Positions 1-64,000 of a stretch of 64,000 bases of DNA are shown here, in pieces. A program made the position numbers and the translations under genes. The notes beneath the pieces are model-generated. The model did no database searches. It had not been told where the DNA came from and saw only the letters and a program-made list of their open reading frames with translations. This DNA is from an uncultured Bacteroidales bacterium (lineage in GTDB: Bacteria; Bacteroidota; Bacteroidia; Bacteroidales; UBA4417), in NCBI GenBank assembly GCA_903879715.1, contig CAIRMR010000107.1:1-64000 (forward strand), read 5' to 3'. Positions within the stretch are counted from its first letter, which is position 1. Each line of letters starts with the position of its first letter.

Positions 1-1
1 C

Positions 2-592
2 ATCGGAATGGCATGGACAAAGTCGCCCACCGAAGTTAAAGAATGGGCACCCATTGCGGAGAACCCTGTACTAAGCCGGGATCAGCCCGATGTACGGGAG
101 TTTGAAAAAATGACGCTCTATAAAAGCCAGATCATTTGGGACAAGGACAAAACGCTTGGCCATCCCTTTGTTATGTATTACAATGGTAAAATAAAAAACG
201 GCTTCGAGAAAATAGGTATGGCTGTGTCGGATGACATGATCCATTGGAAACGATATGGCACGGAACCGGTCGTAGCCAACGGCGAAGACAAACAAACCGG
301 CATCAGCGGTGATCCGCAAATTGTGAAAATCGGCGATCTCTGGGTCATGTTTTATTTTGGAGCTTTCTGGCAACCCGGTGCATTTGATACTTTTGCCTGT
401 TCCTATGACATGGTCAACTGGACAAAGTGGAAAGGACCGCATCTTATTGAGCCGTCAGAACCTTGGGACAATCAATTTGCGCACAAGCCCTGGGTGATCA
501 AACACAAAGGAATAGCCTATCATTTTTACTGTGCTGTAGGTGATCAGGGTCGGGTAATCGCTTTGGCAACCTCGAAGGATTTAAGGCGATAA
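2..592 (+). CDS. Five-bladed propeller glycosidase (GH43/GH130-like), 5' truncated
   Basis: The reading frame is open from the window edge (an I-G precedes the first internal Met), so only the last 197 codons are present. The sequence has the repeated short-strand pattern of five-bladed beta-propeller glycosidases: 'HPFVMYYNG', 'GMAVSDDMIHW', 'GDPQIVKIGDLWVMFYFG', 'CSYDMVNWTKW' and 'HKPWVIKHKG', with aspartate/tryptophan blade ends. This is the GH32/43/62/130 clan style; a family cannot be fixed without the N-terminal catalytic residues. By position it is the upstream member of the sulfatase-GH127-GH78 run and probably acts in the periplasm or at the surface on the same glycan. About 280 bp with a repeat element separate it from the sulfatase, so co-transcription is uncertain. 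Confidence 0.7.
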   Translation: MGMAWTKSPTEVKEWAPIAENPVLSRDQPDVREFEKMTLYKSQIIWDKDKTLGHPFVMYYNGKIKNGFEKIGMAVSDDMIHWKRYGTEPVVANGEDKQTGISGDPQIVKIGDLWVMFYFGAFWQPGAFDTFACSYDMVNWTKWKGPHLIEPSEPWDNQFAHKPWVIKHKGIAYHFYCAVGDQGRVIALATSKDLRR

Positions 593-670
593 ACTCGCAG
601 ATATCAGATGAATAAAATAATAACTAGATATCAATGTCCTTTAGTAAGATTTGCATTGATACAAGTGTAT

Positions 671-791
671 CCCCCTCTTATCCCCCTTTTGCAAAGGGGG
701 AGGATAGATTTTTCTTCTGTTTGAAGTTTTTCGGTATAGAGATACCCAGATTAGTAAGTTCTCCCCCTGTTACAGGGGGAGTCAGAGGGGG
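671..791. repeat. REPIN-like paired palindrome
   Basis: Two G/C-rich palindromes face each other in the gap before the sulfatase. The right one (761-781) is a perfect 10-bp stem, CTCCCCCTGT with one loop base. The left one (681-701) is TCCCCCTTTTGCAAAGGGGGA. The outer decamers 671-680 (CCCCCTCTTA) and 782-791 (TCAGAGGGGG) are complementary at 9 of 10 positions, so the whole 121 bp can fold as one long hairpin. This is the architecture of REP doublets (REPINs). A 61-codon frame across it is not a gene. Confidence 0.7.
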
Positions 792-870
792 TACAAAAAT
801 TATTTGCAAAATCCCATAATTATTATCTTTCTCTAAATCCTTAACTAAACGACTAATAAATAGATTAATT

Positions 871-2322
871 ATGAAAGCGATACTGATTGCACTTACTCTT
901 GCCGGAATGTTTCTGCTTACTTCGGCTACAAAGAAGGTTGAGAAACCAAATCTGGTGTTTATTTTCTCCGATCAGCAAACCTTCGATATGCTGGGTTGCT
1001 ACGGAAATAAACAGATTAAAACACCTAATCTGGATAACCTGGCCAGCCAGGGGGTATTGTTTACGCATTGCTTTTCAAATTCACCGATTTGTACCCCGTT
1101 TCGGGGATTGTTGTTAAGCGGTCAGCAAACATTGTACAACGGAACATTTGTGAACGATAAGCCACTTGTGCCCGGGCATGGGAAAAAATTTGCGGAAGTA
1201 TTACGGGATGAAGGTTACAACACTGCCTACATAGGCAAATGGCATCTTTTGGGAGGCGATCGCGACCGGCCAATTCCTAAAGGTGAAATGCGCTATGGAT
1301 TTGATGAAGTGTTTGCAAGCAACAACTGCCATGTTGATTTTCGAGCCGGACAATGCTTTTACTGGAACGAAGAAGGACAAAAAGTATTTTTCGATAAATG
1401 GGAAGCATACGGTCAAACCGATCAGGCATTGCAATACCTCGAAAGCCGAAAAGACGCAACCAAACCTTTTGCCTTATTCGTATCCTGGCATCCACCACAC
1501 GACTGGGGCAAGTTTGAAGGGGAAGATGGCCTCATGCATTATAAATATGATGCTCCGGATGAATTGATGGCGATGTATAACCGCGACAGCATCAAAATGC
1601 GTCCCGGAATCGAAAATACACCCGATCGCCGGAGAATGGTTCAGGGACAAATGGCCATGACCACCGGCGTTGACATTGCATTCGGACAACTCATGGAAAA
1701 GCTGCGGCAATTAAAGCTGGATGACAATACCATCGTGGTTTTTACTTCCGACCACGGAGATATGCTTGAGTTTGATGATGCGAATTACCCTAAACAATAT
1801 CCTCATGATTACTCCTGTCACATCCCGTTCCTGTTACGATGGCAGGGTAAAATTAAGCCAGGGTCCACAACCGGTTTGCTGTTCAGCGCTTTAGACATTA
1901 TGCCCACTGTACTGGGATTAATGGGGCTCGAAGTTCCCAAAGAGTGCCATGGGAAAAATCTGTCGAAGGCTATTCTTACACATGACGAAAATGCGGTTGA
2001 TTATATTCCGATCTGGTTGTATGAAGGAAAAGGATTCCGGGGTGTAATTACCCGCGATTACACCTTCTCAACTCAGAAAGGAGCTACTGAAGGTTCGTTG
2101 CACAGTGTTTTATTCGATCGTAAAAATGATCCGTTCCAGGTAAACAATCAGTTTAGTGATCCCAAAATGGCTGCGGTAAAAGAAAAACTTTGGGCACTAA
2201 CTCAAGAGTGGATGATAAAATATAACGATCAGTTTTGGGAACAGGATGATTTTATGAAAGCTGCCACCGATGAGCAATGGAATAATTCTCCGTATATCCG
2301 ACCGGTTGATATTTTAAAGTAA
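871..2322 (+). CDS. Secreted S1-type sulfatase
   Basis: A 483-residue formylglycine-dependent sulfatase. A signal peptide (residues 1-19, hydrophobic 'ALTLAGMFLLTSA') leads into 'PNLVFIFSDQQ', where D34 is a metal ligand. The activation signature C-x-P-x-R is present as C74-T-P-F-R78-G, so C74 should be converted to formylglycine. A second metal motif, 'FTSDHGDML', lies near residue 293. The length is normal for the S1 family. It probably removes sulfate esters from a glycan in the periplasm. It is followed after 40 bp by a GH127-type gene, and the four + strand genes to 9050 look like one operon. Sulfatase plus rhamnosidase hints at a sulfated rhamnose-containing glycan such as ulvan, but the substrate is inference. 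No sulfatase-maturing enzyme is in the window. Confidence 0.93.
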   Translation: MKAILIALTLAGMFLLTSATKKVEKPNLVFIFSDQQTFDMLGCYGNKQIKTPNLDNLASQGVLFTHCFSNSPICTPFRGLLLSGQQTLYNGTFVNDKPLVPGHGKKFAEVLRDEGYNTAYIGKWHLLGGDRDRPIPKGEMRYGFDEVFASNNCHVDFRAGQCFYWNEEGQKVFFDKWEAYGQTDQALQYLESRKDATKPFALFVSWHPPHDWGKFEGEDGLMHYKYDAPDELMAMYNRDSIKMRPGIENTPDRRRMVQGQMAMTTGVDIAFGQLMEKLRQLKLDDNTIVVFTSDHGDMLEFDDANYPKQYPHDYSCHIPFLLRWQGKIKPGSTTGLLFSALDIMPTVLGLMGLEVPKECHGKNLSKAILTHDENAVDYIPIWLYEGKGFRGVITRDYTFSTQKGATEGSLHSVLFDRKNDPFQVNNQFSDPKMAAVKEKLWALTQEWMIKYNDQFWEQDDFMKAATDEQWNNSPYIRPVDILK

Positions 2323-2362
2323 ATAGTATGTCTGATTTATTACAAACGTGGTTTAAAAAAAA

Positions 2363-4390
2363 ATGTATCAAATGTATAAGAAAAGTAAATTGTTTTGGGC
2401 CGTTATGACCGGTTTTTGTATCCTGAATTTCCCCATCCAGGTCTTCGCCCAGCATGATATTTTATCACCTGGAGTATCTTCGTCAGCCAGAATTGAAGGA
2501 GTTATCGGGCAGAAAATGAGAAACTGTGTGGAAAAAGGAGTTATGTCCAAAAACTATGATCTGTACACCATTCCATTCAAAAACAAACTGGATAACGGGG
2601 GCGGTTTTCATGGTGAATTCTGGGGCAAATGGTTTACTTCCGCAGCATTGGCATATGCCTGGCAACCTACTGTTGCTTATCGCGACATTTTAGACAAATC
2701 GGCATCAGAATTAATACAAGCTCAGGATGCTGACGGGCGCCTGAGCAGCTATTCGCGTGCTGAAGATTTTGGACACTGGGATATCTGGGGCCGTAAATAT
2801 GCTTTACTCGGACTGATAGCCCATTACGATCAAACAGGTGATAAGAAATCACTGGTGGCAGCTTGCCGTGCAACTGATGCCCTGATCGAAATAGCCGGAC
2901 CAGGAAAGAAGAAACTGACAGAAACAGGGCTTCAGATTATCGGATCTTTGTCCTCCTGCTCCGTTCTCGAACCAGTAGTGCTGGTCTACGAACGGTCTGG
3001 TGACAAAAAATATCTTGATTTTGCTCAATACCTCGTGAAACTCTGGAGCGAACCAAACAGTTATAATCCTAAAGGACTTCGCCTGATTGAGGATGCACAG
3101 GCAGGTATTGATCCAATTCTGATTGCGGCCCCCAAAGGCTATGAAATGATGTCCTGCTACGAAGGATTGTGTGAATTATATCGGGTAACGGGAGAAAAAC
3201 GGCTCCTGGATGCTGCTGTAAAATTTGGCAAAAGTGTTCTGAAGAAAGAAATTATGATTGTGGGTTCCGGATCAAGTGGCGAATTGTGGTGCGATGGCGC
3301 CAACCGCCAGACCGAAATGCTGGAGCAACCCATGGAAACCTGCGTAACCGTTACCTGGATGAAGTTATGCTACAAGTTGTTGCAGCTCACGGGCGATCCG
3401 GTTTGGGCCGACAATATGGAGGTATCGCTATACAATGCCTTGATGGGCGCGATGATTGACGAAGGGGAATGGTGGGCTTATTTCTCCCCGCTGATCGGAG
3501 AGAGAATGCCTTCGCCCATGCAGGTTCCTGTTTGCGAATCAAGCTGTTGCGTGGCTAATGGGCCACGAGGCCTGCTGATCACTCCCGGCTGGTCGGTTAT
3601 GAAAAGTAAATCCGGTCCGGTAATAAACCTGTACAGCAAAGGAAACTGGACGCAAAAACTTAAAACAGGAACAGAATTAAAAATTACCCAGGAAACAAAT
3701 TATCCTGAGGGAAAAGACATTCTGATTCGAGTTGACTTACCTAAACCTGAACATTTTACTTTCAGTCTTCGGATTCCCGCATGGAGCAAGAACATGAATC
3801 TTACTGTAAACGGTGAAAAAATAGACTGCATACCGGGAACGTATGCTCAAATTAAGCGCGAATGGAAGAATGGCGATCAGATTCAGCTGGAAATGGATTT
3901 TCGGGGTCGGATTATACGGGCACCAGGAAGTGTGAATGATCTGGCTGTAATGCGAGGTCCGATTGTACTGGCTCTTGATACCCGCTTAGTTAAAAATGAG
4001 AATTACAATCTCTGGCTTCTCCCGCAGGGAACTCAATGGACTCAAAAGGATGAACTGGGTGGATTGAAGTATGTGCTGCCTGAACCAACCTTCACATCCG
4101 ACTCACCTGATCAATATATTGAACTGATTCCATCTTCATCAAAACCATCCGATGTGTGGATGGCATTTGAAGTTCCTTTTCTTTACAGATATACACACTT
4201 TTTCGATCACAAACAGATTAACGTGGTCATGTGTGATTATGCATCTGCCGGAGATCAGTACAGCGAGAAGAATCTGTTCCGGGTTTGGCTTCCCCAGCCT
4301 CTGTTTATGAATGATATTTTTCCTGAAAATACCTGGCGTATTCTGTACCGTGAAGGTGATACAAGACCTGTTATTCCTTTAAAGAAATAA
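2363..4390 (+). CDS. GH127/GH146-type (DUF1680) beta-L-arabinofuranosidase-like protein
   Basis: A 675-residue secreted protein with a signal peptide ending near 'VFAQ'. The fold is an (alpha/alpha)6 barrel followed by beta-sandwich domains. The zinc-thiolate site of the DUF1680 families is visible: E325-T-C327 and the vicinal pair C395-C396 in 'SSCCVANGPRGL'. In characterised GH127 enzymes the equivalent glutamate and three cysteines hold zinc, and one cysteine is the nucleophile. Expected activity is release of beta-L-arabinofuranose or a related sugar. An internal Met at codon 4 is an alternative start. The GH78 gene begins one base after its stop, which is strong evidence for co-transcription and a shared substrate. 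Confidence 0.88.
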   Translation: MYQMYKKSKLFWAVMTGFCILNFPIQVFAQHDILSPGVSSSARIEGVIGQKMRNCVEKGVMSKNYDLYTIPFKNKLDNGGGFHGEFWGKWFTSAALAYAWQPTVAYRDILDKSASELIQAQDADGRLSSYSRAEDFGHWDIWGRKYALLGLIAHYDQTGDKKSLVAACRATDALIEIAGPGKKKLTETGLQIIGSLSSCSVLEPVVLVYERSGDKKYLDFAQYLVKLWSEPNSYNPKGLRLIEDAQAGIDPILIAAPKGYEMMSCYEGLCELYRVTGEKRLLDAAVKFGKSVLKKEIMIVGSGSSGELWCDGANRQTEMLEQPMETCVTVTWMKLCYKLLQLTGDPVWADNMEVSLYNALMGAMIDEGEWWAYFSPLIGERMPSPMQVPVCESSCCVANGPRGLLITPGWSVMKSKSGPVINLYSKGNWTQKLKTGTELKITQETNYPEGKDILIRVDLPKPEHFTFSLRIPAWSKNMNLTVNGEKIDCIPGTYAQIKREWKNGDQIQLEMDFRGRIIRAPGSVNDLAVMRGPIVLALDTRLVKNENYNLWLLPQGTQWTQKDELGGLKYVLPEPTFTSDSPDQYIELIPSSSKPSDVWMAFEVPFLYRYTHFFDHKQINVVMCDYASAGDQYSEKNLFRVWLPQPLFMNDIFPENTWRILYREGDTRPVIPLKK

Positions 4391-4391
4391 G

Positions 4392-7295
4392 ATGAAGAAA
4401 TTATTGACTATTCTTATCCTGCTTTATTTCAGTCTGTTCATTCAGGCCGCCACAGTCGAAAATCTTCGCTGCGAATACCTTGTTGATCCAATTGGTGTAG
4501 ATGCAACTTCACCCCGTTTAAGCTGGCAGATTGTATCCTCCGAAAGAGGTGATCTTCAGCAATCCTACCAGGTAATCGTTTCTTCAACGCCCGAAAACCT
4601 GGCAAATGGCATTGGTAATATCTGGAATACCGGGAAACGCAATTCAGATCAATCCATTCAAATCGGATATCAGGGCAAGCCTCTATTAGCGGGAATAAAA
4701 TATTACTGGAAAGTGAGGATTTGGGATAAAAAAGGCTTGCCTTCAAAGTGGAGCAAACCTGCTTTTTGGTCTATGGGTTTACTCGCCAAAAAAGACTGGA
4801 ACAATGCCCAATGGATTGCATACAAGGACAACAATCAATGGAAACAGGAATGGAAGAACCATAAATATACCGAACTTAATAATCTTCCTCCTATGGAATG
4901 GCCCAATACTTCGTGGCCCTGGTTAACCGGCAAGGACAGTACTATTTTCACTTTGTATGAAATGGCTAATCCCAAATACGATCAATCTCCTCTTTTCAGG
5001 AAGGAATTTTCAGTGACTAAAAAAGTTAAATCGGCCAGCCTTTATATTTGTGGATTAGGATATTACGAAGCATTTCTGAATGGGGAGAAAGTCGGGGATC
5101 ATGTTCTCGATCCTGCATGGACTAATTTCGAACAGCGTTCATTCTATGTAACTTATGATGTAACCAGCCAGGTTAAAGAAGGGGGAAATGCCATTGGCGT
5201 AATGTTGGGAAGGGGGCAGTATAATCCTCTTTGCAACGATATCTGGGGATTAAGCAAATCGGCATGGGTCGATCAGCCAAAGCTTATTGCCAAACTTCAG
5301 ATTGAATTCACCGACGGTACTCAATCCATTGTGATCACAGATAATACCTGGAAAACTTCAGGTGGACCGATTGTTTACGACGATACACGGCATGGCGAAT
5401 TGTACGATGCCCGCTTAGAGCAAAAGGGGTGGGCCTCTCCGGAATTTGGTGAAAGCAACTGGAAAAATGCTTCAGTTGTAGCATGGAACGCGCAACTTGA
5501 ATCCCAGATGATCCCACCCATCCGCTGTTTTGCAGCCATTGCACCTGTAAAAACTTATAAAAGAGATAAAGGTGTAACCATCTACAACATTGGGAAAAAC
5601 ATTTCCGGCTGGGCACGTGTAAAAGTTCGTGGAAATTCAGGCGCCAAAGTTCTGGTCGAATATTGCGAAACGCCTTCAGATATAGAGCTGGTTCCTAATC
5701 TGACGCCTTCCAGGTTTAAATACACTATCAAAGACAAAAATTATGCTTCCTTTTACGACAAATATGTGAATGTCCGACAACAAAACGGGTATATCCTAAA
5801 TGGTGAAGGAGAAGAAACTTTTGAATGCCATTTTTCTTACAAAGGGTTCCAGTTTATAAGGATTACGGCTGATGAAGGTGTTACGGTTGTAAAGGTTGAA
5901 GGAATTCCGGTGCATACCGATGTAGAAATTGTTGGTGATTTTACATGTTCCAATCCATTGGTCAACCAGATTCAGCAAAATTCTGTAAGCAGTCTTCTGA
6001 ACAATTACCACAGCATAGCCACCGATTGCCCGCATCGCGAAAAACAGGGTTGGACTGCTGATAATTACATATCGGCCGAAGCGGCTATGTACAATTTCAA
6101 CATGGCTTCATTCTTGTCAAAATGGATAACTGATTTGGCCGGAACTCAATGTGAAGTTGGAGGTTTGGGAATAGTTGCCCCGTCGACTAATTACGAAAAG
6201 AATAACTCGACCGTTTGGCCGGCCGCCATTGTATTTGTTCCATGGAACCTTTATGGATTTTATTCCGATACCCGGATTCTGGAGGAAAACTACCCTGTTA
6301 TGACACGCTTTGCCAAAAGCAGTTTATTGCGTCAAGTGCCGGGAAAACCAGAGATTATTTCGGATGTTTTGGGCGACTGGCTCGCACCGGTTATTCCACT
6401 CACAGACACTGCCCGAAATAACACCATGGTGCCACCCGAGGGATTAATCCTTTACGGAACTGCATCGCATTACCTCGTAGTGAAACGACTTTCTGACATC
6501 TGCCAAACTCTTGGAAAGTCAAAAGAAGCCGAAGATTATATCCAATGGGCCAGGTGTATAGCCACCAGTTTCAACGAGGAGTTTCTCGATGAAAAAACCT
6601 TGACCTATCATGGCGATAAACCCACGGGGTATAGGCAATCAGCCAATATAGTCCCGTTGGAATACGGAATTGTAGAAAACGATCAAAAGGATATTGTCCT
6701 TGGAAACCTGATTCAGGATATTCATTCCCGGAATGATCATTTAAGTACCGGATTTTTAGGAACTTCCGCCCTGATGGATTTTCTTCCGGCAGTAGATCCG
6801 GAACTGGCCTATCAAATTGTGACTCAAAAAACTTATCCAGGCTGGGGTTACATGGTAGAGCAGGGCGCCAATTCAATGTGGGAAGGCTGGGACGGATACG
6901 ATTCGCGCAACCACACGCCATTCTGCCTTATCAGTGCCTACTTTTACAAGTTTCTGGCTGGTATTCAACTTGATCAGGAAGCGCCCGGTTTTAAACATTT
7001 TATCATTAATCCTTCGATAGTTGGAGATTTAACGTTTGTAGATGCCTGGCACGATTGCATGTATGGCCGTATTAAAAGCAGCTGGAAACGAGAGAAAGAC
7101 AAATTAACACTTAATGTTACCATCCCTGCAAATACCAAAGCAACCATTTATCTTCCATCTCTATCCGGATACGGTATTACTGAATCGGGAATTCCTGTCG
7201 AAAAAGCATCTGATATTGAATATATAGGAGTAAAAAGCGGGAAAGCCATTTTCCACTGCGGTTCCGGGAATTACTCTTTTCAAACAAATATGTAA
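4392..7295 (+). CDS. GH78 alpha-L-rhamnosidase, DCPHRE variant
   Basis: A 967-residue GH78 enzyme with a signal peptide ('LILLYFSLFIQAA'), an N-terminal fibronectin-like domain ('LRCEYLVDPIGVDATSPRLS'), beta-sandwich domains, the six-hairpin catalytic barrel and a C-terminal beta domain. The catalytic segment is D545-C-P-H-R-E550 followed by D557 ('GWTAD'). That spacing (0, +5, +12) equals the Asp567/Glu572/Asp579 set I recall for Bacillus sp. GL1 RhaB, so the general acid is probably E550. A second acidic motif is 'WEGWDGYDS'. It would release terminal alpha-L-rhamnose in the periplasm. The same operon holds the two GH127-type proteins. Its catalytic motif differs from the second GH78 in the window, so the two are not recent duplicates. 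Confidence 0.93.
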   Translation: MKKLLTILILLYFSLFIQAATVENLRCEYLVDPIGVDATSPRLSWQIVSSERGDLQQSYQVIVSSTPENLANGIGNIWNTGKRNSDQSIQIGYQGKPLLAGIKYYWKVRIWDKKGLPSKWSKPAFWSMGLLAKKDWNNAQWIAYKDNNQWKQEWKNHKYTELNNLPPMEWPNTSWPWLTGKDSTIFTLYEMANPKYDQSPLFRKEFSVTKKVKSASLYICGLGYYEAFLNGEKVGDHVLDPAWTNFEQRSFYVTYDVTSQVKEGGNAIGVMLGRGQYNPLCNDIWGLSKSAWVDQPKLIAKLQIEFTDGTQSIVITDNTWKTSGGPIVYDDTRHGELYDARLEQKGWASPEFGESNWKNASVVAWNAQLESQMIPPIRCFAAIAPVKTYKRDKGVTIYNIGKNISGWARVKVRGNSGAKVLVEYCETPSDIELVPNLTPSRFKYTIKDKNYASFYDKYVNVRQQNGYILNGEGEETFECHFSYKGFQFIRITADEGVTVVKVEGIPVHTDVEIVGDFTCSNPLVNQIQQNSVSSLLNNYHSIATDCPHREKQGWTADNYISAEAAMYNFNMASFLSKWITDLAGTQCEVGGLGIVAPSTNYEKNNSTVWPAAIVFVPWNLYGFYSDTRILEENYPVMTRFAKSSLLRQVPGKPEIISDVLGDWLAPVIPLTDTARNNTMVPPEGLILYGTASHYLVVKRLSDICQTLGKSKEAEDYIQWARCIATSFNEEFLDEKTLTYHGDKPTGYRQSANIVPLEYGIVENDQKDIVLGNLIQDIHSRNDHLSTGFLGTSALMDFLPAVDPELAYQIVTQKTYPGWGYMVEQGANSMWEGWDGYDSRNHTPFCLISAYFYKFLAGIQLDQEAPGFKHFIINPSIVGDLTFVDAWHDCMYGRIKSSWKREKDKLTLNVTIPANTKATIYLPSLSGYGITESGIPVEKASDIEYIGVKSGKAIFHCGSGNYSFQTNM

Positions 7296-7301
7296 CATTG
7301 T

Positions 7302-9050
7302 ATGGAAGTAAAAAAAACATTGTGGGCTTTTTTAATTCTTTTTGTTGGTGGCTTTGGTTGTACAACTCAAAAACAACAAGAAAGAGAGACTGATACCATT
7401 CAGCTTATCAATCCATCAGAGGTTCAGGTTCGGGGAGAACTCAATACCCGCTTAATGAAAAATTACGATCGGATGGAAGAAGAAATTTATCAGCCGGAAC
7501 ATGTTTTTATGACAGAGGAAGCCAGCAATTGGTGGCCTGGCGACAAGGAAGGAAGAACAATCCTGGCCCTGACCAAACTTGCCCAGGCAACCGGAAGAAC
7601 ACCCAAATACCTTGATGCCATTCTAAAGTTGTTTCCCGGCAAGGTTAATGAAAAGGGATATTTTGGCACTGTTTATCCTGATGGGGTTTTGGATGAGCAG
7701 CAGCTTTCGTCGCATGGCTGGGTGCTGAGAGGTCTTTGTGAATATTACCTCTGGAAAAAAGATCCGGCAGTGCTTGGATATATCAACAGGATAATCGACA
7801 ACCTGGTACTTCCAACCAAAGGCTATCACCAAAACTACCCGGTTGATCCTGCAGGGCGAAAACATGGCGGTCACGAAAGTGGCAACCGTATCAATGAAAA
7901 AGTTGGGAACTGGATTCTTTCGACAGATGTCGGTTGTGATTTCATTTTCATGGATGGTGTTGTTCAGGCTTACCAGGTTACGAAACGGGAAGAACTGAAA
8001 CCGCTGATTGATGAAATGATAGAGGTATTCAGAAAAACAGACCTTGTTCAGATCAAAGCCCAGACACATGCCTCGCTAACCGGTCTGCGGGCATTGCTTC
8101 GCTATTACCAGGTTACAGGCGACAGCACATTAGTCGGAACCGTTGAGAAAGACTTTGATCTTTACCGGAAATTCGCCCGTACCGAAAACTATGCAAACTA
8201 CAACTGGTTTGGTCGTCCCGAGTGGACAGAGCCTTGTGCGGTTGTTGATTCTTACATGTTGTCGTCGCAACTCTGGCAAATCACCGGGAAACCTGAATAT
8301 GCCGAAGACGCCCAACTGATTTATTACAATGCCCTCGGCTTCGGGCAACGTGCAAACGGAGGTTTTGGAACTGATAACTGCTCGGGCGCAAATTCCACAT
8401 TTTTACATGCCGATACCTACGAAGCATACTGGTGTTGCACTATGCGGGGCGGCGAAGGGCTGGCATCCATTGCCCAAAATTTGTTTTTCACAGGCAGCCG
8501 ATCCATTTATATTCCATCTTTCGAAAATGCTTCGGTGAACATTAAATTTGAAAACGACTCCATTTTATTGGATGAAACCACAGACTACCCTTTCGGAAAT
8601 GAAGTAAATTTCACCGTTAAAGAAACGAGTTTAAGCTTCGCTCCCGGAATTAAACTCCTTGCCCCTGAATGGATTCAGAATCCTGAAGTCTTTATCAATG
8701 ATAAAAAAATACAAACAGATTTAGAAAATGGATTTGTCTGTTTTACAAAAACACTTAGCAAGGGAGATCAGATCAGCTACCGTTTTGCGTTAAAATCAGG
8801 AGCAGAAAAGCTTGAAAATCCAAACAGCCTTGCCGGATATCACAAATATTTTTACGGCCCGCTCATACTCGGACACAGAGGAAAAGAAGAAATCCGGCTT
8901 TCGCAGCAAGCTGAATTTGAATTGAAAGGAAATAAAACATACGGCATTAAAAATGATACCCTGCAGTTTATCCCGGTTTATCATCTTTTAAATCCGGAAG
9001 TCAAAAAAGAAACGGGTTACCAGATTCAGGTGATTTTTAAAAATGAATAG
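7302..9050 (+). CDS. GH127-superfamily six-hairpin lipoprotein
   Basis: A 582-residue protein with a hydrophobic N-terminus ending 'VGGFGC', a plausible though non-canonical lipobox, so a lipoprotein is likely. It belongs to the DUF1680 superfamily but is divergent from its neighbour at 2363-4390. The same zinc-thiolate constellation is present: E310-P-C312 and C378-C379 ('YWCCTMRGG'). The spacing from the glutamate to the cysteine pair (68 residues) is close to the 70 in the neighbour, which argues that both use the same chemistry. The substrate is unknown; beta-L-arabinofuranoside is the obvious guess. It starts 6 bp after GH78 and is the last gene of this operon. Confidence 0.8.
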   Translation: MEVKKTLWAFLILFVGGFGCTTQKQQERETDTIQLINPSEVQVRGELNTRLMKNYDRMEEEIYQPEHVFMTEEASNWWPGDKEGRTILALTKLAQATGRTPKYLDAILKLFPGKVNEKGYFGTVYPDGVLDEQQLSSHGWVLRGLCEYYLWKKDPAVLGYINRIIDNLVLPTKGYHQNYPVDPAGRKHGGHESGNRINEKVGNWILSTDVGCDFIFMDGVVQAYQVTKREELKPLIDEMIEVFRKTDLVQIKAQTHASLTGLRALLRYYQVTGDSTLVGTVEKDFDLYRKFARTENYANYNWFGRPEWTEPCAVVDSYMLSSQLWQITGKPEYAEDAQLIYYNALGFGQRANGGFGTDNCSGANSTFLHADTYEAYWCCTMRGGEGLASIAQNLFFTGSRSIYIPSFENASVNIKFENDSILLDETTDYPFGNEVNFTVKETSLSFAPGIKLLAPEWIQNPEVFINDKKIQTDLENGFVCFTKTLSKGDQISYRFALKSGAEKLENPNSLAGYHKYFYGPLILGHRGKEEIRLSQQAEFELKGNKTYGIKNDTLQFIPVYHLLNPEVKKETGYQIQVIFKNE

Positions 9051-9140
9051 TAATTTGTTTCACTAAAAAACATTCCGGTTACGAAGTGTTTCGATAGCCT
9101 AAGAGCTGAGTTTGATGTATTTTATAAAAGATACATTTAT

Positions 9141-9215
9141 CTGATATTGTGTCATTTTGTGTAAAATAAGAATCATTTCATATATTGATTCAATTTAATT
9201 ATGAAGTATCTTTAC
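9141..9215 (+). promoter_or_regulatory. Promoter/operator module, upstream copy
   Basis: This 75-bp segment matches 15326-15400 at about 68 of 75 positions with no gaps. It contains an inverted repeat GAATCA-N10-TGATTC (9170-9191) and then TATCTTTAC (9207-9215), close to the Bacteroidota -7 element TAnnTTTG, with a TTG about 19 bp upstream inside the right arm. The first T9SS gene starts 57 bp downstream. It is probably a functional promoter copied from the rhaA leader or the reverse. Confidence 0.6.
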
Positions 9216-9271
9216 CAGTACCAGCCTAGTTAAATAGCCCGGTAAGATATTAATAGTTTAAATACAAAACT

Positions 9272-10249
9272 ATGAGATCAAGAAAACGCGATAAGACCGA
9301 TTACAAGAAATTTATAGCCCTAATCTTCTGCTTCGTGCTCATACTGAATTTTGGCAGTACTAGTGCCCAACAATATCAACTATTTCCTGATTCAAATGCC
9401 ACCTGGCTTGTGCAGGAACATAGCAGTGAATATACCCTCTACCATAATTGGTTCCTAAGTGAACAAGCCAATGATACTGTAATAAGTGGAAAGAAATACA
9501 CAAAAGTATTTGAAAAGCCTTATGGAACAGATTATGTATCGTATTCCGGAGCATTTCGAAATGACCATTCCGGCAAATCTTATTTCATTTCTCCCTTTGG
9601 GCAGGAAGAATTTATCTTACAGGATTTCACAAAAAAAGCAGGTGATACCGTTTTCGACGTTGCAGTTCATTATTATGATTTCTTAGGTGCTTATGATTTT
9701 CTGGTGGACTCAGTAGTTTTTTATCCTTGTGGCCCCTATACCTTAAAATTCATTGCTTTACATTCTATTGAATTTATCCCGCTTATGTATGGCACATATT
9801 TAAATTGGATCGAAAAAATTGGAAGCACTTCAGGTGGGATATTTAATCAACCTGCGATGGGGTTGAATGTATATAATCTTAAATGTTACAATTCTACCGA
9901 TACTATATTTTACAAATCAAACATTTTATGGCTTCCTGAATCTCTTGTCTACTACCATGGTAACTGTAACGAATTTTTGGCAGTAGACAAACCAATAAGA
10001 GATGAGTTGTTTTCAATCTATCCTAATCCTTTTGCAGACCAGTTATATATAAGAAGTAATCAAAATATCGAAAATTTAAGACTTGATGTGTACGATCTCA
10101 TGGGTAGGTTAATGCATTGCGAAATGGTGCCAAATTATTTAAACACCTATACTACCAGGACCTTTTCCAATCTCAAACCGGGTAATTATTTCCTCCTGAT
10201 TACAACCAAACACAAACAGCCATGGAAACAAATCATTACAAAAATGTAA
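9272..10249 (+). CDS. Secreted protein with T9SS C-terminal sorting domain
   Basis: A 325-residue protein. A charged N-terminus and hydrophobic stretch end in 'STSAQ', a clear signal peptide. The middle (residues 35-240) is a beta-rich region with no family I recognise. The last 80 residues are a type A sorting domain: 'SIYPNPFADQLYIRS', then 'LDVYDLMGRLM', then 'LKPGNYFLLI', ending in basic residues. It should cross the outer membrane through the type IX system and stay on the surface or be released. The next cargo gene starts 32 bp later, so the two are probably co-transcribed. Both lie between two copies of a 75-bp promoter-like module and interrupt an otherwise metabolic cluster. Confidence 0.85.
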   Translation: MRSRKRDKTDYKKFIALIFCFVLILNFGSTSAQQYQLFPDSNATWLVQEHSSEYTLYHNWFLSEQANDTVISGKKYTKVFEKPYGTDYVSYSGAFRNDHSGKSYFISPFGQEEFILQDFTKKAGDTVFDVAVHYYDFLGAYDFLVDSVVFYPCGPYTLKFIALHSIEFIPLMYGTYLNWIEKIGSTSGGIFNQPAMGLNVYNLKCYNSTDTIFYKSNILWLPESLVYYHGNCNEFLAVDKPIRDELFSIYPNPFADQLYIRSNQNIENLRLDVYDLMGRLMHCEMVPNYLNTYTTRTFSNLKPGNYFLLITTKHKQPWKQIITKM

Positions 10250-10281
10250 ACGAAATTAAAATCCGTTAGATTTACACTACT

Positions 10282-13200
10282 TTGCTGAGAGCGGGGATGA
10301 TTCTGTGCGGGATCTTTATTTCAACTGTGAAATTAAATGCCCAATTGGATAAACACATTTCCAATTTAAACTCCGGGTCAACATTTCAGGATATTTTTGT
10401 ACCAGAAAAGCAGTACCTCGATAATTTAAAATTTACACTTGATAGTACCACTTATTATTCCGGAGGAGCTGAATACAAGACTTATAAAAAGTTTCAGAAT
10501 TACTGGGAGCCTCGATTGTATCCTGATAAAAAATTTGAAACGTATCTGCTAGCCCAACAAGCTTTTTTTGAGAGTACTTCTCAGAATTATTCAATAGCAA
10601 GTTCTGATGGTTGGAAAGAAATTGGGCCCAAGAACAGTACGGTTGGGGTAGGTCCTGTTGAGTTTATTTCATTTTTTGATAATGGTACTTCTGCATCAAC
10701 ACAATACATGTTAACTGGAGCTACACAGTCTGGACTGTTCTATTCAAAAGATTTTGGCGAAACATGGAATCCAACTGGTACCGATACACAATGGGAAACA
10801 TCAGGTTGCAGTTGGGCTGTTTTTCATCCAACAAATCATCAAATTTGGTGTGCTTCTTCAAGTGGTAATGGAGGAGCGTGTGCCAGCACTTTTATGGGAA
10901 GAGTAGGTGGTGTTTATCTCACAAATGACGAAGGTGCAACCTGGAGTAAAAAGGCTGATTACCTTGACTTTGGACAGTGGACAATTATTCGTAAACTTAT
11001 TTGGGATCCATCAGATACAAGCAGATTGTATGTAGCAACATCGTTTGGCCTATACAGAACTGATGACTTGAATAGCAGTAATCCTACCTGGACAAAAATT
11101 CTGGCTTATGATATTAATGATATAGAAATGAAGCCAGGTAGTAATAATACAATTTATTCTGCTTGTAGTGAAAAAATCAATGATTATTTATACAGATGGA
11201 GAATAATGAAATCAATTGATAATGGTACAACATGGGCGGAAATTTATACTTCCGACAATACTTCTTTAACTATTGAAGTTTCTAAGGCAAAGCCGGATTA
11301 TTTGTATATGTGTAAGCTAGTTGGGTATACTGCTTCATTATATTATTACTTTGATAACACATGGGCAACCATTGTAAATAATTACAACATGCCTTTTGGA
11401 GGAGGTCATGCTTTTGGTATAGAACAAGTTCAGAACGGAGAAAGTTTGATTATTTCTTATGGTACTGGTTTAAGAAAGTTATCAATTTATGGTGCTGTAT
11501 TAGCCAGTCAAGCTCCAGTTCATGTTGATTTAGAGGATGTTGTTTATCATCCTTACAACGCCAATGAAGTTTGGATTTGCACACACGGTGGCCCAGAGAA
11601 ATCGGTTGCTGGTGGTAGTTCTTGGGTACCAAAATACAATGGCGCTGGGACTGCCATTACTGAAAAAATGGCTACCTCATACACAAATCCAGAATTTGTT
11701 ATGCTTGGCCTTTATCATGATGGAACTCAAATAACAAGAACACCATATAATGCAAACTGGAACCCTAGTTGGCAAATGGTTTTATGGGGTGATGGGCAAC
11801 AACCCCTAATAGATAATAAAGATCCTAAATATATGTGGGCTTCATATCAAGGACAGGATCCACCAAGTGCTACATCTGTGAGTTATACTGATAATTTTTT
11901 CCTAAACACCATAACATCTATCCCAATATACACATACTGGTTAACACAAATGGTTCTGAATAAAGAAAACTCTAATTTTCTTTATGTAAACAGTAAACCC
12001 ATTGTTTCAGAATCAATGGAAGAAGTCAAACGATTTACATCAAGAGGAGCAGCTACCGGTAATTTTATTTCTAATTTTAAAAGCATGCTTGATCCATCAA
12101 TAACGATGATTTTAACAATTGGAATGACAACTCCATATTATTCAAATGATGAACTCATTGTTTGGGTGGATGCTAGAGGTGGTTCAACCGATAATGGTTT
12201 TCATGTATTTAGGACTAGAGATGCTACTTCAACCAATCCTACTTGGATTGAATTAAGTATTCCACGATCACAAGGTTGGATAGAAGATATTGAATTTAAT
12301 ACTTATAATACCAACATAGTTTATTTGTGTTATGGCAGTTCTTCAGATGAAAGTCTTTGGCCCCTTGCTAAACAATTTATCTATAAAATTGATTACACAA
12401 ATCCATCAAGTCCAATATTTACAGACTTGACACAGAATTTGCCCTACTCATTTTCAGATCCCTATTGCTTAGAATATGAACGTGGTAGTGATGGAGCTTT
12501 ATATTTAGCCACTGATTTTGGAGTATTTACAACCAATAATCATTTATTGGCTACAACCAATAGTTGGCAACTGTTAGGTACTGGATTACCGCATTGTCAA
12601 CAATCACGAGGGATTGAAATCAATTACCCTAAAAACCTACTGCGGGTTGGCACAGGAGGCCGAGGCGCATGGGAAATTCCGCTCCCGTGTAGTTTTGAGG
12701 CTACAAAGATTTTTATAAATCAAAATACCACCTGGAATACGGTAGAAAGGTTAGACCGTGGTGTTGTTGTTAAAAGTGGATATACATTAACCATTAATCA
12801 GAATGCCAGAATATCATTTCCAACAGGTACTGGTATAGTTATTGAACCAGGAGCAAAATTGATAGTCAATGGCGCAACATTAACAAATGCGTGCACCAAC
12901 GCCCAATGGCAAGGCATCGAAGTATGGGGCACCACCACCCAGCACCAATACCAAAACCCCCTTTACGGCACATGCTACCAGGGCACCGTGGAGCTTAAGA
13001 ATGGCGCAGTAATCGAAAATGCCTACAATGGCATTACCAACTGGAAACCTGATGATTGGGATAAGATAGGAGGAATAATTATTGCCACCAATGCAACTTT
13101 CCGCAACAACCGCCGTAGTGTTGAATTTATAAGTTACAGAAATTTCGACCCAATTACAGGCCTTGAAAAGGACAATTTAAGCTATTTCAGCAATTGTTCT

Positions 13201-15222
13201 TTTGAAGTAAATGACGCATATCCTGCAGGTGCTTCGCTATTTGCTCAAATGGTTTCCTTATGGAAGGTAAAAGGGATAACGTTTGCGGGATGCGATTTCG
13301 TGAATAACCGTACAAATAATTTTACAGGAATAGGTATTGGTTCACTTGATGCGGGGTATAAAGTTCTGGCTTTATCCGGCACCACGGTAGATAAGTCATT
13401 TTTCCAAAACTTTGCTTATGGTATTCAGGCTTCAAATTCCCAAACTGCAAACAGCATTTATGTGGATAACGCGAAATTTACAAGTAATGGATATGGTATT
13501 GATTTAACTGCAATAAACGGAGCCGTAATAGTAAACAGCCTTTTCGAAATCGGGACTTCACCAAACTGCCCGAACCAGGGTTTTGGTATTGCAACTAATG
13601 CCTGCTCCGGCTATGCCATTGAGCAAAATACATTTACAGGTGGTACGGCAGTTCCGGGAACCTCTTTTACCGGAATTTCAATTACCAATTCGGGCCAAAC
13701 CTATAACGAGGTTTATAAAAACACCTTTCAGAATGTTACTTATGGCAACAGTTCCAATCTCCAGAATGCCCTTTCCTATCCGCTTTACGGGCTTACTTAT
13801 TTATGCAACACCAATACCGGCAATAAATATGACTTTTATGTTACAGCCAACCCTACATCCATGATTTCGCCCTACCAGCGCAGTGGCTCATCCATTGCTA
13901 CCGGAAATACGTTTTCAAGCAATGCCATAAGTAATTTTTACAACGGCGGCCGCACTCCGTTGTTCTATTACCACGCAGCAGGCCAGGCCCCATTGTCGTA
14001 CTCTGGAATACAATTAATGACAGCCGGTAGTAATACCTGTCCTTCGCATTACGGAGGCAGCAGTAAAAGCATGGTTACCCTTCCCCAATCAGAATTGGAT
14101 GCCAAAGAAATAGAGTTTGCCGAAGCTTTTGCAGCCAGCAATAACGTAAATACATTATACGAATCCCTGAAAGACGGCGGAAGTACCACAAGCACTGTCG
14201 AAGATATCGAAAACAGTATGCCTTCCGATATGTGGGAACTTCGTTCCAAGCTTTTAGGTGTTTCGCCACATCTATCGCAGGAAGCGTTGCGCTCAGCCGC
14301 CCTTCAAACCAATGTTTTGCCACAATCAGTATTGTTCGAGATATTAGCCGCAAATCCGGATGAGATGCGTGATGAAAATTTTCTTTCGTTCCTTCAAACC
14401 AAGGAAAATCCATTGCCGGAATATATGATTGATTTACTCAGGCAGATAGCCGGTAACAAATCCTATAAAACTATGCTGCTGGAGAAAATGAATGTTTTCG
14501 AGAGCCAAAAATCATTAGCAGCTTCCGATATATTACGCAGCAAACTAACTGATAGTGTGGTTGACCAGGCTTCAATAATAAACTGGCTCGACAACAAAGG
14601 CGATCTGACAAGTCATTACCAGATTGTTGACGCTTATTTACAAAGTGGCAATACTATATCTGCACAATCCATGCTTAAACTCATACCAACTTTGCACAAG
14701 TTCTCAGAGACTGATTCCGCCGAATACCAAAAATTCAGTGAACTGAAAGCTCTGCAGATCGATCTTTCGGAGAATGGCCGGAGCCTGGCAAAGTGCGATA
14801 GTACTGAAAAAGCGAAACTGATAGCTATAGCTGACTTTGGTCATGGTATAGCCTCGGCTCAGGCGCAGGGTATGTTAGGTTTCTGGTATGGGATTCCTTA
14901 CTGCAATTGCTTGAATTACGATGATAAACTGAAACATACCGCCGTAAAAACAAGCAAATTAGCTTCCTTACCTTCTAATATAAAAATCAGTGCAAATCCA
15001 AATCCGGCAACCACATGGATAACCTTTGAGTACGAGCTTCCTGATGGTATTAACAGCGTTAAACTGACAGTATCGGATGCACAAGGTCGCATAGTTGACA
15101 AACTGACTTTAACAGGAAAGCAAGGCCAGAAACTGCTTGATACAAGAAACTATTCTCAGGGAATGTACTTTTATAAGTCAGGCAAAAACGAAAGAGTTGT
15201 GGGAAAGTTTATTGTTAAATAA
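10282..15222 (+). CDS. Large T9SS cargo: BNR-type propeller plus beta-helix
   Basis: A 1646-residue surface protein. A TTG start at 10282 gives a better signal peptide (one arginine, then 'MILCGIFISTVKLNAQ'); ATG at 10297 is the alternative. Residues 110-800 resemble a sortilin/BNR-type propeller, with Asp-box repeats 'SKDFGETW', 'TNDEGATW' and 'SIDNGTTW'. From about residue 810 to 1250 short repeats such as 'GYGIDLTAINGAVIVNSLFE' suggest a right-handed parallel beta-helix. A helical region follows (1280-1540), and the protein ends in a sorting domain ('KISANPNPATTWITFEYELP', 'GMYFYKSG'). Base use changes along the gene: the propeller half is AT-rich, while from about 12.7-12.9 kb it is visibly richer in GC. 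The function is unknown; adhesion or glycan binding is plausible. Confidence 0.85.
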   Translation: MLRAGMILCGIFISTVKLNAQLDKHISNLNSGSTFQDIFVPEKQYLDNLKFTLDSTTYYSGGAEYKTYKKFQNYWEPRLYPDKKFETYLLAQQAFFESTSQNYSIASSDGWKEIGPKNSTVGVGPVEFISFFDNGTSASTQYMLTGATQSGLFYSKDFGETWNPTGTDTQWETSGCSWAVFHPTNHQIWCASSSGNGGACASTFMGRVGGVYLTNDEGATWSKKADYLDFGQWTIIRKLIWDPSDTSRLYVATSFGLYRTDDLNSSNPTWTKILAYDINDIEMKPGSNNTIYSACSEKINDYLYRWRIMKSIDNGTTWAEIYTSDNTSLTIEVSKAKPDYLYMCKLVGYTASLYYYFDNTWATIVNNYNMPFGGGHAFGIEQVQNGESLIISYGTGLRKLSIYGAVLASQAPVHVDLEDVVYHPYNANEVWICTHGGPEKSVAGGSSWVPKYNGAGTAITEKMATSYTNPEFVMLGLYHDGTQITRTPYNANWNPSWQMVLWGDGQQPLIDNKDPKYMWASYQGQDPPSATSVSYTDNFFLNTITSIPIYTYWLTQMVLNKENSNFLYVNSKPIVSESMEEVKRFTSRGAATGNFISNFKSMLDPSITMILTIGMTTPYYSNDELIVWVDARGGSTDNGFHVFRTRDATSTNPTWIELSIPRSQGWIEDIEFNTYNTNIVYLCYGSSSDESLWPLAKQFIYKIDYTNPSSPIFTDLTQNLPYSFSDPYCLEYERGSDGALYLATDFGVFTTNNHLLATTNSWQLLGTGLPHCQQSRGIEINYPKNLLRVGTGGRGAWEIPLPCSFEATKIFINQNTTWNTVERLDRGVVVKSGYTLTINQNARISFPTGTGIVIEPGAKLIVNGATLTNACTNAQWQGIEVWGTTTQHQYQNPLYGTCYQGTVELKNGAVIENAYNGITNWKPDDWDKIGGIIIATNATFRNNRRSVEFISYRNFDPITGLEKDNLSYFSNCSFEVNDAYPAGASLFAQMVSLWKVKGITFAGCDFVNNRTNNFTGIGIGSLDAGYKVLALSGTTVDKSFFQNFAYGIQASNSQTANSIYVDNAKFTSNGYGIDLTAINGAVIVNSLFEIGTSPNCPNQGFGIATNACSGYAIEQNTFTGGTAVPGTSFTGISITNSGQTYNEVYKNTFQNVTYGNSSNLQNALSYPLYGLTYLCNTNTGNKYDFYVTANPTSMISPYQRSGSSIATGNTFSSNAISNFYNGGRTPLFYYHAAGQAPLSYSGIQLMTAGSNTCPSHYGGSSKSMVTLPQSELDAKEIEFAEAFAASNNVNTLYESLKDGGSTTSTVEDIENSMPSDMWELRSKLLGVSPHLSQEALRSAALQTNVLPQSVLFEILAANPDEMRDENFLSFLQTKENPLPEYMIDLLRQIAGNKSYKTMLLEKMNVFESQKSLAASDILRSKLTDSVVDQASIINWLDNKGDLTSHYQIVDAYLQSGNTISAQSMLKLIPTLHKFSETDSAEYQKFSELKALQIDLSENGRSLAKCDSTEKAKLIAIADFGHGIASAQAQGMLGFWYGIPYCNCLNYDDKLKHTAVKTSKLASLPSNIKISANPNPATTWITFEYELPDGINSVKLTVSDAQGRIVDKLTLTGKQGQKLLDTRNYSQGMYFYKSGKNERVVGKFIVK

Positions 15223-15325
15223 CACAAAAATTCCCTTATACATTCTACGTTCGCAGTAGTTTGAAATTCTCATTCTTATCAAAAATGTACTGGTGGTTAG
15301 ATACTTTCCAAACGAAAGGTTGAAC

Positions 15326-15400
15326 CTGATATTGTGTCATTTTGTGCAAAATAAGAATCATTTCACATATTGATTCATTTTTATAACAAAGTATCTTTAC
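15326..15400 (+). promoter_or_regulatory. Probable rhaA promoter/operator, downstream copy
   Basis: The second copy of the 75-bp module. The inverted repeat GAATCA-N10-TGATTC is at 15355-15376 and the -7-like TATCTTTAC at 15392-15400, so the right arm overlaps the expected -33 region. Both arms and the -7 are identical in the two copies although spacer bases differ. rhaA begins 180 bp downstream, giving a long leader. The cognate regulator is not identifiable in the window. Confidence 0.6.
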
Positions 15401-15579
15401 GGTTGAAAATTTCGTGAAATGACCGTCGAAAAAGGTATCAGCGGGATCATATTTTATAGTGGAATAATACTGAAAGAGGAAGATTCTAAAAAATAAATAA
15501 TTGTATTAAACGATCGTAATAAACTGAATATAAAATAGATAACTAAATTGTTTTACCAATAAATTAACTGACAACTAAA

Positions 15580-16842
15580 ATGAAAGACGCACAAATTACC
15601 CAGGCATTTGAATATGCAAAAGCACGTTATGCTGACTTTGGCATTGATGTAGAAACTGCTATAAAACAATTGGATAAACTTCCAATTTCCTTACATTGCT
15701 GGCAGGCCGATGATGTTACAGGTTTTGAAAACGGCGATGGTGAACTCACCGGAGGAATTCAGGCAACCGGAAATTATCCCGGAAAGGCAAGAACAGTGGC
15801 CGAACTTCGCGCCGATATCGACAAAGCCATGTCACTTATCCCTGGCGATCATCGTGTAAATTTACACGCTTTTTACGGTGATTTTGGTGGCGAAAGCGTG
15901 GATCGCAACCAGATTGAACCTAAGCATTTCCAGAGCTGGATTGATTGGGCTAAAGCAAAAAACTATAAACTTGACTTCAACTGTACCTGCTTCTCACACG
16001 AAAAGTCGTCGGATGGACTTACATTGTCGCACCCCGATCCCGCCATCCGCGAATTCTGGATCGACCACGTAATTCGTTGCCGTAAAATTGCCGAAGAAAT
16101 GGGCCGTCAGCTGGAATCAAAATGTATGCACAACATCTGGATTCCTGATTCCTCGAAAGATTTAACCGTTGATCGTCTGCAATACCGTCAGAACCTGAAA
16201 GATTCGCTGGATAAAATCTTCGAATACAAAACCAACGATGTTTACATGAAGGACTGTATCGAAAGTAAATTGTTCGGTATCGGTGGCGAGAGTTATACGG
16301 TTGGTTCACACGAATTTTATATGGGCTATGGAGTCCGCAATAATGTAGTCGTAACACTCGACTCGGGTCACTTCCACCCAACTGAAGTTATTTCCGATAA
16401 AATTTCATCGTTGTTGCTTTTCCTGCCCGAAGTAATGCTGCACGTTAGCCGTGGCGTACGTTGGGACAGCGACCATGTGGTTATTCTGGGCGACGAACTG
16501 CAGGCCATTGCACAGGAAATTGTCCGTTCCAACGCAGTTGACAAAGTACACATCGGCCTGGATTATTTTGATGCTTCCATCAACCGGATCGGTGCTTATG
16601 TTATAGGTGTACGGGCAACTCAGAAAGCCCTGGTACAGGCGTTACTTGAGCCTATTGCGCAACTCCGTGCTTACGAAGCAAAAGGTCAGAATTTTGAGCG
16701 CCTGGCATTACTCGAAGAAGCTAAATCGTTGCCATGGGCAGCAGTATTCGATTATTACTGCATGAAAAAAGGCGTAATCGCCGGCGAAGCTTTCATTGCT
16801 GATATTCAGCAGTACGAAAAGGACGTTACCAGCAAACGTTAA
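15580..16842 (+). CDS. rhaA: L-rhamnose isomerase
   Basis: A 420-residue cytoplasmic TIM-barrel isomerase, close to the usual RhaA length of about 419. It converts L-rhamnose to L-rhamnulose. Diagnostic segments are 'SLHCWQADDVTGFE' near the start and the metal-binding stretches 'NLHAFYGDFGGE', 'VVTLDSGHFHPTE' and 'VRWDSDHVVIL'. It is the first gene of a rha run continuing with rhaT and rhaM. Its probable promoter lies at 15326-15400. The kinase and aldolase steps are encoded about 10-13 kb away on the other strand. Confidence 0.97.
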   Translation: MKDAQITQAFEYAKARYADFGIDVETAIKQLDKLPISLHCWQADDVTGFENGDGELTGGIQATGNYPGKARTVAELRADIDKAMSLIPGDHRVNLHAFYGDFGGESVDRNQIEPKHFQSWIDWAKAKNYKLDFNCTCFSHEKSSDGLTLSHPDPAIREFWIDHVIRCRKIAEEMGRQLESKCMHNIWIPDSSKDLTVDRLQYRQNLKDSLDKIFEYKTNDVYMKDCIESKLFGIGGESYTVGSHEFYMGYGVRNNVVVTLDSGHFHPTEVISDKISSLLLFLPEVMLHVSRGVRWDSDHVVILGDELQAIAQEIVRSNAVDKVHIGLDYFDASINRIGAYVIGVRATQKALVQALLEPIAQLRAYEAKGQNFERLALLEEAKSLPWAAVFDYYCMKKGVIAGEAFIADIQQYEKDVTSKR

Positions 16843-16858
16843 TACTAAAGTACAGATT

Positions 16859-16905
16859 ATGAGTTATAAATGGTGAGTTTTGTACACTTATCGTTTATAA
16901 CTCAT
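16859..16905 (+). promoter_or_regulatory. Hairpin between rhaA and rhaT
   Basis: A perfect 12-bp stem, ATGAGTTATAAA (16859-16870) against TTTATAACTCAT (16894-16905), with a 23-base loop, in the 115-bp gap. There is no long T tract, so it is more likely a partial terminator or mRNA processing site that lowers rhaT relative to rhaA than a full terminator. Confidence 0.45.
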
Positions 16906-16957
16906 CTGTTTTGCTAATACTCAAAAAATATTCATTTTACCTAAAAACTAAACAAGC

Positions 16958-17989
16958 ATGTACACAATACTCGGACTTTTAATTATTGCCATCGGAAGCT
17001 TTGGCCAATCGAGTTCTTATGTTCCTATTAATAAGGTTAAAGACTGGGCATGGGAGAGTTTCTGGTTGGTTCAGGGCCTGTTTGCCTGGATAGTATTCCC
17101 TTACCTGGGTGCACTGCTGGCTGTACCGGAAGGACATTCATTGATGGAAATCATTTCATCGGGTAACGGAGCCGCGTTACCTGCCATGTTTTATGGAGTA
17201 CTCTGGGGCATTGGCGGCCTTACGTTTGGATTAAGTATGCGTTACCTGGGTGTGGCTTTAGGGCAGTCGATTGCCTTAGGAACATGTTCCGCATTTGGAA
17301 CTTTAATACCGGCTATTATGCTTGGCACTGATTTGTTTTCAGGTAAAGGCCTTGTTTTACTCGTTGGTGTAAGTATTGCAATTGCCGGAATCGCGGTGAT
17401 TGGCTATGCCGGAAGTTTACGTTCGAAAAATATGACCGAAGAGCAGAAGAAAGCCGCAGTCAAAGATTTCGCTCTCGGAAAAGGTTTACTGGTTGCCTTG
17501 CTGGCAGGTGTGATGAGCGCATGTTTCAGCCTTGGGCTCGAAGCTGCTGAACCGATAAAAGTTGCCGCTATAGGTTTAGGCTCGAATCCTTTGTTTGCCG
17601 GATTACCCGCCATTTTACTGATAACAACCGGAGGATTCATTACCAATGCCATTTATTGCTTGTACCAGAATGCAAAAAATAAAACAGGCAAGGACTATTT
17701 CAGTGTGCCAAAAAATGTGTTGATTAACAATGTTTTATTTTGTGCTTTGGCCGGTATCCTCTGGTACTCGCAGTTTTTTGGATTAACGTTGGGAAAAAGT
17801 TTTTTAACCGAAGGCAGCGTAATGATGGCTTTCTCCTGGAGCATACTTATGTCGCTGAATGTAACTTTCAGCAATGTGTGGGGAATACTGTTAAAAGAAT
17901 GGAAAGGTGCCGGATCAAAGACTATAGCAGTTCTGGCTTTGGGAATGATCATTCTTATAGCCTCGCTGATTATCCCTAACCTGATGTAA
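16958..17989 (+). CDS. rhaT: L-rhamnose/proton symporter RhaT
   Basis: A 343-residue inner-membrane protein with about ten hydrophobic segments, the size of E. coli RhaT (344 residues). Typical features are the N-terminal 'SSSYVPINKVKDWAWESFW', the glycine-rich second half of the first repeat ('YGVLWGIGGLTFGLSMRYLG'), and 'GVMSACFSLGLEAAEPI'. It imports L-rhamnose with protons. It follows rhaA after 115 bp containing a hairpin and precedes rhaM by 45 bp, so the three probably share a transcript. Confidence 0.96.
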   Translation: MYTILGLLIIAIGSFGQSSSYVPINKVKDWAWESFWLVQGLFAWIVFPYLGALLAVPEGHSLMEIISSGNGAALPAMFYGVLWGIGGLTFGLSMRYLGVALGQSIALGTCSAFGTLIPAIMLGTDLFSGKGLVLLVGVSIAIAGIAVIGYAGSLRSKNMTEEQKKAAVKDFALGKGLLVALLAGVMSACFSLGLEAAEPIKVAAIGLGSNPLFAGLPAILLITTGGFITNAIYCLYQNAKNKTGKDYFSVPKNVLINNVLFCALAGILWYSQFFGLTLGKSFLTEGSVMMAFSWSILMSLNVTFSNVWGILLKEWKGAGSKTIAVLALGMIILIASLIIPNLM

Positions 17990-18034
17990 CTTTTTAAAAC
18001 CATTATCAAAACTGACACTCAAAAATAAAAACCC

Positions 18035-18349
18035 ATGGAACGACTAGCTTTTAAAATGTACCTCAACGAAGGCCAGAAAGAAGAATATAAAAAGAGACAT
18101 AATGCATTATGGCCCGAATTACATAAACTCCTGAAAGATGCAGGCGTTAGCGAATACTCTATTTTTCTGGACGAAGAAACAAGTCTCCTGTTCGCCTTTC
18201 AGAAAGTTAGCGGTGAAGGCGGTTCCCAGGATCTGGGACAAACAGAAATTGTTAAGAAATGGTGGAAATTTATGGCTGATATAATGAAAACCAATCCTGA
18301 CAATTCTCCTGTTTCAGTTGCCCTGGAAGAAGTGTTTTATATGGAATAA
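18035..18349 (+). CDS. rhaM: L-rhamnose mutarotase
   Basis: A 104-residue ferredoxin-like protein of exactly the usual RhaM length. It interconverts the alpha and beta anomers of L-rhamnose, supplying the form the isomerase uses. The family pattern is clear: 'AFKMYLNEGQKEEYKKRHN', the 'LWPEL' helix, 'SIFLDEE' and the C-terminal 'KKWWKFMADIM' with 'LEEVFYM'. It is the third gene of the rhaA-rhaT-rhaM run. Confidence 0.95.
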   Translation: MERLAFKMYLNEGQKEEYKKRHNALWPELHKLLKDAGVSEYSIFLDEETSLLFAFQKVSGEGGSQDLGQTEIVKKWWKFMADIMKTNPDNSPVSVALEEVFYME

Positions 18350-18413
18350 GCCTGCCTTCAAATCAGCAAGCCCAGGTACAAACCTTGTCTGATTTAAGCA
18401 TTCAGGTTCAACG

Positions 18414-18450
18414 TGCAGAATGCAAAGTACATGGTGCTTTGCATTCTGCA
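18414..18450 (+). terminator. Hairpin after rhaM
   Basis: A perfect 14-bp stem, TGCAGAATGCAAAG against CTTTGCATTCTGCA, with a 9-base loop, 65 bp after the rhaM stop. The following bases are only moderately T-rich, so termination is probable but not certain. The rest of the 299-bp gap before GH78 holds the palindrome at 18573-18588 and nothing else I recognise. Confidence 0.5.
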
Positions 18451-18572
18451 TACTATTCCTTCAACAAAGAGTACTGTGTTTTGAACCCTTCAACACGTTG
18501 CACTCAACACGTATGAATATCTGTAAAAGGCATAATCAAAACCAATTAACTTGAGGACGATGAAACGAGCCA

Positions 18573-18588
18573 TGACAATAAATTGTCA
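18573..18588. promoter_or_regulatory. Palindromic operator candidate upstream of second GH78
   Basis: A perfect 16-bp palindrome TGACAAT-AA-ATTGTCA, 60 bp before the GH78 start. Its placement in a promoter-sized gap suggests a dimeric regulator site. It is unrelated to the inverted repeat at the rhaA promoter. Confidence 0.4.
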
Positions 18589-18648
18589 CATAGAGTGAGG
18601 ATTACTCTGGCGAGTTCCCTCTGACCCGTAAAAATAAATTATAAACAG

Positions 18649-21375
18649 ATGAAACAAACTTTTCAGTTCACTTTATTATTCGCTATTCTGCTGTTCATAA
18701 GCATCGGAAACACCTTTGCCGCTGTTAAAACCGAAGTAAAACAACTAATCTGCGAGTATCACACCAACCCTATGGGCATTGATATTCAAAAGCCCAGGTT
18801 AAGCTGGCAGATCAGCTCTGCCGAAGAAAATATTCTTCAGACAGCTTACGAAATAAAGGTGACCGATCAGACTCCAAAAGGCAAACTCCTGTGGACATCG
18901 GGAAAAGTGAATTCGGATCAATCCGTTAATGTAGCTTACCAGGGCCCGGAATTAAAATCGATGCAGCGTGTTTACTGGCAGGTTCGGATCTGGGACAACA
19001 AAGGAAAAGCTACTGAATGGAGTGCTCCTTCATTTTGGGAAATGGGAATCATGGAACCCGGATCATGGAAGGCTTCGTGGATAGAATTTCCATCCGAAAC
19101 TGAAGTAAAAGGATCAAAACCAGCCCAGTATTTCAGAAAGGATTTTTCAACCGGAAAGAAGATTAAATCTGCCCGGGTTTATGTTACTTCGCTGGGCCTT
19201 TATCAATTGTTTCTGAATGGTAAAAAGGTTGGCACTGATCTGTTTACTCCTGGTTGGACGAGTTACAAAAACCGTCTTCAATATCAAACCTATGATGTTA
19301 CTTCAATAATCCAAAATAAAAATTCAATAGGAGCAATAGTAGGTGACGGCTGGTACCGCGGCAATATCGGATGGGGTAACGAAAATGGATATTATGGAAG
19401 TAAGCTTGCCCTTCTGGCTCAGCTTCAGATCAATTATACCGATGGCACCGCTGAAATTATCGGAACCGACCAAAACTGGAAAGTATCAACCGGACCAATC
19501 ATTGAATCAGACATTTACAACGGCGAAACATATGATGCGCGTAAAGAAATGCCGGGTTGGGCAGCTACCGGATTCGATGATAGTAAATGGGGAAAAGCTG
19601 CTGTTGTTGATCAGTCAAAGAAAATATTGATTGCACCCCAGGGTTCGGTAGTGAAAGCTATCGAAGAAATTAAGCCGGTAAAACTCATCACTACTCCAAA
19701 AGGTGAAACAGTTCTGGATATGGGTCAGAATATGGTAGGTTGGACACGACTGAAAGTGAAGGGAAATAAAGGGGATAAGATAACTTTGAAATTTGCCGAA
19801 GTCCTCACCAAAGAAGGAAATTTTTATACCGACAACCTGCGTAGCGCAAAATGTACAGATGTTTATATCCTGAAAGGTGAAGGCGAAGAAATTTATGAAC
19901 CACATTTCACTTTTCACGGCTTCCGTTTCGTACAGATCGTAGGACTTTCTGCGCCTCCATCTCTTGATCAGATAACAGGGGTGGTAATACATTCCGACAT
20001 GAAACCTACCGGTTCGTTCAGCTGTTCCGAGCCTCTCATCAATCAGCTTCAGCACAATATTCAATGGGGGCAGAAAGGTAATTTCCTGGATGTCCCGACC
20101 GATTGTCCACAGCGCGACGAGCGTTTGGGATGGACCGGCGATGCACAGGTTTTCAGCATGACTGCCGCTTTCAATTTTGATGTGGCACCATTCTATACCA
20201 AATGGTTAGGCGATGTAACAGCCGACCAATTACCTAACGGGCGGGTTCCTCATGTTATTCCTGATGTGCTGAAAGGTGACGGAGGAGCAACTGCGTGGGC
20301 CGATGCTTCTGTTGTTGTTCCATGGACTATGTACCAGGTATATGGCGATCAGCGGATATTGGAAGTTCAGTATCCGAGCATGAAAGCATGGGTTGAATAC
20401 ATGAAAAACAGGGCAGGGGATGATCTGCTCTGGACTGGGGACCAGCATTTTGGTGATTGGCTGGCATTTGCTACAAACAATTCCGATTATCCTGGCGCAA
20501 CTACCGAAAAAGATCTGATAGCCACGGCATACTTTTCTTATTCCTCAGGATTGTTAAGTAAGACAGCTGCAATAATCGGGCAAACAGAGGATGTAAAACG
20601 ATATGCAAAACTGTCGGATGATGTTAGAAAAGCTTTTATCCTTGAATTTGTTACACCTTCCGGACGCCTGGTTTCACACACGCAAACTGCCTATTCGCTT
20701 GCATTGGCGTTTAATCTTCTACCTGAAAATCTGATTCCGAAGGCAGCCGCATTCCTGGCCGATGATGTGAAGAAATTTGGCCATCTTACCACTGGTTTTG
20801 TCGGAACACCACTGTTATGCAAAACTCTTTCAGCAAACGGATACGATGAGTTAGCTTTTAAGCTTCTGAACCGTAAGGAATACCCGTCATGGCTTTACCC
20901 GGTTACCCAGGGCGCTACCACCATCTGGGAACGCTGGGACGGGCAAAAACCCGACGGATCATTCCAGGATGTAGGAATGAACAGCTTTAACCATTATGCT
21001 TACGGGGCAATAGGCGAATGGCTGTATCATTATGTGGCCGGCATGGATATCGATCCTGAAAATCCTGGCTACAAACATATTTTACTGGCACCTCATCCGG
21101 GCGGTGGCTTAACTCATGCCAGTGCCGAATTCCTTTCTCTCTACGGGAAAATAAAGTCGGCATGGAAAATGGATGGAAACGACTTCGTTTATGAAGTCGC
21201 AATTCCGGCAAATACAACCGCAACCGTTTCTTTACCTGGTGCTAAAAGCGGGCAACTGACAATGAACACACAGCCGCTTACAGCTTCAGCAAAAGAAAGT
21301 TTAAAACAATCCGAAAAAGGTGTCACGTTAACTATCGGATCAGGAAACTATACGTTCAGGTATCCCTTGAAATAG
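18649..21375 (+). CDS. GH78 alpha-L-rhamnosidase, RDERLGWTGD type
   Basis: A 908-residue secreted rhamnosidase with a signal peptide ending 'GNTFA'. The N-terminal domain ('LICEYHTNPMGIDIQKPRLS') matches the start of the first GH78. The catalytic barrel carries the common GH78 signature D485-C-P-Q-R-D-E491-R-L-G-W-T-G-D498 and, later, 'TIWERWDG' with the presumed general base. It removes terminal alpha-L-rhamnose. It lies between rhaM and the SorE-like gene, so hydrolysis and catabolism of rhamnose are genetically linked here. A possible separate promoter and operator precede it. Confidence 0.95.
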   Translation: MKQTFQFTLLFAILLFISIGNTFAAVKTEVKQLICEYHTNPMGIDIQKPRLSWQISSAEENILQTAYEIKVTDQTPKGKLLWTSGKVNSDQSVNVAYQGPELKSMQRVYWQVRIWDNKGKATEWSAPSFWEMGIMEPGSWKASWIEFPSETEVKGSKPAQYFRKDFSTGKKIKSARVYVTSLGLYQLFLNGKKVGTDLFTPGWTSYKNRLQYQTYDVTSIIQNKNSIGAIVGDGWYRGNIGWGNENGYYGSKLALLAQLQINYTDGTAEIIGTDQNWKVSTGPIIESDIYNGETYDARKEMPGWAATGFDDSKWGKAAVVDQSKKILIAPQGSVVKAIEEIKPVKLITTPKGETVLDMGQNMVGWTRLKVKGNKGDKITLKFAEVLTKEGNFYTDNLRSAKCTDVYILKGEGEEIYEPHFTFHGFRFVQIVGLSAPPSLDQITGVVIHSDMKPTGSFSCSEPLINQLQHNIQWGQKGNFLDVPTDCPQRDERLGWTGDAQVFSMTAAFNFDVAPFYTKWLGDVTADQLPNGRVPHVIPDVLKGDGGATAWADASVVVPWTMYQVYGDQRILEVQYPSMKAWVEYMKNRAGDDLLWTGDQHFGDWLAFATNNSDYPGATTEKDLIATAYFSYSSGLLSKTAAIIGQTEDVKRYAKLSDDVRKAFILEFVTPSGRLVSHTQTAYSLALAFNLLPENLIPKAAAFLADDVKKFGHLTTGFVGTPLLCKTLSANGYDELAFKLLNRKEYPSWLYPVTQGATTIWERWDGQKPDGSFQDVGMNSFNHYAYGAIGEWLYHYVAGMDIDPENPGYKHILLAPHPGGGLTHASAEFLSLYGKIKSAWKMDGNDFVYEVAIPANTTATVSLPGAKSGQLTMNTQPLTASAKESLKQSEKGVTLTIGSGNYTFRYPLK

Positions 21376-21505
21376 GAAATTAAAGGCCTGCAGTTGCAGA
21401 TCCTTTCGTTCGACCATCTAAATAAGGTTTCAGAGATTTTGAAACTGAATGTTCTTGATAAAGCATTAAGAATGACTGAAATATCTAATAATTAATTTTG
21501 TGAAC

Positions 21506-22768
21506 ATGAAAACCAAAGCAGTAAGAATATATGGGAAAGACGATCTCAGGTTAGAGGAATTTGATTTGCCTGAGATGAAAGATGATGAGATATATGCGGA
21601 GGTAATCTCCGACAGTATATGCATGTCATCATACAAAGCAACCAAGCAGGGTTCCGACCACAAGCGCATTCCTGATGACATACATATTAATCCGACCATT
21701 ATCGGGCACGAATTCAGCGGGATTATAAAATCTGTTGGCAAAAAATGGCAGCACCAGTTTAAGTCCGGCGATAAATTCTCCATTCAGCCAGCAATGAATT
21801 ACAAAGGAAGCCTCGACGCGCCTGGTTATTCATTCCGCTGGATTGGCGGCGATGCAACCCATGTGCTTATTCCCGGTTCGGTTATGGAAATGGAATGCCT
21901 GTTGCCTTTTAACGGGAAAGAGTTTTTCCTAGCTTCGCTGGCAGAGCCTATGTCGTGCGTTATCGGGGCTTTTCACGCCAACTACCACACACGTTCGGGT
22001 TCGTACGTGCATGAAATGGGTATTAAAGAAGGAGGTAATCTGGCTATCCTGGCAGGCGTTGGCCCGATGGGTTTGGCTGCTATCGATTATGCGCTTCACT
22101 GCGATCGCAAACCGGGGCTGATGGTTGTTACCGATATTGATCAGACCCGCCTTGACAGGGCAGCCAAACTGCACACTTCGGAAGAAGCTGCCCGCGAAGG
22201 GATTAAGCTGATCTATGTGAACACTTCAAATTCTTCAACAGCAGTTGAGGAGCTTAAATCACTAACGGGTGGCGCAGGCTACGACGATGTATTTGTTTTT
22301 GCTCCTGTGAAACCGGTTGTTGAACAGGCCGATCAGATACTGGGTTTCGACGGCTGCCTCAATTTCTTCGCAGGTCCTTCCAATCCTGAATTTAAGGCAG
22401 AATTTAATTTTTATAATGTTCATTATGCCTTCACTCACCTGGTGGGCACAAGCGGCGGTAATACCGATGATATGCGCGAAGCACTTAAACTGATGGCTGA
22501 AGGAAGAATTAACCCGGCTGGCATGATCACCCATATAGGCGGACTTGATGCGGTGATTGAAACCACAAAGCATTTGCCGGATATCCCCGGAGGGAAAAAA
22601 TTGATTTATACCCATAAGAAATTTCCCCTTGTGGCTCTGGATCAGCTTTCGGTGAAAAGCCAGGAATTTCCTTTTATGGCTGAACTGGATAAAATGGTTA
22701 AAAATAATGAAGGATTATGGTCGCTTGAGGCAGAAAAGTACCTGATGGAAAATGCGCCTAATATCTGA
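21506..22768 (+). CDS. SorE-like medium-chain dehydrogenase
   Basis: A medium-chain dehydrogenase/reductase of 420 residues from ATG 21506; a GTG two codons upstream is possible. 'NPTIIGHEFSGIIKSVG' is the catalytic-zinc region and 'NLAILAGVGPMGLAAIDYAL' the Rossmann nucleotide site. The four-cysteine structural-zinc lobe of ordinary zinc alcohol dehydrogenases is absent and replaced by 'AMNYKGSLDAPGYSFRWIGG', as in L-sorbose-1-phosphate reductase. The true substrate is unknown; a ketose or deoxyketose phosphate is plausible given the rhamnose neighbours. A TAATTTTG (21493-21500) just upstream resembles a -7 element and would give a very short leader. A strong terminator follows. Confidence 0.75.
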   Translation: MKTKAVRIYGKDDLRLEEFDLPEMKDDEIYAEVISDSICMSSYKATKQGSDHKRIPDDIHINPTIIGHEFSGIIKSVGKKWQHQFKSGDKFSIQPAMNYKGSLDAPGYSFRWIGGDATHVLIPGSVMEMECLLPFNGKEFFLASLAEPMSCVIGAFHANYHTRSGSYVHEMGIKEGGNLAILAGVGPMGLAAIDYALHCDRKPGLMVVTDIDQTRLDRAAKLHTSEEAAREGIKLIYVNTSNSSTAVEELKSLTGGAGYDDVFVFAPVKPVVEQADQILGFDGCLNFFAGPSNPEFKAEFNFYNVHYAFTHLVGTSGGNTDDMREALKLMAEGRINPAGMITHIGGLDAVIETTKHLPDIPGGKKLIYTHKKFPLVALDQLSVKSQEFPFMAELDKMVKNNEGLWSLEAEKYLMENAPNI

Positions 22769-22807
22769 AACTAAGAATAAAGCTTCCTATGTAATTAGTT
22801 ATTATTA

Positions 22808-22850
22808 GCAATAAGCCCTGTTCCATTCAGAACAGGGCTTATTGCTGTTT
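22808..22850. terminator. Bidirectional terminator between convergent genes
   Basis: A perfect 16-bp stem, GCAATAAGCCCTGTTC against its complement, with a 6-base loop (22824-22829), followed by TGTTT. It separates the + strand SorE-like gene from the - strand block starting at 22985. Confidence 0.85.
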
Positions 22851-22984
22851 AAGTGAGAAGCAGATTTATATGAGATATAGTTTTTCTTATTCAGGCTAAA
22901 TTCAGCATCAAAGTATGGGATTTTTTGTTTTCAGCTTCTTAATCCGCTTTCTCATACTTTCTCATGTTTTTATTGAATTTGACT

Positions 22985-23611
22985 TTATTTAGCTTTACTC
23001 CTCGATTTCTGTCCCAGGTAACCGCCGTGATGCCGTTTAGCGTAATCAGCGTTTGTGAAACCAATTTTCTTCATTTCCAGCACCACCAGTATATCGCCGA
23101 TCACGGTCATCATTGTTGTTGAGGTTGTTGGTGTTAAACCAAGAGCACAGACTTCCTTTGGATTTCCTGTAAAAATGCTTACTTCGGCAATTTTAGGAAG
23201 TTCACTGTCAGGATTACCTGTAATTACAATCAGTGGAACCTTTTCGTAAAGGTTATGAGTTAATTCAACCAATTCGATGATTTCACGGGTTTTGCCCGAA
23301 TTGGAAAGAACCACAAGAACATCATTCGCGCGGATAACACCAAGATCACCATGCTGCGCTTCGCTGGGATGAAGAAATATAGCAGGGGTTCCGGTAGAGC
23401 TGAGAGTTGTAGCAATATTTGCAGCTATCTGGCCGGCTTTCCCCATTCCGCTTGCAATTACTTTGCCACCTTCCTTATGAACTTTTTGATAAATCAGATC
23501 CACAGCTTGCATGTAACTTTCCGAAACAGGAATATTCCGAATAGCTTCAGACTCCTGTTTCAGAAGGTTAACAATTTCATTTAAAACTTCAGAATGTTCT
23601 GACATGCGCAA
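22985..23611 (-). CDS. SIS-domain sugar-phosphate isomerase
   Basis: A 208-residue single SIS domain: 'GGKVIASGMGKAGQIAANIA', 'STGTPAIFLHPSEAQHGDLG' and 'DVLVVLSNSGKT'. It resembles the isomerase half of arabinose-5-phosphate isomerase (KdsD/KpsF) but lacks the C-terminal CBS pair, so it is about 120 residues shorter; 6-phospho-3-hexuloisomerase is the other possibility. It should interconvert an aldose and ketose phosphate. Its start lies 3 bp from the transaldolase stop, so the two are almost certainly translated from one mRNA. It is the last gene of the - strand run. Confidence 0.8.
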   Translation of the reverse strand: MRMSEHSEVLNEIVNLLKQESEAIRNIPVSESYMQAVDLIYQKVHKEGGKVIASGMGKAGQIAANIATTLSSTGTPAIFLHPSEAQHGDLGVIRANDVLVVLSNSGKTREIIELVELTHNLYEKVPLIVITGNPDSELPKIAEVSIFTGNPKEVCALGLTPTTSTTMMTVIGDILVVLEMKKIGFTNADYAKRHHGGYLGQKSRSKAK

Positions 23612-23614
23612 AGG

Positions 23615-24571
23615 CTAAAGTTTAGCAGCAATAAATTTCTCCAGTTTAACCAGGTCTTCGGCAAATTTGCGGATACCTTCCGAAAGTTTTTCAACAGCCA
23701 TAGCTTCTTCATTATGCATCCAGCGGAAAGCTTTCTCGTCGAGGTGTATTTGCTGAATATCCATGTTTTTTGAGTTTTCAGGATCCAGTTTTCGCAGGAG
23801 TTCACCCTGGGTGTTTTCGAGTTCAGCAAGTAAATTCGGCGATATAGTCAACAGGTCGCAGCCTGCCAGCTCAATGATTTCAGCGATATTGCGAAAACTG
23901 GCACCCATTACTTCAGTGTTATAACCAAACTTTTTGTAATAGTTATAGATGTAATTCACGGATAATACTCCCGGATCTTCAATGGAAGGTATTGAATCGA
24001 CTCCACGGTCTTTTTTATACCAATCATAAATTCTACCTACGAAAGGAGAAATAAGCTGAACCTTTGCTTCGGCACATGCGATGGCCTGGGCTTTGCTGAA
24101 AAGCAGCGTGAGATTGTTATGAATTCCTTCCTTCTCAAGTTCTTCAGCCGCTTTAATACCTTCCCATGTGCTGGCCAGCTTAATCAATATTTTCTCGCGG
24201 GAGATACCGTTGCTTTCGTAAAGACCAATAATCTTGTGGGCTTTGTCGAGGCTACCCTGGATATCAAATGAAAGCCGCGCATCTACTTCGGTTGAAACCC
24301 TTCTTGGTACGATTTTTAATATTTCCAACCCAAAATTTACTGCAAGCATATCCATGCTTTCTGACAGTTTTGATTCGAAGGCACTGCCCTTTTTTCTGCC
24401 ATATTCCACGGCGGCTTCAACAAGGTGAGCATACTCCGGTTTCTGGGAGGCTGCATAGATCAGTGAAGGATTTGTTGTTCCGTCAATGGGTTTGAATTGC
24501 ACATAGCTTTCAAAATCACCGCTATCAGCAACTACTTGCGTATATTGCTTTAACTGTTCAAGAAGATTCAT
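23615..24571 (-). CDS. tal: Transaldolase, TalB type
   Basis: A 318-residue classical transaldolase, the length of E. coli TalB (317). '[10 protein letters not shown]' near the start and the Schiff-base lysine region '[20 protein letters not shown]' are diagnostic, and '[14 protein letters not shown]' contributes the phosphate site. It moves a dihydroxyacetone unit between sugar phosphates in the non-oxidative pentose phosphate pathway. It sits beside a second, FSA-type member of the same superfamily and a SIS isomerase; transketolase is encoded 14 kb away. Confidence 0.95.
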
Positions 24572-24744
24572 TTTACTGTTTTTAAAGGTTAAAATATATT
24601 GATTTATTGAGTGTAAGTTTTATTATTCCGCTGCCTTAAAGATGGATTGAAAAAGAGGATTGGATCGATTTTTATTTAAGTGAATGTCGAAAAATTATGA
24701 AAACTGAATTGGACCATGTAAAATCCAACCAACAACAATCTTCA

Positions 24745-25410
24745 TTAAAACTCGATATCGTAAAGCCCTTCGGCATCAATCTCAAACTGTTTTACCCCGA
24801 TATCGGTCATTGGGTGTTTGATAAGCTGATGCAGTAGTTCGGAACTGATGGTTGCTGAATGTGAGCCGGCCATACTGACACGGTAAATCTGGTCGACAGT
24901 TTTAAAACTGGCTGCCAACACTTTGCCTTTCAGTCCATAATTTGCAATATTCTGAACGATATCACCCACAACTTCAATACCGTGCGAAGATATGTTATCC
25001 AAACGGCTTACGTAAGGTGCCACAAAATCAGCACCGGCTTTCATTGCTACCAATGCCTGCTGCTGGGTAAAAATAGCAGTAGCGGTAACATTGATACCGG
25101 CATCCTTCAGGATTCGCATAGCTTTGTAGCCATTAGCTGTTACAGGGATTTTGGCATAAAAATTATCGCCGAAATCGAAAAAGCTGCGGTACTTTTTAGC
25201 TTCACGTACCATGTCTTCTGATTCAGCGGAAATCATTTGAACGTGCACCATTCCGGTACCAACCAATTCCTGGATACCAGCAATAGCTTCCGAAAGTTTG
25301 TGCCCGGCATGACTAAGGATAGTTGGGTTGGTAGTTACTCCCTCCAGTGGAAAAAAATTGTACAGCTCCCGAAGTTCCTCCAGGCTGGCTGTATCGGCCA
25401 TGTATATCAT
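24745..25410 (-). CDS. FSA/TalC-type transaldolase or fructose-6-phosphate aldolase
   Basis: A 221-residue member of the short transaldolase subfamily. 'MADTASLEELREL' and 'GVTTNPTILSHAG' mark the start, the Schiff-base lysine is in 'NFYAKIPVTANGYKAM', and 'VTATAIFTQQQALVAMKAGA' and 'VAPYVSRLDN' follow. Members act as transaldolases or as fructose-6-phosphate aldolases giving dihydroxyacetone and glyceraldehyde-3-P; the sequence alone does not separate these. Having both this and a TalB-type enzyme side by side suggests that this one has a dedicated substrate from the local catabolic pathway. Confidence 0.88.
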   Translation of the reverse strand: MIYMADTASLEELRELYNFFPLEGVTTNPTILSHAGHKLSEAIAGIQELVGTGMVHVQMISAESEDMVREAKKYRSFFDFGDNFYAKIPVTANGYKAMRILKDAGINVTATAIFTQQQALVAMKAGADFVAPYVSRLDNISSHGIEVVGDIVQNIANYGLKGKVLAASFKTVDQIYRVSMAGSHSATISSELLHQLIKHPMTDIGVKQFEIDAEGLYDIEF

Positions 25411-25440
25411 ATAATTTTAGTTTATAAATGAATTTTTAAA

Positions 25441-25566
25441 TTGTTTGAAGGTAAAGGTATAGGTAAAGGTAAAGTAGTGCCCCCTTAACTTCCTCAATAT
25501 CAATTTCAATATCGGAATCAATCTCATCCTTAGCCCCAACTTCAGCCCAACCTCAACCTCAACCTA
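25441..25566. repeat. Low-complexity intergenic tracts
   Basis: The gap between two - strand genes holds a purine-rich run of GGTAAA/GGTATA hexamers (25447-25472) and a run of CAACCT hexamers just before 25566. Both look like slippage products. I see no gene here. Confidence 0.6.
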
Positions 25567-25574
25567 CTCCATTA

Positions 25575-27545
25575 CTAGTTCAGCATATTCTGTCCTCCGG
25601 TTACAGGAACAGCCTGCCCGGTTTCGTATTCCTGTTCGATGATGTAGTATACGGCACGCATCACATCAAGCGGGGTACATCCACGGCCTGCCGGAACCTG
25701 TGCTTCATAGAAGCGTTTTACATCATCCAGTGTTTTAGCGCCTGGCACTTTACCTGCACGCAGATACTGTACAAACAGTCCGTTTTCAGGATCAGCCCAC
25801 AGCGGACCATCAAAAAAGTTACCCGGACAAACGGAATTAACCTTAATTCCGGAAGGCATCAATTCCAAGGCAAACGACTGTGTAAGGCCTATTCCGCCGA
25901 ATTTGCCACCGGCGTAAGCAAAATTCCGGTTACTGCCTTTTAATCCGGATTTTGAATTGATCTGGATGATATCGGTAAAATAACCTGGTTTATATTTATT
26001 CTGGATCTTCATTACTGCCGAAGCATATTTTGTACAAAGGAAATAAGCAGAGTAGTTCACTTTGGTCATCAGTTCGAAGGTTTCAGGTGTCATTTCGTCC
26101 AAACCACCGGCACGTAATATTCCGGCATTGCTGATGAGAATATCAAGGCCACCAAATTCGCAAACGGTTTGAAAAACCAGATTCTCAACCGATGCGGCAT
26201 TCGATACATCGGCTTTCACAAAAAATGCCTTATTCTTGCCTTTGCCGCTGTTAAGCGATTCTGCAAATTCTTTTCCTTTTTCTTCATTCAGATCGGCAAT
26301 AACCACGTTGGCACCATTTTCCATCAGGTTCTCAACAATGCCTGCGCCAAATCCCTGGGCACCTCCTGTTACAATTGCGATTTTCCTATCTGCACGGCCC
26401 GCTGTAGCTCCCATTGAAAGGGCAAGGCGGTATTGTTCAACTTCCCATGTATCGATAAACTGAACCTGGCTTGGAGTCATAGGGCTTTGGCCGCCAAATT
26501 TTTCGGAATACAGGCTGACCAGGCAAGTATCGTTCATCACTTCTTCGAGGGTCGCGACGCCAAGGGCATTGTCGCTAGCCAGAACACAGCCAATACCCTT
26601 GATGCAAATGATTTTCGGAGTTTTGGGCTGGGTTTTGATATACGTTTCAATTTTTGTAGATAGTTCACTCAGCAAAGCATCCGTATCACCATTATACTCA
26701 GCATAAAGGAATGATGAATTACAGTATACAATCCCATCAGGAATAAAAGGATTAGCAATTTTCTGATATTCGGATTCTGATGAGAGGAAATGTTCGTAGT
26801 ATGAATTATTTAAAACTTTAAGCGTTTTCAACCCATTGCCCGACAACATCATCCGTATAGCCGGGATCACTTTTGCAGCAGCCGGATCAACAGGTAAGTT
26901 TATCAGATCAGGAATCTTGCCGATAGATGCAGCAAGTTTATCAATTACCTTATCATATAGCTTGTGGATTTCGGCAATGCTGTCAGCAGCTACAAAGATG
27001 CCATGATTCTGCAGCAGGATTATTTGTGGCTCAATACCTGTACGTTCACGGTAAGCATTTACGCGGTTCTGAACTTCTTTAAATAATATATATCCCGGAT
27101 CGACATAAGGCACAAAGATAACGTCGTCGCCAAACAGTATTGAGGTTCGTATTTCAGCATCTTTGCTGCACATCAAGCCGTTTACTTTGGTGCTATGTGT
27201 ATGAACCACAAAATGGAAAGCCATCAAATCGTGTAGAGAAGTTTCGACCGACGGACGCTGTCCTTTTTCGGGATGAACACGTGAATTAAGTAAATCGGTT
27301 TTAATCTGATTCTCGCGTTCCATCGCATCGCCGGAATATGTTTTTTCGGAAATCAAATGAAGCATTTTCCGATCGAGTTGAGCAAATCCTGACTCATCTA
27401 TAGTGGCCAGGCTGGATCCGCTTGCTTTAATGTATATATGACTTTCGTCTTTAAACGAAGTGTTGCCGCCACCGGCTATAACAAAGTCCTTCTTCTGTCC
27501 GTAAAAACGTGATATTTCGATTAATTCCTGAATTTCGGGTTTCAT
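25575..27545 (-). CDS. rhaEW: Bifunctional L-rhamnulose-1-phosphate aldolase / L-lactaldehyde dehydrogenase
   Basis: A two-domain fusion of 656 residues from the Met at 27545, which opens the family's usual 'MKPEIQELIEIS'; a longer frame reaches 27614 but adds only a low-complexity stretch. The N-terminal class II aldolase domain (about 1-375) has 'AGGGNTSFK' and the zinc histidines in 'VVHTHS' and 'LLQNHG'. The C-terminal short-chain dehydrogenase (about 395-656) has 'IAIVTGGAQGFGAG' and the catalytic Y-A-G-G-K. The fusion type is known from rhamnose pathways lacking RhaD: it cleaves rhamnulose-1-P to DHAP and L-lactaldehyde and oxidises the latter to L-lactate. It completes the pathway begun by rhaA. 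Confidence 0.92.
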   Translation of the reverse strand: MKPEIQELIEISRFYGQKKDFVIAGGGNTSFKDESHIYIKASGSSLATIDESGFAQLDRKMLHLISEKTYSGDAMERENQIKTDLLNSRVHPEKGQRPSVETSLHDLMAFHFVVHTHSTKVNGLMCSKDAEIRTSILFGDDVIFVPYVDPGYILFKEVQNRVNAYRERTGIEPQIILLQNHGIFVAADSIAEIHKLYDKVIDKLAASIGKIPDLINLPVDPAAAKVIPAIRMMLSGNGLKTLKVLNNSYYEHFLSSESEYQKIANPFIPDGIVYCNSSFLYAEYNGDTDALLSELSTKIETYIKTQPKTPKIICIKGIGCVLASDNALGVATLEEVMNDTCLVSLYSEKFGGQSPMTPSQVQFIDTWEVEQYRLALSMGATAGRADRKIAIVTGGAQGFGAGIVENLMENGANVVIADLNEEKGKEFAESLNSGKGKNKAFFVKADVSNAASVENLVFQTVCEFGGLDILISNAGILRAGGLDEMTPETFELMTKVNYSAYFLCTKYASAVMKIQNKYKPGYFTDIIQINSKSGLKGSNRNFAYAGGKFGGIGLTQSFALELMPSGIKVNSVCPGNFFDGPLWADPENGLFVQYLRAGKVPGAKTLDDVKRFYEAQVPAGRGCTPLDVMRAVYYIIEQEYETGQAVPVTGGQNMLN

Positions 27546-27720
27546 GATTATTATTTTAATGTTCAAAGTTCTCTTGTTCAAATGTTCAAAGTTGTTCAAA
27601 TGCTTCGCGTTCAAAGATTCAACGGTTTCATGTCATAATTTCCAATACAAATCCAAACTTGTCTACGTTAAGCCTCCACGGGGTTTGGGGTTACTCGTTA
27701 ACTCAAATGTTCAAAAGAAC

Positions 27721-27793
27721 TATTTTCTATTTCCCCATTTCCCATTTCTCTATTTCTCCATTTTTCTATTTCCCCATTTTCTATTTCCTTTCA
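27721..27793. repeat. Pyrimidine-rich tandem repeat
   Basis: Several imperfect copies of CTATTTCYCCATTT follow one another between rhaEW and the PHP gene. The upstream part of the gap also carries repeated TTCAAA words. This is probably neutral slippage; no gene or terminator is evident. Confidence 0.6.
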
Positions 27794-27837
27794 AAATTCA
27801 AGATTCAAAGGCACTGGCTGGTGAATTTCATGTAACA

Positions 27838-29082
27838 TTATTTTTGACCAATGAAATGCGAAATCACAGCCTGTCCGAGTTGGACAAATAAATTGTATTC
27901 GGTTAGCTTTGCATATCCTGTATTATCCAGATACCCTTCCTGGTCATTGGCAACCAGGTATTGATGGGCGGCCAGGATACATCCTCCTTCGAACCCGATT
28001 TGTTCCAGTTCAGCATCCAGATCAACTCCTCCGCTGCACGAAACCTTTACCGGATCGAGTTGCGGCGTATTATGCTCAGTCCCGAATGTGATCAGGAAAT
28101 TCTTTGCCCGGAAGTAGGTTATAAAATCTTTCAGAATGGGAAACGTATTTCGTCCCGGGATCAGTTCAACACTATAAATCCCTTTACTGACAAGAACTTC
28201 ATACAAATCTTCCTTGTTTCTTTCGTAATCAGTAAAATTACCTTTAGCGTCATCGAGCAATACCGGGTAGCATGGAATACCACCGGCACTGATAATAACA
28301 TCTTTTACCTGTTCGAGGCTTAAAAAAGCTTTCGGATCTTCAGGCACAAAAGCCCGTCCACCTGTTTTCAGGAGATTTCCACGAATTTCGTTTTCCAGTC
28401 CTGCAGTATCGTTTAATTCTGATTTCATTTCTTTGCCGGAGAATATCTGCTTATAAAAATCCGTCTTCTGTTCCGCTGTATCGAAATTTTCGTTGATAGC
28501 TTCCCGCAATGCCTTGGCAATATGCCTTTCCCGCAGCATGTTCTTTGCATACTTAGCTTTTAATTCATCAAAAGTAAAGCTGAATCCTGCATTCAGTTCG
28601 TTCAGAAAAGCATTCAGTTTTTCCACCATTTCGGCGGTCTGAATATTGCTTTCTGTCTGTACCTGTTCAAGTAAAGTAAGAGCATCTTTACCAATCTTCA
28701 GGGGCTGGGTCAATCCTTTCCCGCTCATATAGGTGCGGCCCGGATTGGCCGGATCGTTAACCCTGATACCTTCCGCCTGCAGATCTTTCTGCAACGACAT
28801 GAATTCTATATTGAACAACGGGAAAATCCGGTATTTTTGAGCCAACTCAACAAATTCAGCATACCCATCAGTGGTATAAAAGTCATTGATGCCAAGTACC
28901 TGTATGCCTTCATCTTTCGCCATCCGAAATGCCTGTTCAATTTCAGTAAAGGCACTGAACGAAAACGGGGTATGAAAATGGCCGTTTACTAAAAGCACGT
29001 TGTGTTTGCCTTTGCGTTTAAAGTCTTCCAGCAGTGTTTGCCTTTGAGGAAATCTTTTAAATATGGATTGATCATTGCTCAT
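27838..29082 (-). CDS. PHP-domain protein of the rhamnose cluster
   Basis: A 414-residue cytoplasmic protein with a PHP-type metal site: H35-F-H37-T-P-F-S41 is the first motif, 'GINDFYT' (65-71) replaces the usual T-D-H, and later 'TFGTEHNT' and 'AAHQY' supply further ligands. An unusual helical segment (about 130-250, rich in Glu, Asn and Lys) is inserted in the domain. PHP domains are metal-dependent phosphoesterases or hydrolases. The reaction here is unknown; its place between the rhamnulose-1-P aldolase and the kinase suggests a sugar phosphate or lactone. The changed second motif means that the metal set may differ from that of histidinol-phosphatase relatives. Confidence 0.75.
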   Translation of the reverse strand: MSNDQSIFKRFPQRQTLLEDFKRKGKHNVLLVNGHFHTPFSFSAFTEIEQAFRMAKDEGIQVLGINDFYTTDGYAEFVELAQKYRIFPLFNIEFMSLQKDLQAEGIRVNDPANPGRTYMSGKGLTQPLKIGKDALTLLEQVQTESNIQTAEMVEKLNAFLNELNAGFSFTFDELKAKYAKNMLRERHIAKALREAINENFDTAEQKTDFYKQIFSGKEMKSELNDTAGLENEIRGNLLKTGGRAFVPEDPKAFLSLEQVKDVIISAGGIPCYPVLLDDAKGNFTDYERNKEDLYEVLVSKGIYSVELIPGRNTFPILKDFITYFRAKNFLITFGTEHNTPQLDPVKVSCSGGVDLDAELEQIGFEGGCILAAHQYLVANDQEGYLDNTGYAKLTEYNLFVQLGQAVISHFIGQK

Positions 29083-29183
29083 AATTTGCTTTTAAGTTAA
29101 TTTTGAATTTCAGCATTAAGTGTGGTTTTACCTGACTTTTCGTGTTATATATTTTCTCGCATTCCAATATGCTTTTCAGAAAC

Positions 29184-30554
29184 TCAGGGGATTAAACGGA
29201 ACGGCTCAATTTTCTTCAGCCCCAGATCCAATTTGGTTTCGGCACCTGTAAATGCCTTATTCCACATAATCATTGCAGCACCTAAGGCAGTAGCATTGTC
29301 AATCTCGGATGTAAATACAGACTTCCAGGGTAGTAAAGCGGCCAGCAAACGGACAAAGATTTCGTTGCGGGCAAATCCACCGGTGATATAAACCGAACGC
29401 GTGGAATCCTTTTTAGGAATAACAAGTTCCAATGAATCCAGGCACTGGTAAGTTAAATCGATAATAAGCTGGTGATATGCTTCTTCATATGAAACAAAAG
29501 CTGAAAGATCCACCGATGAATCAACATAGTCTGCCGGAATACCGTTAATGAAAAAAGCCCGTTTGCGAAGCAGTTTGAGCATCAACGATTCGTCTGGTTT
29601 AACACTTTTAAAATAATCGGCTTTAACTCCGAAATAAGAAGCAATGTGGTCTGAATTCACATCATGAATATGACCCATAAAAAGGCGGGCAGATTTTACC
29701 TGTTTTTGCCTGGTACTCATATAACAGAGGCCATCTTTTTTTAGTTGCTCAGCAGTTAATGGTTCATCGTTAAACGGATTCATGAAAATGCACCAGGTCC
29801 CTGTGGAAATCAGGATGAAAGGATCGGCACTGCCTATTAAATATGGAACCAGGGATGATGAGCTATCGTGGATACCGATTCCGACCTGTATTTTTTGTCC
29901 GTTAATAACTGTTTCAGCGGCATCTTCATTCGAAACCGGAGCCGGCAATTGTATGTTTTCATTTGCAAGCCATGAATGATAGCAGTGCTTATCGAAATCC
30001 CACATTGCTGTATGACAGCCGATTGATGTGTATTCAGAACAAATACGCTTTGAAAAAATATAACTCAGGTATTGAGGGAAATGTAAAACGTGATTAACAT
30101 TGCTGAAAAGTGTTGGCATGTGCTTCTTTAACCAAAGAATCTGTAAACCGGAATTCAGCATGCCCAATGCCGGAGAAGCTGTTCGGCGCGAGAACTCATC
30201 AACACCGCCATATTTTTCATAAAGACCTGCAAGAACTTCATCAGGCATAGGTTTAAGGTAGTTGTAAATTGGAGTTAGTCGTTGCCCTTTGAAATCCAGG
30301 TAAGCTAAGGATGCTCCATAGGTTGCAAAATTTATTGCTTTCAGGTTAAAGTCTGATCTTGCCTGAAATGCTGACACAGATTGAATCATCCATTCTTCAA
30401 CTTTAGCGATATCGTCGCACGAAACCCCATCTTCATCGGTTATTTCTGCAAATTTTTCCTCTGTCTGAAATACGAGTTTTAATCCGGAATCGAATAGAAG
30501 AATCTTCTTATTGGTTTTACCTATATCGAAAATGGCAATAACATCTTTTTTCAT
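29184..30554 (-). CDS. rhaB: FGGY-family kinase, probable L-rhamnulokinase
   Basis: A 456-residue FGGY carbohydrate kinase. 'AIFDIGKTNKKILLFD' is the first phosphate-binding motif, 'GIHDSSSSLVPYL' contains the catalytic-type aspartate, 'ISTGTWCIFMNPF' is the adenosine-side motif and 'VYITGGFARNEIFVRLLAAL' the C-terminal one. No other sugar kinase is in the window, and the pathway needs L-rhamnulose to L-rhamnulose-1-P between rhaA and the aldolase, so that role is the best inference. It is shorter than E. coli RhaB (489). It lies between the PHP protein and a zinc dehydrogenase on the same strand. Confidence 0.85.
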   Translation of the reverse strand: MKKDVIAIFDIGKTNKKILLFDSGLKLVFQTEEKFAEITDEDGVSCDDIAKVEEWMIQSVSAFQARSDFNLKAINFATYGASLAYLDFKGQRLTPIYNYLKPMPDEVLAGLYEKYGGVDEFSRRTASPALGMLNSGLQILWLKKHMPTLFSNVNHVLHFPQYLSYIFSKRICSEYTSIGCHTAMWDFDKHCYHSWLANENIQLPAPVSNEDAAETVINGQKIQVGIGIHDSSSSLVPYLIGSADPFILISTGTWCIFMNPFNDEPLTAEQLKKDGLCYMSTRQKQVKSARLFMGHIHDVNSDHIASYFGVKADYFKSVKPDESLMLKLLRKRAFFINGIPADYVDSSVDLSAFVSYEEAYHQLIIDLTYQCLDSLELVIPKKDSTRSVYITGGFARNEIFVRLLAALLPWKSVFTSEIDNATALGAAMIMWNKAFTGAETKLDLGLKKIEPFRLIP

Positions 30555-30642
30555 TGTATCCTGATTTTTATGGTGTAGTTGTAATTGCTCAAGTCTTTTC
30601 TGTTACTTGTTTACTTCGCTGAAGTGCTGACAGTTATTTATC

Positions 30643-31683
30643 TCATTTCTCGAAATCAATCATTGCTTTCATCACTCCGTCTTTATATCCGGCAACCAGT
30701 TCAAACGCTTTGTGAGTATCTTCGAATGTGAATCTGTGAGTTGGCATTAAACTAACATCAACAAGTCTTTCCGACATCATTTCCAGTGCACGTTCCACAC
30801 AGCCGACTTGTCTTCGTACATTGGTAATTGTAATTTCTTTACGCCTGAGTGTATCTACATCAAACGACCATCTGCTGAATTCCGGAATGCCAATTATCAT
30901 CAGTTTGCCGCCAGGTTTAAGTATTTCAATTGCCTGGTCGATAGCTTCCTGTTTACCACAGCATTCAAAAACTACATCCAGCAATAGTGGCTCTTTTCCT
31001 TTTATTGAAGCTACAATATCTTCATTATCAGGATTCCCTGTCCAACTTGCACCGCATTTTTTGGCAATTTCAAGACGCTTATTTAATTTATCTGTCACAT
31101 ACACTTTTTCAGCACCCTGTGCCAGTGCCGGAAGTAAAACGCTCATGCCGATTGGTCCAAATCCCAGTATTCCAATTTTTGTTCCTTTCATTGGAATGGA
31201 CTGCTTTACTGCATAAACACCTATGGCCAATGGTTCTGAAATTGCTGCCTGGTCATAACTGAGTTTATCCGAAATCGGGATACAACTTGATTCAGGCATA
31301 ATAATGTATTCGCTCAGGCATCCTTCAGCCTGTCCCGGGCAACCCAGGAATTTTAATTTCCGACAGGTATGTTCACGGCCTGTAAGGCACTGATCGCATT
31401 CTCCGCAGGGCATAGCGGGTTCAATAGCAATACGCTGACCAACTTTAAGGCTTTTTACGGCTTTCCCGACAGCAATAACTTGTCCGGCGCCTTCGTGTCC
31501 AAGTGCGAACGGAAATTGAACGACCTGGCTCCCGATTTTACCATATTTAAAATAATGCACATCAGAACCACAAACGCCAACAGTTTGCATTTTTATCAGA
31601 ACACCAGTGTCGTTGATAATTACAGGATCCGGTAGTTCAACCATCCTGATCTGCTGTATCCCTGTGAGCTGCATTGCTTTCAT
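30643..31683 (-). CDS. Zinc-dependent polyol-type dehydrogenase
   Basis: A 346-residue medium-chain dehydrogenase with both zinc sites: catalytic 'GVCGSDVHYFKYG' and 'ALGHEGAGQVI', and the structural four-cysteine lobe 'CGECDQCLTGREHTC'. The NAD site is 'KIGILGFGPIGMSVL'. The pattern is that of sorbitol/xylitol dehydrogenases, which oxidise a secondary alcohol to a ketose. The substrate is unknown. It adjoins the FGGY kinase, and a polyol dehydrogenase plus kinase pair raises the possibility that the kinase also serves a second ketose. Confidence 0.85.
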   Translation of the reverse strand: MKAMQLTGIQQIRMVELPDPVIINDTGVLIKMQTVGVCGSDVHYFKYGKIGSQVVQFPFALGHEGAGQVIAVGKAVKSLKVGQRIAIEPAMPCGECDQCLTGREHTCRKLKFLGCPGQAEGCLSEYIIMPESSCIPISDKLSYDQAAISEPLAIGVYAVKQSIPMKGTKIGILGFGPIGMSVLLPALAQGAEKVYVTDKLNKRLEIAKKCGASWTGNPDNEDIVASIKGKEPLLLDVVFECCGKQEAIDQAIEILKPGGKLMIIGIPEFSRWSFDVDTLRRKEITITNVRRQVGCVERALEMMSERLVDVSLMPTHRFTFEDTHKAFELVAGYKDGVMKAMIDFEK

Positions 31684-31731
31684 ATCAGTAGCATTCTTTC
31701 GGGTTCCTTAAAGATAAAATTAAAATTTCTG

Positions 31732-32376
31732 TTACCACATCAGGCAGGCTGCAGGTGCTTTAGTAAGGTCGCCTGTTTTCCAGTCGGCTAATAAAAACTC
31801 CTCAGCAGCGAAACTTCCTGTTATGGCCAGAACTTTGCAGCCGGCTGCTTTACCGGCTTTTTCACCGCTGATTGCATCTTCAACAACCAGGCAATTTTCC
31901 GGTTTTACCTCTAATCGCTTTGCTGCCTCAAGATAGATGTCCGGAAAGGGCTTCTTCCTTTCCACTTCGAGTCCGTTAACCGTTGTGTCGAAAGTTGCTG
32001 CAGGAATCCCGATTTCGCGCAGATTACAATGCATTTTAATTTCATCGGCACTGGTGGCAACAGCAATTTTCAGATTTTTATCTTTACACTTCTTTATGAA
32101 CTCTATCACTCCGGGAAGTGGTTCGAGTTTTCCCCTGGTAATATTTTCGTAGATTTCGTAGGTTCTCTTCTTGTCCTTTTCAACATCAAACGGAAAACCG
32201 TATTTTTCAGCTACTCCACCCAGAAATCGGTTTTCGCCCATTCCTGTAAAAGGCTTAAAGTCTTCTTTACTTACTAAAAGCCCTTTTTCGGCAAACATCA
32301 CTATAGCTGCTTTACAGATAAATTCTTCCGAATCCACCAGTACCCCATCCATATCAAATAACACGGCTTCAATCAT
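31732..32376 (-). CDS. HAD phosphatase/phosphomutase, beta-PGM subfamily
   Basis: A 214-residue HAD hydrolase with all four motifs: 'LFDMDGVLVDS' (nucleophile D8, acid D10), 'VATSAD', the lysine in 'ERKKPFPDIY' and 'CLVVEDAISG'. A four-helix cap lies between motifs I and II. The length and cap match beta-phosphoglucomutase-like sugar phosphatases. It probably dephosphorylates a small sugar or polyol phosphate from the surrounding pathway. Confidence 0.85.
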   Translation of the reverse strand: MIEAVLFDMDGVLVDSEEFICKAAIVMFAEKGLLVSKEDFKPFTGMGENRFLGGVAEKYGFPFDVEKDKKRTYEIYENITRGKLEPLPGVIEFIKKCKDKNLKIAVATSADEIKMHCNLREIGIPAATFDTTVNGLEVERKKPFPDIYLEAAKRLEVKPENCLVVEDAISGEKAGKAAGCKVLAITGSFAAEEFLLADWKTGDLTKAPAACLMW

Positions 32377-32394
32377 TTCTCACTCTTTGACAAT

Positions 32395-32461
32395 CGTTAT
32401 TCGTTAATTGTTATTCGTTATTCGTTATTCGTTATTCGTCACCCTGAGCGAAGTCGAAGGG
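32395..32461. repeat. Heptamer tandem plus dispersed REP-like unit
   Basis: About six tandem copies of the heptamer TTATTCG (two degenerate) lie at 32395-32439. They run directly into CACCCTGAGCGAAGTCGAAG (32440-32459) plus GG. I recognise the latter as a short dispersed repeat common between genes in Bacteroidota. It fills most of the 87-bp gap between the two HAD genes and its G/C-rich part can form a small hairpin. Confidence 0.65.
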
Positions 32462-32463
32462 CA

Positions 32464-33279
32464 TTATTCGTACATCGTACATCCTTCATCAATTATGTCA
32501 ATTACACCATTCAGAATATAACGGGGCTGGTAAGGGAAAGATTTCATGGTTTCCCTGTCAGTTATTCCGCTTAAAACCAATACAGTATCAATTTCGGATT
32601 CAATTCCTGCGATAATATCCGTGTCCATGCGGTCGCCAATAATTACAGTATCCTCAGGCTCAATTCCTAGTTTTTTTACAGCAATCCGCATCATTAAAGG
32701 GTTAGGCTTTCCGATAAAATATGCATTGCGGCCTGTTACCATCTCAATTGGAGCTATAAGAGCCTTGGTAGCCGGTGTAATGCCATTTTCAATAGGACCA
32801 CTGATATCAGGATTTGTGCCAATCAGTTTCGCACCCTTGATAACCAGGTTTACGGCGAGTTCAATCCGGTCGAAGCTATAGGATTTCGATTCACCCATTA
32901 CCACATAGTCAGGATTAACATTATTCATCGTATATCCTACGTTATAAAGCGCATTGATAAGGCCTGCATCACCAATTATGTATGCACTCCCTTTTGGGTG
33001 CTGTGAATCCAGGAATGTTGCAGTTGCCAGGGCAGAGGTGTAGAAATGGGATTGATCAACCTCAATGCCAAGACGACTTAGTTTTTCCTGGAGTTCTTTT
33101 GGCGTCCGCTCACTGGAATTCGTCAGAAAGACAAAACTTTTTTCTTCCGTTTTAAGCCATTCAACAAACTCTTTTACCCCGGGGAGCAGCTTATTGCCAT
33201 GATAGATAACGCCGTCCATATCGCAGATGAAACCTTTCTTGGCCTTAATCTTAGCAATGTTTGTCTTATTGACTTTCAT
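32464..33279 (-). CDS. HAD-IIA (NagD-like) phosphatase
   Basis: A 271-residue HAD hydrolase of the NagD/PGP subfamily: 'KGFICDMDGVIYHGNKLLPG' is motif I, 'FVFLTNSSERTP' motif II, 'FIGKPNPLMM' the lysine motif and 'TVIIGDRMDTDI' motif IV, with a C2-type cap between II and III. Relatives act on nucleotide or sugar phosphates. Together with the preceding HAD gene it gives the block two phosphatases of different cap types. Confidence 0.88.
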   Translation of the reverse strand: MKVNKTNIAKIKAKKGFICDMDGVIYHGNKLLPGVKEFVEWLKTEEKSFVFLTNSSERTPKELQEKLSRLGIEVDQSHFYTSALATATFLDSQHPKGSAYIIGDAGLINALYNVGYTMNNVNPDYVVMGESKSYSFDRIELAVNLVIKGAKLIGTNPDISGPIENGITPATKALIAPIEMVTGRNAYFIGKPNPLMMRIAVKKLGIEPEDTVIIGDRMDTDIIAGIESEIDTVLVLSGITDRETMKSFPYQPRYILNGVIDIIDEGCTMYE

Positions 33280-33378
33280 AATTGGTTATTTTTCTGAGAT
33301 AGAATAAAAGAAATGGTGTATTCATTTACCTGTAAAAGTTTCAAGTTTTACAGGTAAATCATCACTTCACTCTTCCTG

Positions 33379-35847
33379 CTATATCCCTTTTTTATTCCTC
33401 ATTTTGATGCTTGCATCTCCAAAGTCGGTACCCGAAATATGGCCTTTTAAAGGTACAATTTTTTGGTCAATGGCATCGAGTATCCATTCTGCCTGAGGGA
33501 AGAAGTGATCTTCCAGTTCATGAGCCGGAACAATCCAGTTTCTTGAGCCGACAACAACCGGTGGAGCATCCAGGTCATCGAAAGCCAGTTCGGAAATGGT
33601 ATGCGCCATTTCTTTAAGGAATGATCCCCTGGAATTGGCATCGCTGGTGAGAACGATACGGCCAGTTTTTTTAACCGATTCAATCACTATATCATAGTTA
33701 AACGGAACAAGGCTGCGGGCGTCAATTACTTCGGCCGTCATTCCATACTTTTCTTTCAGGATATCAGCAGCTTCGAGTGCCCTGTAAAGTGTAGCCCCGA
33801 TGGAAAGAATCGTAATATCTTCACCTTTGCGTTTGATATCTGGTTCGCCGAAAGGAATTTCATAATAACCCTCAGGTACGCCGCCTTCGTGAAACAATTC
33901 AGCTACATCATAAATCCTCTGGCTTTCGAAGAAAATAACCGGGTCAGTTCCCTGTAATGCTGAATTCATAAGTCCTTTGGCATCATACGGTGTTGCGGGG
34001 AAAGCCACTTTCAGGCCTGGAATATGAGCTACTAGCGATGTCCAGTCCTGCGAATGCTGTGCACCGTATTTCGATCCTACCGAAACCCTGATCACTACCG
34101 GCATTTTAATAATATTGCCGCTCATCGCCTGCCATTTGGGAAGCTGGTTAAATACTTCATCTCCGCAACGGCCCAGGAAATCGCAATACATAATTTCGGC
34201 AATAACCCTGCCTCCGGCCATTCCGTAACCAATTGCGGTTCCAACAATAGCGCCTTCGGCAATTGGGGAATTGAACAGCCTGTGGTATGGCAGAGCCTCG
34301 GTAAGTCCACGGTAAACGGCAAATGCGCCGCCCCAGTCGCGATTTTCCTCTCCGTAGGCAACAAGCGTAGGATCTTTGTAGAACCTGTCGATAATGGCTT
34401 CGAAAAGACCGTCTTTTAACTGGTAGGTTTTAAGTTTGGAATGAGGTTTCCCGTCTTTATCAAGCCCGAATCTCTCTTTTTTCTTAAGTTGCTGTACCCT
34501 TGGATTTTCTTCCATAGTCATCAGGGCATCAGGGGTACGATCTTCCATTTTGTCAATCGATCCATTCGAAAATATCATTTCACCGATTGTTTCCGGATAA
34601 GCGACTAGGTCCATCCGTGGCGAAACGCTGTCGTCGATTGCTTTTTTCAAAGCTTTAACAATGCTATCAACAACTACAAGTTTTACAGCTTCAATTTCCT
34701 CTTTTTTAGCAATTCCCGAACGGATAAGATCGGCTGAATAGGTAAGCAGCGAATCCTGTTTTTCCCATGCGTCAATTTCTTCCCTGCTGCGGTATGAGGA
34801 AGCATCGGAAGGGGAGTGGCCTGTAAAACGATAAGTTAGTGTGTCGAGCAGTACCGGTCCTTTTTTCTCTTCAAGAATTTTCTTTTTGCGGCGGAATGCA
34901 TCAATCACAGCGAGTGGATTGTATCCATCAACCCGCTCGGCATGCATCATTTCAGGGTTTACACCTGCGCCAACGCGGGCAAGCATATCGTAACCCATTG
35001 TTTCGCCGCGGGTTTGGCCACCCATCCCATACTGGTTATTCATGAAATTGAAGATAATCGGCAGCCCTCCTCTGTAAGGATCTTCCCATAAGGTGCGGAA
35101 CTGATCCATTGTTGCAAAACTGATTCCTTCCCATACCGGTCCACAAGCCATAGAAGCATCACCAATATTGGCTACTACTATGCCGGGTTTGGAATTTACT
35201 TTTTTGAATAAAGCTGCACCGACCGAAATATCACCCGAGCCACCTACAATAGCGTTGTTCGGATATACTCCGAAAGGAGTAAAAAAGGCATGCATGGAAC
35301 CACCCAAACCTTTATTGAAACCTGTTTTCCTGGCAAATATCTCAGCCAACGTTCCATACAAAAGAAAATCAGTTGCCAGTTCCTTTGCGTCACCTTTAAA
35401 TCCTTTTTCAACTACCTGCAGAGTTTCACCGTTGAAATGTACTTTCATTATATTCATCAACGCTTTTTCGTCGAGCTGATGAATTGCGGATAAGCCTTTT
35501 GCAAGGATCTCGCCATGCGAACGGTGCGATCCGAAAATATAGTCATCTACGCTCAGCGTGTAAGCCATTCCTACCGCAGCAGCTTCCTGGCCCATCGAAA
35601 GGTGAGCGGGGCCCGGATGGTTGTATGGAATTCCCTGGTATTCACCTGCTGTCTTGATGAGGTTCAGCATGGTTTCGAACTCACGGATCATCACCATATC
35701 CCGGTATATGCGGAGAAAATCGTCTTTTGAATAGATTTTCTTTTCCTGCTCAATGGTTTTGCTGTATTGGTTTACTGGTATTTTACCAAAGCTGATTTCG
35801 CCTTTTTTTCTGGCTTCCGTCGGATCAATAAATAATGATTTTGGCAT
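33379..35847 (-). CDS. Fused E1 alpha-beta of a 2-oxoacid or acetoin-type dehydrogenase
   Basis: An 822-residue fusion. Residues 35-420 are E1 alpha, with '[15 protein letters not shown]', the substrate-entry stretch '[15 protein letters not shown]', and the TPP motif starting '[16 protein letters not shown]' and ending '[11 protein letters not shown]'. Residues 470-800 are E1 beta, with '[12 protein letters not shown]', '[20 protein letters not shown]' and '[14 protein letters not shown]'. About 60 extra residues follow 'FGSHRSH' before the 'GLGGSMHAF' loop. It decarboxylates a 2-oxo or alpha-hydroxyketone substrate and acylates the lipoyl arm of E2. The E2 gene lies directly upstream on the same strand. 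Whether the substrate is pyruvate, a branched-chain oxoacid, acetoin or something from this pathway is not decidable by eye. Confidence 0.9.
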
Positions 35848-35932
35848 GTTTTTGACTTTTTGTAAATGTTTTTATTTAGAAAGAAACCAGACGTTATCTA
35901 AGTTCCATCCGTGTTAACTGTTTTATGTTTTG

Positions 35933-37249
35933 CTATACAAGATCGTTGCTTAGATTTTCAATCTGATTCCTGATTTCTTTAAGAAATGCGGATGCCGGTG
36001 CACCGTCAAGAGCCCGGTGATCGTAAGTAAGAGACAAACCGATAACAGGTATAAAAGCAATAATTCCGTTTCCAATGTCAGCAGGACGATATGTGATTGT
36101 ATTCACTCCAAGAATTCCCGACTGAGGCAGGTTGATAACGGGAGTAAATAATTCAATGCCATATGCACCTAAGTTCGAGATTGTAAAACTGGCGTTTTCA
36201 CTCCGCAGAAGTTCAGGGTCAACATTTCCCTTACGGCAATTTTCAGCCATTGCTTTCATCTGGGTCGCCAAAGCTTTTAATTTCAGATCATCAGCATTGC
36301 GGATAACAGGAACCATCAGGCCGCGGTCGGTATCAACAGCAATTCCAAGGTGAACTTTTTTAAATGTTTTGGTCCTGTCGCCCAGAAAATGTGAGTTGAT
36401 GGCAGGCATTTTCTCCAGTGCACGAACGGTTGCGTAGCAAACCAGGTCGTTCAAAGTAATATTAGGTATTTCACCTTTTTCGGCCCTTACCTTATATGAT
36501 GCGCGAAGTTCGAGCAATTTACGTGCATCGGCACTGGTATGGTGGGTAAGTTGGGCTGAATTTTGGAGGGAAGCATGCATCCCTTTGGCAATCAGCTTGC
36601 GCATATTGCTCAGAGGCGTTTCCACAAAATCATCATTTGAAATAATCGGTGCAAAAGCTGGAGTGCTGACATTTTGTTCTGCTTTCACCGTTTTAATAGC
36701 TTCAGGTTCGGCTTTTGGAACGATCAGGACGGCGGGTTCAGCTTTCGGAGCATTTAAACCTGCAGATTCAACATCCCTGACAATAATTCTGCCATTTGGG
36801 CCGCTGCCATGTAATCCCTGAATAGAGATTCCTTTAGCCTGGGCAATGCATCTGGCCCGGGGAGAAATCCTTATTTTTTCATCAGAGGGAGTTTCAACGC
36901 TTGCGTCATGCTGGCTTGTTTCAAGAGGATTCACATTTACTGAATCAGCAGCCGAAAGTTCAACAGCAGAAGTTGTGGGAGAGGAAGAACGAAATGCATC
37001 AACAGATTCACCCGCTTTTCCGATAACTGCAACATTAGCCAGAACAGGCACTTCATCGCCTTCTTCGTAAAAAAATTCCAGTAAAATGCCTGACACTTTT
37101 GCTATTTCGTCAAAAGAAGCTTTGTCAGTTTCATAGCAAAATAAAACATCACCTTCTTCGACGATATCGCCTTTTTTCTTTTCCCACCTTGTAATGATGC
37201 AGGATTCGACCGATTGCCCGAGCCGGGGCATAAATACAGCTTCTGCCAT
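35933..37249 (-). CDS. Dihydrolipoamide acyltransferase (E2)
   Basis: A 438-residue E2. The lipoyl domain (1-80) has the lipoyl lysine in 'CYETDKASF'. A linker follows, then a peripheral-subunit-binding domain ('ISPRARCIAQAKGI', 'GSGPNGRIIVRDV'), an Ala/Pro/Glu-rich linker and the catalytic domain with 'YDHRALDGAPASAFL', the H-x-x-x-D-G active site. It passes the acyl group from the fused E1 to CoA. No E3 (lipoamide dehydrogenase) is in the window, so the complex must borrow one. It is the first gene of the - strand block, divergent from gntR; the palindrome at 37383-37398 lies 134 bp upstream of its start. Confidence 0.92.
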   Translation of the reverse strand: MAEAVFMPRLGQSVESCIITRWEKKKGDIVEEGDVLFCYETDKASFDEIAKVSGILLEFFYEEGDEVPVLANVAVIGKAGESVDAFRSSSPTTSAVELSAADSVNVNPLETSQHDASVETPSDEKIRISPRARCIAQAKGISIQGLHGSGPNGRIIVRDVESAGLNAPKAEPAVLIVPKAEPEAIKTVKAEQNVSTPAFAPIISNDDFVETPLSNMRKLIAKGMHASLQNSAQLTHHTSADARKLLELRASYKVRAEKGEIPNITLNDLVCYATVRALEKMPAINSHFLGDRTKTFKKVHLGIAVDTDRGLMVPVIRNADDLKLKALATQMKAMAENCRKGNVDPELLRSENASFTISNLGAYGIELFTPVINLPQSGILGVNTITYRPADIGNGIIAFIPVIGLSLTYDHRALDGAPASAFLKEIRNQIENLSNDLV

Positions 37250-37382
37250 ATTGTTTAGGTATTAAGTTGAATTATGAAAATATTTCTAACTTGTTAACAT
37301 AAGATAAAACATGTTCCAGATTGTAGTCTCTAAAGTATGACTTTATCAGTATGTTAAAAATTTCTGTAAAATTAAACATTAA

Positions 37383-37415
37383 ACTTGTATATACAAGTAT
37401 TTATAATTAATTTTG
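37383..37415. promoter_or_regulatory. GntR/HutC-type operator with -7 element
   Basis: ACTTGTATATACAAGT (37383-37398) is a perfect 16-bp palindrome containing GTATATAC, which fits the GT-N-TA-N-AC core known for HutC-type regulators. TAATTTTG (37408-37415) matches the Bacteroidota -7 consensus TAnnTTTG, so the palindrome covers the -33 region of the gntR promoter. This predicts autorepression, and possibly control of the divergent E2-E1 operon from the same 205-bp gap. Confidence 0.7.
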
Positions 37416-37454
37416 TAAAATTATTTTTGAAACCAATTATTTAGCCCTTGAACC

Positions 37455-38174
37455 ATGAATCAGCCAGTTCAAAAATTGCCGCATTACAGGAGACTTTATG
37501 AAATGCTCCGTAAGCAAATTATTGATGGTGTGTATAGCGAAGATGATTTACTCCCTTCGGAAAATGAACTATGCGCTATTCATGGACTAACCCGTCCGAC
37601 TGTCAGGCATGCTCTCGATGCACTGGTAAATGAAGGTTTTATCGGAAAGCACCAGGGAAAAGGAAGTATTGTACAAAAGCTGCCGAAGGGAATTGGGATT
37701 CTTTCAATTGCCGGTACAACTTCAGCTCTTGGAGGGAAAAACCTGCGGTCGGAGATTCTGGTTAAACCCATCGTGAAGCCCTGGGACGATCATTTTATGT
37801 TCAAGCTGTCAGAAACCGAAATAAATTCAGGTTGTATTTACATGGAAAGGATCCGGTACTATAATGATAAGCCGATATTTTATGATATCAATTTTATTCC
37901 CAATATTAATATCCCACGTTTTACCTCCCGTTCATTTGAAAACCGTTCTCTTTTTGATATTCTCAGAAAAACCTACCAGATTGAAATAAAAGGAGGAGAG
38001 CAGAAGATCAGAGCCATAGAGGCAGACTCTCTGATAGCAAAGCATTTATCTGTTAAACCAGGTCATCCTGTTTTGCACCTCGAACGGAAGTTCGACACGA
38101 ACAAGCCCGGTTTTTTTATTTATTCATCAATTTATTGTAATACGGAAGAACAGGCTGTTTATGGAATATTTTAA
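37455..38174 (+). CDS. GntR-family regulator with UTRA domain
   Basis: A 239-residue regulator. The N-terminal winged helix (8-78) has the family pattern 'LPSENELCAIHGLTRPTVR' and 'GFIGKHQGKGS'. Residues 95-239 are a UTRA ligand domain of the HutC subfamily, ending 'IYCNTEEQAVYGIF'. UTRA domains usually sense sugar phosphates or related small molecules. It is encoded between the divergent E2-E1 operon and transketolase, downstream of a fitting palindromic operator, so it likely governs one or both. The inducer is unknown. Confidence 0.9.
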   Translation: MNQPVQKLPHYRRLYEMLRKQIIDGVYSEDDLLPSENELCAIHGLTRPTVRHALDALVNEGFIGKHQGKGSIVQKLPKGIGILSIAGTTSALGGKNLRSEILVKPIVKPWDDHFMFKLSETEINSGCIYMERIRYYNDKPIFYDINFIPNINIPRFTSRSFENRSLFDILRKTYQIEIKGGEQKIRAIEADSLIAKHLSVKPGHPVLHLERKFDTNKPGFFIYSSIYCNTEEQAVYGIF

Positions 38175-38282
38175 TGTTAGTATTCCTAATTTAGAACTTG
38201 CACCCATTATAATTCAAGACTAACGATCAGCAACTAATTTTTTGCACCAGTTCAAATAAACATACTAATCAATTCAACATCA

Positions 38283-40328
38283 ATGGCAAACGACACAATT
38301 ACAAAAGCGGCTGACAATATCCGGATTCTTTCGGCAGCAATGGTTGAAAAAGCTAAATCAGGGCATCCGGGCGGAGCAATGGGTGGCGCCGATTTTATCA
38401 ACATCCTGTACACTGAATTTCTCAGGTACGATCCTACAAACATGAACTGGCATATGCGTGATCGCTTTTTCCTCGATCCCGGCCATATGTCGCCCATGCT
38501 ATACTCTGTTTTAGCACTTTCAGGCAATTATAGTCTTGACGATCTTAAGAATTTCCGCCAATGGGGAAGCTGCACTCCAGGTCATCCCGAAGTTGATCCT
38601 CAGCGTGGAGTTGAAAATACTTCCGGCCCGCTTGGCCAGGGACATACTATGGCTGTCGGAGCAGCAATAGCGGAGCGTTTCCTTTGTGCACGCTTTGGCG
38701 AATGGATGGCTCACAAAACCTTTGCCTATATTTCGGATGGCGGTGTTCAGGAAGAAATTTCACAGGCTGCCGGTCGTATTGCAGGTTTCCTTGGGCTTAA
38801 TAGCCTGGTGATGTTTTACGATTCAAATGACATACAGCTTTCAACCGAAACTAACGCTGTTTCATGCGAAAACACTGCAATGAAATACGAATCCTGGGGT
38901 TGGAATGTGATTACAATTGATGGTAATGATGCGGATCAGATTCGTACCTCGCTTACAAAAGCCATAGCTGAAAAAGACAAGCCAACTTTGATCATTGGCA
39001 AAACCGTTATGGGCAAAGGCGCGCAGAAAGCTGATGGTTCAAGTTTTGAACGGAATTGTGCCACCCACGGAATGCCATTGGGTGAATCGGGTGCAAGTTT
39101 CGAAAAGAGCATTGAGAACCTGGGCGGAAATCCAACTGACCCATTCGTCATATTCCCTGAAGTAGCAGACTTGTATGAAAAATCCAAAGCATTAAAGATC
39201 AAAGCGGCAGCTACATGCAAAGCTATCCAGCAGGAATGGGAAAAATCCAATCCCGGACTTGCCGCTAAACTTCAGCAGTTTCTTTCAGGCAAACTCCCTG
39301 CTCTGGATTTTGAATCCGTTATTCAAAAAGAAGGCATTGCAACGCGTGCTGCTTCTGCCGCTATACTTGGATACCTGGCACAGAATGTTGAAAATATGAT
39401 CATTTCTTCTGCCGACTTGTCGAACAGCGATAAAACAGACGGTTTTCTTAAATACACAAAAGCATTTACCAAAGGTGATTTCAGCGGAGCTTTCCTGCAG
39501 GCCGGTGTGAGTGAATTAACTATGGCCGCTATCTGCAATGGTATTGCTCTGCATGGCGGAGTTTGGGCTGCCTGTGCCACCTTCTTTGTTTTCAGCGATT
39601 ATATGAAACCGGCAGTTCGCCTATCGGCTTTAATGGGACTTCCTGTTAAATATATCTGGACACATGATGCTTTCCGCGTTGGCGAAGATGGCCCAACCCA
39701 TCAACCTATTGAACAGGAAGCTCAGATCCGTTTACTTGAACAATTAAAAAACCACCATGGCCAGATGAGTTTGCTGGCACTCCGTCCGGCTGATGCATAT
39801 GAAACTTCTGTAGCATATAAGATGGCAATGGAAAACACTACTACTCCTACAGCTCTTATTTTGTCACGTCAGAACATTAAAGATTTACCTTCACAACATG
39901 GTTTGTCGCAATATAAAACTGCATTACAGGCTGAAAAAGGCGCTTACATTGTACAGGACTCCTATGCAAAACCGGATGTAATCCTGGTTGCAAGCGGTTC
40001 GGAAGTTTCAACCCTGTTGGATGGTGCAGCTTTGCTTAATTCGGAAAAAAATCTGAATGTAAGAGTAGTTTCAGTTATTTCGGAAGGATTATTCCGTCAG
40101 CAGGATAGAATCTACCAACACGATATCCTGTCTGATAATATTCCTGTATTTGGACTTACAGCTGGCTTACCAGTAACGCTTGCCGGAATGGTTGGCAAAA
40201 AAGGAAAGGTCTGGGGACTTGATCATTTTGGATATTCGGCACCGGCGAAAGTGTTGGATGAAAAATTCGGGTTCACGGCACAAAATGTTGTTAAACAGGT
40301 TGATAAACTATTGTCAGAATACAAATAA
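38283..40328 (+). CDS. tkt: Transketolase
   Basis: A full-length 681-residue single-chain transketolase. The TPP/pyrimidine parts are 'KSGHPGGAMGGADFINIL', 'GPLGQGHTMAVG', 'HDAFRVGEDGPTHQPIEQ' and 'VWGLDHFGYSAPAKVL'. The usual G-D-G...E-G TPP motif reads 'YISDGGVQEEISQAAGRIAG' and the next one 'YDSNDIQLSTE', a variant that I associate with Bacteroidota transketolases. It transfers a ketol unit in the non-oxidative pentose phosphate pathway. It follows gntR by 108 bp and ends at a strong terminator. Confidence 0.95.
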   Translation: MANDTITKAADNIRILSAAMVEKAKSGHPGGAMGGADFINILYTEFLRYDPTNMNWHMRDRFFLDPGHMSPMLYSVLALSGNYSLDDLKNFRQWGSCTPGHPEVDPQRGVENTSGPLGQGHTMAVGAAIAERFLCARFGEWMAHKTFAYISDGGVQEEISQAAGRIAGFLGLNSLVMFYDSNDIQLSTETNAVSCENTAMKYESWGWNVITIDGNDADQIRTSLTKAIAEKDKPTLIIGKTVMGKGAQKADGSSFERNCATHGMPLGESGASFEKSIENLGGNPTDPFVIFPEVADLYEKSKALKIKAAATCKAIQQEWEKSNPGLAAKLQQFLSGKLPALDFESVIQKEGIATRAASAAILGYLAQNVENMIISSADLSNSDKTDGFLKYTKAFTKGDFSGAFLQAGVSELTMAAICNGIALHGGVWAACATFFVFSDYMKPAVRLSALMGLPVKYIWTHDAFRVGEDGPTHQPIEQEAQIRLLEQLKNHHGQMSLLALRPADAYETSVAYKMAMENTTTPTALILSRQNIKDLPSQHGLSQYKTALQAEKGAYIVQDSYAKPDVILVASGSEVSTLLDGAALLNSEKNLNVRVVSVISEGLFRQQDRIYQHDILSDNIPVFGLTAGLPVTLAGMVGKKGKVWGLDHFGYSAPAKVLDEKFGFTAQNVVKQVDKLLSEYK

Positions 40329-40340
40329 GCTTTTACAGAG

Positions 40341-40400
40341 AAGGCAATCACGTTTTTTTAGTCATTCTATTGGCTATAAATAAACGTGATTGCCTTTTTT
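40341..40400 (+). terminator. Terminator after transketolase
   Basis: A 15-bp perfect stem, AAGGCAATCACGTTT (40341-40355) with its complement at 40382-40396, then a T run to 40400. It ends the gntR-tkt transcript 12 bp after the tkt stop. Confidence 0.85.
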
Positions 40401-40459
40401 ATTATCCTCTCATTATTATCCTTGAATTCCCATACTTAATAGTTGTTATCTATGGTTTT

Positions 40460-40515
40460 AAAAGTGTAAGAATCCATTTGTTTAACAACAATCAGATTGA
40501 GATTATGAGATTAAT
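40460..40515 (+). repeat. Truncated copy of the nagB leader and first codons
   Basis: This 56-bp segment matches 43464-43519 at 52 positions without gaps. That second copy is the 5' leader and first four codons of nagB. Here the copied start reads M-R-L-I-G and stops, so it encodes nothing. The gap on to 40847 is AT-rich and holds a 21-codon frame (from 40535, preceded by AGGAG) of doubtful meaning, and no other gene. Confidence 0.75.
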
Positions 40516-40847
40516 CGGCTAATAGGAGAAAAAGCATGGTAAAAGGACATATATCAGCAATTCAATACACCAGCCAGGCTTACCTTTGGAAAAACCTGTA
40601 GCACCAAAAATTTCGTATGTGATATTGAGTTCAGTAAGACTGAAAACATATCTTTTGTATTTTTAGGATAATAATGATTTATATTGTAAAATTCTATATA
40701 TATTTGATATAATTATTAATTGATAGTTTTCAGATTTATCCGGCCATTTCAGTTGGAAGATCTCGTATCGTTAAACTTACAGTCATTTTAGCGGTAATTA
40801 TATAACCATTACTACGATGAAATTTTAATATAAAAAAACAATACGTC

Positions 40848-42944
40848 ATGAAAAAGATTAGTCTGAGTAGTTTACTGCTCCTTTTGATTTCTGTTGATTT
40901 GTTTGGATACAACTTTTTAACGGTTGGTGATCCAAGAGCAAGTTGGTATACCTATCAGGGAACAATCGAAGAAGCATCATTATCTGTTCGTCCCAAAGGA
41001 ATTTATTTAGAGTATGGTTTGTATTTAACTTTTTCAGCCAGAGGTACCTATCTGAATTCATCTCAGGACACATTAGAAGTTGTATTAAATTTTGATTTGC
41101 CCGAAGGTGCTATAGTTACTGATTCATGGCTCTGGATAGGTAATGATATTGTGAGGGCAAAAATTCTTGATAAGTGGTCGGCATCTTCAATTTATGAAGG
41201 TATTGTAAACAGAAGAAGAGATCCATCCATATTATCTAAACAATCGGCTACTCAATATGAATTAAGGGTTTTTCCCATGGTTGGAAATGGAACGAGGAAA
41301 GTAAAAATTACCTATTTAATGCCCGCTAAATGGAATAAATCTAACATTACTGCCGATTTGCCGACTGCAATAGTAAACACATCAATGAATAAACCTCCAT
41401 ACCTAAGCTTGTTTGCATTTACAGATAGCACCTATACCACACCGGATATTGTGAATGATGAGATTATACAGTTTACTTCTGAAACGGATTCGGTATTTGG
41501 CGACTTTAAAAAAGCTTTCGTCAGTCTATCTGAATATGATAAAAATATTAAAATAGGATATAATAACCCAATGGAAAAGGGTTTGTTTTTTTCAAAATTT
41601 CAACAAGGGAATGAAGGGGTTTATCAACTTGCTGTCTTACCTGATGCATTTCTCGAGGCAGCAAATATCCGAAAAACGGCTATACTTGTTGATTATGATA
41701 TTTCCAATACCACCATTGCTATTTCAGAATTATTGAACACATTAAAAAACGAAATGCTGAACTACCTGAATGAAAAAGATTCGTTCAACCTGATTTTTTC
41801 GAACCTTACTATTTCAAGGTATAGTGAAAAATGGGTTTCTGCATCAAAAACCAATATCGAAGATGCATTTAATAGTTTATCTGATCCTTTGTCAACCTAC
41901 AGTAATTTACCTGCTTTGCTTGGGAATGGCATTGATTTTATAAAGAAAAACAGTAACGATGGCAAAATAATACTTGTATCAAATTCCGATAGTTACGGAG
42001 AGTCTCAGATTGCCAATAAACTAATAAACGACCTCGTTGCACTAATGAATCCAAAAATTCAGATTCATATTTCTGATTATCAAACTGTGAATTTCCCGTA
42101 TTACTACATAAATAATACATATTACACCGGGAATGGATATTTATATGATAAACTTTCACGCATTACTCTAGGATCGTATCATAGGCAGACAGATGGACTT
42201 TCAGTATCAGAAATTATTGACAGGTCATTCCAGTATATAGGTGGGGCTATTACATTGTTTGATCTTTATACACGGATGCAATCAGGATTATGCCATAGCA
42301 GGTATAATTTAATAGGCGATAATAATATCGCCTACTTAAGCGACCCACTCATTCAGGTTGGTAAATTCAAGGGAACCTTTCCTTTTAAGGTCGAAATTAC
42401 GGGTGAATATAATAATGAGATATTCTCAAAGGAATTTGAAATACAGGAAAATGAGGCACTTATTTCCGACAGCACATCCCAAATATTCTGGACAGGACAG
42501 TATATAAAAAACCTGGAATCGGGCCAGCAAACCAATAACATAATTAATGAAATAATTTACAATAGCTTAAATGACAGGGTATTATCATTATATACATCTT
42601 TTCTTTGTTTAGAGGATACTGCTATGATCTGCAATAATTGCCCGGATGAAACGGTACTGATAGGAATTGATGAAATTGAATTAATTCAGGATTCAATTAT
42701 TGTTTATCCCAATCCATTTGCGGAACGACTCACAATTGAGTTGATTTGTACAAATCCGGGGGAAAACGGCAGATTGGCAATTTACAACGTTACAGGTACT
42801 TTAATCCATCAGTTCGAGCTGGCTGGTTTAATCAGGGGCAAAAATACTTTTACCTGGAACAGCGAAAATCTGAGCAGCGGAATTTATTTATTAATTTATC
42901 AGAATGAAAAAACTTCAAAAACTTTGAAACTGATTAAAAAGTAA
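40848..42944 (+). CDS. VIT-domain surface protein with T9SS sorting domain
   Basis: A 698-residue protein with a signal peptide (1-20, 'LSSLLLLLISVDLFG'). Residues 40-150 are a vault/inter-alpha-trypsin (VIT) domain: 'EVVLNFDLPEGAIVTDSWLW', 'ASSIYEGIVNRRRDPSIL' and 'QYELRVFPM'. Residues 275-420 look like a von Willebrand A-type fold, but the first metal motif is 'DYDIS' rather than D-x-S-x-S, so metal binding is doubtful. The C-terminus is a sorting domain, 'IIVYPNPFAERLTIEL' and 'LSSGIYLLIYQNE'. VIT plus VWA proteins mediate adhesion or complex assembly; here the protein would sit on the outer surface. Its base composition is more AT-rich than tkt and nagB, and duplicated nagB leaders flank it. 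Confidence 0.88.
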   Translation: MKKISLSSLLLLLISVDLFGYNFLTVGDPRASWYTYQGTIEEASLSVRPKGIYLEYGLYLTFSARGTYLNSSQDTLEVVLNFDLPEGAIVTDSWLWIGNDIVRAKILDKWSASSIYEGIVNRRRDPSILSKQSATQYELRVFPMVGNGTRKVKITYLMPAKWNKSNITADLPTAIVNTSMNKPPYLSLFAFTDSTYTTPDIVNDEIIQFTSETDSVFGDFKKAFVSLSEYDKNIKIGYNNPMEKGLFFSKFQQGNEGVYQLAVLPDAFLEAANIRKTAILVDYDISNTTIAISELLNTLKNEMLNYLNEKDSFNLIFSNLTISRYSEKWVSASKTNIEDAFNSLSDPLSTYSNLPALLGNGIDFIKKNSNDGKIILVSNSDSYGESQIANKLINDLVALMNPKIQIHISDYQTVNFPYYYINNTYYTGNGYLYDKLSRITLGSYHRQTDGLSVSEIIDRSFQYIGGAITLFDLYTRMQSGLCHSRYNLIGDNNIAYLSDPLIQVGKFKGTFPFKVEITGEYNNEIFSKEFEIQENEALISDSTSQIFWTGQYIKNLESGQQTNNIINEIIYNSLNDRVLSLYTSFLCLEDTAMICNNCPDETVLIGIDEIELIQDSIIVYPNPFAERLTIELICTNPGENGRLAIYNVTGTLIHQFELAGLIRGKNTFTWNSENLSSGIYLLIYQNEKTSKTLKLIKK

Positions 42945-43443
42945 CTACATCCGCTATAACTACCCGCCTCGGCGAATGCGATTTAGGATACAAAAAATCA
43001 CATCTTCGTCCTGTCCTCAACCGTCTGTTGATGCATTCGCACAAATTCTGATTACATGCGTTACACAGGTACATCCTAAACCGGTTTGCTTCCGGTATAG
43101 TTTGTATTCGTACTAAATTTATAACACCATGGATTTTCACTGAGGCCTTATTCAACATGGTTATTGTGAAACTAATTTGGCTTTTCGGGAATAATTTTTT
43201 TGCAGTAAAGTTAATTTCTGCTGCTCCAATACTGCCATACTTTGTATTTAGTAATGCGTTTCAATTTCTTACACGCCTCCATAAACTGGTCAAGGATTTG
43301 CTGATACCCATCAGGCCTTTCATTTTATAGTTTTTTATTATTGGATATAGATTACAGATGCAGAGAAATTACAGCTAGGGAAGAAAGTCAGCACATCAAA
43401 ATAATATCTTGCCGAATTCCCAACACTTAGTAATTATTTTTTG
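42945..43443. other. Long intergenic region with decayed sequence
   Basis: About 500 bp without a credible gene. A - strand frame (43211-43324) of 36 codons lacking a start has protein-like composition and could be a gene remnant. The first 150 bp contain scattered complementary words (GCGAATGCG, ATTTAGGAT) suggesting an eroded palindromic repeat. Confidence 0.4.
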
Positions 43444-43519
43444 TAAGTTTGTGAAGGTTTTTCAAAAGTGTAAGAATTCCTTTGTTTAACAATAATCAGA
43501 TTAAGATTATGAGATTAAT
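43444..43519 (+). promoter_or_regulatory. nagB promoter and leader
   Basis: TAAGTTTG (43444-43451) is a perfect TAnnTTTG -7 element. The segment starting 12 bp later (43464) and running into the first codons of nagB is the second copy of the 56-bp repeat also found at 40460-40515, so the repeated unit is essentially the transcribed leader. Confidence 0.6.
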
Positions 43520-44312
43520 TATTGAACCCGATTATGATACCGCTTCACGCTGGACCGCAAATTATATTGCAAGAAAGATTAACCGTCACACTTCACCGAA
43601 ACCATTCGTTTTAGGATTACCGACCGGATCTTCACCCCTGGGAATTTACAAAGAGCTTATTGCCCTGAATAAAAGCGGCAAAGTGTCGTTTCAGAATATT
43701 GTAACCTTCAATATGGATGAATACATTGGTCTTCCAAAGGAGCATCCACAAAGTTACTATTCGTTCATGTGGAATAATTTTTTCAGTCATATCGATATTA
43801 ATCCCGGCAATGTCAATATTCTTAACGGGAATGCTCCTGACCTTGAAAAAGAGTGCCTTCAGTATGAAGAAAAGATAGCAAATCTTGGTGGAATCGATCT
43901 TTTCGTCGGCGGCATTGGTCCTGATGGACATATTGCGTTCAACGAACCAAGTTCATCTCTTCAGTCACGAACACGCATTAAATCTCTTACCCGTGACACA
44001 ATAATTGCCAACTCACGATTCTTCGATAACGACACTTCCAAAGTACCGCCAATGGCTTTGACAGTTGGCGTAGGTACAGTTATGGATGCCAGGGAAGTAA
44101 TAATTATCGTAAATGGTTTTAATAAAGCACGGGCGTTACAGCATGCCATTGAAGGAAGTGTTAATCACATGTGGACCATCAGCGCATTGCAAATGCATCC
44201 GAAAGGAATTATTGTGTGCGATGAACTGGCTACGTATGAGCTAAAGGTTGGAACCTACAGGTACTTTATAGATATTGAAAAGGATAATCTGGATCCGGAT
44301 AACTTGTTATAA
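43509..44312 (+). CDS. nagB: Glucosamine-6-phosphate deaminase
   Basis: A 267-residue enzyme from ATG 43509, matching the 266 residues of E. coli NagB; a frame from 43482 only adds codons of the leader. Family motifs are '[17 protein letters not shown]', '[17 protein letters not shown]', 'FNMDEYIGL' with the catalytic aspartate, and '[14 protein letters not shown]' with the ring-opening histidine. It converts glucosamine-6-P to fructose-6-P and ammonia. The neighbouring VIT gene is separated from it by a 500-bp gap. The 328 bp after it are AT-rich and hold no gene that I can support. Confidence 0.96.
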
Positions 44313-44640
44313 GCATATTTTTCACTTTTTTGAATTATTACATTCAGTTTTCCTAAACCTTCGCTTATAAAGTTTATTTATTCATCTAATTATCACCAGG
44401 TCAAATAAAGCCTTTGATAAGCTTGTGTTTTAGCTTATTTTGGTGGATTTTACCGGCACTCTTGACTCAATATTTTCCGATTCATCAATTATTGTTGGAT
44501 GACCTTTCGTATATTATTTCAAGTTATACTAACGTTCCAAGATTTTAGCTAACCAAATAAATATTGATTTATACTTCTTATATCACACATTTACAGCGCT
44601 TTGGCTTTTTTTATAATTCTTGCGTTCTTACCTTTATGGC

Positions 44641-46329
44641 ATGGAACAGGAAATAAATAAAATTCTAAAATGCATTGATGAAATCTCAGAGAAAGGCTTA
44701 AAATCAAAATTCTCAGAAGAATTTCAGAAATCTGTGGTTAAACAAGCCAAAGTTGTAGCTGAATATCTGGGCATAACTTCAGAACGACAATCAATCTGGT
44801 TTGCCATTCTATTTTCTATGTCCTTGCAACGGTCTGCAATAGACCTCGAGGACATCAGCCGTTACCTCAACACAACAGTATTAAAGATTCTGCAATATCA
44901 TACAGATTTAGATGAACTGGTTCGAAGAAAAATACTTCGCAAGGAAAAGCCAGACAGGAGAAGAAGAAGCAATCCTGATCGCCTGACTTCACTTTGTATA
45001 TATGTTCCCAGTGATATAATTATTTCATTGACGAATGGGATAACGAAACTACCGCCACGGACTAAACAGAATTTGAATTTATATGAACTATTTGATGTGG
45101 TTATAAGTATTATCCAGGAAAAAGAAGCTGATTTACTTGACTATAATGAGTTTTGTGAAGAAATTGAAATGCTGTTAAGCGAGAACTCTGACTGTCCATT
45201 CGTTCAAGAAATCAGTAAATATAGATTACCCATTCTTGAAAAGATAATATTGCTGTGTGTATGTATTCAGTATACAGAATCGGTAATATCGGTTGACCTT
45301 TTGCAGGTGCTAAAAACGATATTCAATGAAAGCTCCAATCAAATGAAGACTCGTAAAGATTTTCTTCAAAGCAAAACGAAACTTCAAAAACTTGAACTTG
45401 TTGATTTGGAAATGGAATCTTTCCGAAGTGATAAATACATTCAACTTTTACCAAATGGGAAATCATTGTTTGGTGAAGATCAGAACCTATTTAATAGAAA
45501 TGAAAACAATGATAAAAAAGATTTAATCCTGGCATCGGGAATTATAGAACAGAAGTTGTTTTTCAATGAAAAGGAACGAAAGAGTATCGCTTTTCTAACT
45601 GACTTGTTAAAGCCGGATAACTATAATTCGGTTATAAGTAGAATGAAAGAAACAGGGATGAAACAGGGATTCACAGTCCTTCTACATGGTCACCCTGGTA
45701 CAGGCAAAACAGAATCAGTTTATCAGTGTTTTTCCAGGTTATCGGGACGTGATATTAAAAGAATTGAAATTTCCCAGACAAAATCAAAGTGGTACGGCGA
45801 GAGCGAAAAGCTGATTAAAAATGTATTTGATTCTTACAGGAAACTGGCTGAAACATCTGAGTTAACACCAATTTTGCTATTTAACGAAGTTGACGGCATT
45901 TTTGGATCACGTAAAACAACCGGGACATCAACATCTATTAGCCAGACGGAAAACGCGATACAAAATATAATACTTCAGGAAATGGAGGACTTTCAAGGTA
46001 TTTTGATAGCTACGACGAATTTAACTTGCAACCTCGACGTGGCATTTGAAAGACGATTTCTTTATAAAATTTTCTTCGACAAACCTGAAAAGGAAACACG
46101 ATTCATGATCTGGAAGGACAAATTACCAATTCTCTCAGATGATGAAATTAAAACTCTTTCCAATACATTTGAATTGAGCGGTGGTCAAATCCAGAATGTG
46201 ACAAAAAAAATCACATTAGCCCAAATATTAACTGGCATTACTCCAGACTACCAAGAGATAAAGGAGTTTTGTGAAAGTGAGTTTCTCCAACAGTCTACTA
46301 GTGAGAGGAGAATAGGGTATAGGGTTTAA
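44641..46329 (+). CDS. AAA+ ATPase with N-terminal helical/winged-helix region
   Basis: A 562-residue protein from ATG 44641; a TTG 21 bp upstream is less likely. Residues 1-290 are mostly helical with a possible winged helix at 40-110 ('DLEDISRYLNTTVLKILQYH', then 'RRKILRKEKPDRRRR'). The AAA+ module follows: Walker A G350-H-P-G-T-G-K-T357, a 'KWYGESEKLI' pore-like segment, Walker B 'ILLFNEVDGIF' near 411-421 with Asn in place of the usual Asp, sensor 1 'IATTNLT' and arginine finger 'FERRFLYKI'. The layout is that of protein- or complex-remodelling AAA ATPases. No partner protease is adjacent. It shares an AT-rich block with an integrase and a WapI-like protein, which suggests horizontal origin, but its role is unknown. 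Confidence 0.8.
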   Translation: MEQEINKILKCIDEISEKGLKSKFSEEFQKSVVKQAKVVAEYLGITSERQSIWFAILFSMSLQRSAIDLEDISRYLNTTVLKILQYHTDLDELVRRKILRKEKPDRRRRSNPDRLTSLCIYVPSDIIISLTNGITKLPPRTKQNLNLYELFDVVISIIQEKEADLLDYNEFCEEIEMLLSENSDCPFVQEISKYRLPILEKIILLCVCIQYTESVISVDLLQVLKTIFNESSNQMKTRKDFLQSKTKLQKLELVDLEMESFRSDKYIQLLPNGKSLFGEDQNLFNRNENNDKKDLILASGIIEQKLFFNEKERKSIAFLTDLLKPDNYNSVISRMKETGMKQGFTVLLHGHPGTGKTESVYQCFSRLSGRDIKRIEISQTKSKWYGESEKLIKNVFDSYRKLAETSELTPILLFNEVDGIFGSRKTTGTSTSISQTENAIQNIILQEMEDFQGILIATTNLTCNLDVAFERRFLYKIFFDKPEKETRFMIWKDKLPILSDDEIKTLSNTFELSGGQIQNVTKKITLAQILTGITPDYQEIKEFCESEFLQQSTSERRIGYRV

Positions 46330-46440
46330 ACTTATTAACTACCTGTTTCACAGTCTTTAAAATCCCCTTTGAATTTGTTTTAAAGTGATATAAGGTTCTA
46401 AGAAATTGGCGAACCCTCTTGATAAACTTCTAAAATATTC

Positions 46441-46866
46441 TTAGTAACAAGAAGGGAATTTGCTCAGTTCTTCTGAAAGCGTATTTGAAAGTTCCAGTAA
46501 ATGCTCATTAGTCAAGGCACAATCTACAAAACAGTCAACATCTCTTGAAATGAATTGAGGTTTTAATTCGAATTCAAATTTTATTCTTATCAATTTTTCA
46601 AAAGCATCATTCTTTAGAACCTCAAAAAATAAAACAGGCTCTAAAAATACTAATTCAGTTGGTGGATTTGGTTTATTTTCTGCCCAATCTCGAAACCAAT
46701 CGATTATTTTCATGACTTCATAAACTTGTAAAGAATGGTCTTTGATTTCCCAACTCCCTTGTTTACTTTTAACGTTGAAGGACATAAGGAACCAAGTTTT
46801 ATCATCTTCTTCAAAATCTAGAATTTTCATTTCGATCTTTTGATTTTCAATCCCTGGAATTGTCAT
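46441..46866 (-). CDS. Small WapI-like protein
   Basis: A 141-residue cytoplasmic protein. Alternating strands and one helix ('YEVMKIIDWFRDWAENK'), then 'LVFLEPVLFFEV' and a C-terminal strand-helix pair ('LTNEHLLELSNTLSEELSKF'), recall the WapI family of immunity proteins for contact-dependent toxins. The resemblance is to overall pattern only. No toxin gene is next to it. It stands alone, 110 bp from the convergent AAA+ gene and 290 bp from the DUF3853 gene. Confidence 0.5.
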   Translation of the reverse strand: MTIPGIENQKIEMKILDFEEDDKTWFLMSFNVKSKQGSWEIKDHSLQVYEVMKIIDWFRDWAENKPNPPTELVFLEPVLFFEVLKNDAFEKLIRIKFEFELKPQFISRDVDCFVDCALTNEHLLELSNTLSEELSKFPSCY

Positions 46867-47061
46867 ATCAGAAACATTTAGATTGATTTAAATACGATAT
46901 CGTAAAGACAAAGATATAAATTGGAATTCAATTTTCTTATCTCTTCGTTGAAATCAAAATGTGTGGTTTGATTAAGTTAAAGAAAATCTGTAATTGCCTT
47001 AATCATGAACTCCTTTAAAATAATTTACTTTGATTCGAGATAAGCTTCATAGAAAATAGCG

Positions 47062-47107
47062 AACCCAGAATGTAAGTTCTTTTATTTTTGAACTTAGATT
47101 CTGGGTT
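47062..47107 (-). terminator. Long hairpin after the DUF3853 gene
   Basis: AACCCAGAAT-G-TAAGTTC pairs with GAACTTA-G-ATTCTGGGTT (17 pairs with one G-G mismatch) around a 10-base loop. It lies about 50 bp after the DUF3853 stop. It is a candidate terminator for the integrase-DUF3853 transcript or an element-end structure. Confidence 0.5.
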
Positions 47108-47157
47108 ATCTGGACTAATTCCCTAGCAAGTATTAAAAAGATTAATTTGTTCTTCTC

Positions 47158-47469
47158 CTATTTTGGCCTTTTGCTTTTTCTATTTCTCAAGGCTTCTAAT
47201 ACTTCAGCTTCATCGAAAAGAAAAGTATGACCATGCCGGATATAAGGAATAATTCCAGTTTTCAACCACTTGTGAGCTGTTGTTGTTGAACAACCCATTA
47301 TTTCAGCTAATCCTTTAAGTCCTGTTTTCTTGGGAGAATTGGAAGTTAATGACATCATTCTTTGTTTAATATCTGCTATTTCATCGGTTTGTTCCATTAT
47401 TAAATCGTAAAGAGTTTCAAGCATTTTTTTTAAATCTGTATACACTGTATTGTTATTGTTTTTTATCAT
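47158..47469 (-). CDS. DUF3853-type helix-turn-helix protein
   Basis: A 103-residue protein with an N-terminal coiled segment (8-40) and an excisionase/MerR-like helix-turn-helix: 'GLKGLAEIMGCSTTTAHKWL' followed by 'IIPYIRHGHTFLFDEAEVL'. Proteins of this type accompany integrases on Bacteroidota mobile elements and probably bind element ends or promoters. The integrase ends 46 bp upstream on the same strand, so the two are likely co-transcribed. Confidence 0.8.
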   Translation of the reverse strand: MIKNNNNTVYTDLKKMLETLYDLIMEQTDEIADIKQRMMSLTSNSPKKTGLKGLAEIMGCSTTTAHKWLKTGIIPYIRHGHTFLFDEAEVLEALRNRKSKRPK

Positions 47470-47514
47470 TCACTCCTGAATGCTATTTTTTTTTCTAATA
47501 AATCGCTGTTAATT

Positions 47515-48798
47515 TTATTCTTCGCGTTTTGGATTAGTAACTGTCTCAAAATTGAAATATGCCGTTTGTTTTAACATTTCAGCATTCCTATTTGGACGAA
47601 TCTTTATATACTTGAAAAATGATTCTTCAGTGCTATGACCTGTTACTAACATTATCTGAGGTACATTAACTCCATCCAACATCATGTTTGTTGCAAATGA
47701 TCTTCTCGCGGTATGAGTGGAAACTAATTGAAATTTCGGATATTTATATGGCGTATGAAACCCACCATTAGAATGGGTGATAGTAACTTCATCAGTCAAC
47801 CCTGCTTTCTTAGCTATAATTTTTAGATAATCATTAAATTTCTGATTACTGAATATCTTCGGTAGTAGAGGGTAATATTTTGTTAAGATCGATTTTGTAA
47901 TATTGCCTATAGGAATACACACTTGTTTTTTTGTTTTAATAGTTGTTGTTTTTATGATACCATCTGTTCCAATATTTTCAGGTTTAAGATTCTTGATGTC
48001 AGAGAATCTTAAACCTGTAAATGCTCCGAGTATGAAACCATCCCGTGTTTGTTCAAGTGTCTTATTTTCGGAAAGATCGAGGTTGAAAATCTTAAGAAGC
48101 TCTTCTTTTGTCAGGTAAATACTATCAACTTCTTCTTGAAGTACTTTAAAGTCCTTATGACTGTATATAGTATTCTGGTGAATCTTTTGAGAATAAGATT
48201 GCCTTAGAAAAACTTTTAGATTTTTAATATGTCCTCCTATAGTATTGATGCGTAGATTTTTACCTTCCAAGTAAGTTACAAAGGAGTTATAAAAAGCCAT
48301 ATCAATATCATTAAAGTATAATTTAGTTCTTTTCGATCCTGAAAACGCCTTTAAAATATTAATTGTAGTTCCATAGTGTCTTTTGGTTTTATAATTTTTT
48401 CCACAAGTCTCTTTGTAATTTACAGCGAACCCGATTAACGTAATATTATTTACCTTTTTTTTGTGATTTTCTTGGTGCTTATAATTCTTAAGTGTTTCTG
48501 GGGTGATTTCTAAATTTTCTTTACCCATTTCATCAAATTTGTTGACAATATCAATTTCAACTTGATTAAGTCTCCGGTTGATACCATCCCAATCTGGGAC
48601 AGAGGCTTTAATAGTTCTTTGAGTTTTGCTATCCCAACTTTTAATTGGGACTTCTTCACCAGTCGAAACTTGATAAAATCTATACTTCCCATCTTCTTTA
48701 TAACCAAAATTGAATATTGCTACAATTGAACCCCAGCCATTCTTTTTATTTTTCAAATAAAACCTAACTTTGTTTGCTTTACTATAATTCTTTTCCAT
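47515..48798 (-). CDS. Tyrosine recombinase/integrase
   Basis: A 427-residue site-specific recombinase. An N-terminal Arm-like domain (1-110) is followed by a SAM-like core-binding domain (118-220) and the catalytic domain. The catalytic set is complete: R264 in 'FTGLRFSD', H362-T-A-R365, H388 in 'TGHSTEE' and nucleophile Y397. It should cut and rejoin DNA at an attachment site for an integrated element. It transcribes leftward with the DUF3853 gene. I found no matching direct repeats by eye at the presumed ends (44.3-44.6 kb and 48.8-49.1 kb), so the element limits are not defined. Confidence 0.93.
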   Translation of the reverse strand: MEKNYSKANKVRFYLKNKKNGWGSIVAIFNFGYKEDGKYRFYQVSTGEEVPIKSWDSKTQRTIKASVPDWDGINRRLNQVEIDIVNKFDEMGKENLEITPETLKNYKHQENHKKKVNNITLIGFAVNYKETCGKNYKTKRHYGTTINILKAFSGSKRTKLYFNDIDMAFYNSFVTYLEGKNLRINTIGGHIKNLKVFLRQSYSQKIHQNTIYSHKDFKVLQEEVDSIYLTKEELLKIFNLDLSENKTLEQTRDGFILGAFTGLRFSDIKNLKPENIGTDGIIKTTTIKTKKQVCIPIGNITKSILTKYYPLLPKIFSNQKFNDYLKIIAKKAGLTDEVTITHSNGGFHTPYKYPKFQLVSTHTARRSFATNMMLDGVNVPQIMLVTGHSTEESFFKYIKIRPNRNAEMLKQTAYFNFETVTNPKREE

Positions 48799-49026
48799 AT
48801 ATTAGTCATTGTATTTTAATACATATAATGCTGTTTAACTAGCAGTTATATAGATTAAAGTGACAAAGGTTTAAAAAAAAATCGATGTAAAAAAATAAGT
48901 AAGAAAAGCTATTACATGGATTTAATTGCATTATATTGGAGAGAAGTATAATTTACAATAAAACTGTATACATACATTAAATCTATATCAATCTATATAA
49001 GGAAAATTAATACGGCCCGGGGTACT

Positions 49027-49060
49027 GAAAGCTCTGCAATAGCAGGGCTTTCGTCGTTTT
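49027..49060. promoter_or_regulatory. Hairpin upstream of integrase, terminator or attachment-site candidate
   Basis: GAAAGCTCTGC (49027-49037) pairs with GCAGGGCTTTC (49042-49052), one T-G wobble, loop AATA, followed by GTCGTTTT. It sits in a short GC-rich island (from about 49014) right after the AT-rich integrase upstream region, so the element boundary may lie here. Nothing else in 48799-49154 is recognisable. Confidence 0.4.
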
Positions 49061-49154
49061 GTAGAGTACTGTGCAGAGTGTCGCGTGCTAAAAAGGCACA
49101 TTGGGGAGCATATTTCAACAACTCAACACACTTTTATAGACGTAACTATAAGGC

Positions 49155-49182
49155 AAAAAAGCCTCGCTGGATTGGCGAGGCT
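49155..49182 (-). terminator. Terminator of the small membrane protein gene
   Basis: AGCCTCGC (49160-49167) pairs perfectly with GCGAGGCT (49175-49182); on the - strand the hairpin is followed by six T residues. It lies 18 bp after the stop at 49200. Confidence 0.85.
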
Positions 49183-49199
49183 CGCTGGTTTCATTGATA

Positions 49200-49541
49200 T
49201 TATTTTTGATCCTGAATGGTTGAATCATAATCGCGGTCTAGCCCCATGATAGAATAAGCCTTAACGGTTGCCAGGTCTTCCGGATACCCCTCAGCCTTGT
49301 AACTTTTAATCAGGCTATCTGTCTTTTCCTCTACGGTTTTTACATGGGGTGATATAATCGCTACCGGTTTAGGTGAACTACTTAATGCTAACGAAATGAT
49401 TAGTCCAAGGACAATGGCCATCATAATTAATGAACTGACATTTATGTATTTTCCCAAGGTAGTTAGATATGGGTTTTTAAATTTAGTTCCCGGAGTTTCT
49501 TCCGCTTGGGTCTGATCCGGTGTTATATGGTTGTCTTCCAT
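49200..49541 (-). CDS. Single-pass membrane protein of unknown function
   Basis: 113 residues from the Met at 49541, preceded by AAAGAAG; a frame 14 codons longer exists but starts with a non-protein-like stretch. An acidic N-terminus ('MEDNHITPDQTQAEETPG') is followed by one membrane segment ('VSSLIMMAIVLGLIISLALS') and a C-terminal soluble part of about 55 residues that is probably periplasmic. I do not recognise the family. It has its own terminator and no operon partner. Confidence 0.65.
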   Translation of the reverse strand: MEDNHITPDQTQAEETPGTKFKNPYLTTLGKYINVSSLIMMAIVLGLIISLALSSSPKPVAIISPHVKTVEEKTDSLIKSYKAEGYPEDLATVKAYSIMGLDRDYDSTIQDQK

Positions 49542-49583
49542 CTTCTTTAAATTTAACTTTGGTGTTTTCCATATTAACCTCAA

Positions 49584-50020
49584 AGAGATACAAACCTTAA
49601 CCTAAATTCTGTTTTTTAGACTTAATTTCAAAACAGGCTATTTATATTCTCTGCTTCCCACTACATCCAATCACAATATATAAACTTCTGATTTACAATA
49701 ATAGTATACACTCCAAAAGAAGGTGGACCTGGAAAGCTCCTAAAATGGGATCGAAGACTAGGCCGGTTTCATATAAGCCCTGAAAAGTTAATACAATCAA
49801 TTTAGGTGTTTGATCAAAATGTCCCTTTAAAAGTGAATTTGATGGGATAAGTATTCTGAAAGTAGTGAGTTTAATAAGGCAAATATAATATTCAACTTAA
49901 TATGATTTCGAAAATTGGGCATTGAAAAATTGAGTGAATCACAGCATTCCTTTGACAATACTAAATACTCATTAGTAAAATATATTTACTCTCTTTTTAA
50001 TTATAACTATAAATGAAGAT
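49584..50020. other. AT-rich intergenic region
   Basis: About 440 bp without a supported gene. On the - strand a frame of roughly 65 codons stays open at about 49.67-49.89 kb but has no start codon and no recognisable motif; it may be a remnant. Confidence 0.4.
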
Positions 50021-50149
50021 ATGACGCAAACGCCGTCAGCGATTACGGAATTCACTATTCAACTTATTGATTTTATATTTATTGGATTAAACATAACTTT
50101 TATATTGATAATAGTTTACTTTAGCTTGGTAAAACGCAAAACGCATTAA
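50021..50149 (+). CDS. 42-residue single-pass membrane peptide
   Basis: A short frame: 'MTQTPSAITEFTIQLIDF', then a hydrophobic segment 'IFIGLNITFILIIVYFSLV' and a basic tail 'KRKTH'. The topology (short soluble N-terminus, one membrane helix, positive C-terminus) is that of genuine small membrane proteins. It stands alone, 173 bp before the large T9SS gene. The gap after it contains an inverted AACGCAAAA/TTTTGCGTT pair. The function is unknown. Confidence 0.5.
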   Translation: MTQTPSAITEFTIQLIDFIFIGLNITFILIIVYFSLVKRKTH

Positions 50150-50321
50150 AATAATATATTATGTTACTGATAACCCGTTAATAAAGCAAAATAATTTACT
50201 TTCCTTGGTTTCTTATTTTGCGTTCTCAGTAATTATGAACAATCAATCACATTAACTTTTACTGCCAAAGATGCTAATACACAAAACACCATTTACACAA
50301 GCCACCCCAAAAACCTGCTAT

Positions 50322-53300
50322 ATGAAGAAGTTAGTACTATTATTGCTTGTATCACTTGCATGGGCCAGCCGCTCACAGGCGCAATACACCCTGCCTTTTA
50401 CTGAAACGTTTCCATCCTATTCTGATTTGCCTGCAGGATGGGACTCCTGGAAATCGGCTGGCACAGGAGATTCCTGGGTTGCGACTTTCGGGATGGGGGG
50501 GACAACCGAAGGCTGCGCCTTCAGCTGGAACGACGGCACCCTCTGGCTAATCTCAAAATCAATCACTGTCCCGGCCGGAGGATCGGTTGACATCCGCTTT
50601 TATCAGAAGGCTGGCTGGCCGGATTCTTATTTAAAGCACGGACTGTATTACTCCACCACCGGCGAACAGAACCTGTCGGCATGGACGGCCATCAATGACA
50701 ACCTGGGAGCTGGTGACTGGGACTGGATACTCTCCCCTACTTATACGCTGACCGGTTATGCGGGAACGACCGTGTACATTGCCTGGAAATATGAAGGATC
50801 TTTTGCGGATGGATGGTACGTCGACAATGTTCATATGGAGGTCACGCCCTCATGTACTTCGCCCACCGCTGTTAACGCAACCGGAATTACTGACAATTCT
50901 GCAACCCTTGGCTGGACTGCCGCCTCTCCTCCTCCCTCAAACGGGTATGACATTTACTACAGTACCTCTTCCACACCCCCGACTTCGGGAACAGTGCCCA
51001 CGGCAACCGTAGGAGCCGGAATCACCACGTGTTCCATGGTTTCACTAAGTGCAAACACGGTTTACTATGCCTGGGTCCGCTCAAACTGCGGCGGCTCCGG
51101 CGCTTCCTGGACCAGTGATTACTCCTTTACAACGCTTTGCAATGCGGTGAGCGAGCTTCCGTTCAACGAAGGATTCGAGTCGGGGAACACCGATCAGACC
51201 TCCGTGGGAGGTTGCTGGACCCAGTTTGGAGGAGCATGGGGTAAATACTGGACGGCCAACAGTTCCGAAACGACGTTCAACCGCGGTCCACGCACTGGAA
51301 ACTGGGATGCAACCTTAGGGATGTACGGGGATACCTGGATGTTCAGGAAATTTACCCTTACCGGCGGAATGTATTATACCGTTTCCTGCTGGGCGCAACA
51401 GAATGGCTCAACTCCCTCCTATGCCACCATTGAACTGAAATACGGCACTGTTGATACCCCTGACGGGATGACCGGCGCCATACAATCTCCCACAGGCCTT
51501 ACCACAAGCTACACACAAATTTCGGGATCCTTCGCTCCCGCAACGACCGGAGACTATTACATCGGCATCCATGGCTGGCACAACAGCTATCCCCACGCGG
51601 ATTACATCACCCTCGATGACATACAGGTTAGCCAGACGTATTCCTGTTTTCCTCCCACCGCTGTTGCTGCAACCGCCATCAGCCAGACTTCAGCCAGCAT
51701 CACCTGGACACCACCGGCATCAGCGCCTGCCAGCGGCTATGACATTTATTACAGCACCTCCTCAACAGCCCCAACCATGAGTACCACCCCCACAGCTTCG
51801 GTTGCAGCCGGGGTCACCGCCTATACGATGACTCCCATCACCCTTGGTACGACCTATTATGTATGGGTTCGTTCGAACTGCGGAAGCGGAAATCTCAGTA
51901 TGTGGTCAACGGTATATTCCTTTTCAACGCATGGTACCGTTCCAACAGCGATTACAGTCCCGGGAACCTATCCGAATTTAACCGGTGTGGGTGGTGCATT
52001 TGAAGCAATCAATTGCGGTGTATTGAATGGGAATACCACCATCAATATCACTGCCGATCTCACCGAACCCGGCACCTATGCCCTGAATGCATGGACCGAA
52101 AACCCTGCAGGGTCAAACTACACCCTGCTGATCAAACCTGATGCCAGCACCCTGAGAACGATCAGCGGTACTTTGACCTATTCGGCCTCCCTGCCGGCCC
52201 TGATCAGAACCAATGGCGCCTGCCGTTTCACTATCGACGGACAAGCAGGCAAATACCTGACGTTCAGGAATACTACGTCATCACCCACAGGTACTGCAGG
52301 CACGATACTGTTCAACAATGGTTCACAGAACTGTTATCTTAAAAACTCTACCGTCGAAAGCAATTACAGTGCGTTCGCATATGGTACCGTGACCATCGGA
52401 AGTACCGGCAGCAATTCGGTCGAGATCTCAGGCAACGATCTGCGTGATGCAACTGCAGGTACTACCGGGACCCCCGGCGTGGGGATTTTCTGCAATAACT
52501 CTTTAAGTTCACTGAACATCCTGAATAATAATATCTATAACTTCAACCTCATCGGCATATACATCATGGCAACAGCTAATGGTGCGGTCATAAACGGGAA
52601 TAGTTTATATTATAATTCCCCCACGGCACCTGCCACAGGTCAGTGGGGCATTTATTTGATGACTGCGACATTCAACCACCTGGTCACTGGCAATTACATC
52701 GGCGGTCAGGCCCCGCTTTGCCAGGGAAATGCCTGGACCTGTCCGAGCGGTGGTAACTTTGAGGGGATATTTTATGCTGGCTCGGGTGCAGGGACCAGCA
52801 CTTTTTCGAACAACATTATCCGCAATATTGCATTCACCAGTTCCCTAGCATCAACCTTTTACGGGATGAGAATAACATCGGGACCGGTCAATATCATGAA
52901 CAATACCGTTGGCAGTGAATCTGTGGCCGGCTCCATTACCTATGCAGGTACCGGAGAAGTATACGGACTTTACCTTGCCTCGGTCAATCAAAGCAACGCG
53001 GTGGAGAACAACATCTTCGGGAACTGGGCCCTGACCGCTGCCACGGGAACCCCGAATGTGTGCGGAATTTACGTACATTCCATGAATGCCAGAAAAAACA
53101 AGATTTTCAATATCTCTGCTTCCAATGCTGCACTGACGCCGGTCATCAGAGGGATCTGGCAAAAAAGTCTGGATGTCGGAACGAATGAATACTCCAATAA
53201 CCTCATATCCCTTGATGGCGGGTCTGCAACAAACGCGTTCATCGCTGGATTTGTCAATGACGGCAACAGTTACGGCATGACCTTGAAATTCTATTACAAT

Positions 53301-56300
53301 GATATCCACATCAGCGGTCCGCCAACGGGAAATTTTACATCAAGTGCTTTTGACATGGGGACATCTAATAACATCGAGTTAAAAAACAACATTTTCTCCA
53401 ACCTAAGAGGCTCCGCATCGAGCAATTATGTTTTGTTTTTTGCTAAACCCGGTGCTCTGACTTCCGACTACAATGATTTTTATACTGTGACAGGATCGAT
53501 TAGCTATTTTAACAATGGGGAGCAGAACAACCTGGCTGAGTGGAAAGCTGCTACAGGACAGGATGCCCATTCAATCAGTACCGATCCTTTATTTGTTTCC
53601 TCCTCAGATCTTCATCCACGGCAACCCCTGCTCGTGGCCGGGACGCCGGTAGCAGCCGTCACCACCGATTATTCCGGGATAACCCGCGCAACGGTTCCGA
53701 CCATGGGCGCTTATGAGATGCCCCAGGTAACTACCACGGCTGCGACTTCGGTCACCCAGACTTCAGCTGTCCTGAATGGCCAGGTGAATGCCTGCGCACA
53801 AACTGTTGTCACTTCGTTTGATTATGGTCTCACGACCTCTTACGGAAGCACTGTGGCCGCCACTCCTTCACCAGTCACCGGGACTACCTCAACCGCAATC
53901 TCTGCTTCGCTGCCGGGACTCAGCCCGGGTACTCTCTACCATTTCAGGGCTGTGGGAACTGTTGGCTCAACAAAATATTACGGGGCGGATTTGACCTTTA
54001 CCCTGCTGCCCGCATGTACTTCGCCCACCGCTGTAGCTGCAACGGCCATAGCCCAGACTTCAGCCAGCATCGCCTGGACTCCACCGGCATCGGCGCCTGC
54101 AAGCGGATACGATATCTATTACAGCACTTCCTCCACACCCCCGACCCTGAGTACGACTCCCACAGCTTCGGTTGCAGCCGGGGTGACGGCCTATACGATG
54201 ACGCCCCTCACCCTGGGCACGACGTATTATGTATGGGTACGTTCGAACTGCGGAGGAGGAAATCTCAGTACATGGTCAACGGTATATTCTTTTTCCACCC
54301 ATGGTAACGTTCTAACAGTAATAACAGTCCCCGGGAACTATCCTACCCTTACCGGTGTGGGTGGCGCGTTTGAAGGGATCAATGCCGGAGGATTGAACGG
54401 AAATACCACCATCAGCATCACTGCCGATCTCACCGAACCCGGCATCTATGCCCTGAATGACTGGACCGAAAACCCTGCAGGGTCAAACTACACCCTGCTG
54501 ATCAAACCTGATGCCAGCACACTGCGAACGATCAGCGGTACGCTCACTTATTCGGCCTCCCTGCCGGCCCTGATCAGGACCAACGGAGCAAGCCGTTTCA
54601 CCATCGACGGACAGGCAGGCAAATACCTGACCTTCAGGAATACTACGGCAACTCCGGCCAGCACGGCTGCTACGATACTTTTCAACAACAGCTCGCAGAA
54701 CTGTTATCTGAAAAACTCGACCATCGAAAATAACTGCAGCTCGACATCTTATGGAACCGTGACCATCGGAAATACCGGCAACAATTCGGTCGAGATCTCG
54801 GGCAACGATCTGCGTGACGCAACTACAGGGACTACCGGAATCCCCGGAGTGGGGATTTACTGTGCCTCCCCGACCAGTTCACTGAGCATCCTGAATAATA
54901 ATATCTATAACTTCAACCTCATCGGCATATACATCATGTCAGCAGCCAACGGTGCGCTTATAAGCGGGAATAGTTTATATTATAATTCCCCCATGGCACC
55001 TGCCACAGGGCAGTCGGGCATTCACTTGATGTCTACGGCATTCAACCACCTGGTAACCGGCAACTATATTGGCGGTCAGGCTCCGCTTTGCCAGGGAAAT
55101 GCCTGGACATGTCCGCTCACAGGAGACTTTTCAGGGATACATGCATCTGGCACTGATGCAGGTCCTTTAACTATTTCGAACAACATTATCAGGAATATTG
55201 CCATGACCAGTTCCGGGGCGTCAACCTTTTACGGGATAAAAATCATTGACGGACTGTTCAACATTATGAACAACACCGTGGGCAGTGAAACTGTGGCTGG
55301 CTCCATTACCTATGCAGGTACCGGAAAAGTATACGGACTTTACCTTACCTCGGTCAATCCAGACAACGCGGTGGAGAACAACATCTTCGGGAACTGGGCC
55401 CTGACCGCTGCTTCCGGATCCCCGAGGGTCTGTGGAATAAGCGTTAAAGAGGCGAGTGCAAGAAAAAACAAGATCCTTGGCATCTCTGCTGCAAATGCTG
55501 CCCTTTCGCCAACCATAATTGGAATCGAGATCGTTGCCATGACTGCTAGTACAGTTAATGAATACTCCAATAACATCATCTCTCTCGACGCCGGGGCTTC
55601 CACCAACCCCATCATTTATGGAGTTTTTAATGCCGGCTGGTACAATACTAACTTTAAATTCTATTATAATGATTTCCATATCAGCGGTCCATCTACCGGA
55701 ACATCTTCAACATATGCATATTATGGCGCAGTACCCAATGTAACCGAATTTAAAAACAACATTTTTTCCAACCTGAGGAGTTCAGGCGGGACAGGCAAGC
55801 ATTATACAATCTATATATTGGAGACACCTGTTATGACCTCAGATTATAATGATTTTTATAGTGTGGCAGGACCGCTTGCCAATTATAATTATACTGACCG
55901 GAGTAACCTGGCTGAGTGGAAAGCTGCTACAGGACAGGATGCACATTCTCTGAGTATCGATCCTTTATATGTTTCCTCCACAGATCTTCATCCACAGCAA
56001 CCCCTGCTGGTTGCAGGAACGCCGATACCCGGCATCACCACCGACTACGCAGGGATATCCCGCGCAAGTGTTCCGACCATGGGCGCATATGAACTTACCC
56101 AGGTATCTACCCCTGCTGTCACTCAAACAGAAGCGATTATGATCTTCCCGGTTCCAAACGATGGAAAGTTTATGGTTTCGATGACCTCCGCCTCAAAGGA
56201 AAACTTTACTATCACTGTTTTCAACAACCTGGGCCTGCAGATCCGTGAAATCAGAGATATTCAGGTGAATGGCCGTTTCGAACAGCTTATCGACCTGAGG

Positions 56301-56381
56301 CCGGTTGATCCCGGAATTTACATGGTTGTGATCAGGAATAGTGAACAGCAAATCGTAAGGAAGATCATCGTCGGTAAGTAA
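50322..56381 (+). CDS. Giant T9SS adhesin-like protein with fn3 and duplicated beta-helix
   Basis: 2019 residues from ATG 50322, which starts a classical signal peptide ('MKKLVLLLLVSLAWASRSQA'); a frame 17 codons longer lacks one. Order: an N-terminal MAM/jelly-roll-like domain ('TFPSYSDLPAGWDSW'), fibronectin III ('GYDIYYSTSSTPPT'), a second MAM-like domain ('FNEGFESGN'), then two copies of a unit of about 690 residues made of fn3 plus a right-handed beta-helix ('NSVEISGNDLRDAT', 'NAVENNIFGNWALTA'). A short third fn3-like linker ('TSFDYGLTTSYGS') separates the copies. The sorting domain is 'IFPVPNDGKFMVSM' to the C-terminus. The gene is clearly richer in GC than its surroundings. Probably surface adhesion or carbohydrate binding; no catalytic motif seen. 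Confidence 0.9.
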   Translation: MKKLVLLLLVSLAWASRSQAQYTLPFTETFPSYSDLPAGWDSWKSAGTGDSWVATFGMGGTTEGCAFSWNDGTLWLISKSITVPAGGSVDIRFYQKAGWPDSYLKHGLYYSTTGEQNLSAWTAINDNLGAGDWDWILSPTYTLTGYAGTTVYIAWKYEGSFADGWYVDNVHMEVTPSCTSPTAVNATGITDNSATLGWTAASPPPSNGYDIYYSTSSTPPTSGTVPTATVGAGITTCSMVSLSANTVYYAWVRSNCGGSGASWTSDYSFTTLCNAVSELPFNEGFESGNTDQTSVGGCWTQFGGAWGKYWTANSSETTFNRGPRTGNWDATLGMYGDTWMFRKFTLTGGMYYTVSCWAQQNGSTPSYATIELKYGTVDTPDGMTGAIQSPTGLTTSYTQISGSFAPATTGDYYIGIHGWHNSYPHADYITLDDIQVSQTYSCFPPTAVAATAISQTSASITWTPPASAPASGYDIYYSTSSTAPTMSTTPTASVAAGVTAYTMTPITLGTTYYVWVRSNCGSGNLSMWSTVYSFSTHGTVPTAITVPGTYPNLTGVGGAFEAINCGVLNGNTTINITADLTEPGTYALNAWTENPAGSNYTLLIKPDASTLRTISGTLTYSASLPALIRTNGACRFTIDGQAGKYLTFRNTTSSPTGTAGTILFNNGSQNCYLKNSTVESNYSAFAYGTVTIGSTGSNSVEISGNDLRDATAGTTGTPGVGIFCNNSLSSLNILNNNIYNFNLIGIYIMATANGAVINGNSLYYNSPTAPATGQWGIYLMTATFNHLVTGNYIGGQAPLCQGNAWTCPSGGNFEGIFYAGSGAGTSTFSNNIIRNIAFTSSLASTFYGMRITSGPVNIMNNTVGSESVAGSITYAGTGEVYGLYLASVNQSNAVENNIFGNWALTAATGTPNVCGIYVHSMNARKNKIFNISASNAALTPVIRGIWQKSLDVGTNEYSNNLISLDGGSATNAFIAGFVNDGNSYGMTLKFYYNDIHISGPPTGNFTSSAFDMGTSNNIELKNNIFSNLRGSASSNYVLFFAKPGALTSDYNDFYTVTGSISYFNNGEQNNLAEWKAATGQDAHSISTDPLFVSSSDLHPRQPLLVAGTPVAAVTTDYSGITRATVPTMGAYEMPQVTTTAATSVTQTSAVLNGQVNACAQTVVTSFDYGLTTSYGSTVAATPSPVTGTTSTAISASLPGLSPGTLYHFRAVGTVGSTKYYGADLTFTLLPACTSPTAVAATAIAQTSASIAWTPPASAPASGYDIYYSTSSTPPTLSTTPTASVAAGVTAYTMTPLTLGTTYYVWVRSNCGGGNLSTWSTVYSFSTHGNVLTVITVPGNYPTLTGVGGAFEGINAGGLNGNTTISITADLTEPGIYALNDWTENPAGSNYTLLIKPDASTLRTISGTLTYSASLPALIRTNGASRFTIDGQAGKYLTFRNTTATPASTAATILFNNSSQNCYLKNSTIENNCSSTSYGTVTIGNTGNNSVEISGNDLRDATTGTTGIPGVGIYCASPTSSLSILNNNIYNFNLIGIYIMSAANGALISGNSLYYNSPMAPATGQSGIHLMSTAFNHLVTGNYIGGQAPLCQGNAWTCPLTGDFSGIHASGTDAGPLTISNNIIRNIAMTSSGASTFYGIKIIDGLFNIMNNTVGSETVAGSITYAGTGKVYGLYLTSVNPDNAVENNIFGNWALTAASGSPRVCGISVKEASARKNKILGISAANAALSPTIIGIEIVAMTASTVNEYSNNIISLDAGASTNPIIYGVFNAGWYNTNFKFYYNDFHISGPSTGTSSTYAYYGAVPNVTEFKNNIFSNLRSSGGTGKHYTIYILETPVMTSDYNDFYSVAGPLANYNYTDRSNLAEWKAATGQDAHSLSIDPLYVSSTDLHPQQPLLVAGTPIPGITTDYAGISRASVPTMGAYELTQVSTPAVTQTEAIMIFPVPNDGKFMVSMTSASKENFTITVFNNLGLQIREIRDIQVNGRFEQLIDLRPVDPGIYMVVIRNSEQQIVRKIIVGK
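51650..53730 (+). repeat. Internal duplication, copy 1
   Basis: A 2.1-kb coding unit (fn3 plus beta-helix) repeated in frame at 54020-56105, offset about 2370 bp. It contains long identical stretches, for example 59 bp at 52092-52150. Confidence 0.9.
54020..56105 (+). repeat. Internal duplication, copy 2
   Basis: The second copy of the unit at 51650-53730. The fn3 and first half of the helix are nearly identical between copies, while the later half (from about 55.4 kb) has diverged more. This looks like a recent duplication or ongoing gene conversion at the 5' part. Confidence 0.9.
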
Positions 56382-56430
56382 AATTCCACCATCAGGCTAA
56401 CTCATTTTTATGAGTATCAGTGTTTATTCG

Positions 56431-56460
56431 GGCCATCCCCTGGTTTGGGGATGGCCTTTT
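56431..56460 (+). terminator. Terminator after the giant T9SS gene
   Basis: GGCCATCCCC (56431-56440) pairs perfectly with GGGGATGGCC (56447-56456), loop TGGTTT, followed by TTTTATT. It lies 49 bp after the stop. Confidence 0.9.
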
Positions 56461-56659
56461 ATTATACCTTCAAAGGTGATTACAAAAAGAAAAGTCGTTG
56501 CAAAGCCCAGCCTGACTCCCGGCAAGATAAATTACCCAATTTTTAGAAAATGGATTATTGATTCTTTTAATTCAACCTTCAGGTATTAAAAAAGAGTGCT
56601 TGTTTTTCTGCTAAACTCACTCACGTAATATTGTAATTTCCAGTTTTTAATCTGTTTGT

Positions 56660-57310
56660 TTATAAAATATTTAACAGGTTCAAGGGATTGCATAATAGGC
56701 AATTAGCTCCATTTGTTGTTAATTCCTCCTTTGTCCGGAAGCCCCATAACGCTCCTGCCGCGTACATTCCGGCATTATTTGCCGTTTGCATATCGGTGCC
56801 GGAATCACCTACATAAACTATCTCTTCAGGGCTGAGGCCAAATTTTTCACTTAACTGCAAAGCTACATAGGGATTTGGTTTTTTATGTGCTTCGGTGCTT
56901 AATCCGACTACGGCTTCAAACTTCCATCCCGGCAGCAAAGCCTGTACAATTTTCCTGGTAAATTCATCCGCCTTGTTCGAAAATACAGCCATTTTAATAT
57001 CACGGGAAACCAGCGCATCAAGTAACGCTGTGATCCCATCATAGGGTTTTGTTTTATTAATACAATTGTCGCGATAAAACTCAATCATCAAATTGAAGCA
57101 TGTATTAATTGTTGCCTCGTCCCGGTTTGCTTCGGGCAATGTTTTGTACACGAGATTCCGGATTCCATTGCCAATAAACTGTTTATAAGCAACAAGCGGA
57201 TGGGTAGGGAAATTGAAGTTTTGAAGTATGGTATTCATTGAATCTGCAAGGTCTTCAAGTGAATCAACCAATGTGCCGTCTAAATCAAAAATTACTCCTT
57301 TATAATTCAT
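56660..57310 (-). CDS. Phosphoglycolate phosphatase-like HAD hydrolase
   Basis: A 216-residue HAD protein with 'VIFDLDGTLVDSLEDLADSM' (motif I), 'MAVFSNKADEF' (II), 'EAHKKPNPYVALQL' (III) and 'EIVYVGDSGTDMQTA' (IV), plus a helical C1 cap. This is the Gph/PGP pattern and length. It hydrolyses 2-phosphoglycolate or a similar small phosphoester. It stands alone between the giant T9SS gene and a long gene-poor stretch. Confidence 0.9.
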   Translation of the reverse strand: MNYKGVIFDLDGTLVDSLEDLADSMNTILQNFNFPTHPLVAYKQFIGNGIRNLVYKTLPEANRDEATINTCFNLMIEFYRDNCINKTKPYDGITALLDALVSRDIKMAVFSNKADEFTRKIVQALLPGWKFEAVVGLSTEAHKKPNPYVALQLSEKFGLSPEEIVYVGDSGTDMQTANNAGMYAAGALWGFRTKEELTTNGANCLLCNPLNLLNIL

Positions 57311-57643
57311 AATGCCTGTTTTGCGTGATGATATTAAACTTTAAATAAGCGGAGGTCGCTCCTTTGCGTGAACGCTAATTCGTTTTTAAGTATAAGGAAA
57401 GGGTTTCAAATTAATCTTACCCCTGGCCGTCCGGATACGATTATTTTATCAAAGGTAAAGCTACTGAATTTACCGGTTCAAATTGTAAGATGGCAGCTTT
57501 TTGCAGACTGTTTTTAAAAGTATGGACCAGCTTAATGATTTGTCCCGTTTAAAAAATGTCATTTAGTGAAGGAATAAATGATTTAAGAAAGAGTATTAAT
57601 GGCTTTAGATTTACATCGTTGATTTAGCCAAACTTCTAAAATC

Positions 57644-57676
57644 AAACATCCTTGCCTGAAGCAGGCAGGGATGTTT
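57644..57676. repeat. Palindromic intergenic hairpin
   Basis: A 15-bp stem (AAACATCCTTGCCTG with CAGGCAGGGATGTTT, one wobble pair) around a 3-base loop. It has no adjacent gene end and looks like a dispersed REP-type unit. The remaining 57311-58047 region holds nothing that I can support as a gene. Confidence 0.6.
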
Positions 57677-58047
57677 CTTGTTCGAAATTCAAAAGAAAAA
57701 CCCTTAACTAAGTAGTAATTCCTGTTAGTGCAATATAAAAATACTGTCGGTAAACCATTCTTGCCTGACAAGATTCTTAATTCCGCGGCTCAGAAAAAGA
57801 CAGGAAGTAAAATACTGGCCTTAGGTTGTGCACTGAAAACTTTCAGCTGGGTGCAGATATCTTCAGATTGCTTCCATATAATATATCAGCGGGTATAATT
57901 TTTCATCGTACCAGAGCATGGCAAAATATATACTGCCGCATATCATGCTATCTTTCAGATAAATAGCCACCTTGGCAGTTCCGTAAACGGATTTAATTCC
58001 AAAGATGAAGCAGTAAAAATTAACTTTACCTTTGAAATAAAAATAAT

Positions 58048-58167
58048 ATGGGGAAAATTGGCCCAATCGAATTACTGCTATTTATAGGTGCCCCTCCATT
58101 AATATTGTATTTTATTTTTAAGGCTAGCCAATGGTATAGCCAATCAAAGAAAAATAAAAAGCATTAA
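58048..58167 (+). CDS. 39-residue single-pass membrane peptide
   Basis: A short frame: 'MGKIGPIELLLFIGAPPLIL' continuing 'YFIFKASQWYSQ' and a basic tail 'SKKNKKH'. One membrane helix with a strongly positive C-terminus, similar in style to the small 'IG-x-x-ELLL' membrane proteins of Bacteroidota. Its stop codon TAA (58165-58167) is also the left target duplication of the IS element, so the insertion left the protein intact. Confidence 0.55.
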   Translation: MGKIGPIELLLFIGAPPLILYFIFKASQWYSQSKKNKKH

Positions 58168-59095
58168 GAGACTGCCTGAATTTTATTTTTTAATTCTATT
58201 AAGCATAAGTTTTATCGTGGCTAATTGGATCATTGCTTGACTTGTTTCGGTTTGAAACTCAAAATCTTTGCTTAATCTGCGATAACTTTCAAACCAAACG
58301 AATGTTCTTTCAACAATCCAACGTTCTGGAAGCACTTCAAATTTAGTAGCAGTATCAGATCGAAGCACCACTTCAACTATCCATCCATAGATTTTACGAG
58401 TGTTCTCGATCAGTTCACCTCTGTATCCTCCATCGGCAATTATCTTCACTAGTAGAGCAAACCTTCCCCTGAGTTCTGCTATGACCATCGGAGCCGATTT
58501 ACTATCATGCTCATTGGCAGCATGAACAACTACCGCCAACAACAGTCCCATAGTATCAACAATAATATGTCGTTTTCTTCCTTTGGTCTTTTTGCCTCCA
58601 TCAATCCTTTGGCTTAATCCTCCTATTCTAGTCGTTTTAACGCTTTGGCTATCAATGATTCCAACGCTCGGCGATTCGTTCTTTCCAGCTTTCCTTCGCG
58701 CCTTATCTCTGGTTAATTCATGTATTAATTCGATGGCACCATCATTCTTCCATTTGGTAAAATAGTAGTAAACAAGTTTCCATGATGGAAAATGTATTGG
58801 CAGCATGCGCCATTGGCAGCCTGTTTTAAGTAAATAGAGGAGTGCATCAAAAATTTCTCTTAAAGTATGTTTTCGCTTTCGTTTGTCTTTCAGAATGTCT
58901 AATATTGCCTTCCATTGACTATCGGTGAAGTTGCTTGAATATGTTTTCATGTTTCTTTATGTGTTTGATTTCCATAAAGTTATGAAATATTGTTAATTTA
59001 AACAACTGATAGTCATTACTTTAAATCATTTTTACTGCATTTTTATTAACATTTTTTACCACTGTTAAACGAAGTTGCTGTTTTTAGACAGTCTC
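58168..59095 (-). mobile_element. Complete IS5-family element
   Basis: A 928-bp element. The left end begins GAGACTGCCTGAA (58168) and the right end, read inward on the - strand from 59095, begins GAGACTGTCTAAA, so 11 of 13 terminal bases match. Both ends are flanked by TAA (58165-58167 and 59096-59098), a 3-bp target duplication typical of IS5-type elements. One intact transposase gene fills most of it. It appears complete and possibly active. Confidence 0.88.
58183..58950 (-). CDS. IS5-family DDE transposase
   Basis: A 255-residue intact transposase. The N-terminal DUF4096-type region ('FTDSQWKAILDILKD', 'LLKTGCQWRMLPIHFPSW') precedes the DDE core: first Asp in 'VGIIDSQSVKTT', second in 'IIADGGYRGE' and the Glu in 'WIVERTFVWFESYRRLSKDF'. 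It ends 15 bp from the left inverted repeat and starts 145 bp from the right one, as expected for one-gene IS5-type elements. No frameshift or stop is seen. Confidence 0.95.
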   Translation of the reverse strand: MKTYSSNFTDSQWKAILDILKDKRKRKHTLREIFDALLYLLKTGCQWRMLPIHFPSWKLVYYYFTKWKNDGAIELIHELTRDKARRKAGKNESPSVGIIDSQSVKTTRIGGLSQRIDGGKKTKGRKRHIIVDTMGLLLAVVVHAANEHDSKSAPMVIAELRGRFALLVKIIADGGYRGELIENTRKIYGWIVEVVLRSDTATKFEVLPERWIVERTFVWFESYRRLSKDFEFQTETSQAMIQLATIKLMLNRIKK

Positions 59096-59188
59096 TAAAT
59101 TTATTTAAAATTTTCAATAGTTTTCTTTGCTGTCCTACCACTACTGAGCGAATCCTTTTGCGTGGATTACGGATCATAGAACCCACTG

Positions 59189-59300
59189 GCGCGGATTTGT
59201 AATCCGTGCCTCTTAAAGCTGGGTTTATCTGCACGCGTCTATAAAAAGATGAGCGCGAATGGTGGGTTAATTATACCAGCACGGATTACAAATCCGCACC
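59189..59300. repeat. REPIN-like pair, second family
   Basis: GCGCGGATTTGTAATCCGTG (59189-59208) and its near-exact inverse GCACGGATTACAAATCCGCA (59279-59298) are about 70 bp apart, each itself partly palindromic (GGATTNNNAATCC). ACCCA (59181) and TGGGT (59263) extend the pairing. The design resembles 671-791 but the sequence is unrelated. Confidence 0.7.
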
Positions 59301-59397
59301 AGCGAGTGAGGGAGTGATGGGGAGAGAGCGACTGCACGATTGAGTCCCCTAACCCCTTTATTCCATTGTGAGATAAAGCTGAAAGTTACAGGGTAAA

Positions 59398-61173
59398 TTA
59401 TTCGGGCACTACTTCAGTATCGGTTGTGTGCGATTTCCGTTTTTTAAGTTCGCGTTTCACTTCCAAAGCATATTCGTTTGGCGTAAGGCCGGTATATTGC
59501 CTGAAAATCCTGTAAAATGAAGTACCTGAATTAAAGCCGGCTGCCAGGGCGATGTTATTTACAGAAATCGTTTCCTCTTTGCCCACTGTTTCTTCCATTA
59601 TCTGTCGAACCTCGTTTATCCTGTAACGGTTTACCAATCCCCTGAAATTAGTACCCGAGAACTGCGCTATAGCCTCATACAGGTACTTCTTGTTTGTTCC
59701 AAGCTTATTCTGCAGGGTTTTAACATTCAGCTCCGTATCGAGGTACAGTTTTTGGGTTTCAATAAGGTTAAGCAAACTGCCGTAAAGTATTATACTCCTT
59801 TGATTCTGATCTTCTTCCGGCAACGAGTCTGAATCATTTTCCGTGTTTTCGCCATCCTTTGCCGGTTCAGTGAGTTTCATTTCGAACCTTGACCTTGCTA
59901 TTTGCAGTTGCTGATCAAGTTCCTTGTTTATAAGAAAGAGCTTGTTACGGTATCGCGACACCCTCACAAGGTAAACCAGCAACACTCCTGCAAAAAGAAG
60001 TATGAAAACTGCGGCAATAATAAGGTTCGACAAACTTCGTTTTACCTTGCTGAGCTCCAGTTCCTTTTGAAGGATCAGCAGGTTCTTTTTATGGGTTTCA
60101 TTTTCAACCATTATCTGGTTAAGTGATACGGACTGTTGTTCGGTAAATATCTGCCTTTGAAGTGTTGTGTACGATTCCAGCCACTTCAGCGCTTCGGCAT
60201 ACCGCATCTGCCCCCTGGCAGTGAGGTACAACATCGAGTCGACCCTCATCTGTAATGCAGGATAAGGCTGTTTTTGCAGTGCTTCGCGGGCTTTTATAAG
60301 GTAATTGCATGCGGCAGTGTAATTAACCTTGCTTAACGCTTGCTGACCAAGCTGGGTAAAACTCAATGCCACAAACTGTTGGTTGCCGTTTTTTGCTGCC
60401 GCTTCATTGGATTTTAAAAGGTATTCTTCCCACAACGGAATATTCCCTTTGGTATGGTAACAATCAGCAATGGCTTCCAATATATAGGCATTCAAATCCC
60501 CTTTGGGATAATTCCTGTAGGTATTCAGGCTCCTGAACAGGTATGCCAGGCTGCTGTCAGGTTTATTCAGATTGAGGTAAGCGAGGCCGATATTATATTC
60601 TGAAGCAGCCAGAAACAGGTTGTCGGCATACTTCCTGTACAACGCATTGGCTTCGAAATTGTATTTTAATGCTTCCCTGTACCTTTTGTTTTGCATCAGA
60701 ATGGTCGATAGCGAGGTAAGGGCATTTCCGTGCTTTACATGGTCGTTATTTCTGATGGAATAATTAAGTAGCTTATGGGAAAATAATATAGCGCTGTCGA
60801 ACCGGCCTGTACGGTTGCAGGCGTAAGCCATTAAAAGCCAGGTGTCGGAAATCAGCACCGAGTCGCGGGTTTGGCTTGTTAGTTCAAGCGCCTGCCTGCC
60901 AATACGATAAGCGGTATCAAAATTCCCCATCCTGAACCGGGCAAGCCCAAGTTTAGTAAGATAATACAACCTCTCATTGGTTGCCGATAACGGCAGAGCT
61001 TTCAACCGCGTAGCAGCAACACGGGCAACTTCCGGATACTCAGCTTTTTTCATCAAACCGCTTACCTCCGCATTGGAATATGACTGTGCATTTACCTGTA
61101 CGCTTAGTGTCAACAATAGTGTAAGATAAAGAAACACATGATTAATCAATCGCATAACCTGGGATATTGGCAA
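59398..61173 (-). CDS. TPR-sensor, membrane-anchored AraC-type regulator
   Basis: A 591-residue one-component regulator. A signal peptide or first membrane segment (8-28) is followed by a TPR array (35-360, e.g. 'ALKYNFEANALYRKYADNLF'), a membrane helix near 383-405 ('LIIAAVFILLFAGVLLVYLV'), a short coiled linker and an AraC HTH pair (480-590, 'VNNIALAAGFNSGTSFYRIF', 'YTGLTPNEYALEVKRELKKR'). Periplasmic TPRs probably sense a ligand or protein and the cytoplasmic end binds DNA. It is divergent from the T9SS gene at 61618, whose promoter region holds three phased repeats. No carbohydrate or histidine-kinase domain is present. Confidence 0.9.
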   Translation of the reverse strand: MPISQVMRLINHVFLYLTLLLTLSVQVNAQSYSNAEVSGLMKKAEYPEVARVAATRLKALPLSATNERLYYLTKLGLARFRMGNFDTAYRIGRQALELTSQTRDSVLISDTWLLMAYACNRTGRFDSAILFSHKLLNYSIRNNDHVKHGNALTSLSTILMQNKRYREALKYNFEANALYRKYADNLFLAASEYNIGLAYLNLNKPDSSLAYLFRSLNTYRNYPKGDLNAYILEAIADCYHTKGNIPLWEEYLLKSNEAAAKNGNQQFVALSFTQLGQQALSKVNYTAACNYLIKAREALQKQPYPALQMRVDSMLYLTARGQMRYAEALKWLESYTTLQRQIFTEQQSVSLNQIMVENETHKKNLLILQKELELSKVKRSLSNLIIAAVFILLFAGVLLVYLVRVSRYRNKLFLINKELDQQLQIARSRFEMKLTEPAKDGENTENDSDSLPEEDQNQRSIILYGSLLNLIETQKLYLDTELNVKTLQNKLGTNKKYLYEAIAQFSGTNFRGLVNRYRINEVRQIMEETVGKEETISVNNIALAAGFNSGTSFYRIFRQYTGLTPNEYALEVKRELKKRKSHTTDTEVVPE

Positions 61174-61307
61174 TGCAATTTACGATTATTTTCAATCCAT
61201 TCTCACCGTATTCTTAAACCATTTTCAGGAAGGCATCAGGTATCCATGCTATAAATACCGGTTTTATAAATACATACATATAATAATTCCGGGACAGGGA
61301 TAACCAT

Positions 61308-61437
61308 AAGTTCATTTTTGATACACTGAAGTTCGTTTTTGGTATTGATATTTTTACACCCTGGTAAAAAAAGTACGAATTTGAAAATCGAAAGTTCTTT
61401 TTTGAACACCTGTTCAGCGGCTCATCGGGTACATTTG
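61308..61437 (+). promoter_or_regulatory. Three phased AraC-type boxes plus -7 element
   Basis: AAGTTCNTTTTTG-like sites start at 61308, 61329 and 61392, spaced 21 and 63 bp, i.e. 2 and 6 helical turns of 10.5 bp. TACATTTG (61430-61437) is a perfect TAnnTTTG -7 element 24 bp after the last box. The transcript would have a 5' leader of about 175 bases before ATG 61618. The divergent AraC-type protein is the natural candidate to bind. Confidence 0.65.
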
Positions 61438-61617
61438 TGGTCCCAAGTTAAAACACCATGTTTGCAGCATGTTGAAATGTTCGCAGATAAAAATTTATGG
61501 CCAGGTACAGGGCGGCGGGTTCAGGTCTGCAGGTAACATGCAGCGAGTAAACCCGCACCACCACTAAAACGTTTAAACATAGTAAACCATCAGCATTTTA
61601 ATTCAGCTCTCACACTT

Positions 61618-64000
61618 ATGAAAACTAACTCTCCGAAACCCGTTATTCCGGATGCAAAATTGCAGAAAAGCGCTTTGCTGTTACTTCTGTTTTTAATGAT
61701 ATTATTGCCAGGGGCGAATGCACAAACGCTAATCCCCATTGCGGGTATAACAGGGGTTTCTCCTTCCTGGTATTCTGATGTATGTGCAGCTAATACTGTG
61801 GCTGGTGTAACAGACGGAAATTACGGTACGGGCAATGAAACAAATTATGGATATTCATACATCATTTATGATTTGGGTTCGTTAAAATCAATTTCAGACA
61901 TGCAAGTTGCTCCCCAGGGAGGTTGTAGCTGGGGAGCCAGTTACCTGAATGCAGCAAAGGTATATGGTAGCTCAGATAATAGCACATACACATTGATCGG
62001 AAGTATTCCCAATGTGACCTTAGGTGTTATGACCACCACAGGATTAAGCTTCACTGCAAGGTATGTTAAATTTGAATTAGTTAATAATTACTTAGGCATT
62101 GGTGAACTTCGTTTCTATGGTGGAGCCTCAAATCCTCCTCCAACCATTACGTCTTTTAGTCCGGCGAATGGTATTTCGGGTACCACCGTTACCATTACCG
62201 GCACCAACTTTACCGGTGCTTCCGCTGTTAGTTTTGGAGGCACAGCCGCAAGCTCTTATACAGTTGTCAGTGCCACAAGCATTACCGCTGTGGTAGGCAA
62301 TGGGGCAACGGGTAACGTAAGTGTAACCACGGCAGGCGGAACGGTTGCAAGTGCCGGCACTTTTATCTATCGGCCTGTTTATTTTTTAGCGAGCGGTGCC
62401 GGTACTGCTGATGCAAACGGAATTTACACCGAAGCAGGATTAAATGATGATGTTAGCTATTATGTTAAAGCCGGCTCTCCAACAATGTATCTGTATCGGG
62501 TTACTGATTTTTGGAATGGCACATTTTGGTATATTGGCTCAGTGTTGGGGAGTACTTCCACATATTTATATTATGATATGAGTAGCGCTAACACTCCTGC
62601 CGGAATTTTATTTGATTATGATCACTATCCAACCGGCAACGCCCCAAATCCTTTGGTTTCATCTCCAAATCCAATTACCAATATATCGCCGGCTTCAGCT
62701 GTTGCAGGAACAACTATTACTTTAACCGGATATTATTTTACCGGTGCAACGACCGTTAGCATCGGTGGTGTTCCTGTAGCGTCTTTTACAGTAGTCAATT
62801 CAAACAGCATTACAGCTGTTGTAGCCAATGGGAATACAGGCCAGGTTTCGGTAACAACACCAAGCGCAACCATGCTGAGCGTGGGTACTTTTTCTGAAAT
62901 ATTAACCCCTGCCATCAGCTCTTTCACCCCTACCAGTGCAGCTTCAGGCGCCACCGTTACCATAACTGGCACCAACTTTACGGGTGCTACCGCAGTTAGT
63001 TTTGGTGGCACAGCCGCAAGCTCTTATACAGTTGTCAGTGCCACAAGCATTACCGCTGTGGTAGGCAATGGAGCAACGGGTAATGTAAGTGTAACCACAG
63101 CAGGCGGAACAGCAACTCTGGCAGGATTTACCTATATCGCAAATATAACCTGGACAGGTACAACCTCGACAGCCTGGAATACCGGCAGCAACTGGAGTAC
63201 CGGTTCGGTACCCACAGCTTCGGACAATGTTACCATCCCCGATGTAACCAACGATCCGCTTATTGTTTCCGGCGTGGGTGCTAATTGCAACAACATGACG
63301 GTGAACAGCGGTGCAAGCCTGATAGTAAACTCCGGTGGCTCGCTGATTACCAATGGGAGTATTACCAACAACGGAACCATCAGCATAAAGAGGGACATAT
63401 CAGCAAGTACATGGCACCTGGTGTCGAGCCCTGTTACTTCCGCTACTGCCAGTATTTTCCTTGGCGATTACCTGCAAAGCTGGAGCGAAGGTTCACATAC
63501 CTGGACTGATATCACAAACCCGGATGCATCACTACAACCTTTGCACGGTTATGGCTTGTGGGCTACACCGTCGAAAGCCCCATCAGCTTCGTATACGTTT
63601 ACCGGCACACCCAATACCGGCAATCAAAGTCAAGCCATAAGCTTCACTGAATACTCATCAGATCCACTTGCCAATGAAGGTGCCAACCTGCTTGGTAACC
63701 CCTACCCTTCCGCGATAGACTGGGAAGGACTAAGAACAACCTATGGAGCAGTTTATTACTATAACGGTTCCTTGTATGTAAGCTGGAACGAAACCGGTAC
63801 AGGCTCACGGTATATCCCAACCATGCAGGGTTTCTTTATTGTTACTGAATCAAACGGTACTTTCTCGCTTACCAACGCCAACCGAACCCATACCATGAGC
63901 AGCTATTACAAATCGGCGGAAGAAACCAAAGAGAATCTGCTGGTGCTGGAAACTGAAAGCATAGGGATTTCGGATAAGCTGTATGTGAACTTCAGCGATG
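61618..64000 (+). CDS. T9SS-type surface protein with IPT/TIG repeats, 3' truncated
   Basis: Open from ATG 61618 to the window end (at least 794 residues). A signal peptide ends 'LLPGANA'. Residues 40-165 look like a discoidin-type (F5/8C) domain ('YGSSDNSTYTLIGSI', 'ARYVKFELVNNYLGIGELRF'). Three IPT/TIG domains follow ('TVTITGTNFTGASAVSFGG', 'TITLTGYYFTGATTVSIGG' and a third), the second after a spacer of about 80 residues. Beyond about residue 500 comes 'WNTGSNWSTGSVPTASDNVT' and a long beta-rich region ('ANLLGNPYPSAIDWE') typical of Bacteroidota T9SS cargo; the sorting domain is presumably beyond the window. The first and third IPT coding segments are almost identical in DNA. Divergent from the AraC regulator, which likely controls it. 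Confidence 0.88.
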   Translation, partial: MKTNSPKPVIPDAKLQKSALLLLLFLMILLPGANAQTLIPIAGITGVSPSWYSDVCAANTVAGVTDGNYGTGNETNYGYSYIIYDLGSLKSISDMQVAPQGGCSWGASYLNAAKVYGSSDNSTYTLIGSIPNVTLGVMTTTGLSFTARYVKFELVNNYLGIGELRFYGGASNPPPTITSFSPANGISGTTVTITGTNFTGASAVSFGGTAASSYTVVSATSITAVVGNGATGNVSVTTAGGTVASAGTFIYRPVYFLASGAGTADANGIYTEAGLNDDVSYYVKAGSPTMYLYRVTDFWNGTFWYIGSVLGSTSTYLYYDMSSANTPAGILFDYDHYPTGNAPNPLVSSPNPITNISPASAVAGTTITLTGYYFTGATTVSIGGVPVASFTVVNSNSITAVVANGNTGQVSVTTPSATMLSVGTFSEILTPAISSFTPTSAASGATVTITGTNFTGATAVSFGGTAASSYTVVSATSITAVVGNGATGNVSVTTAGGTATLAGFTYIANITWTGTTSTAWNTGSNWSTGSVPTASDNVTIPDVTNDPLIVSGVGANCNNMTVNSGASLIVNSGGSLITNGSITNNGTISIKRDISASTWHLVSSPVTSATASIFLGDYLQSWSEGSHTWTDITNPDASLQPLHGYGLWATPSKAPSASYTFTGTPNTGNQSQAISFTEYSSDPLANEGANLLGNPYPSAIDWEGLRTTYGAVYYYNGSLYVSWNETGTGSRYIPTMQGFFIVTESNGTFSLTNANRTHTMSSYYKSAEETKENLLVLETESIGISDKLYVNFSD
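62185..62342 (+). repeat. IPT-domain DNA repeat, copy 1
   Basis: This 158-bp segment matches 62953-63110 at about 149 positions without gaps, with an identical core of about 65 bp. It encodes the first IPT/TIG domain. Confidence 0.9.
62953..63110 (+). repeat. IPT-domain DNA repeat, copy 2
   Basis: The partner of 62185-62342, encoding the third IPT/TIG domain. The middle IPT domain (about 62.70-62.87 kb) is much more diverged, so the outer two were homogenised or duplicated recently. Confidence 0.9.

Follow-up and report, generated by a model that had tools for sequence, protein, structure and literature searches.

In Flavobacteria, T9SS-secreted proteins are encoded and co-regulated with polysaccharide-utilization genes. 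The rhamnose genes of E. coli are controlled by the AraC-family activators RhaS and RhaR, whose sites consist of 17-bp half-sites in inverted orientation (PMC3870299). In Bacteroides thetaiotaomicron, the rhamnose catabolic genes are governed by RhaR (BT3768), an AraC-family regulator encoded with the rha genes (PMC3870299, PMC3878776) and not an orthologue of E. coli RhaR (PMC3870299). In Bacteroides, the RhaR motifs are organized as direct repeats with a 21-bp periodicity, and each lineage has AraC-type rhamnose motifs of its own (PMC3870299). Here, we analyzed a 64-kb window from the draft genome (223 contigs, 6.07 Mb) of an uncultured Bacteroidales bacterium, in which a 75-nt module lies on both sides of a pair of T9SS cargo genes. 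The module is almost certainly, judging from its sequence and placement, the binding site and promoter of a rhamnose-sensing regulator. As in E. coli, the predicted regulator is of the AraC family, but the half-sites are direct and 21 bp apart, which is the layout reported for Bacteroides. Bacteroides RhaR is described with one target operon, whereas here there are seven sites and three RhaR paralogues, and two of the predicted targets (the T9SS pair and a corrinoid methyltransferase cluster) lie beyond core catabolism. The relevant features of the window are:

7302-9050, + strand: GH127-like gene, last of the upstream glycosidase/sulfatase operon.
9144-9192, + strand: predicted upstream RhaR-type operator, type A; distal half-site ATATTGTGTCATTTTGTG, CATT again 21 bp downstream and TATTGATTCA at the end (takes in GAATCA-N10-TGATTC).
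9204-9215, + strand: AAGTATCTTTAC with a TAnnTTT-type -7 box, the same in 5/5 type A copies; predicted promoter of the T9SS pair.
9272-10249, + strand: T9SS cargo gene 1, 325 aa, C-terminal type A sorting domain (Por_Secre_tail PF18962, 42.9 bits; TIGR04183, 36.4 bits).
10282-15222, + strand: T9SS cargo gene 2, 1646 aa, weak BNR/Asp-box match (PF02012), C-terminal type A sorting domain (PF18962, 35.2 bits; TIGR04183, 31.3 bits).
15329-15377, + strand: predicted downstream RhaR-type operator, type A, of rhaA; 49/49 identity with the rhaA operators of C67 and G009.
15389-15400, + strand: AAGTATCTTTAC, predicted -7 region of the rhaA promoter, by sequence identity among type A copies.
15401-15579, + strand: rhaA leader, conserved among the three module-bearing rhaA loci and not found behind the upstream module.
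15580-16842, + strand: rhaA, L-rhamnose isomerase (PF06134, 655 bits; TIGR01748 above cut-off).
16958-17989, + strand: rhaT, L-rhamnose-proton symporter (PF06379).
18035-18349, + strand: rhaM, L-rhamnose mutarotase (PF05336).

The repeat pair reported by the first-pass annotation is real and its coordinates are correct: 9141-9215 and 15326-15400 form one 75-nt family in the repeat search, aligned without gaps at 68/75 positions (91% identity), with GAATCA-N10-TGATTC and TATCTTTAC exact in each copy. Within its own genome the module gave a BLAST E value of 2e-23, and a 34-nt sub-pattern matched twice in the window compared with 0 matches in 100 shuffles. The palindrome alone, at up to two mismatches, matched seven times in the window against 4.6 expected; this is not rarer than chance, so the significance is confined to the whole module. 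A CATT direct repeat at exactly 21 bp stands upstream of a TAnnTTT-type -7 box in 10/10 sites (at positions 10 and 31 in nine, 11 and 32 in the remaining one), and beyond CATT the half-sites resemble each other only modestly, as imperfect repeats. This internal repeat had escaped the first-pass annotation, which took the palindrome as the kept core. That view is not borne out, because in the site alignment the palindrome is missing from all five rhaB/rhaR sites, which retain the distal half-site, the 21-bp repeat and ATTG; hence the conserved core of the predicted site is the 21-bp direct repeat. The palindrome is nevertheless exact in 5/5 type A copies, as might be expected if the site belonged to another regulator, for example a GAATCA-N10-TGATTC binder, and sat at rhamnose genes by accident. 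The palindrome-free rhaB/rhaR sites and the co-occurrence of site and RhaR across the genus make this very unlikely. The -7 box of the rhaB sites, TACTTTTG, is exact to the sigma-ABfr consensus TAnnTTTG (PMC7366714), that of the type A copies, TATCTTTA, is one base away from it, and near -33 the sites carry ATTG instead of the TTTG of sigma-ABfr promoters.

Genome-wide, seven strong sites were found in 6.07 Mb, compared with none for a reversed-pattern control. Two are in the window, one precedes a second rhaA (C67), one (C83:9151-9222) precedes the corrinoid-dependent methyl-transfer cluster and three lie in rhaR/rhaB intergenic regions, which places five of the seven at rhaA or rhaB/rhaR. 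The copies elsewhere in the genome had been missed at first pass. Model scores were 62-73 bits, with a clear gap to the next best match at 19.7; a weak match at C162:5009, which overlaps the start of another gene, was treated as background. The site stands before 2/3 rhaA copies, the third being operon-internal, and before 3/3 rhaB/rhaR pairs. A matrix built solely from five rhaB/rhaR sites (three from this genome and one each from G015 and G009) recovered both window copies when scanned over the 64 kb, scoring 38.3 at 15329 and 31.1 at 9144, with the next match at 8.5 and the reversed control at 7.8. In the same scan the window's own rhaB (29184-30554), which has no rhaR, showed no site in front. 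Several near-identical genomic copies could also be produced by a generic dispersed repeat, a mobile element end or a structured RNA, but the strong sites number only seven, each lies between genes and points towards one, and no copies turned up within genes or scattered over many unrelated loci; in addition, the module has no Rfam match and the right-hand leaders differ except among the rhaA copies. We regard this explanation as hardly credible. The sequence data thus favor the earlier proposal of a rhamnose-regulon operator and promoter, with the downstream copy as the predicted rhaA promoter.

The candidate regulator is encoded beside rha genes. Each of the three RhaR-like genes in the genome is divergent from rhaB with a site in the region between them (3/3), and in G015 and G009, too, a site separates rhaR from rhaB. 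The rhaR-like product is of the AraC family, with ligand-binding and HTH domains (PF02311, PF12833, PF00165). Within the genus, the 3/16 genomes that encode RhaR are also the three that carry the site (chance 1/560). RhaR homologues with 31-43% identity are found near rhaA in most sampled Bacteroidales loci, and the operator sequence is undetectable there: the matrix gave no match above threshold at 80 Bacteroidales rhaA loci (1.3 Mb), and no core site precedes rhaA at the ten nearest rhaA loci beyond the genus, which share 79-86% identity and several of which carry the label Paludibacter. The motif can therefore not be linked by sequence to the Bacteroides RhaR motif, although this is compatible with membership, given that lineage-unique motifs make sequence identity non-defining (PMC3870299).

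We consider it likely that this clade's RhaR, a rhamnose-responsive activator of the AraC family, has the module as its operator and core promoter, and that the T9SS pair belongs to the rhamnose regulon. The evidence consists of site architecture, placement at rhaR/rhaB and at two rhaA genes, genome exclusivity, co-occurrence with RhaR and constraint on the upstream copy; from it we infer binding, rhamnose induction and, via the upstream copy, regulon membership of the T9SS pair. RhaR with L-rhamnose would bind two direct half-sites 21 bp apart that adjoin or overlap the -33 region, and would recruit polymerase to the TAnnTTT-type -7 box 30-odd bp downstream. The upstream copy would place the T9SS pair (9272-15222) under the same control, giving the resident pair its own RhaR promoter.

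The upstream module does precede two genes with T9SS sorting domains, as first annotated (PF18962 in both proteins, and TIGR04183 above cut-off), and the genome encodes the translocon component SprA (TIGR04189, 2585 bits). Cargo gene 2 starts 32 bp after cargo gene 1, and the two are probably co-transcribed. Domain searches found no clearly recognized catalytic domain in either protein, and a solved-structure search returned nothing for cargo protein 2. No terminator was seen at either junction of the pair, including after the glycosidase operon, so transcription from the upstream operon could also run on through the pair. In the sister genome G009, other T9SS genes follow the GH127 orthologue after 17 bp with no module between. 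Hence, the upstream module might be a decaying by-product of duplication or recombination that drives nothing important, with the pair transcribed together with the glycosidase operon. However, a free copy old enough for both flanks to have become dissimilar would be expected to decay evenly, whereas the two window copies differ at 5/11 spacer bases but only 2/61 operator and -7 bases (p=0.0006). Since the changes are concentrated in the 11-bp spacer, the upstream copy looks constrained and functional, and the by-product explanation is improbable.

Between the glycosidase operon and rhaA lies a slot that in G009 holds one module and a different T9SS pair, which supports a turnover of T9SS genes there from species to species. 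The earlier claim that the pair was inserted into the rhamnose operon stands in part: the pair is absent from the orthologous G009 locus, but no rha operon is split, as the pair lies between the glycosidase/sulfatase operon and the rhaA promoter. The further claim, that the pair was supplied with the same promoter, probably does not hold in the form of a copy taken from rhaA at a recent insertion. The module at 15326 is closer to the rhaA modules of G009 (96%) and C67 (94%) than to 9141 (91%), neither flank of 9141 resembles those of 15326, and leader comparison gave z of 16-27 among rhaA leaders and -0.2 for 9141 against 15326. The upstream module is therefore probably not a recent copy from the neighboring rhaA promoter. 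Alternatively, the module arrived with the T9SS pair, or the pair recombined in at a module to leave module-cargo-module (Campbell-type insertion). The direct orientation of the flanking copies, the single module and different pair in G009, and a related gene pair in another family (G235), far from rha genes, agree with this, as does a GC3 of 0.33 in the pair versus 0.36-0.47 in flanking genes. However, a 75-bp module is short for homologous recombination, no rhaA module has a left flank that can be recognized in that of 9141, and the low GC3 is unremarkable beside another T9SS gene (0.31) and an ADH gene (0.35) in the window, which weakens it as proof of foreign origin. Such an origin is possible but doubtful; it concerns how the module arrived and is compatible with RhaR control of the pair.

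The C83 cluster encodes a homocysteine-type methyltransferase, an MtgC-like corrinoid protein, an MtaA/CmuA-like methyltransferase, a MetH-activation-like protein and an AraA/FucI-like isomerase. Genes for GH106-type rhamnosidases are found in its vicinity and also next to its paralogue on C9. One speculative and rather unlikely role is B12-dependent demethylation of O-methylated rhamnose-type sugars within rhamnose catabolism, induced together with T9SS surface proteins; literature searches on the cobalamin-dependent removal of methyl groups from sugars, O-methyl-rhamnose among them, gave no such system in the papers listed.

The type of regulator and switch is already known; the predicted target genes are new members, some of them unexpected. 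As in Flavobacteria, T9SS cargo genes are sited with carbohydrate-degradation genes, but here control would be exerted by a monosaccharide regulator, RhaR, over cargo without a clearly recognized catalytic domain. The bacterium probably makes the proteins of the T9SS pair when using rhamnose, in which case two secreted or surface-anchored proteins would be made alongside RhaA, RhaT and RhaM. With the module, the rhamnose regulator of this uncultured Bacteroidales clade gains a concrete candidate operator, and its regulon appears to take in secreted surface proteins and a B12 methyl-transfer cluster as well as catabolic genes. If true, growth on rhamnose-containing glycans would become the physiological setting for products without known function, and the gene slot ahead of rhaA would offer a test case for the swapping of T9SS cargo genes and their placement under local sugar control.

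The two copies of the 75-bp operator and promoter module lie in the window where the first-pass annotation placed them, at 9141-9215 (upstream) and 15326-15400 (downstream), and, aligned without gaps, they agree at 68 of 75 positions (91%). As had been claimed, neither copy departs from GAATCA-N10-TGATTC or TATCTTTAC; similarity drops sharply beyond both edges. The palindrome GAATCA-N10-TGATTC alone is not unusual within the window; the whole module is.

In the organism's own genome (6.07 Mb, 223 contigs), BLAST returned four strong copies of the module, including the two in the window, and two weaker ones. A left-half pattern search found seven sites, with none for the reversed-pattern control. 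A ten-site sequence model gave seven matches at 62-73 bits and the next at 19.7 bits; it was built including the sites it recovers, leave-one-out matrix scores are still 54-65, and the BLAST and pattern searches are independent of it. Five of the seven sites lie at core rhamnose genes or the regulator, and the remaining two at the T9SS pair and at a corrinoid gene cluster on contig C83. The sites outside the window are:

C67:18877-18949, strong BLAST copy: precedes a second rhaA-rhaT locus, whose RhaA is 96% identical to the window RhaA
C83:9151-9222, strong BLAST copy: lies upstream of genes encoding a homocysteine-type methyltransferase, a corrinoid protein, a URO-D-family protein and a MetH-activation-like protein
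C189:87310 and C84:13975, weaker BLAST copies, and C133:15676, the seventh pattern site: in the intergenic region that separates rhaB from a divergently oriented AraC-family gene

At the E-value used, the AraC-family rhaR gene has only three copies in the genome, on C189, C84 and C133. No site was found ahead of a third, operon-internal rhaA (C189:35032). Several rhamnulokinase-type (rhaB) loci exist, three of which (L027, L028, L052) retain a divergent rhaR and the operator; the window rhaB (29184-30554) has neither.

Ten sites, including those of the congeneric genomes G009 and G015, align without internal gaps and form two types, A (rhaA, T9SS pair, C83) and B (rhaB/rhaR). Common to both are TTGTGTCATTWTGTG.AAA (with one further change in one site), CATT, then ATTG and a TAnnTTT -7 box, the distance to which is constant within one base across both types. 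CATT is repeated 21 bp apart in 10/10 sites. Direct repeats with a period of about 21 bp are commonly bound by AraC-family dimers. For Bacteroides RhaR, the reported motifs are direct repeats with 21-bp periodicity (PMC3870299). The palindrome is restricted to type A sites and is therefore not a requirement of RhaR at rhaB. A matrix from type B sites only (five sites, no window sequence) scored 15329 (38.3) and 9144 (31.1) as the top two positions in the window, with a next-best score of 8.5 and a reversed control of 7.8. No other single result ties the window modules as strongly to RhaR, their predicted regulator.

This RhaR is present in 3 of 16 genomes of the genus (own, G009, G015), the same three that carry real sites, an overlap with a chance of 1/560. 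A match with three mismatches in a further genome of the genus, G012, was not counted because the repeat is not kept. At rhaA loci close to but outside the genus the site was not found upstream, in line with lineage-specific operators. In G017, from another family, two related genes for large secreted proteins are preceded by a direct repeat of TGTCATTTTGT spaced 21 bp apart, near-perfect at one position (L039, minus strand, 5074) and weaker at the other (7895, same strand), together with TAnnTTTG-like boxes; a different AraC-type regulator with a similar half-site may act there. The system behaves like the Bacteroidales RhaR regulon in its testable features except the operator sequence, for which other Bacteroidales rha loci gave no match. 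Whereas Bacteroides RhaR is described as having a single target operon (PMC3878776), the regulon here is larger, with two unusual predicted targets, and its boxes fit the TAnnTTTG/TTTG promoter consensus (PMC7366714) only in part.

The C83 cluster (L026 4765-14170) has a paralogue on C9 (L200 1137-10033). Both hold genes for GH106-type rhamnosidases (the C9 assignment comes from the resemblance of the translated gene to its C83 counterpart instead of a family search), a homocysteine-type methyltransferase, an MtgC-like corrinoid protein, an MtaA/CmuA-like URO-D protein, a MetH-activation-like protein, a DUF6580 membrane protein and an AraA/FucI-like isomerase. The rhamnose-type module is present at the C83 cluster but not at its C9 paralogue. 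Since a complete MetH is encoded on C96, the C83 cluster is unlikely to be there merely for methionine synthesis, and hypothetically it could serve to demethylate O-methylated sugars.

The earlier proposal that the T9SS pair (9272..10249 and 10282..15222) was inserted into the rha operon is not borne out: rhaA has its own promoter behind the pair, which thus leaves the operon uninterrupted. The window rhaA module is 96% identical to that of G009, 94% to that on C67 and 91% to the upstream copy. Left flanks compared pairwise have no clear similarity, even for the orthologous rhaA modules in G009 and the window. The leader following the 9141 module differs from the rhaA leader. Together, these observations argue against a fresh copy of the neighbouring rhaA module and point to an upstream module that is old or that arrived with the T9SS pair. 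G009 has the orthologue of the window's GH127-like gene and, 17 bp on, two other T9SS genes (L037 2072-6430; one with GH43 and CBM6 domains, the second with a weak sorting domain), then a single module and rhaA-rhaT-rhaM. Its contents differ from the window's, so the slot before rhaA holds different T9SS genes per species, and it seems prone to their exchange. In G235, from another family, a related T9SS gene group (L197 2347-10100) has no rha genes nearby and encodes, in order, a 1684-aa relative of protein 2 of the pair, a 536-aa T9SS-like protein and a 330-aa relative of protein 1. In the window's right half, a tyrosine-recombinase-like gene (47515-48798) and an IS-type transposase gene (58183-58950), both identified from translations only, may be signs of mobile DNA.

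The window copies differ at seven positions. Five of these are in the 11-bp spacer that separates operator from -7 region, against two among the remaining 61 aligned bases (Fisher p = 0.0006), and the other type A pairs have the same bias. Even decay is expected of a non-functional copy, so this uneven distribution argues that the upstream module is functional. The sole possible gene target of this module is the T9SS pair, which begins at 9272. Each of the two proteins has a T9SS type A sorting domain, and a gene for SprA is present in the genome. No terminator was found after the upstream glycosidase operon, so read-through may be a second input to the pair. With site, architecture, distribution and constraint read from the sequence, we infer that RhaR with rhamnose would bind both half-sites and activate the adjacent promoter, which would tie the T9SS pair to rhamnose.
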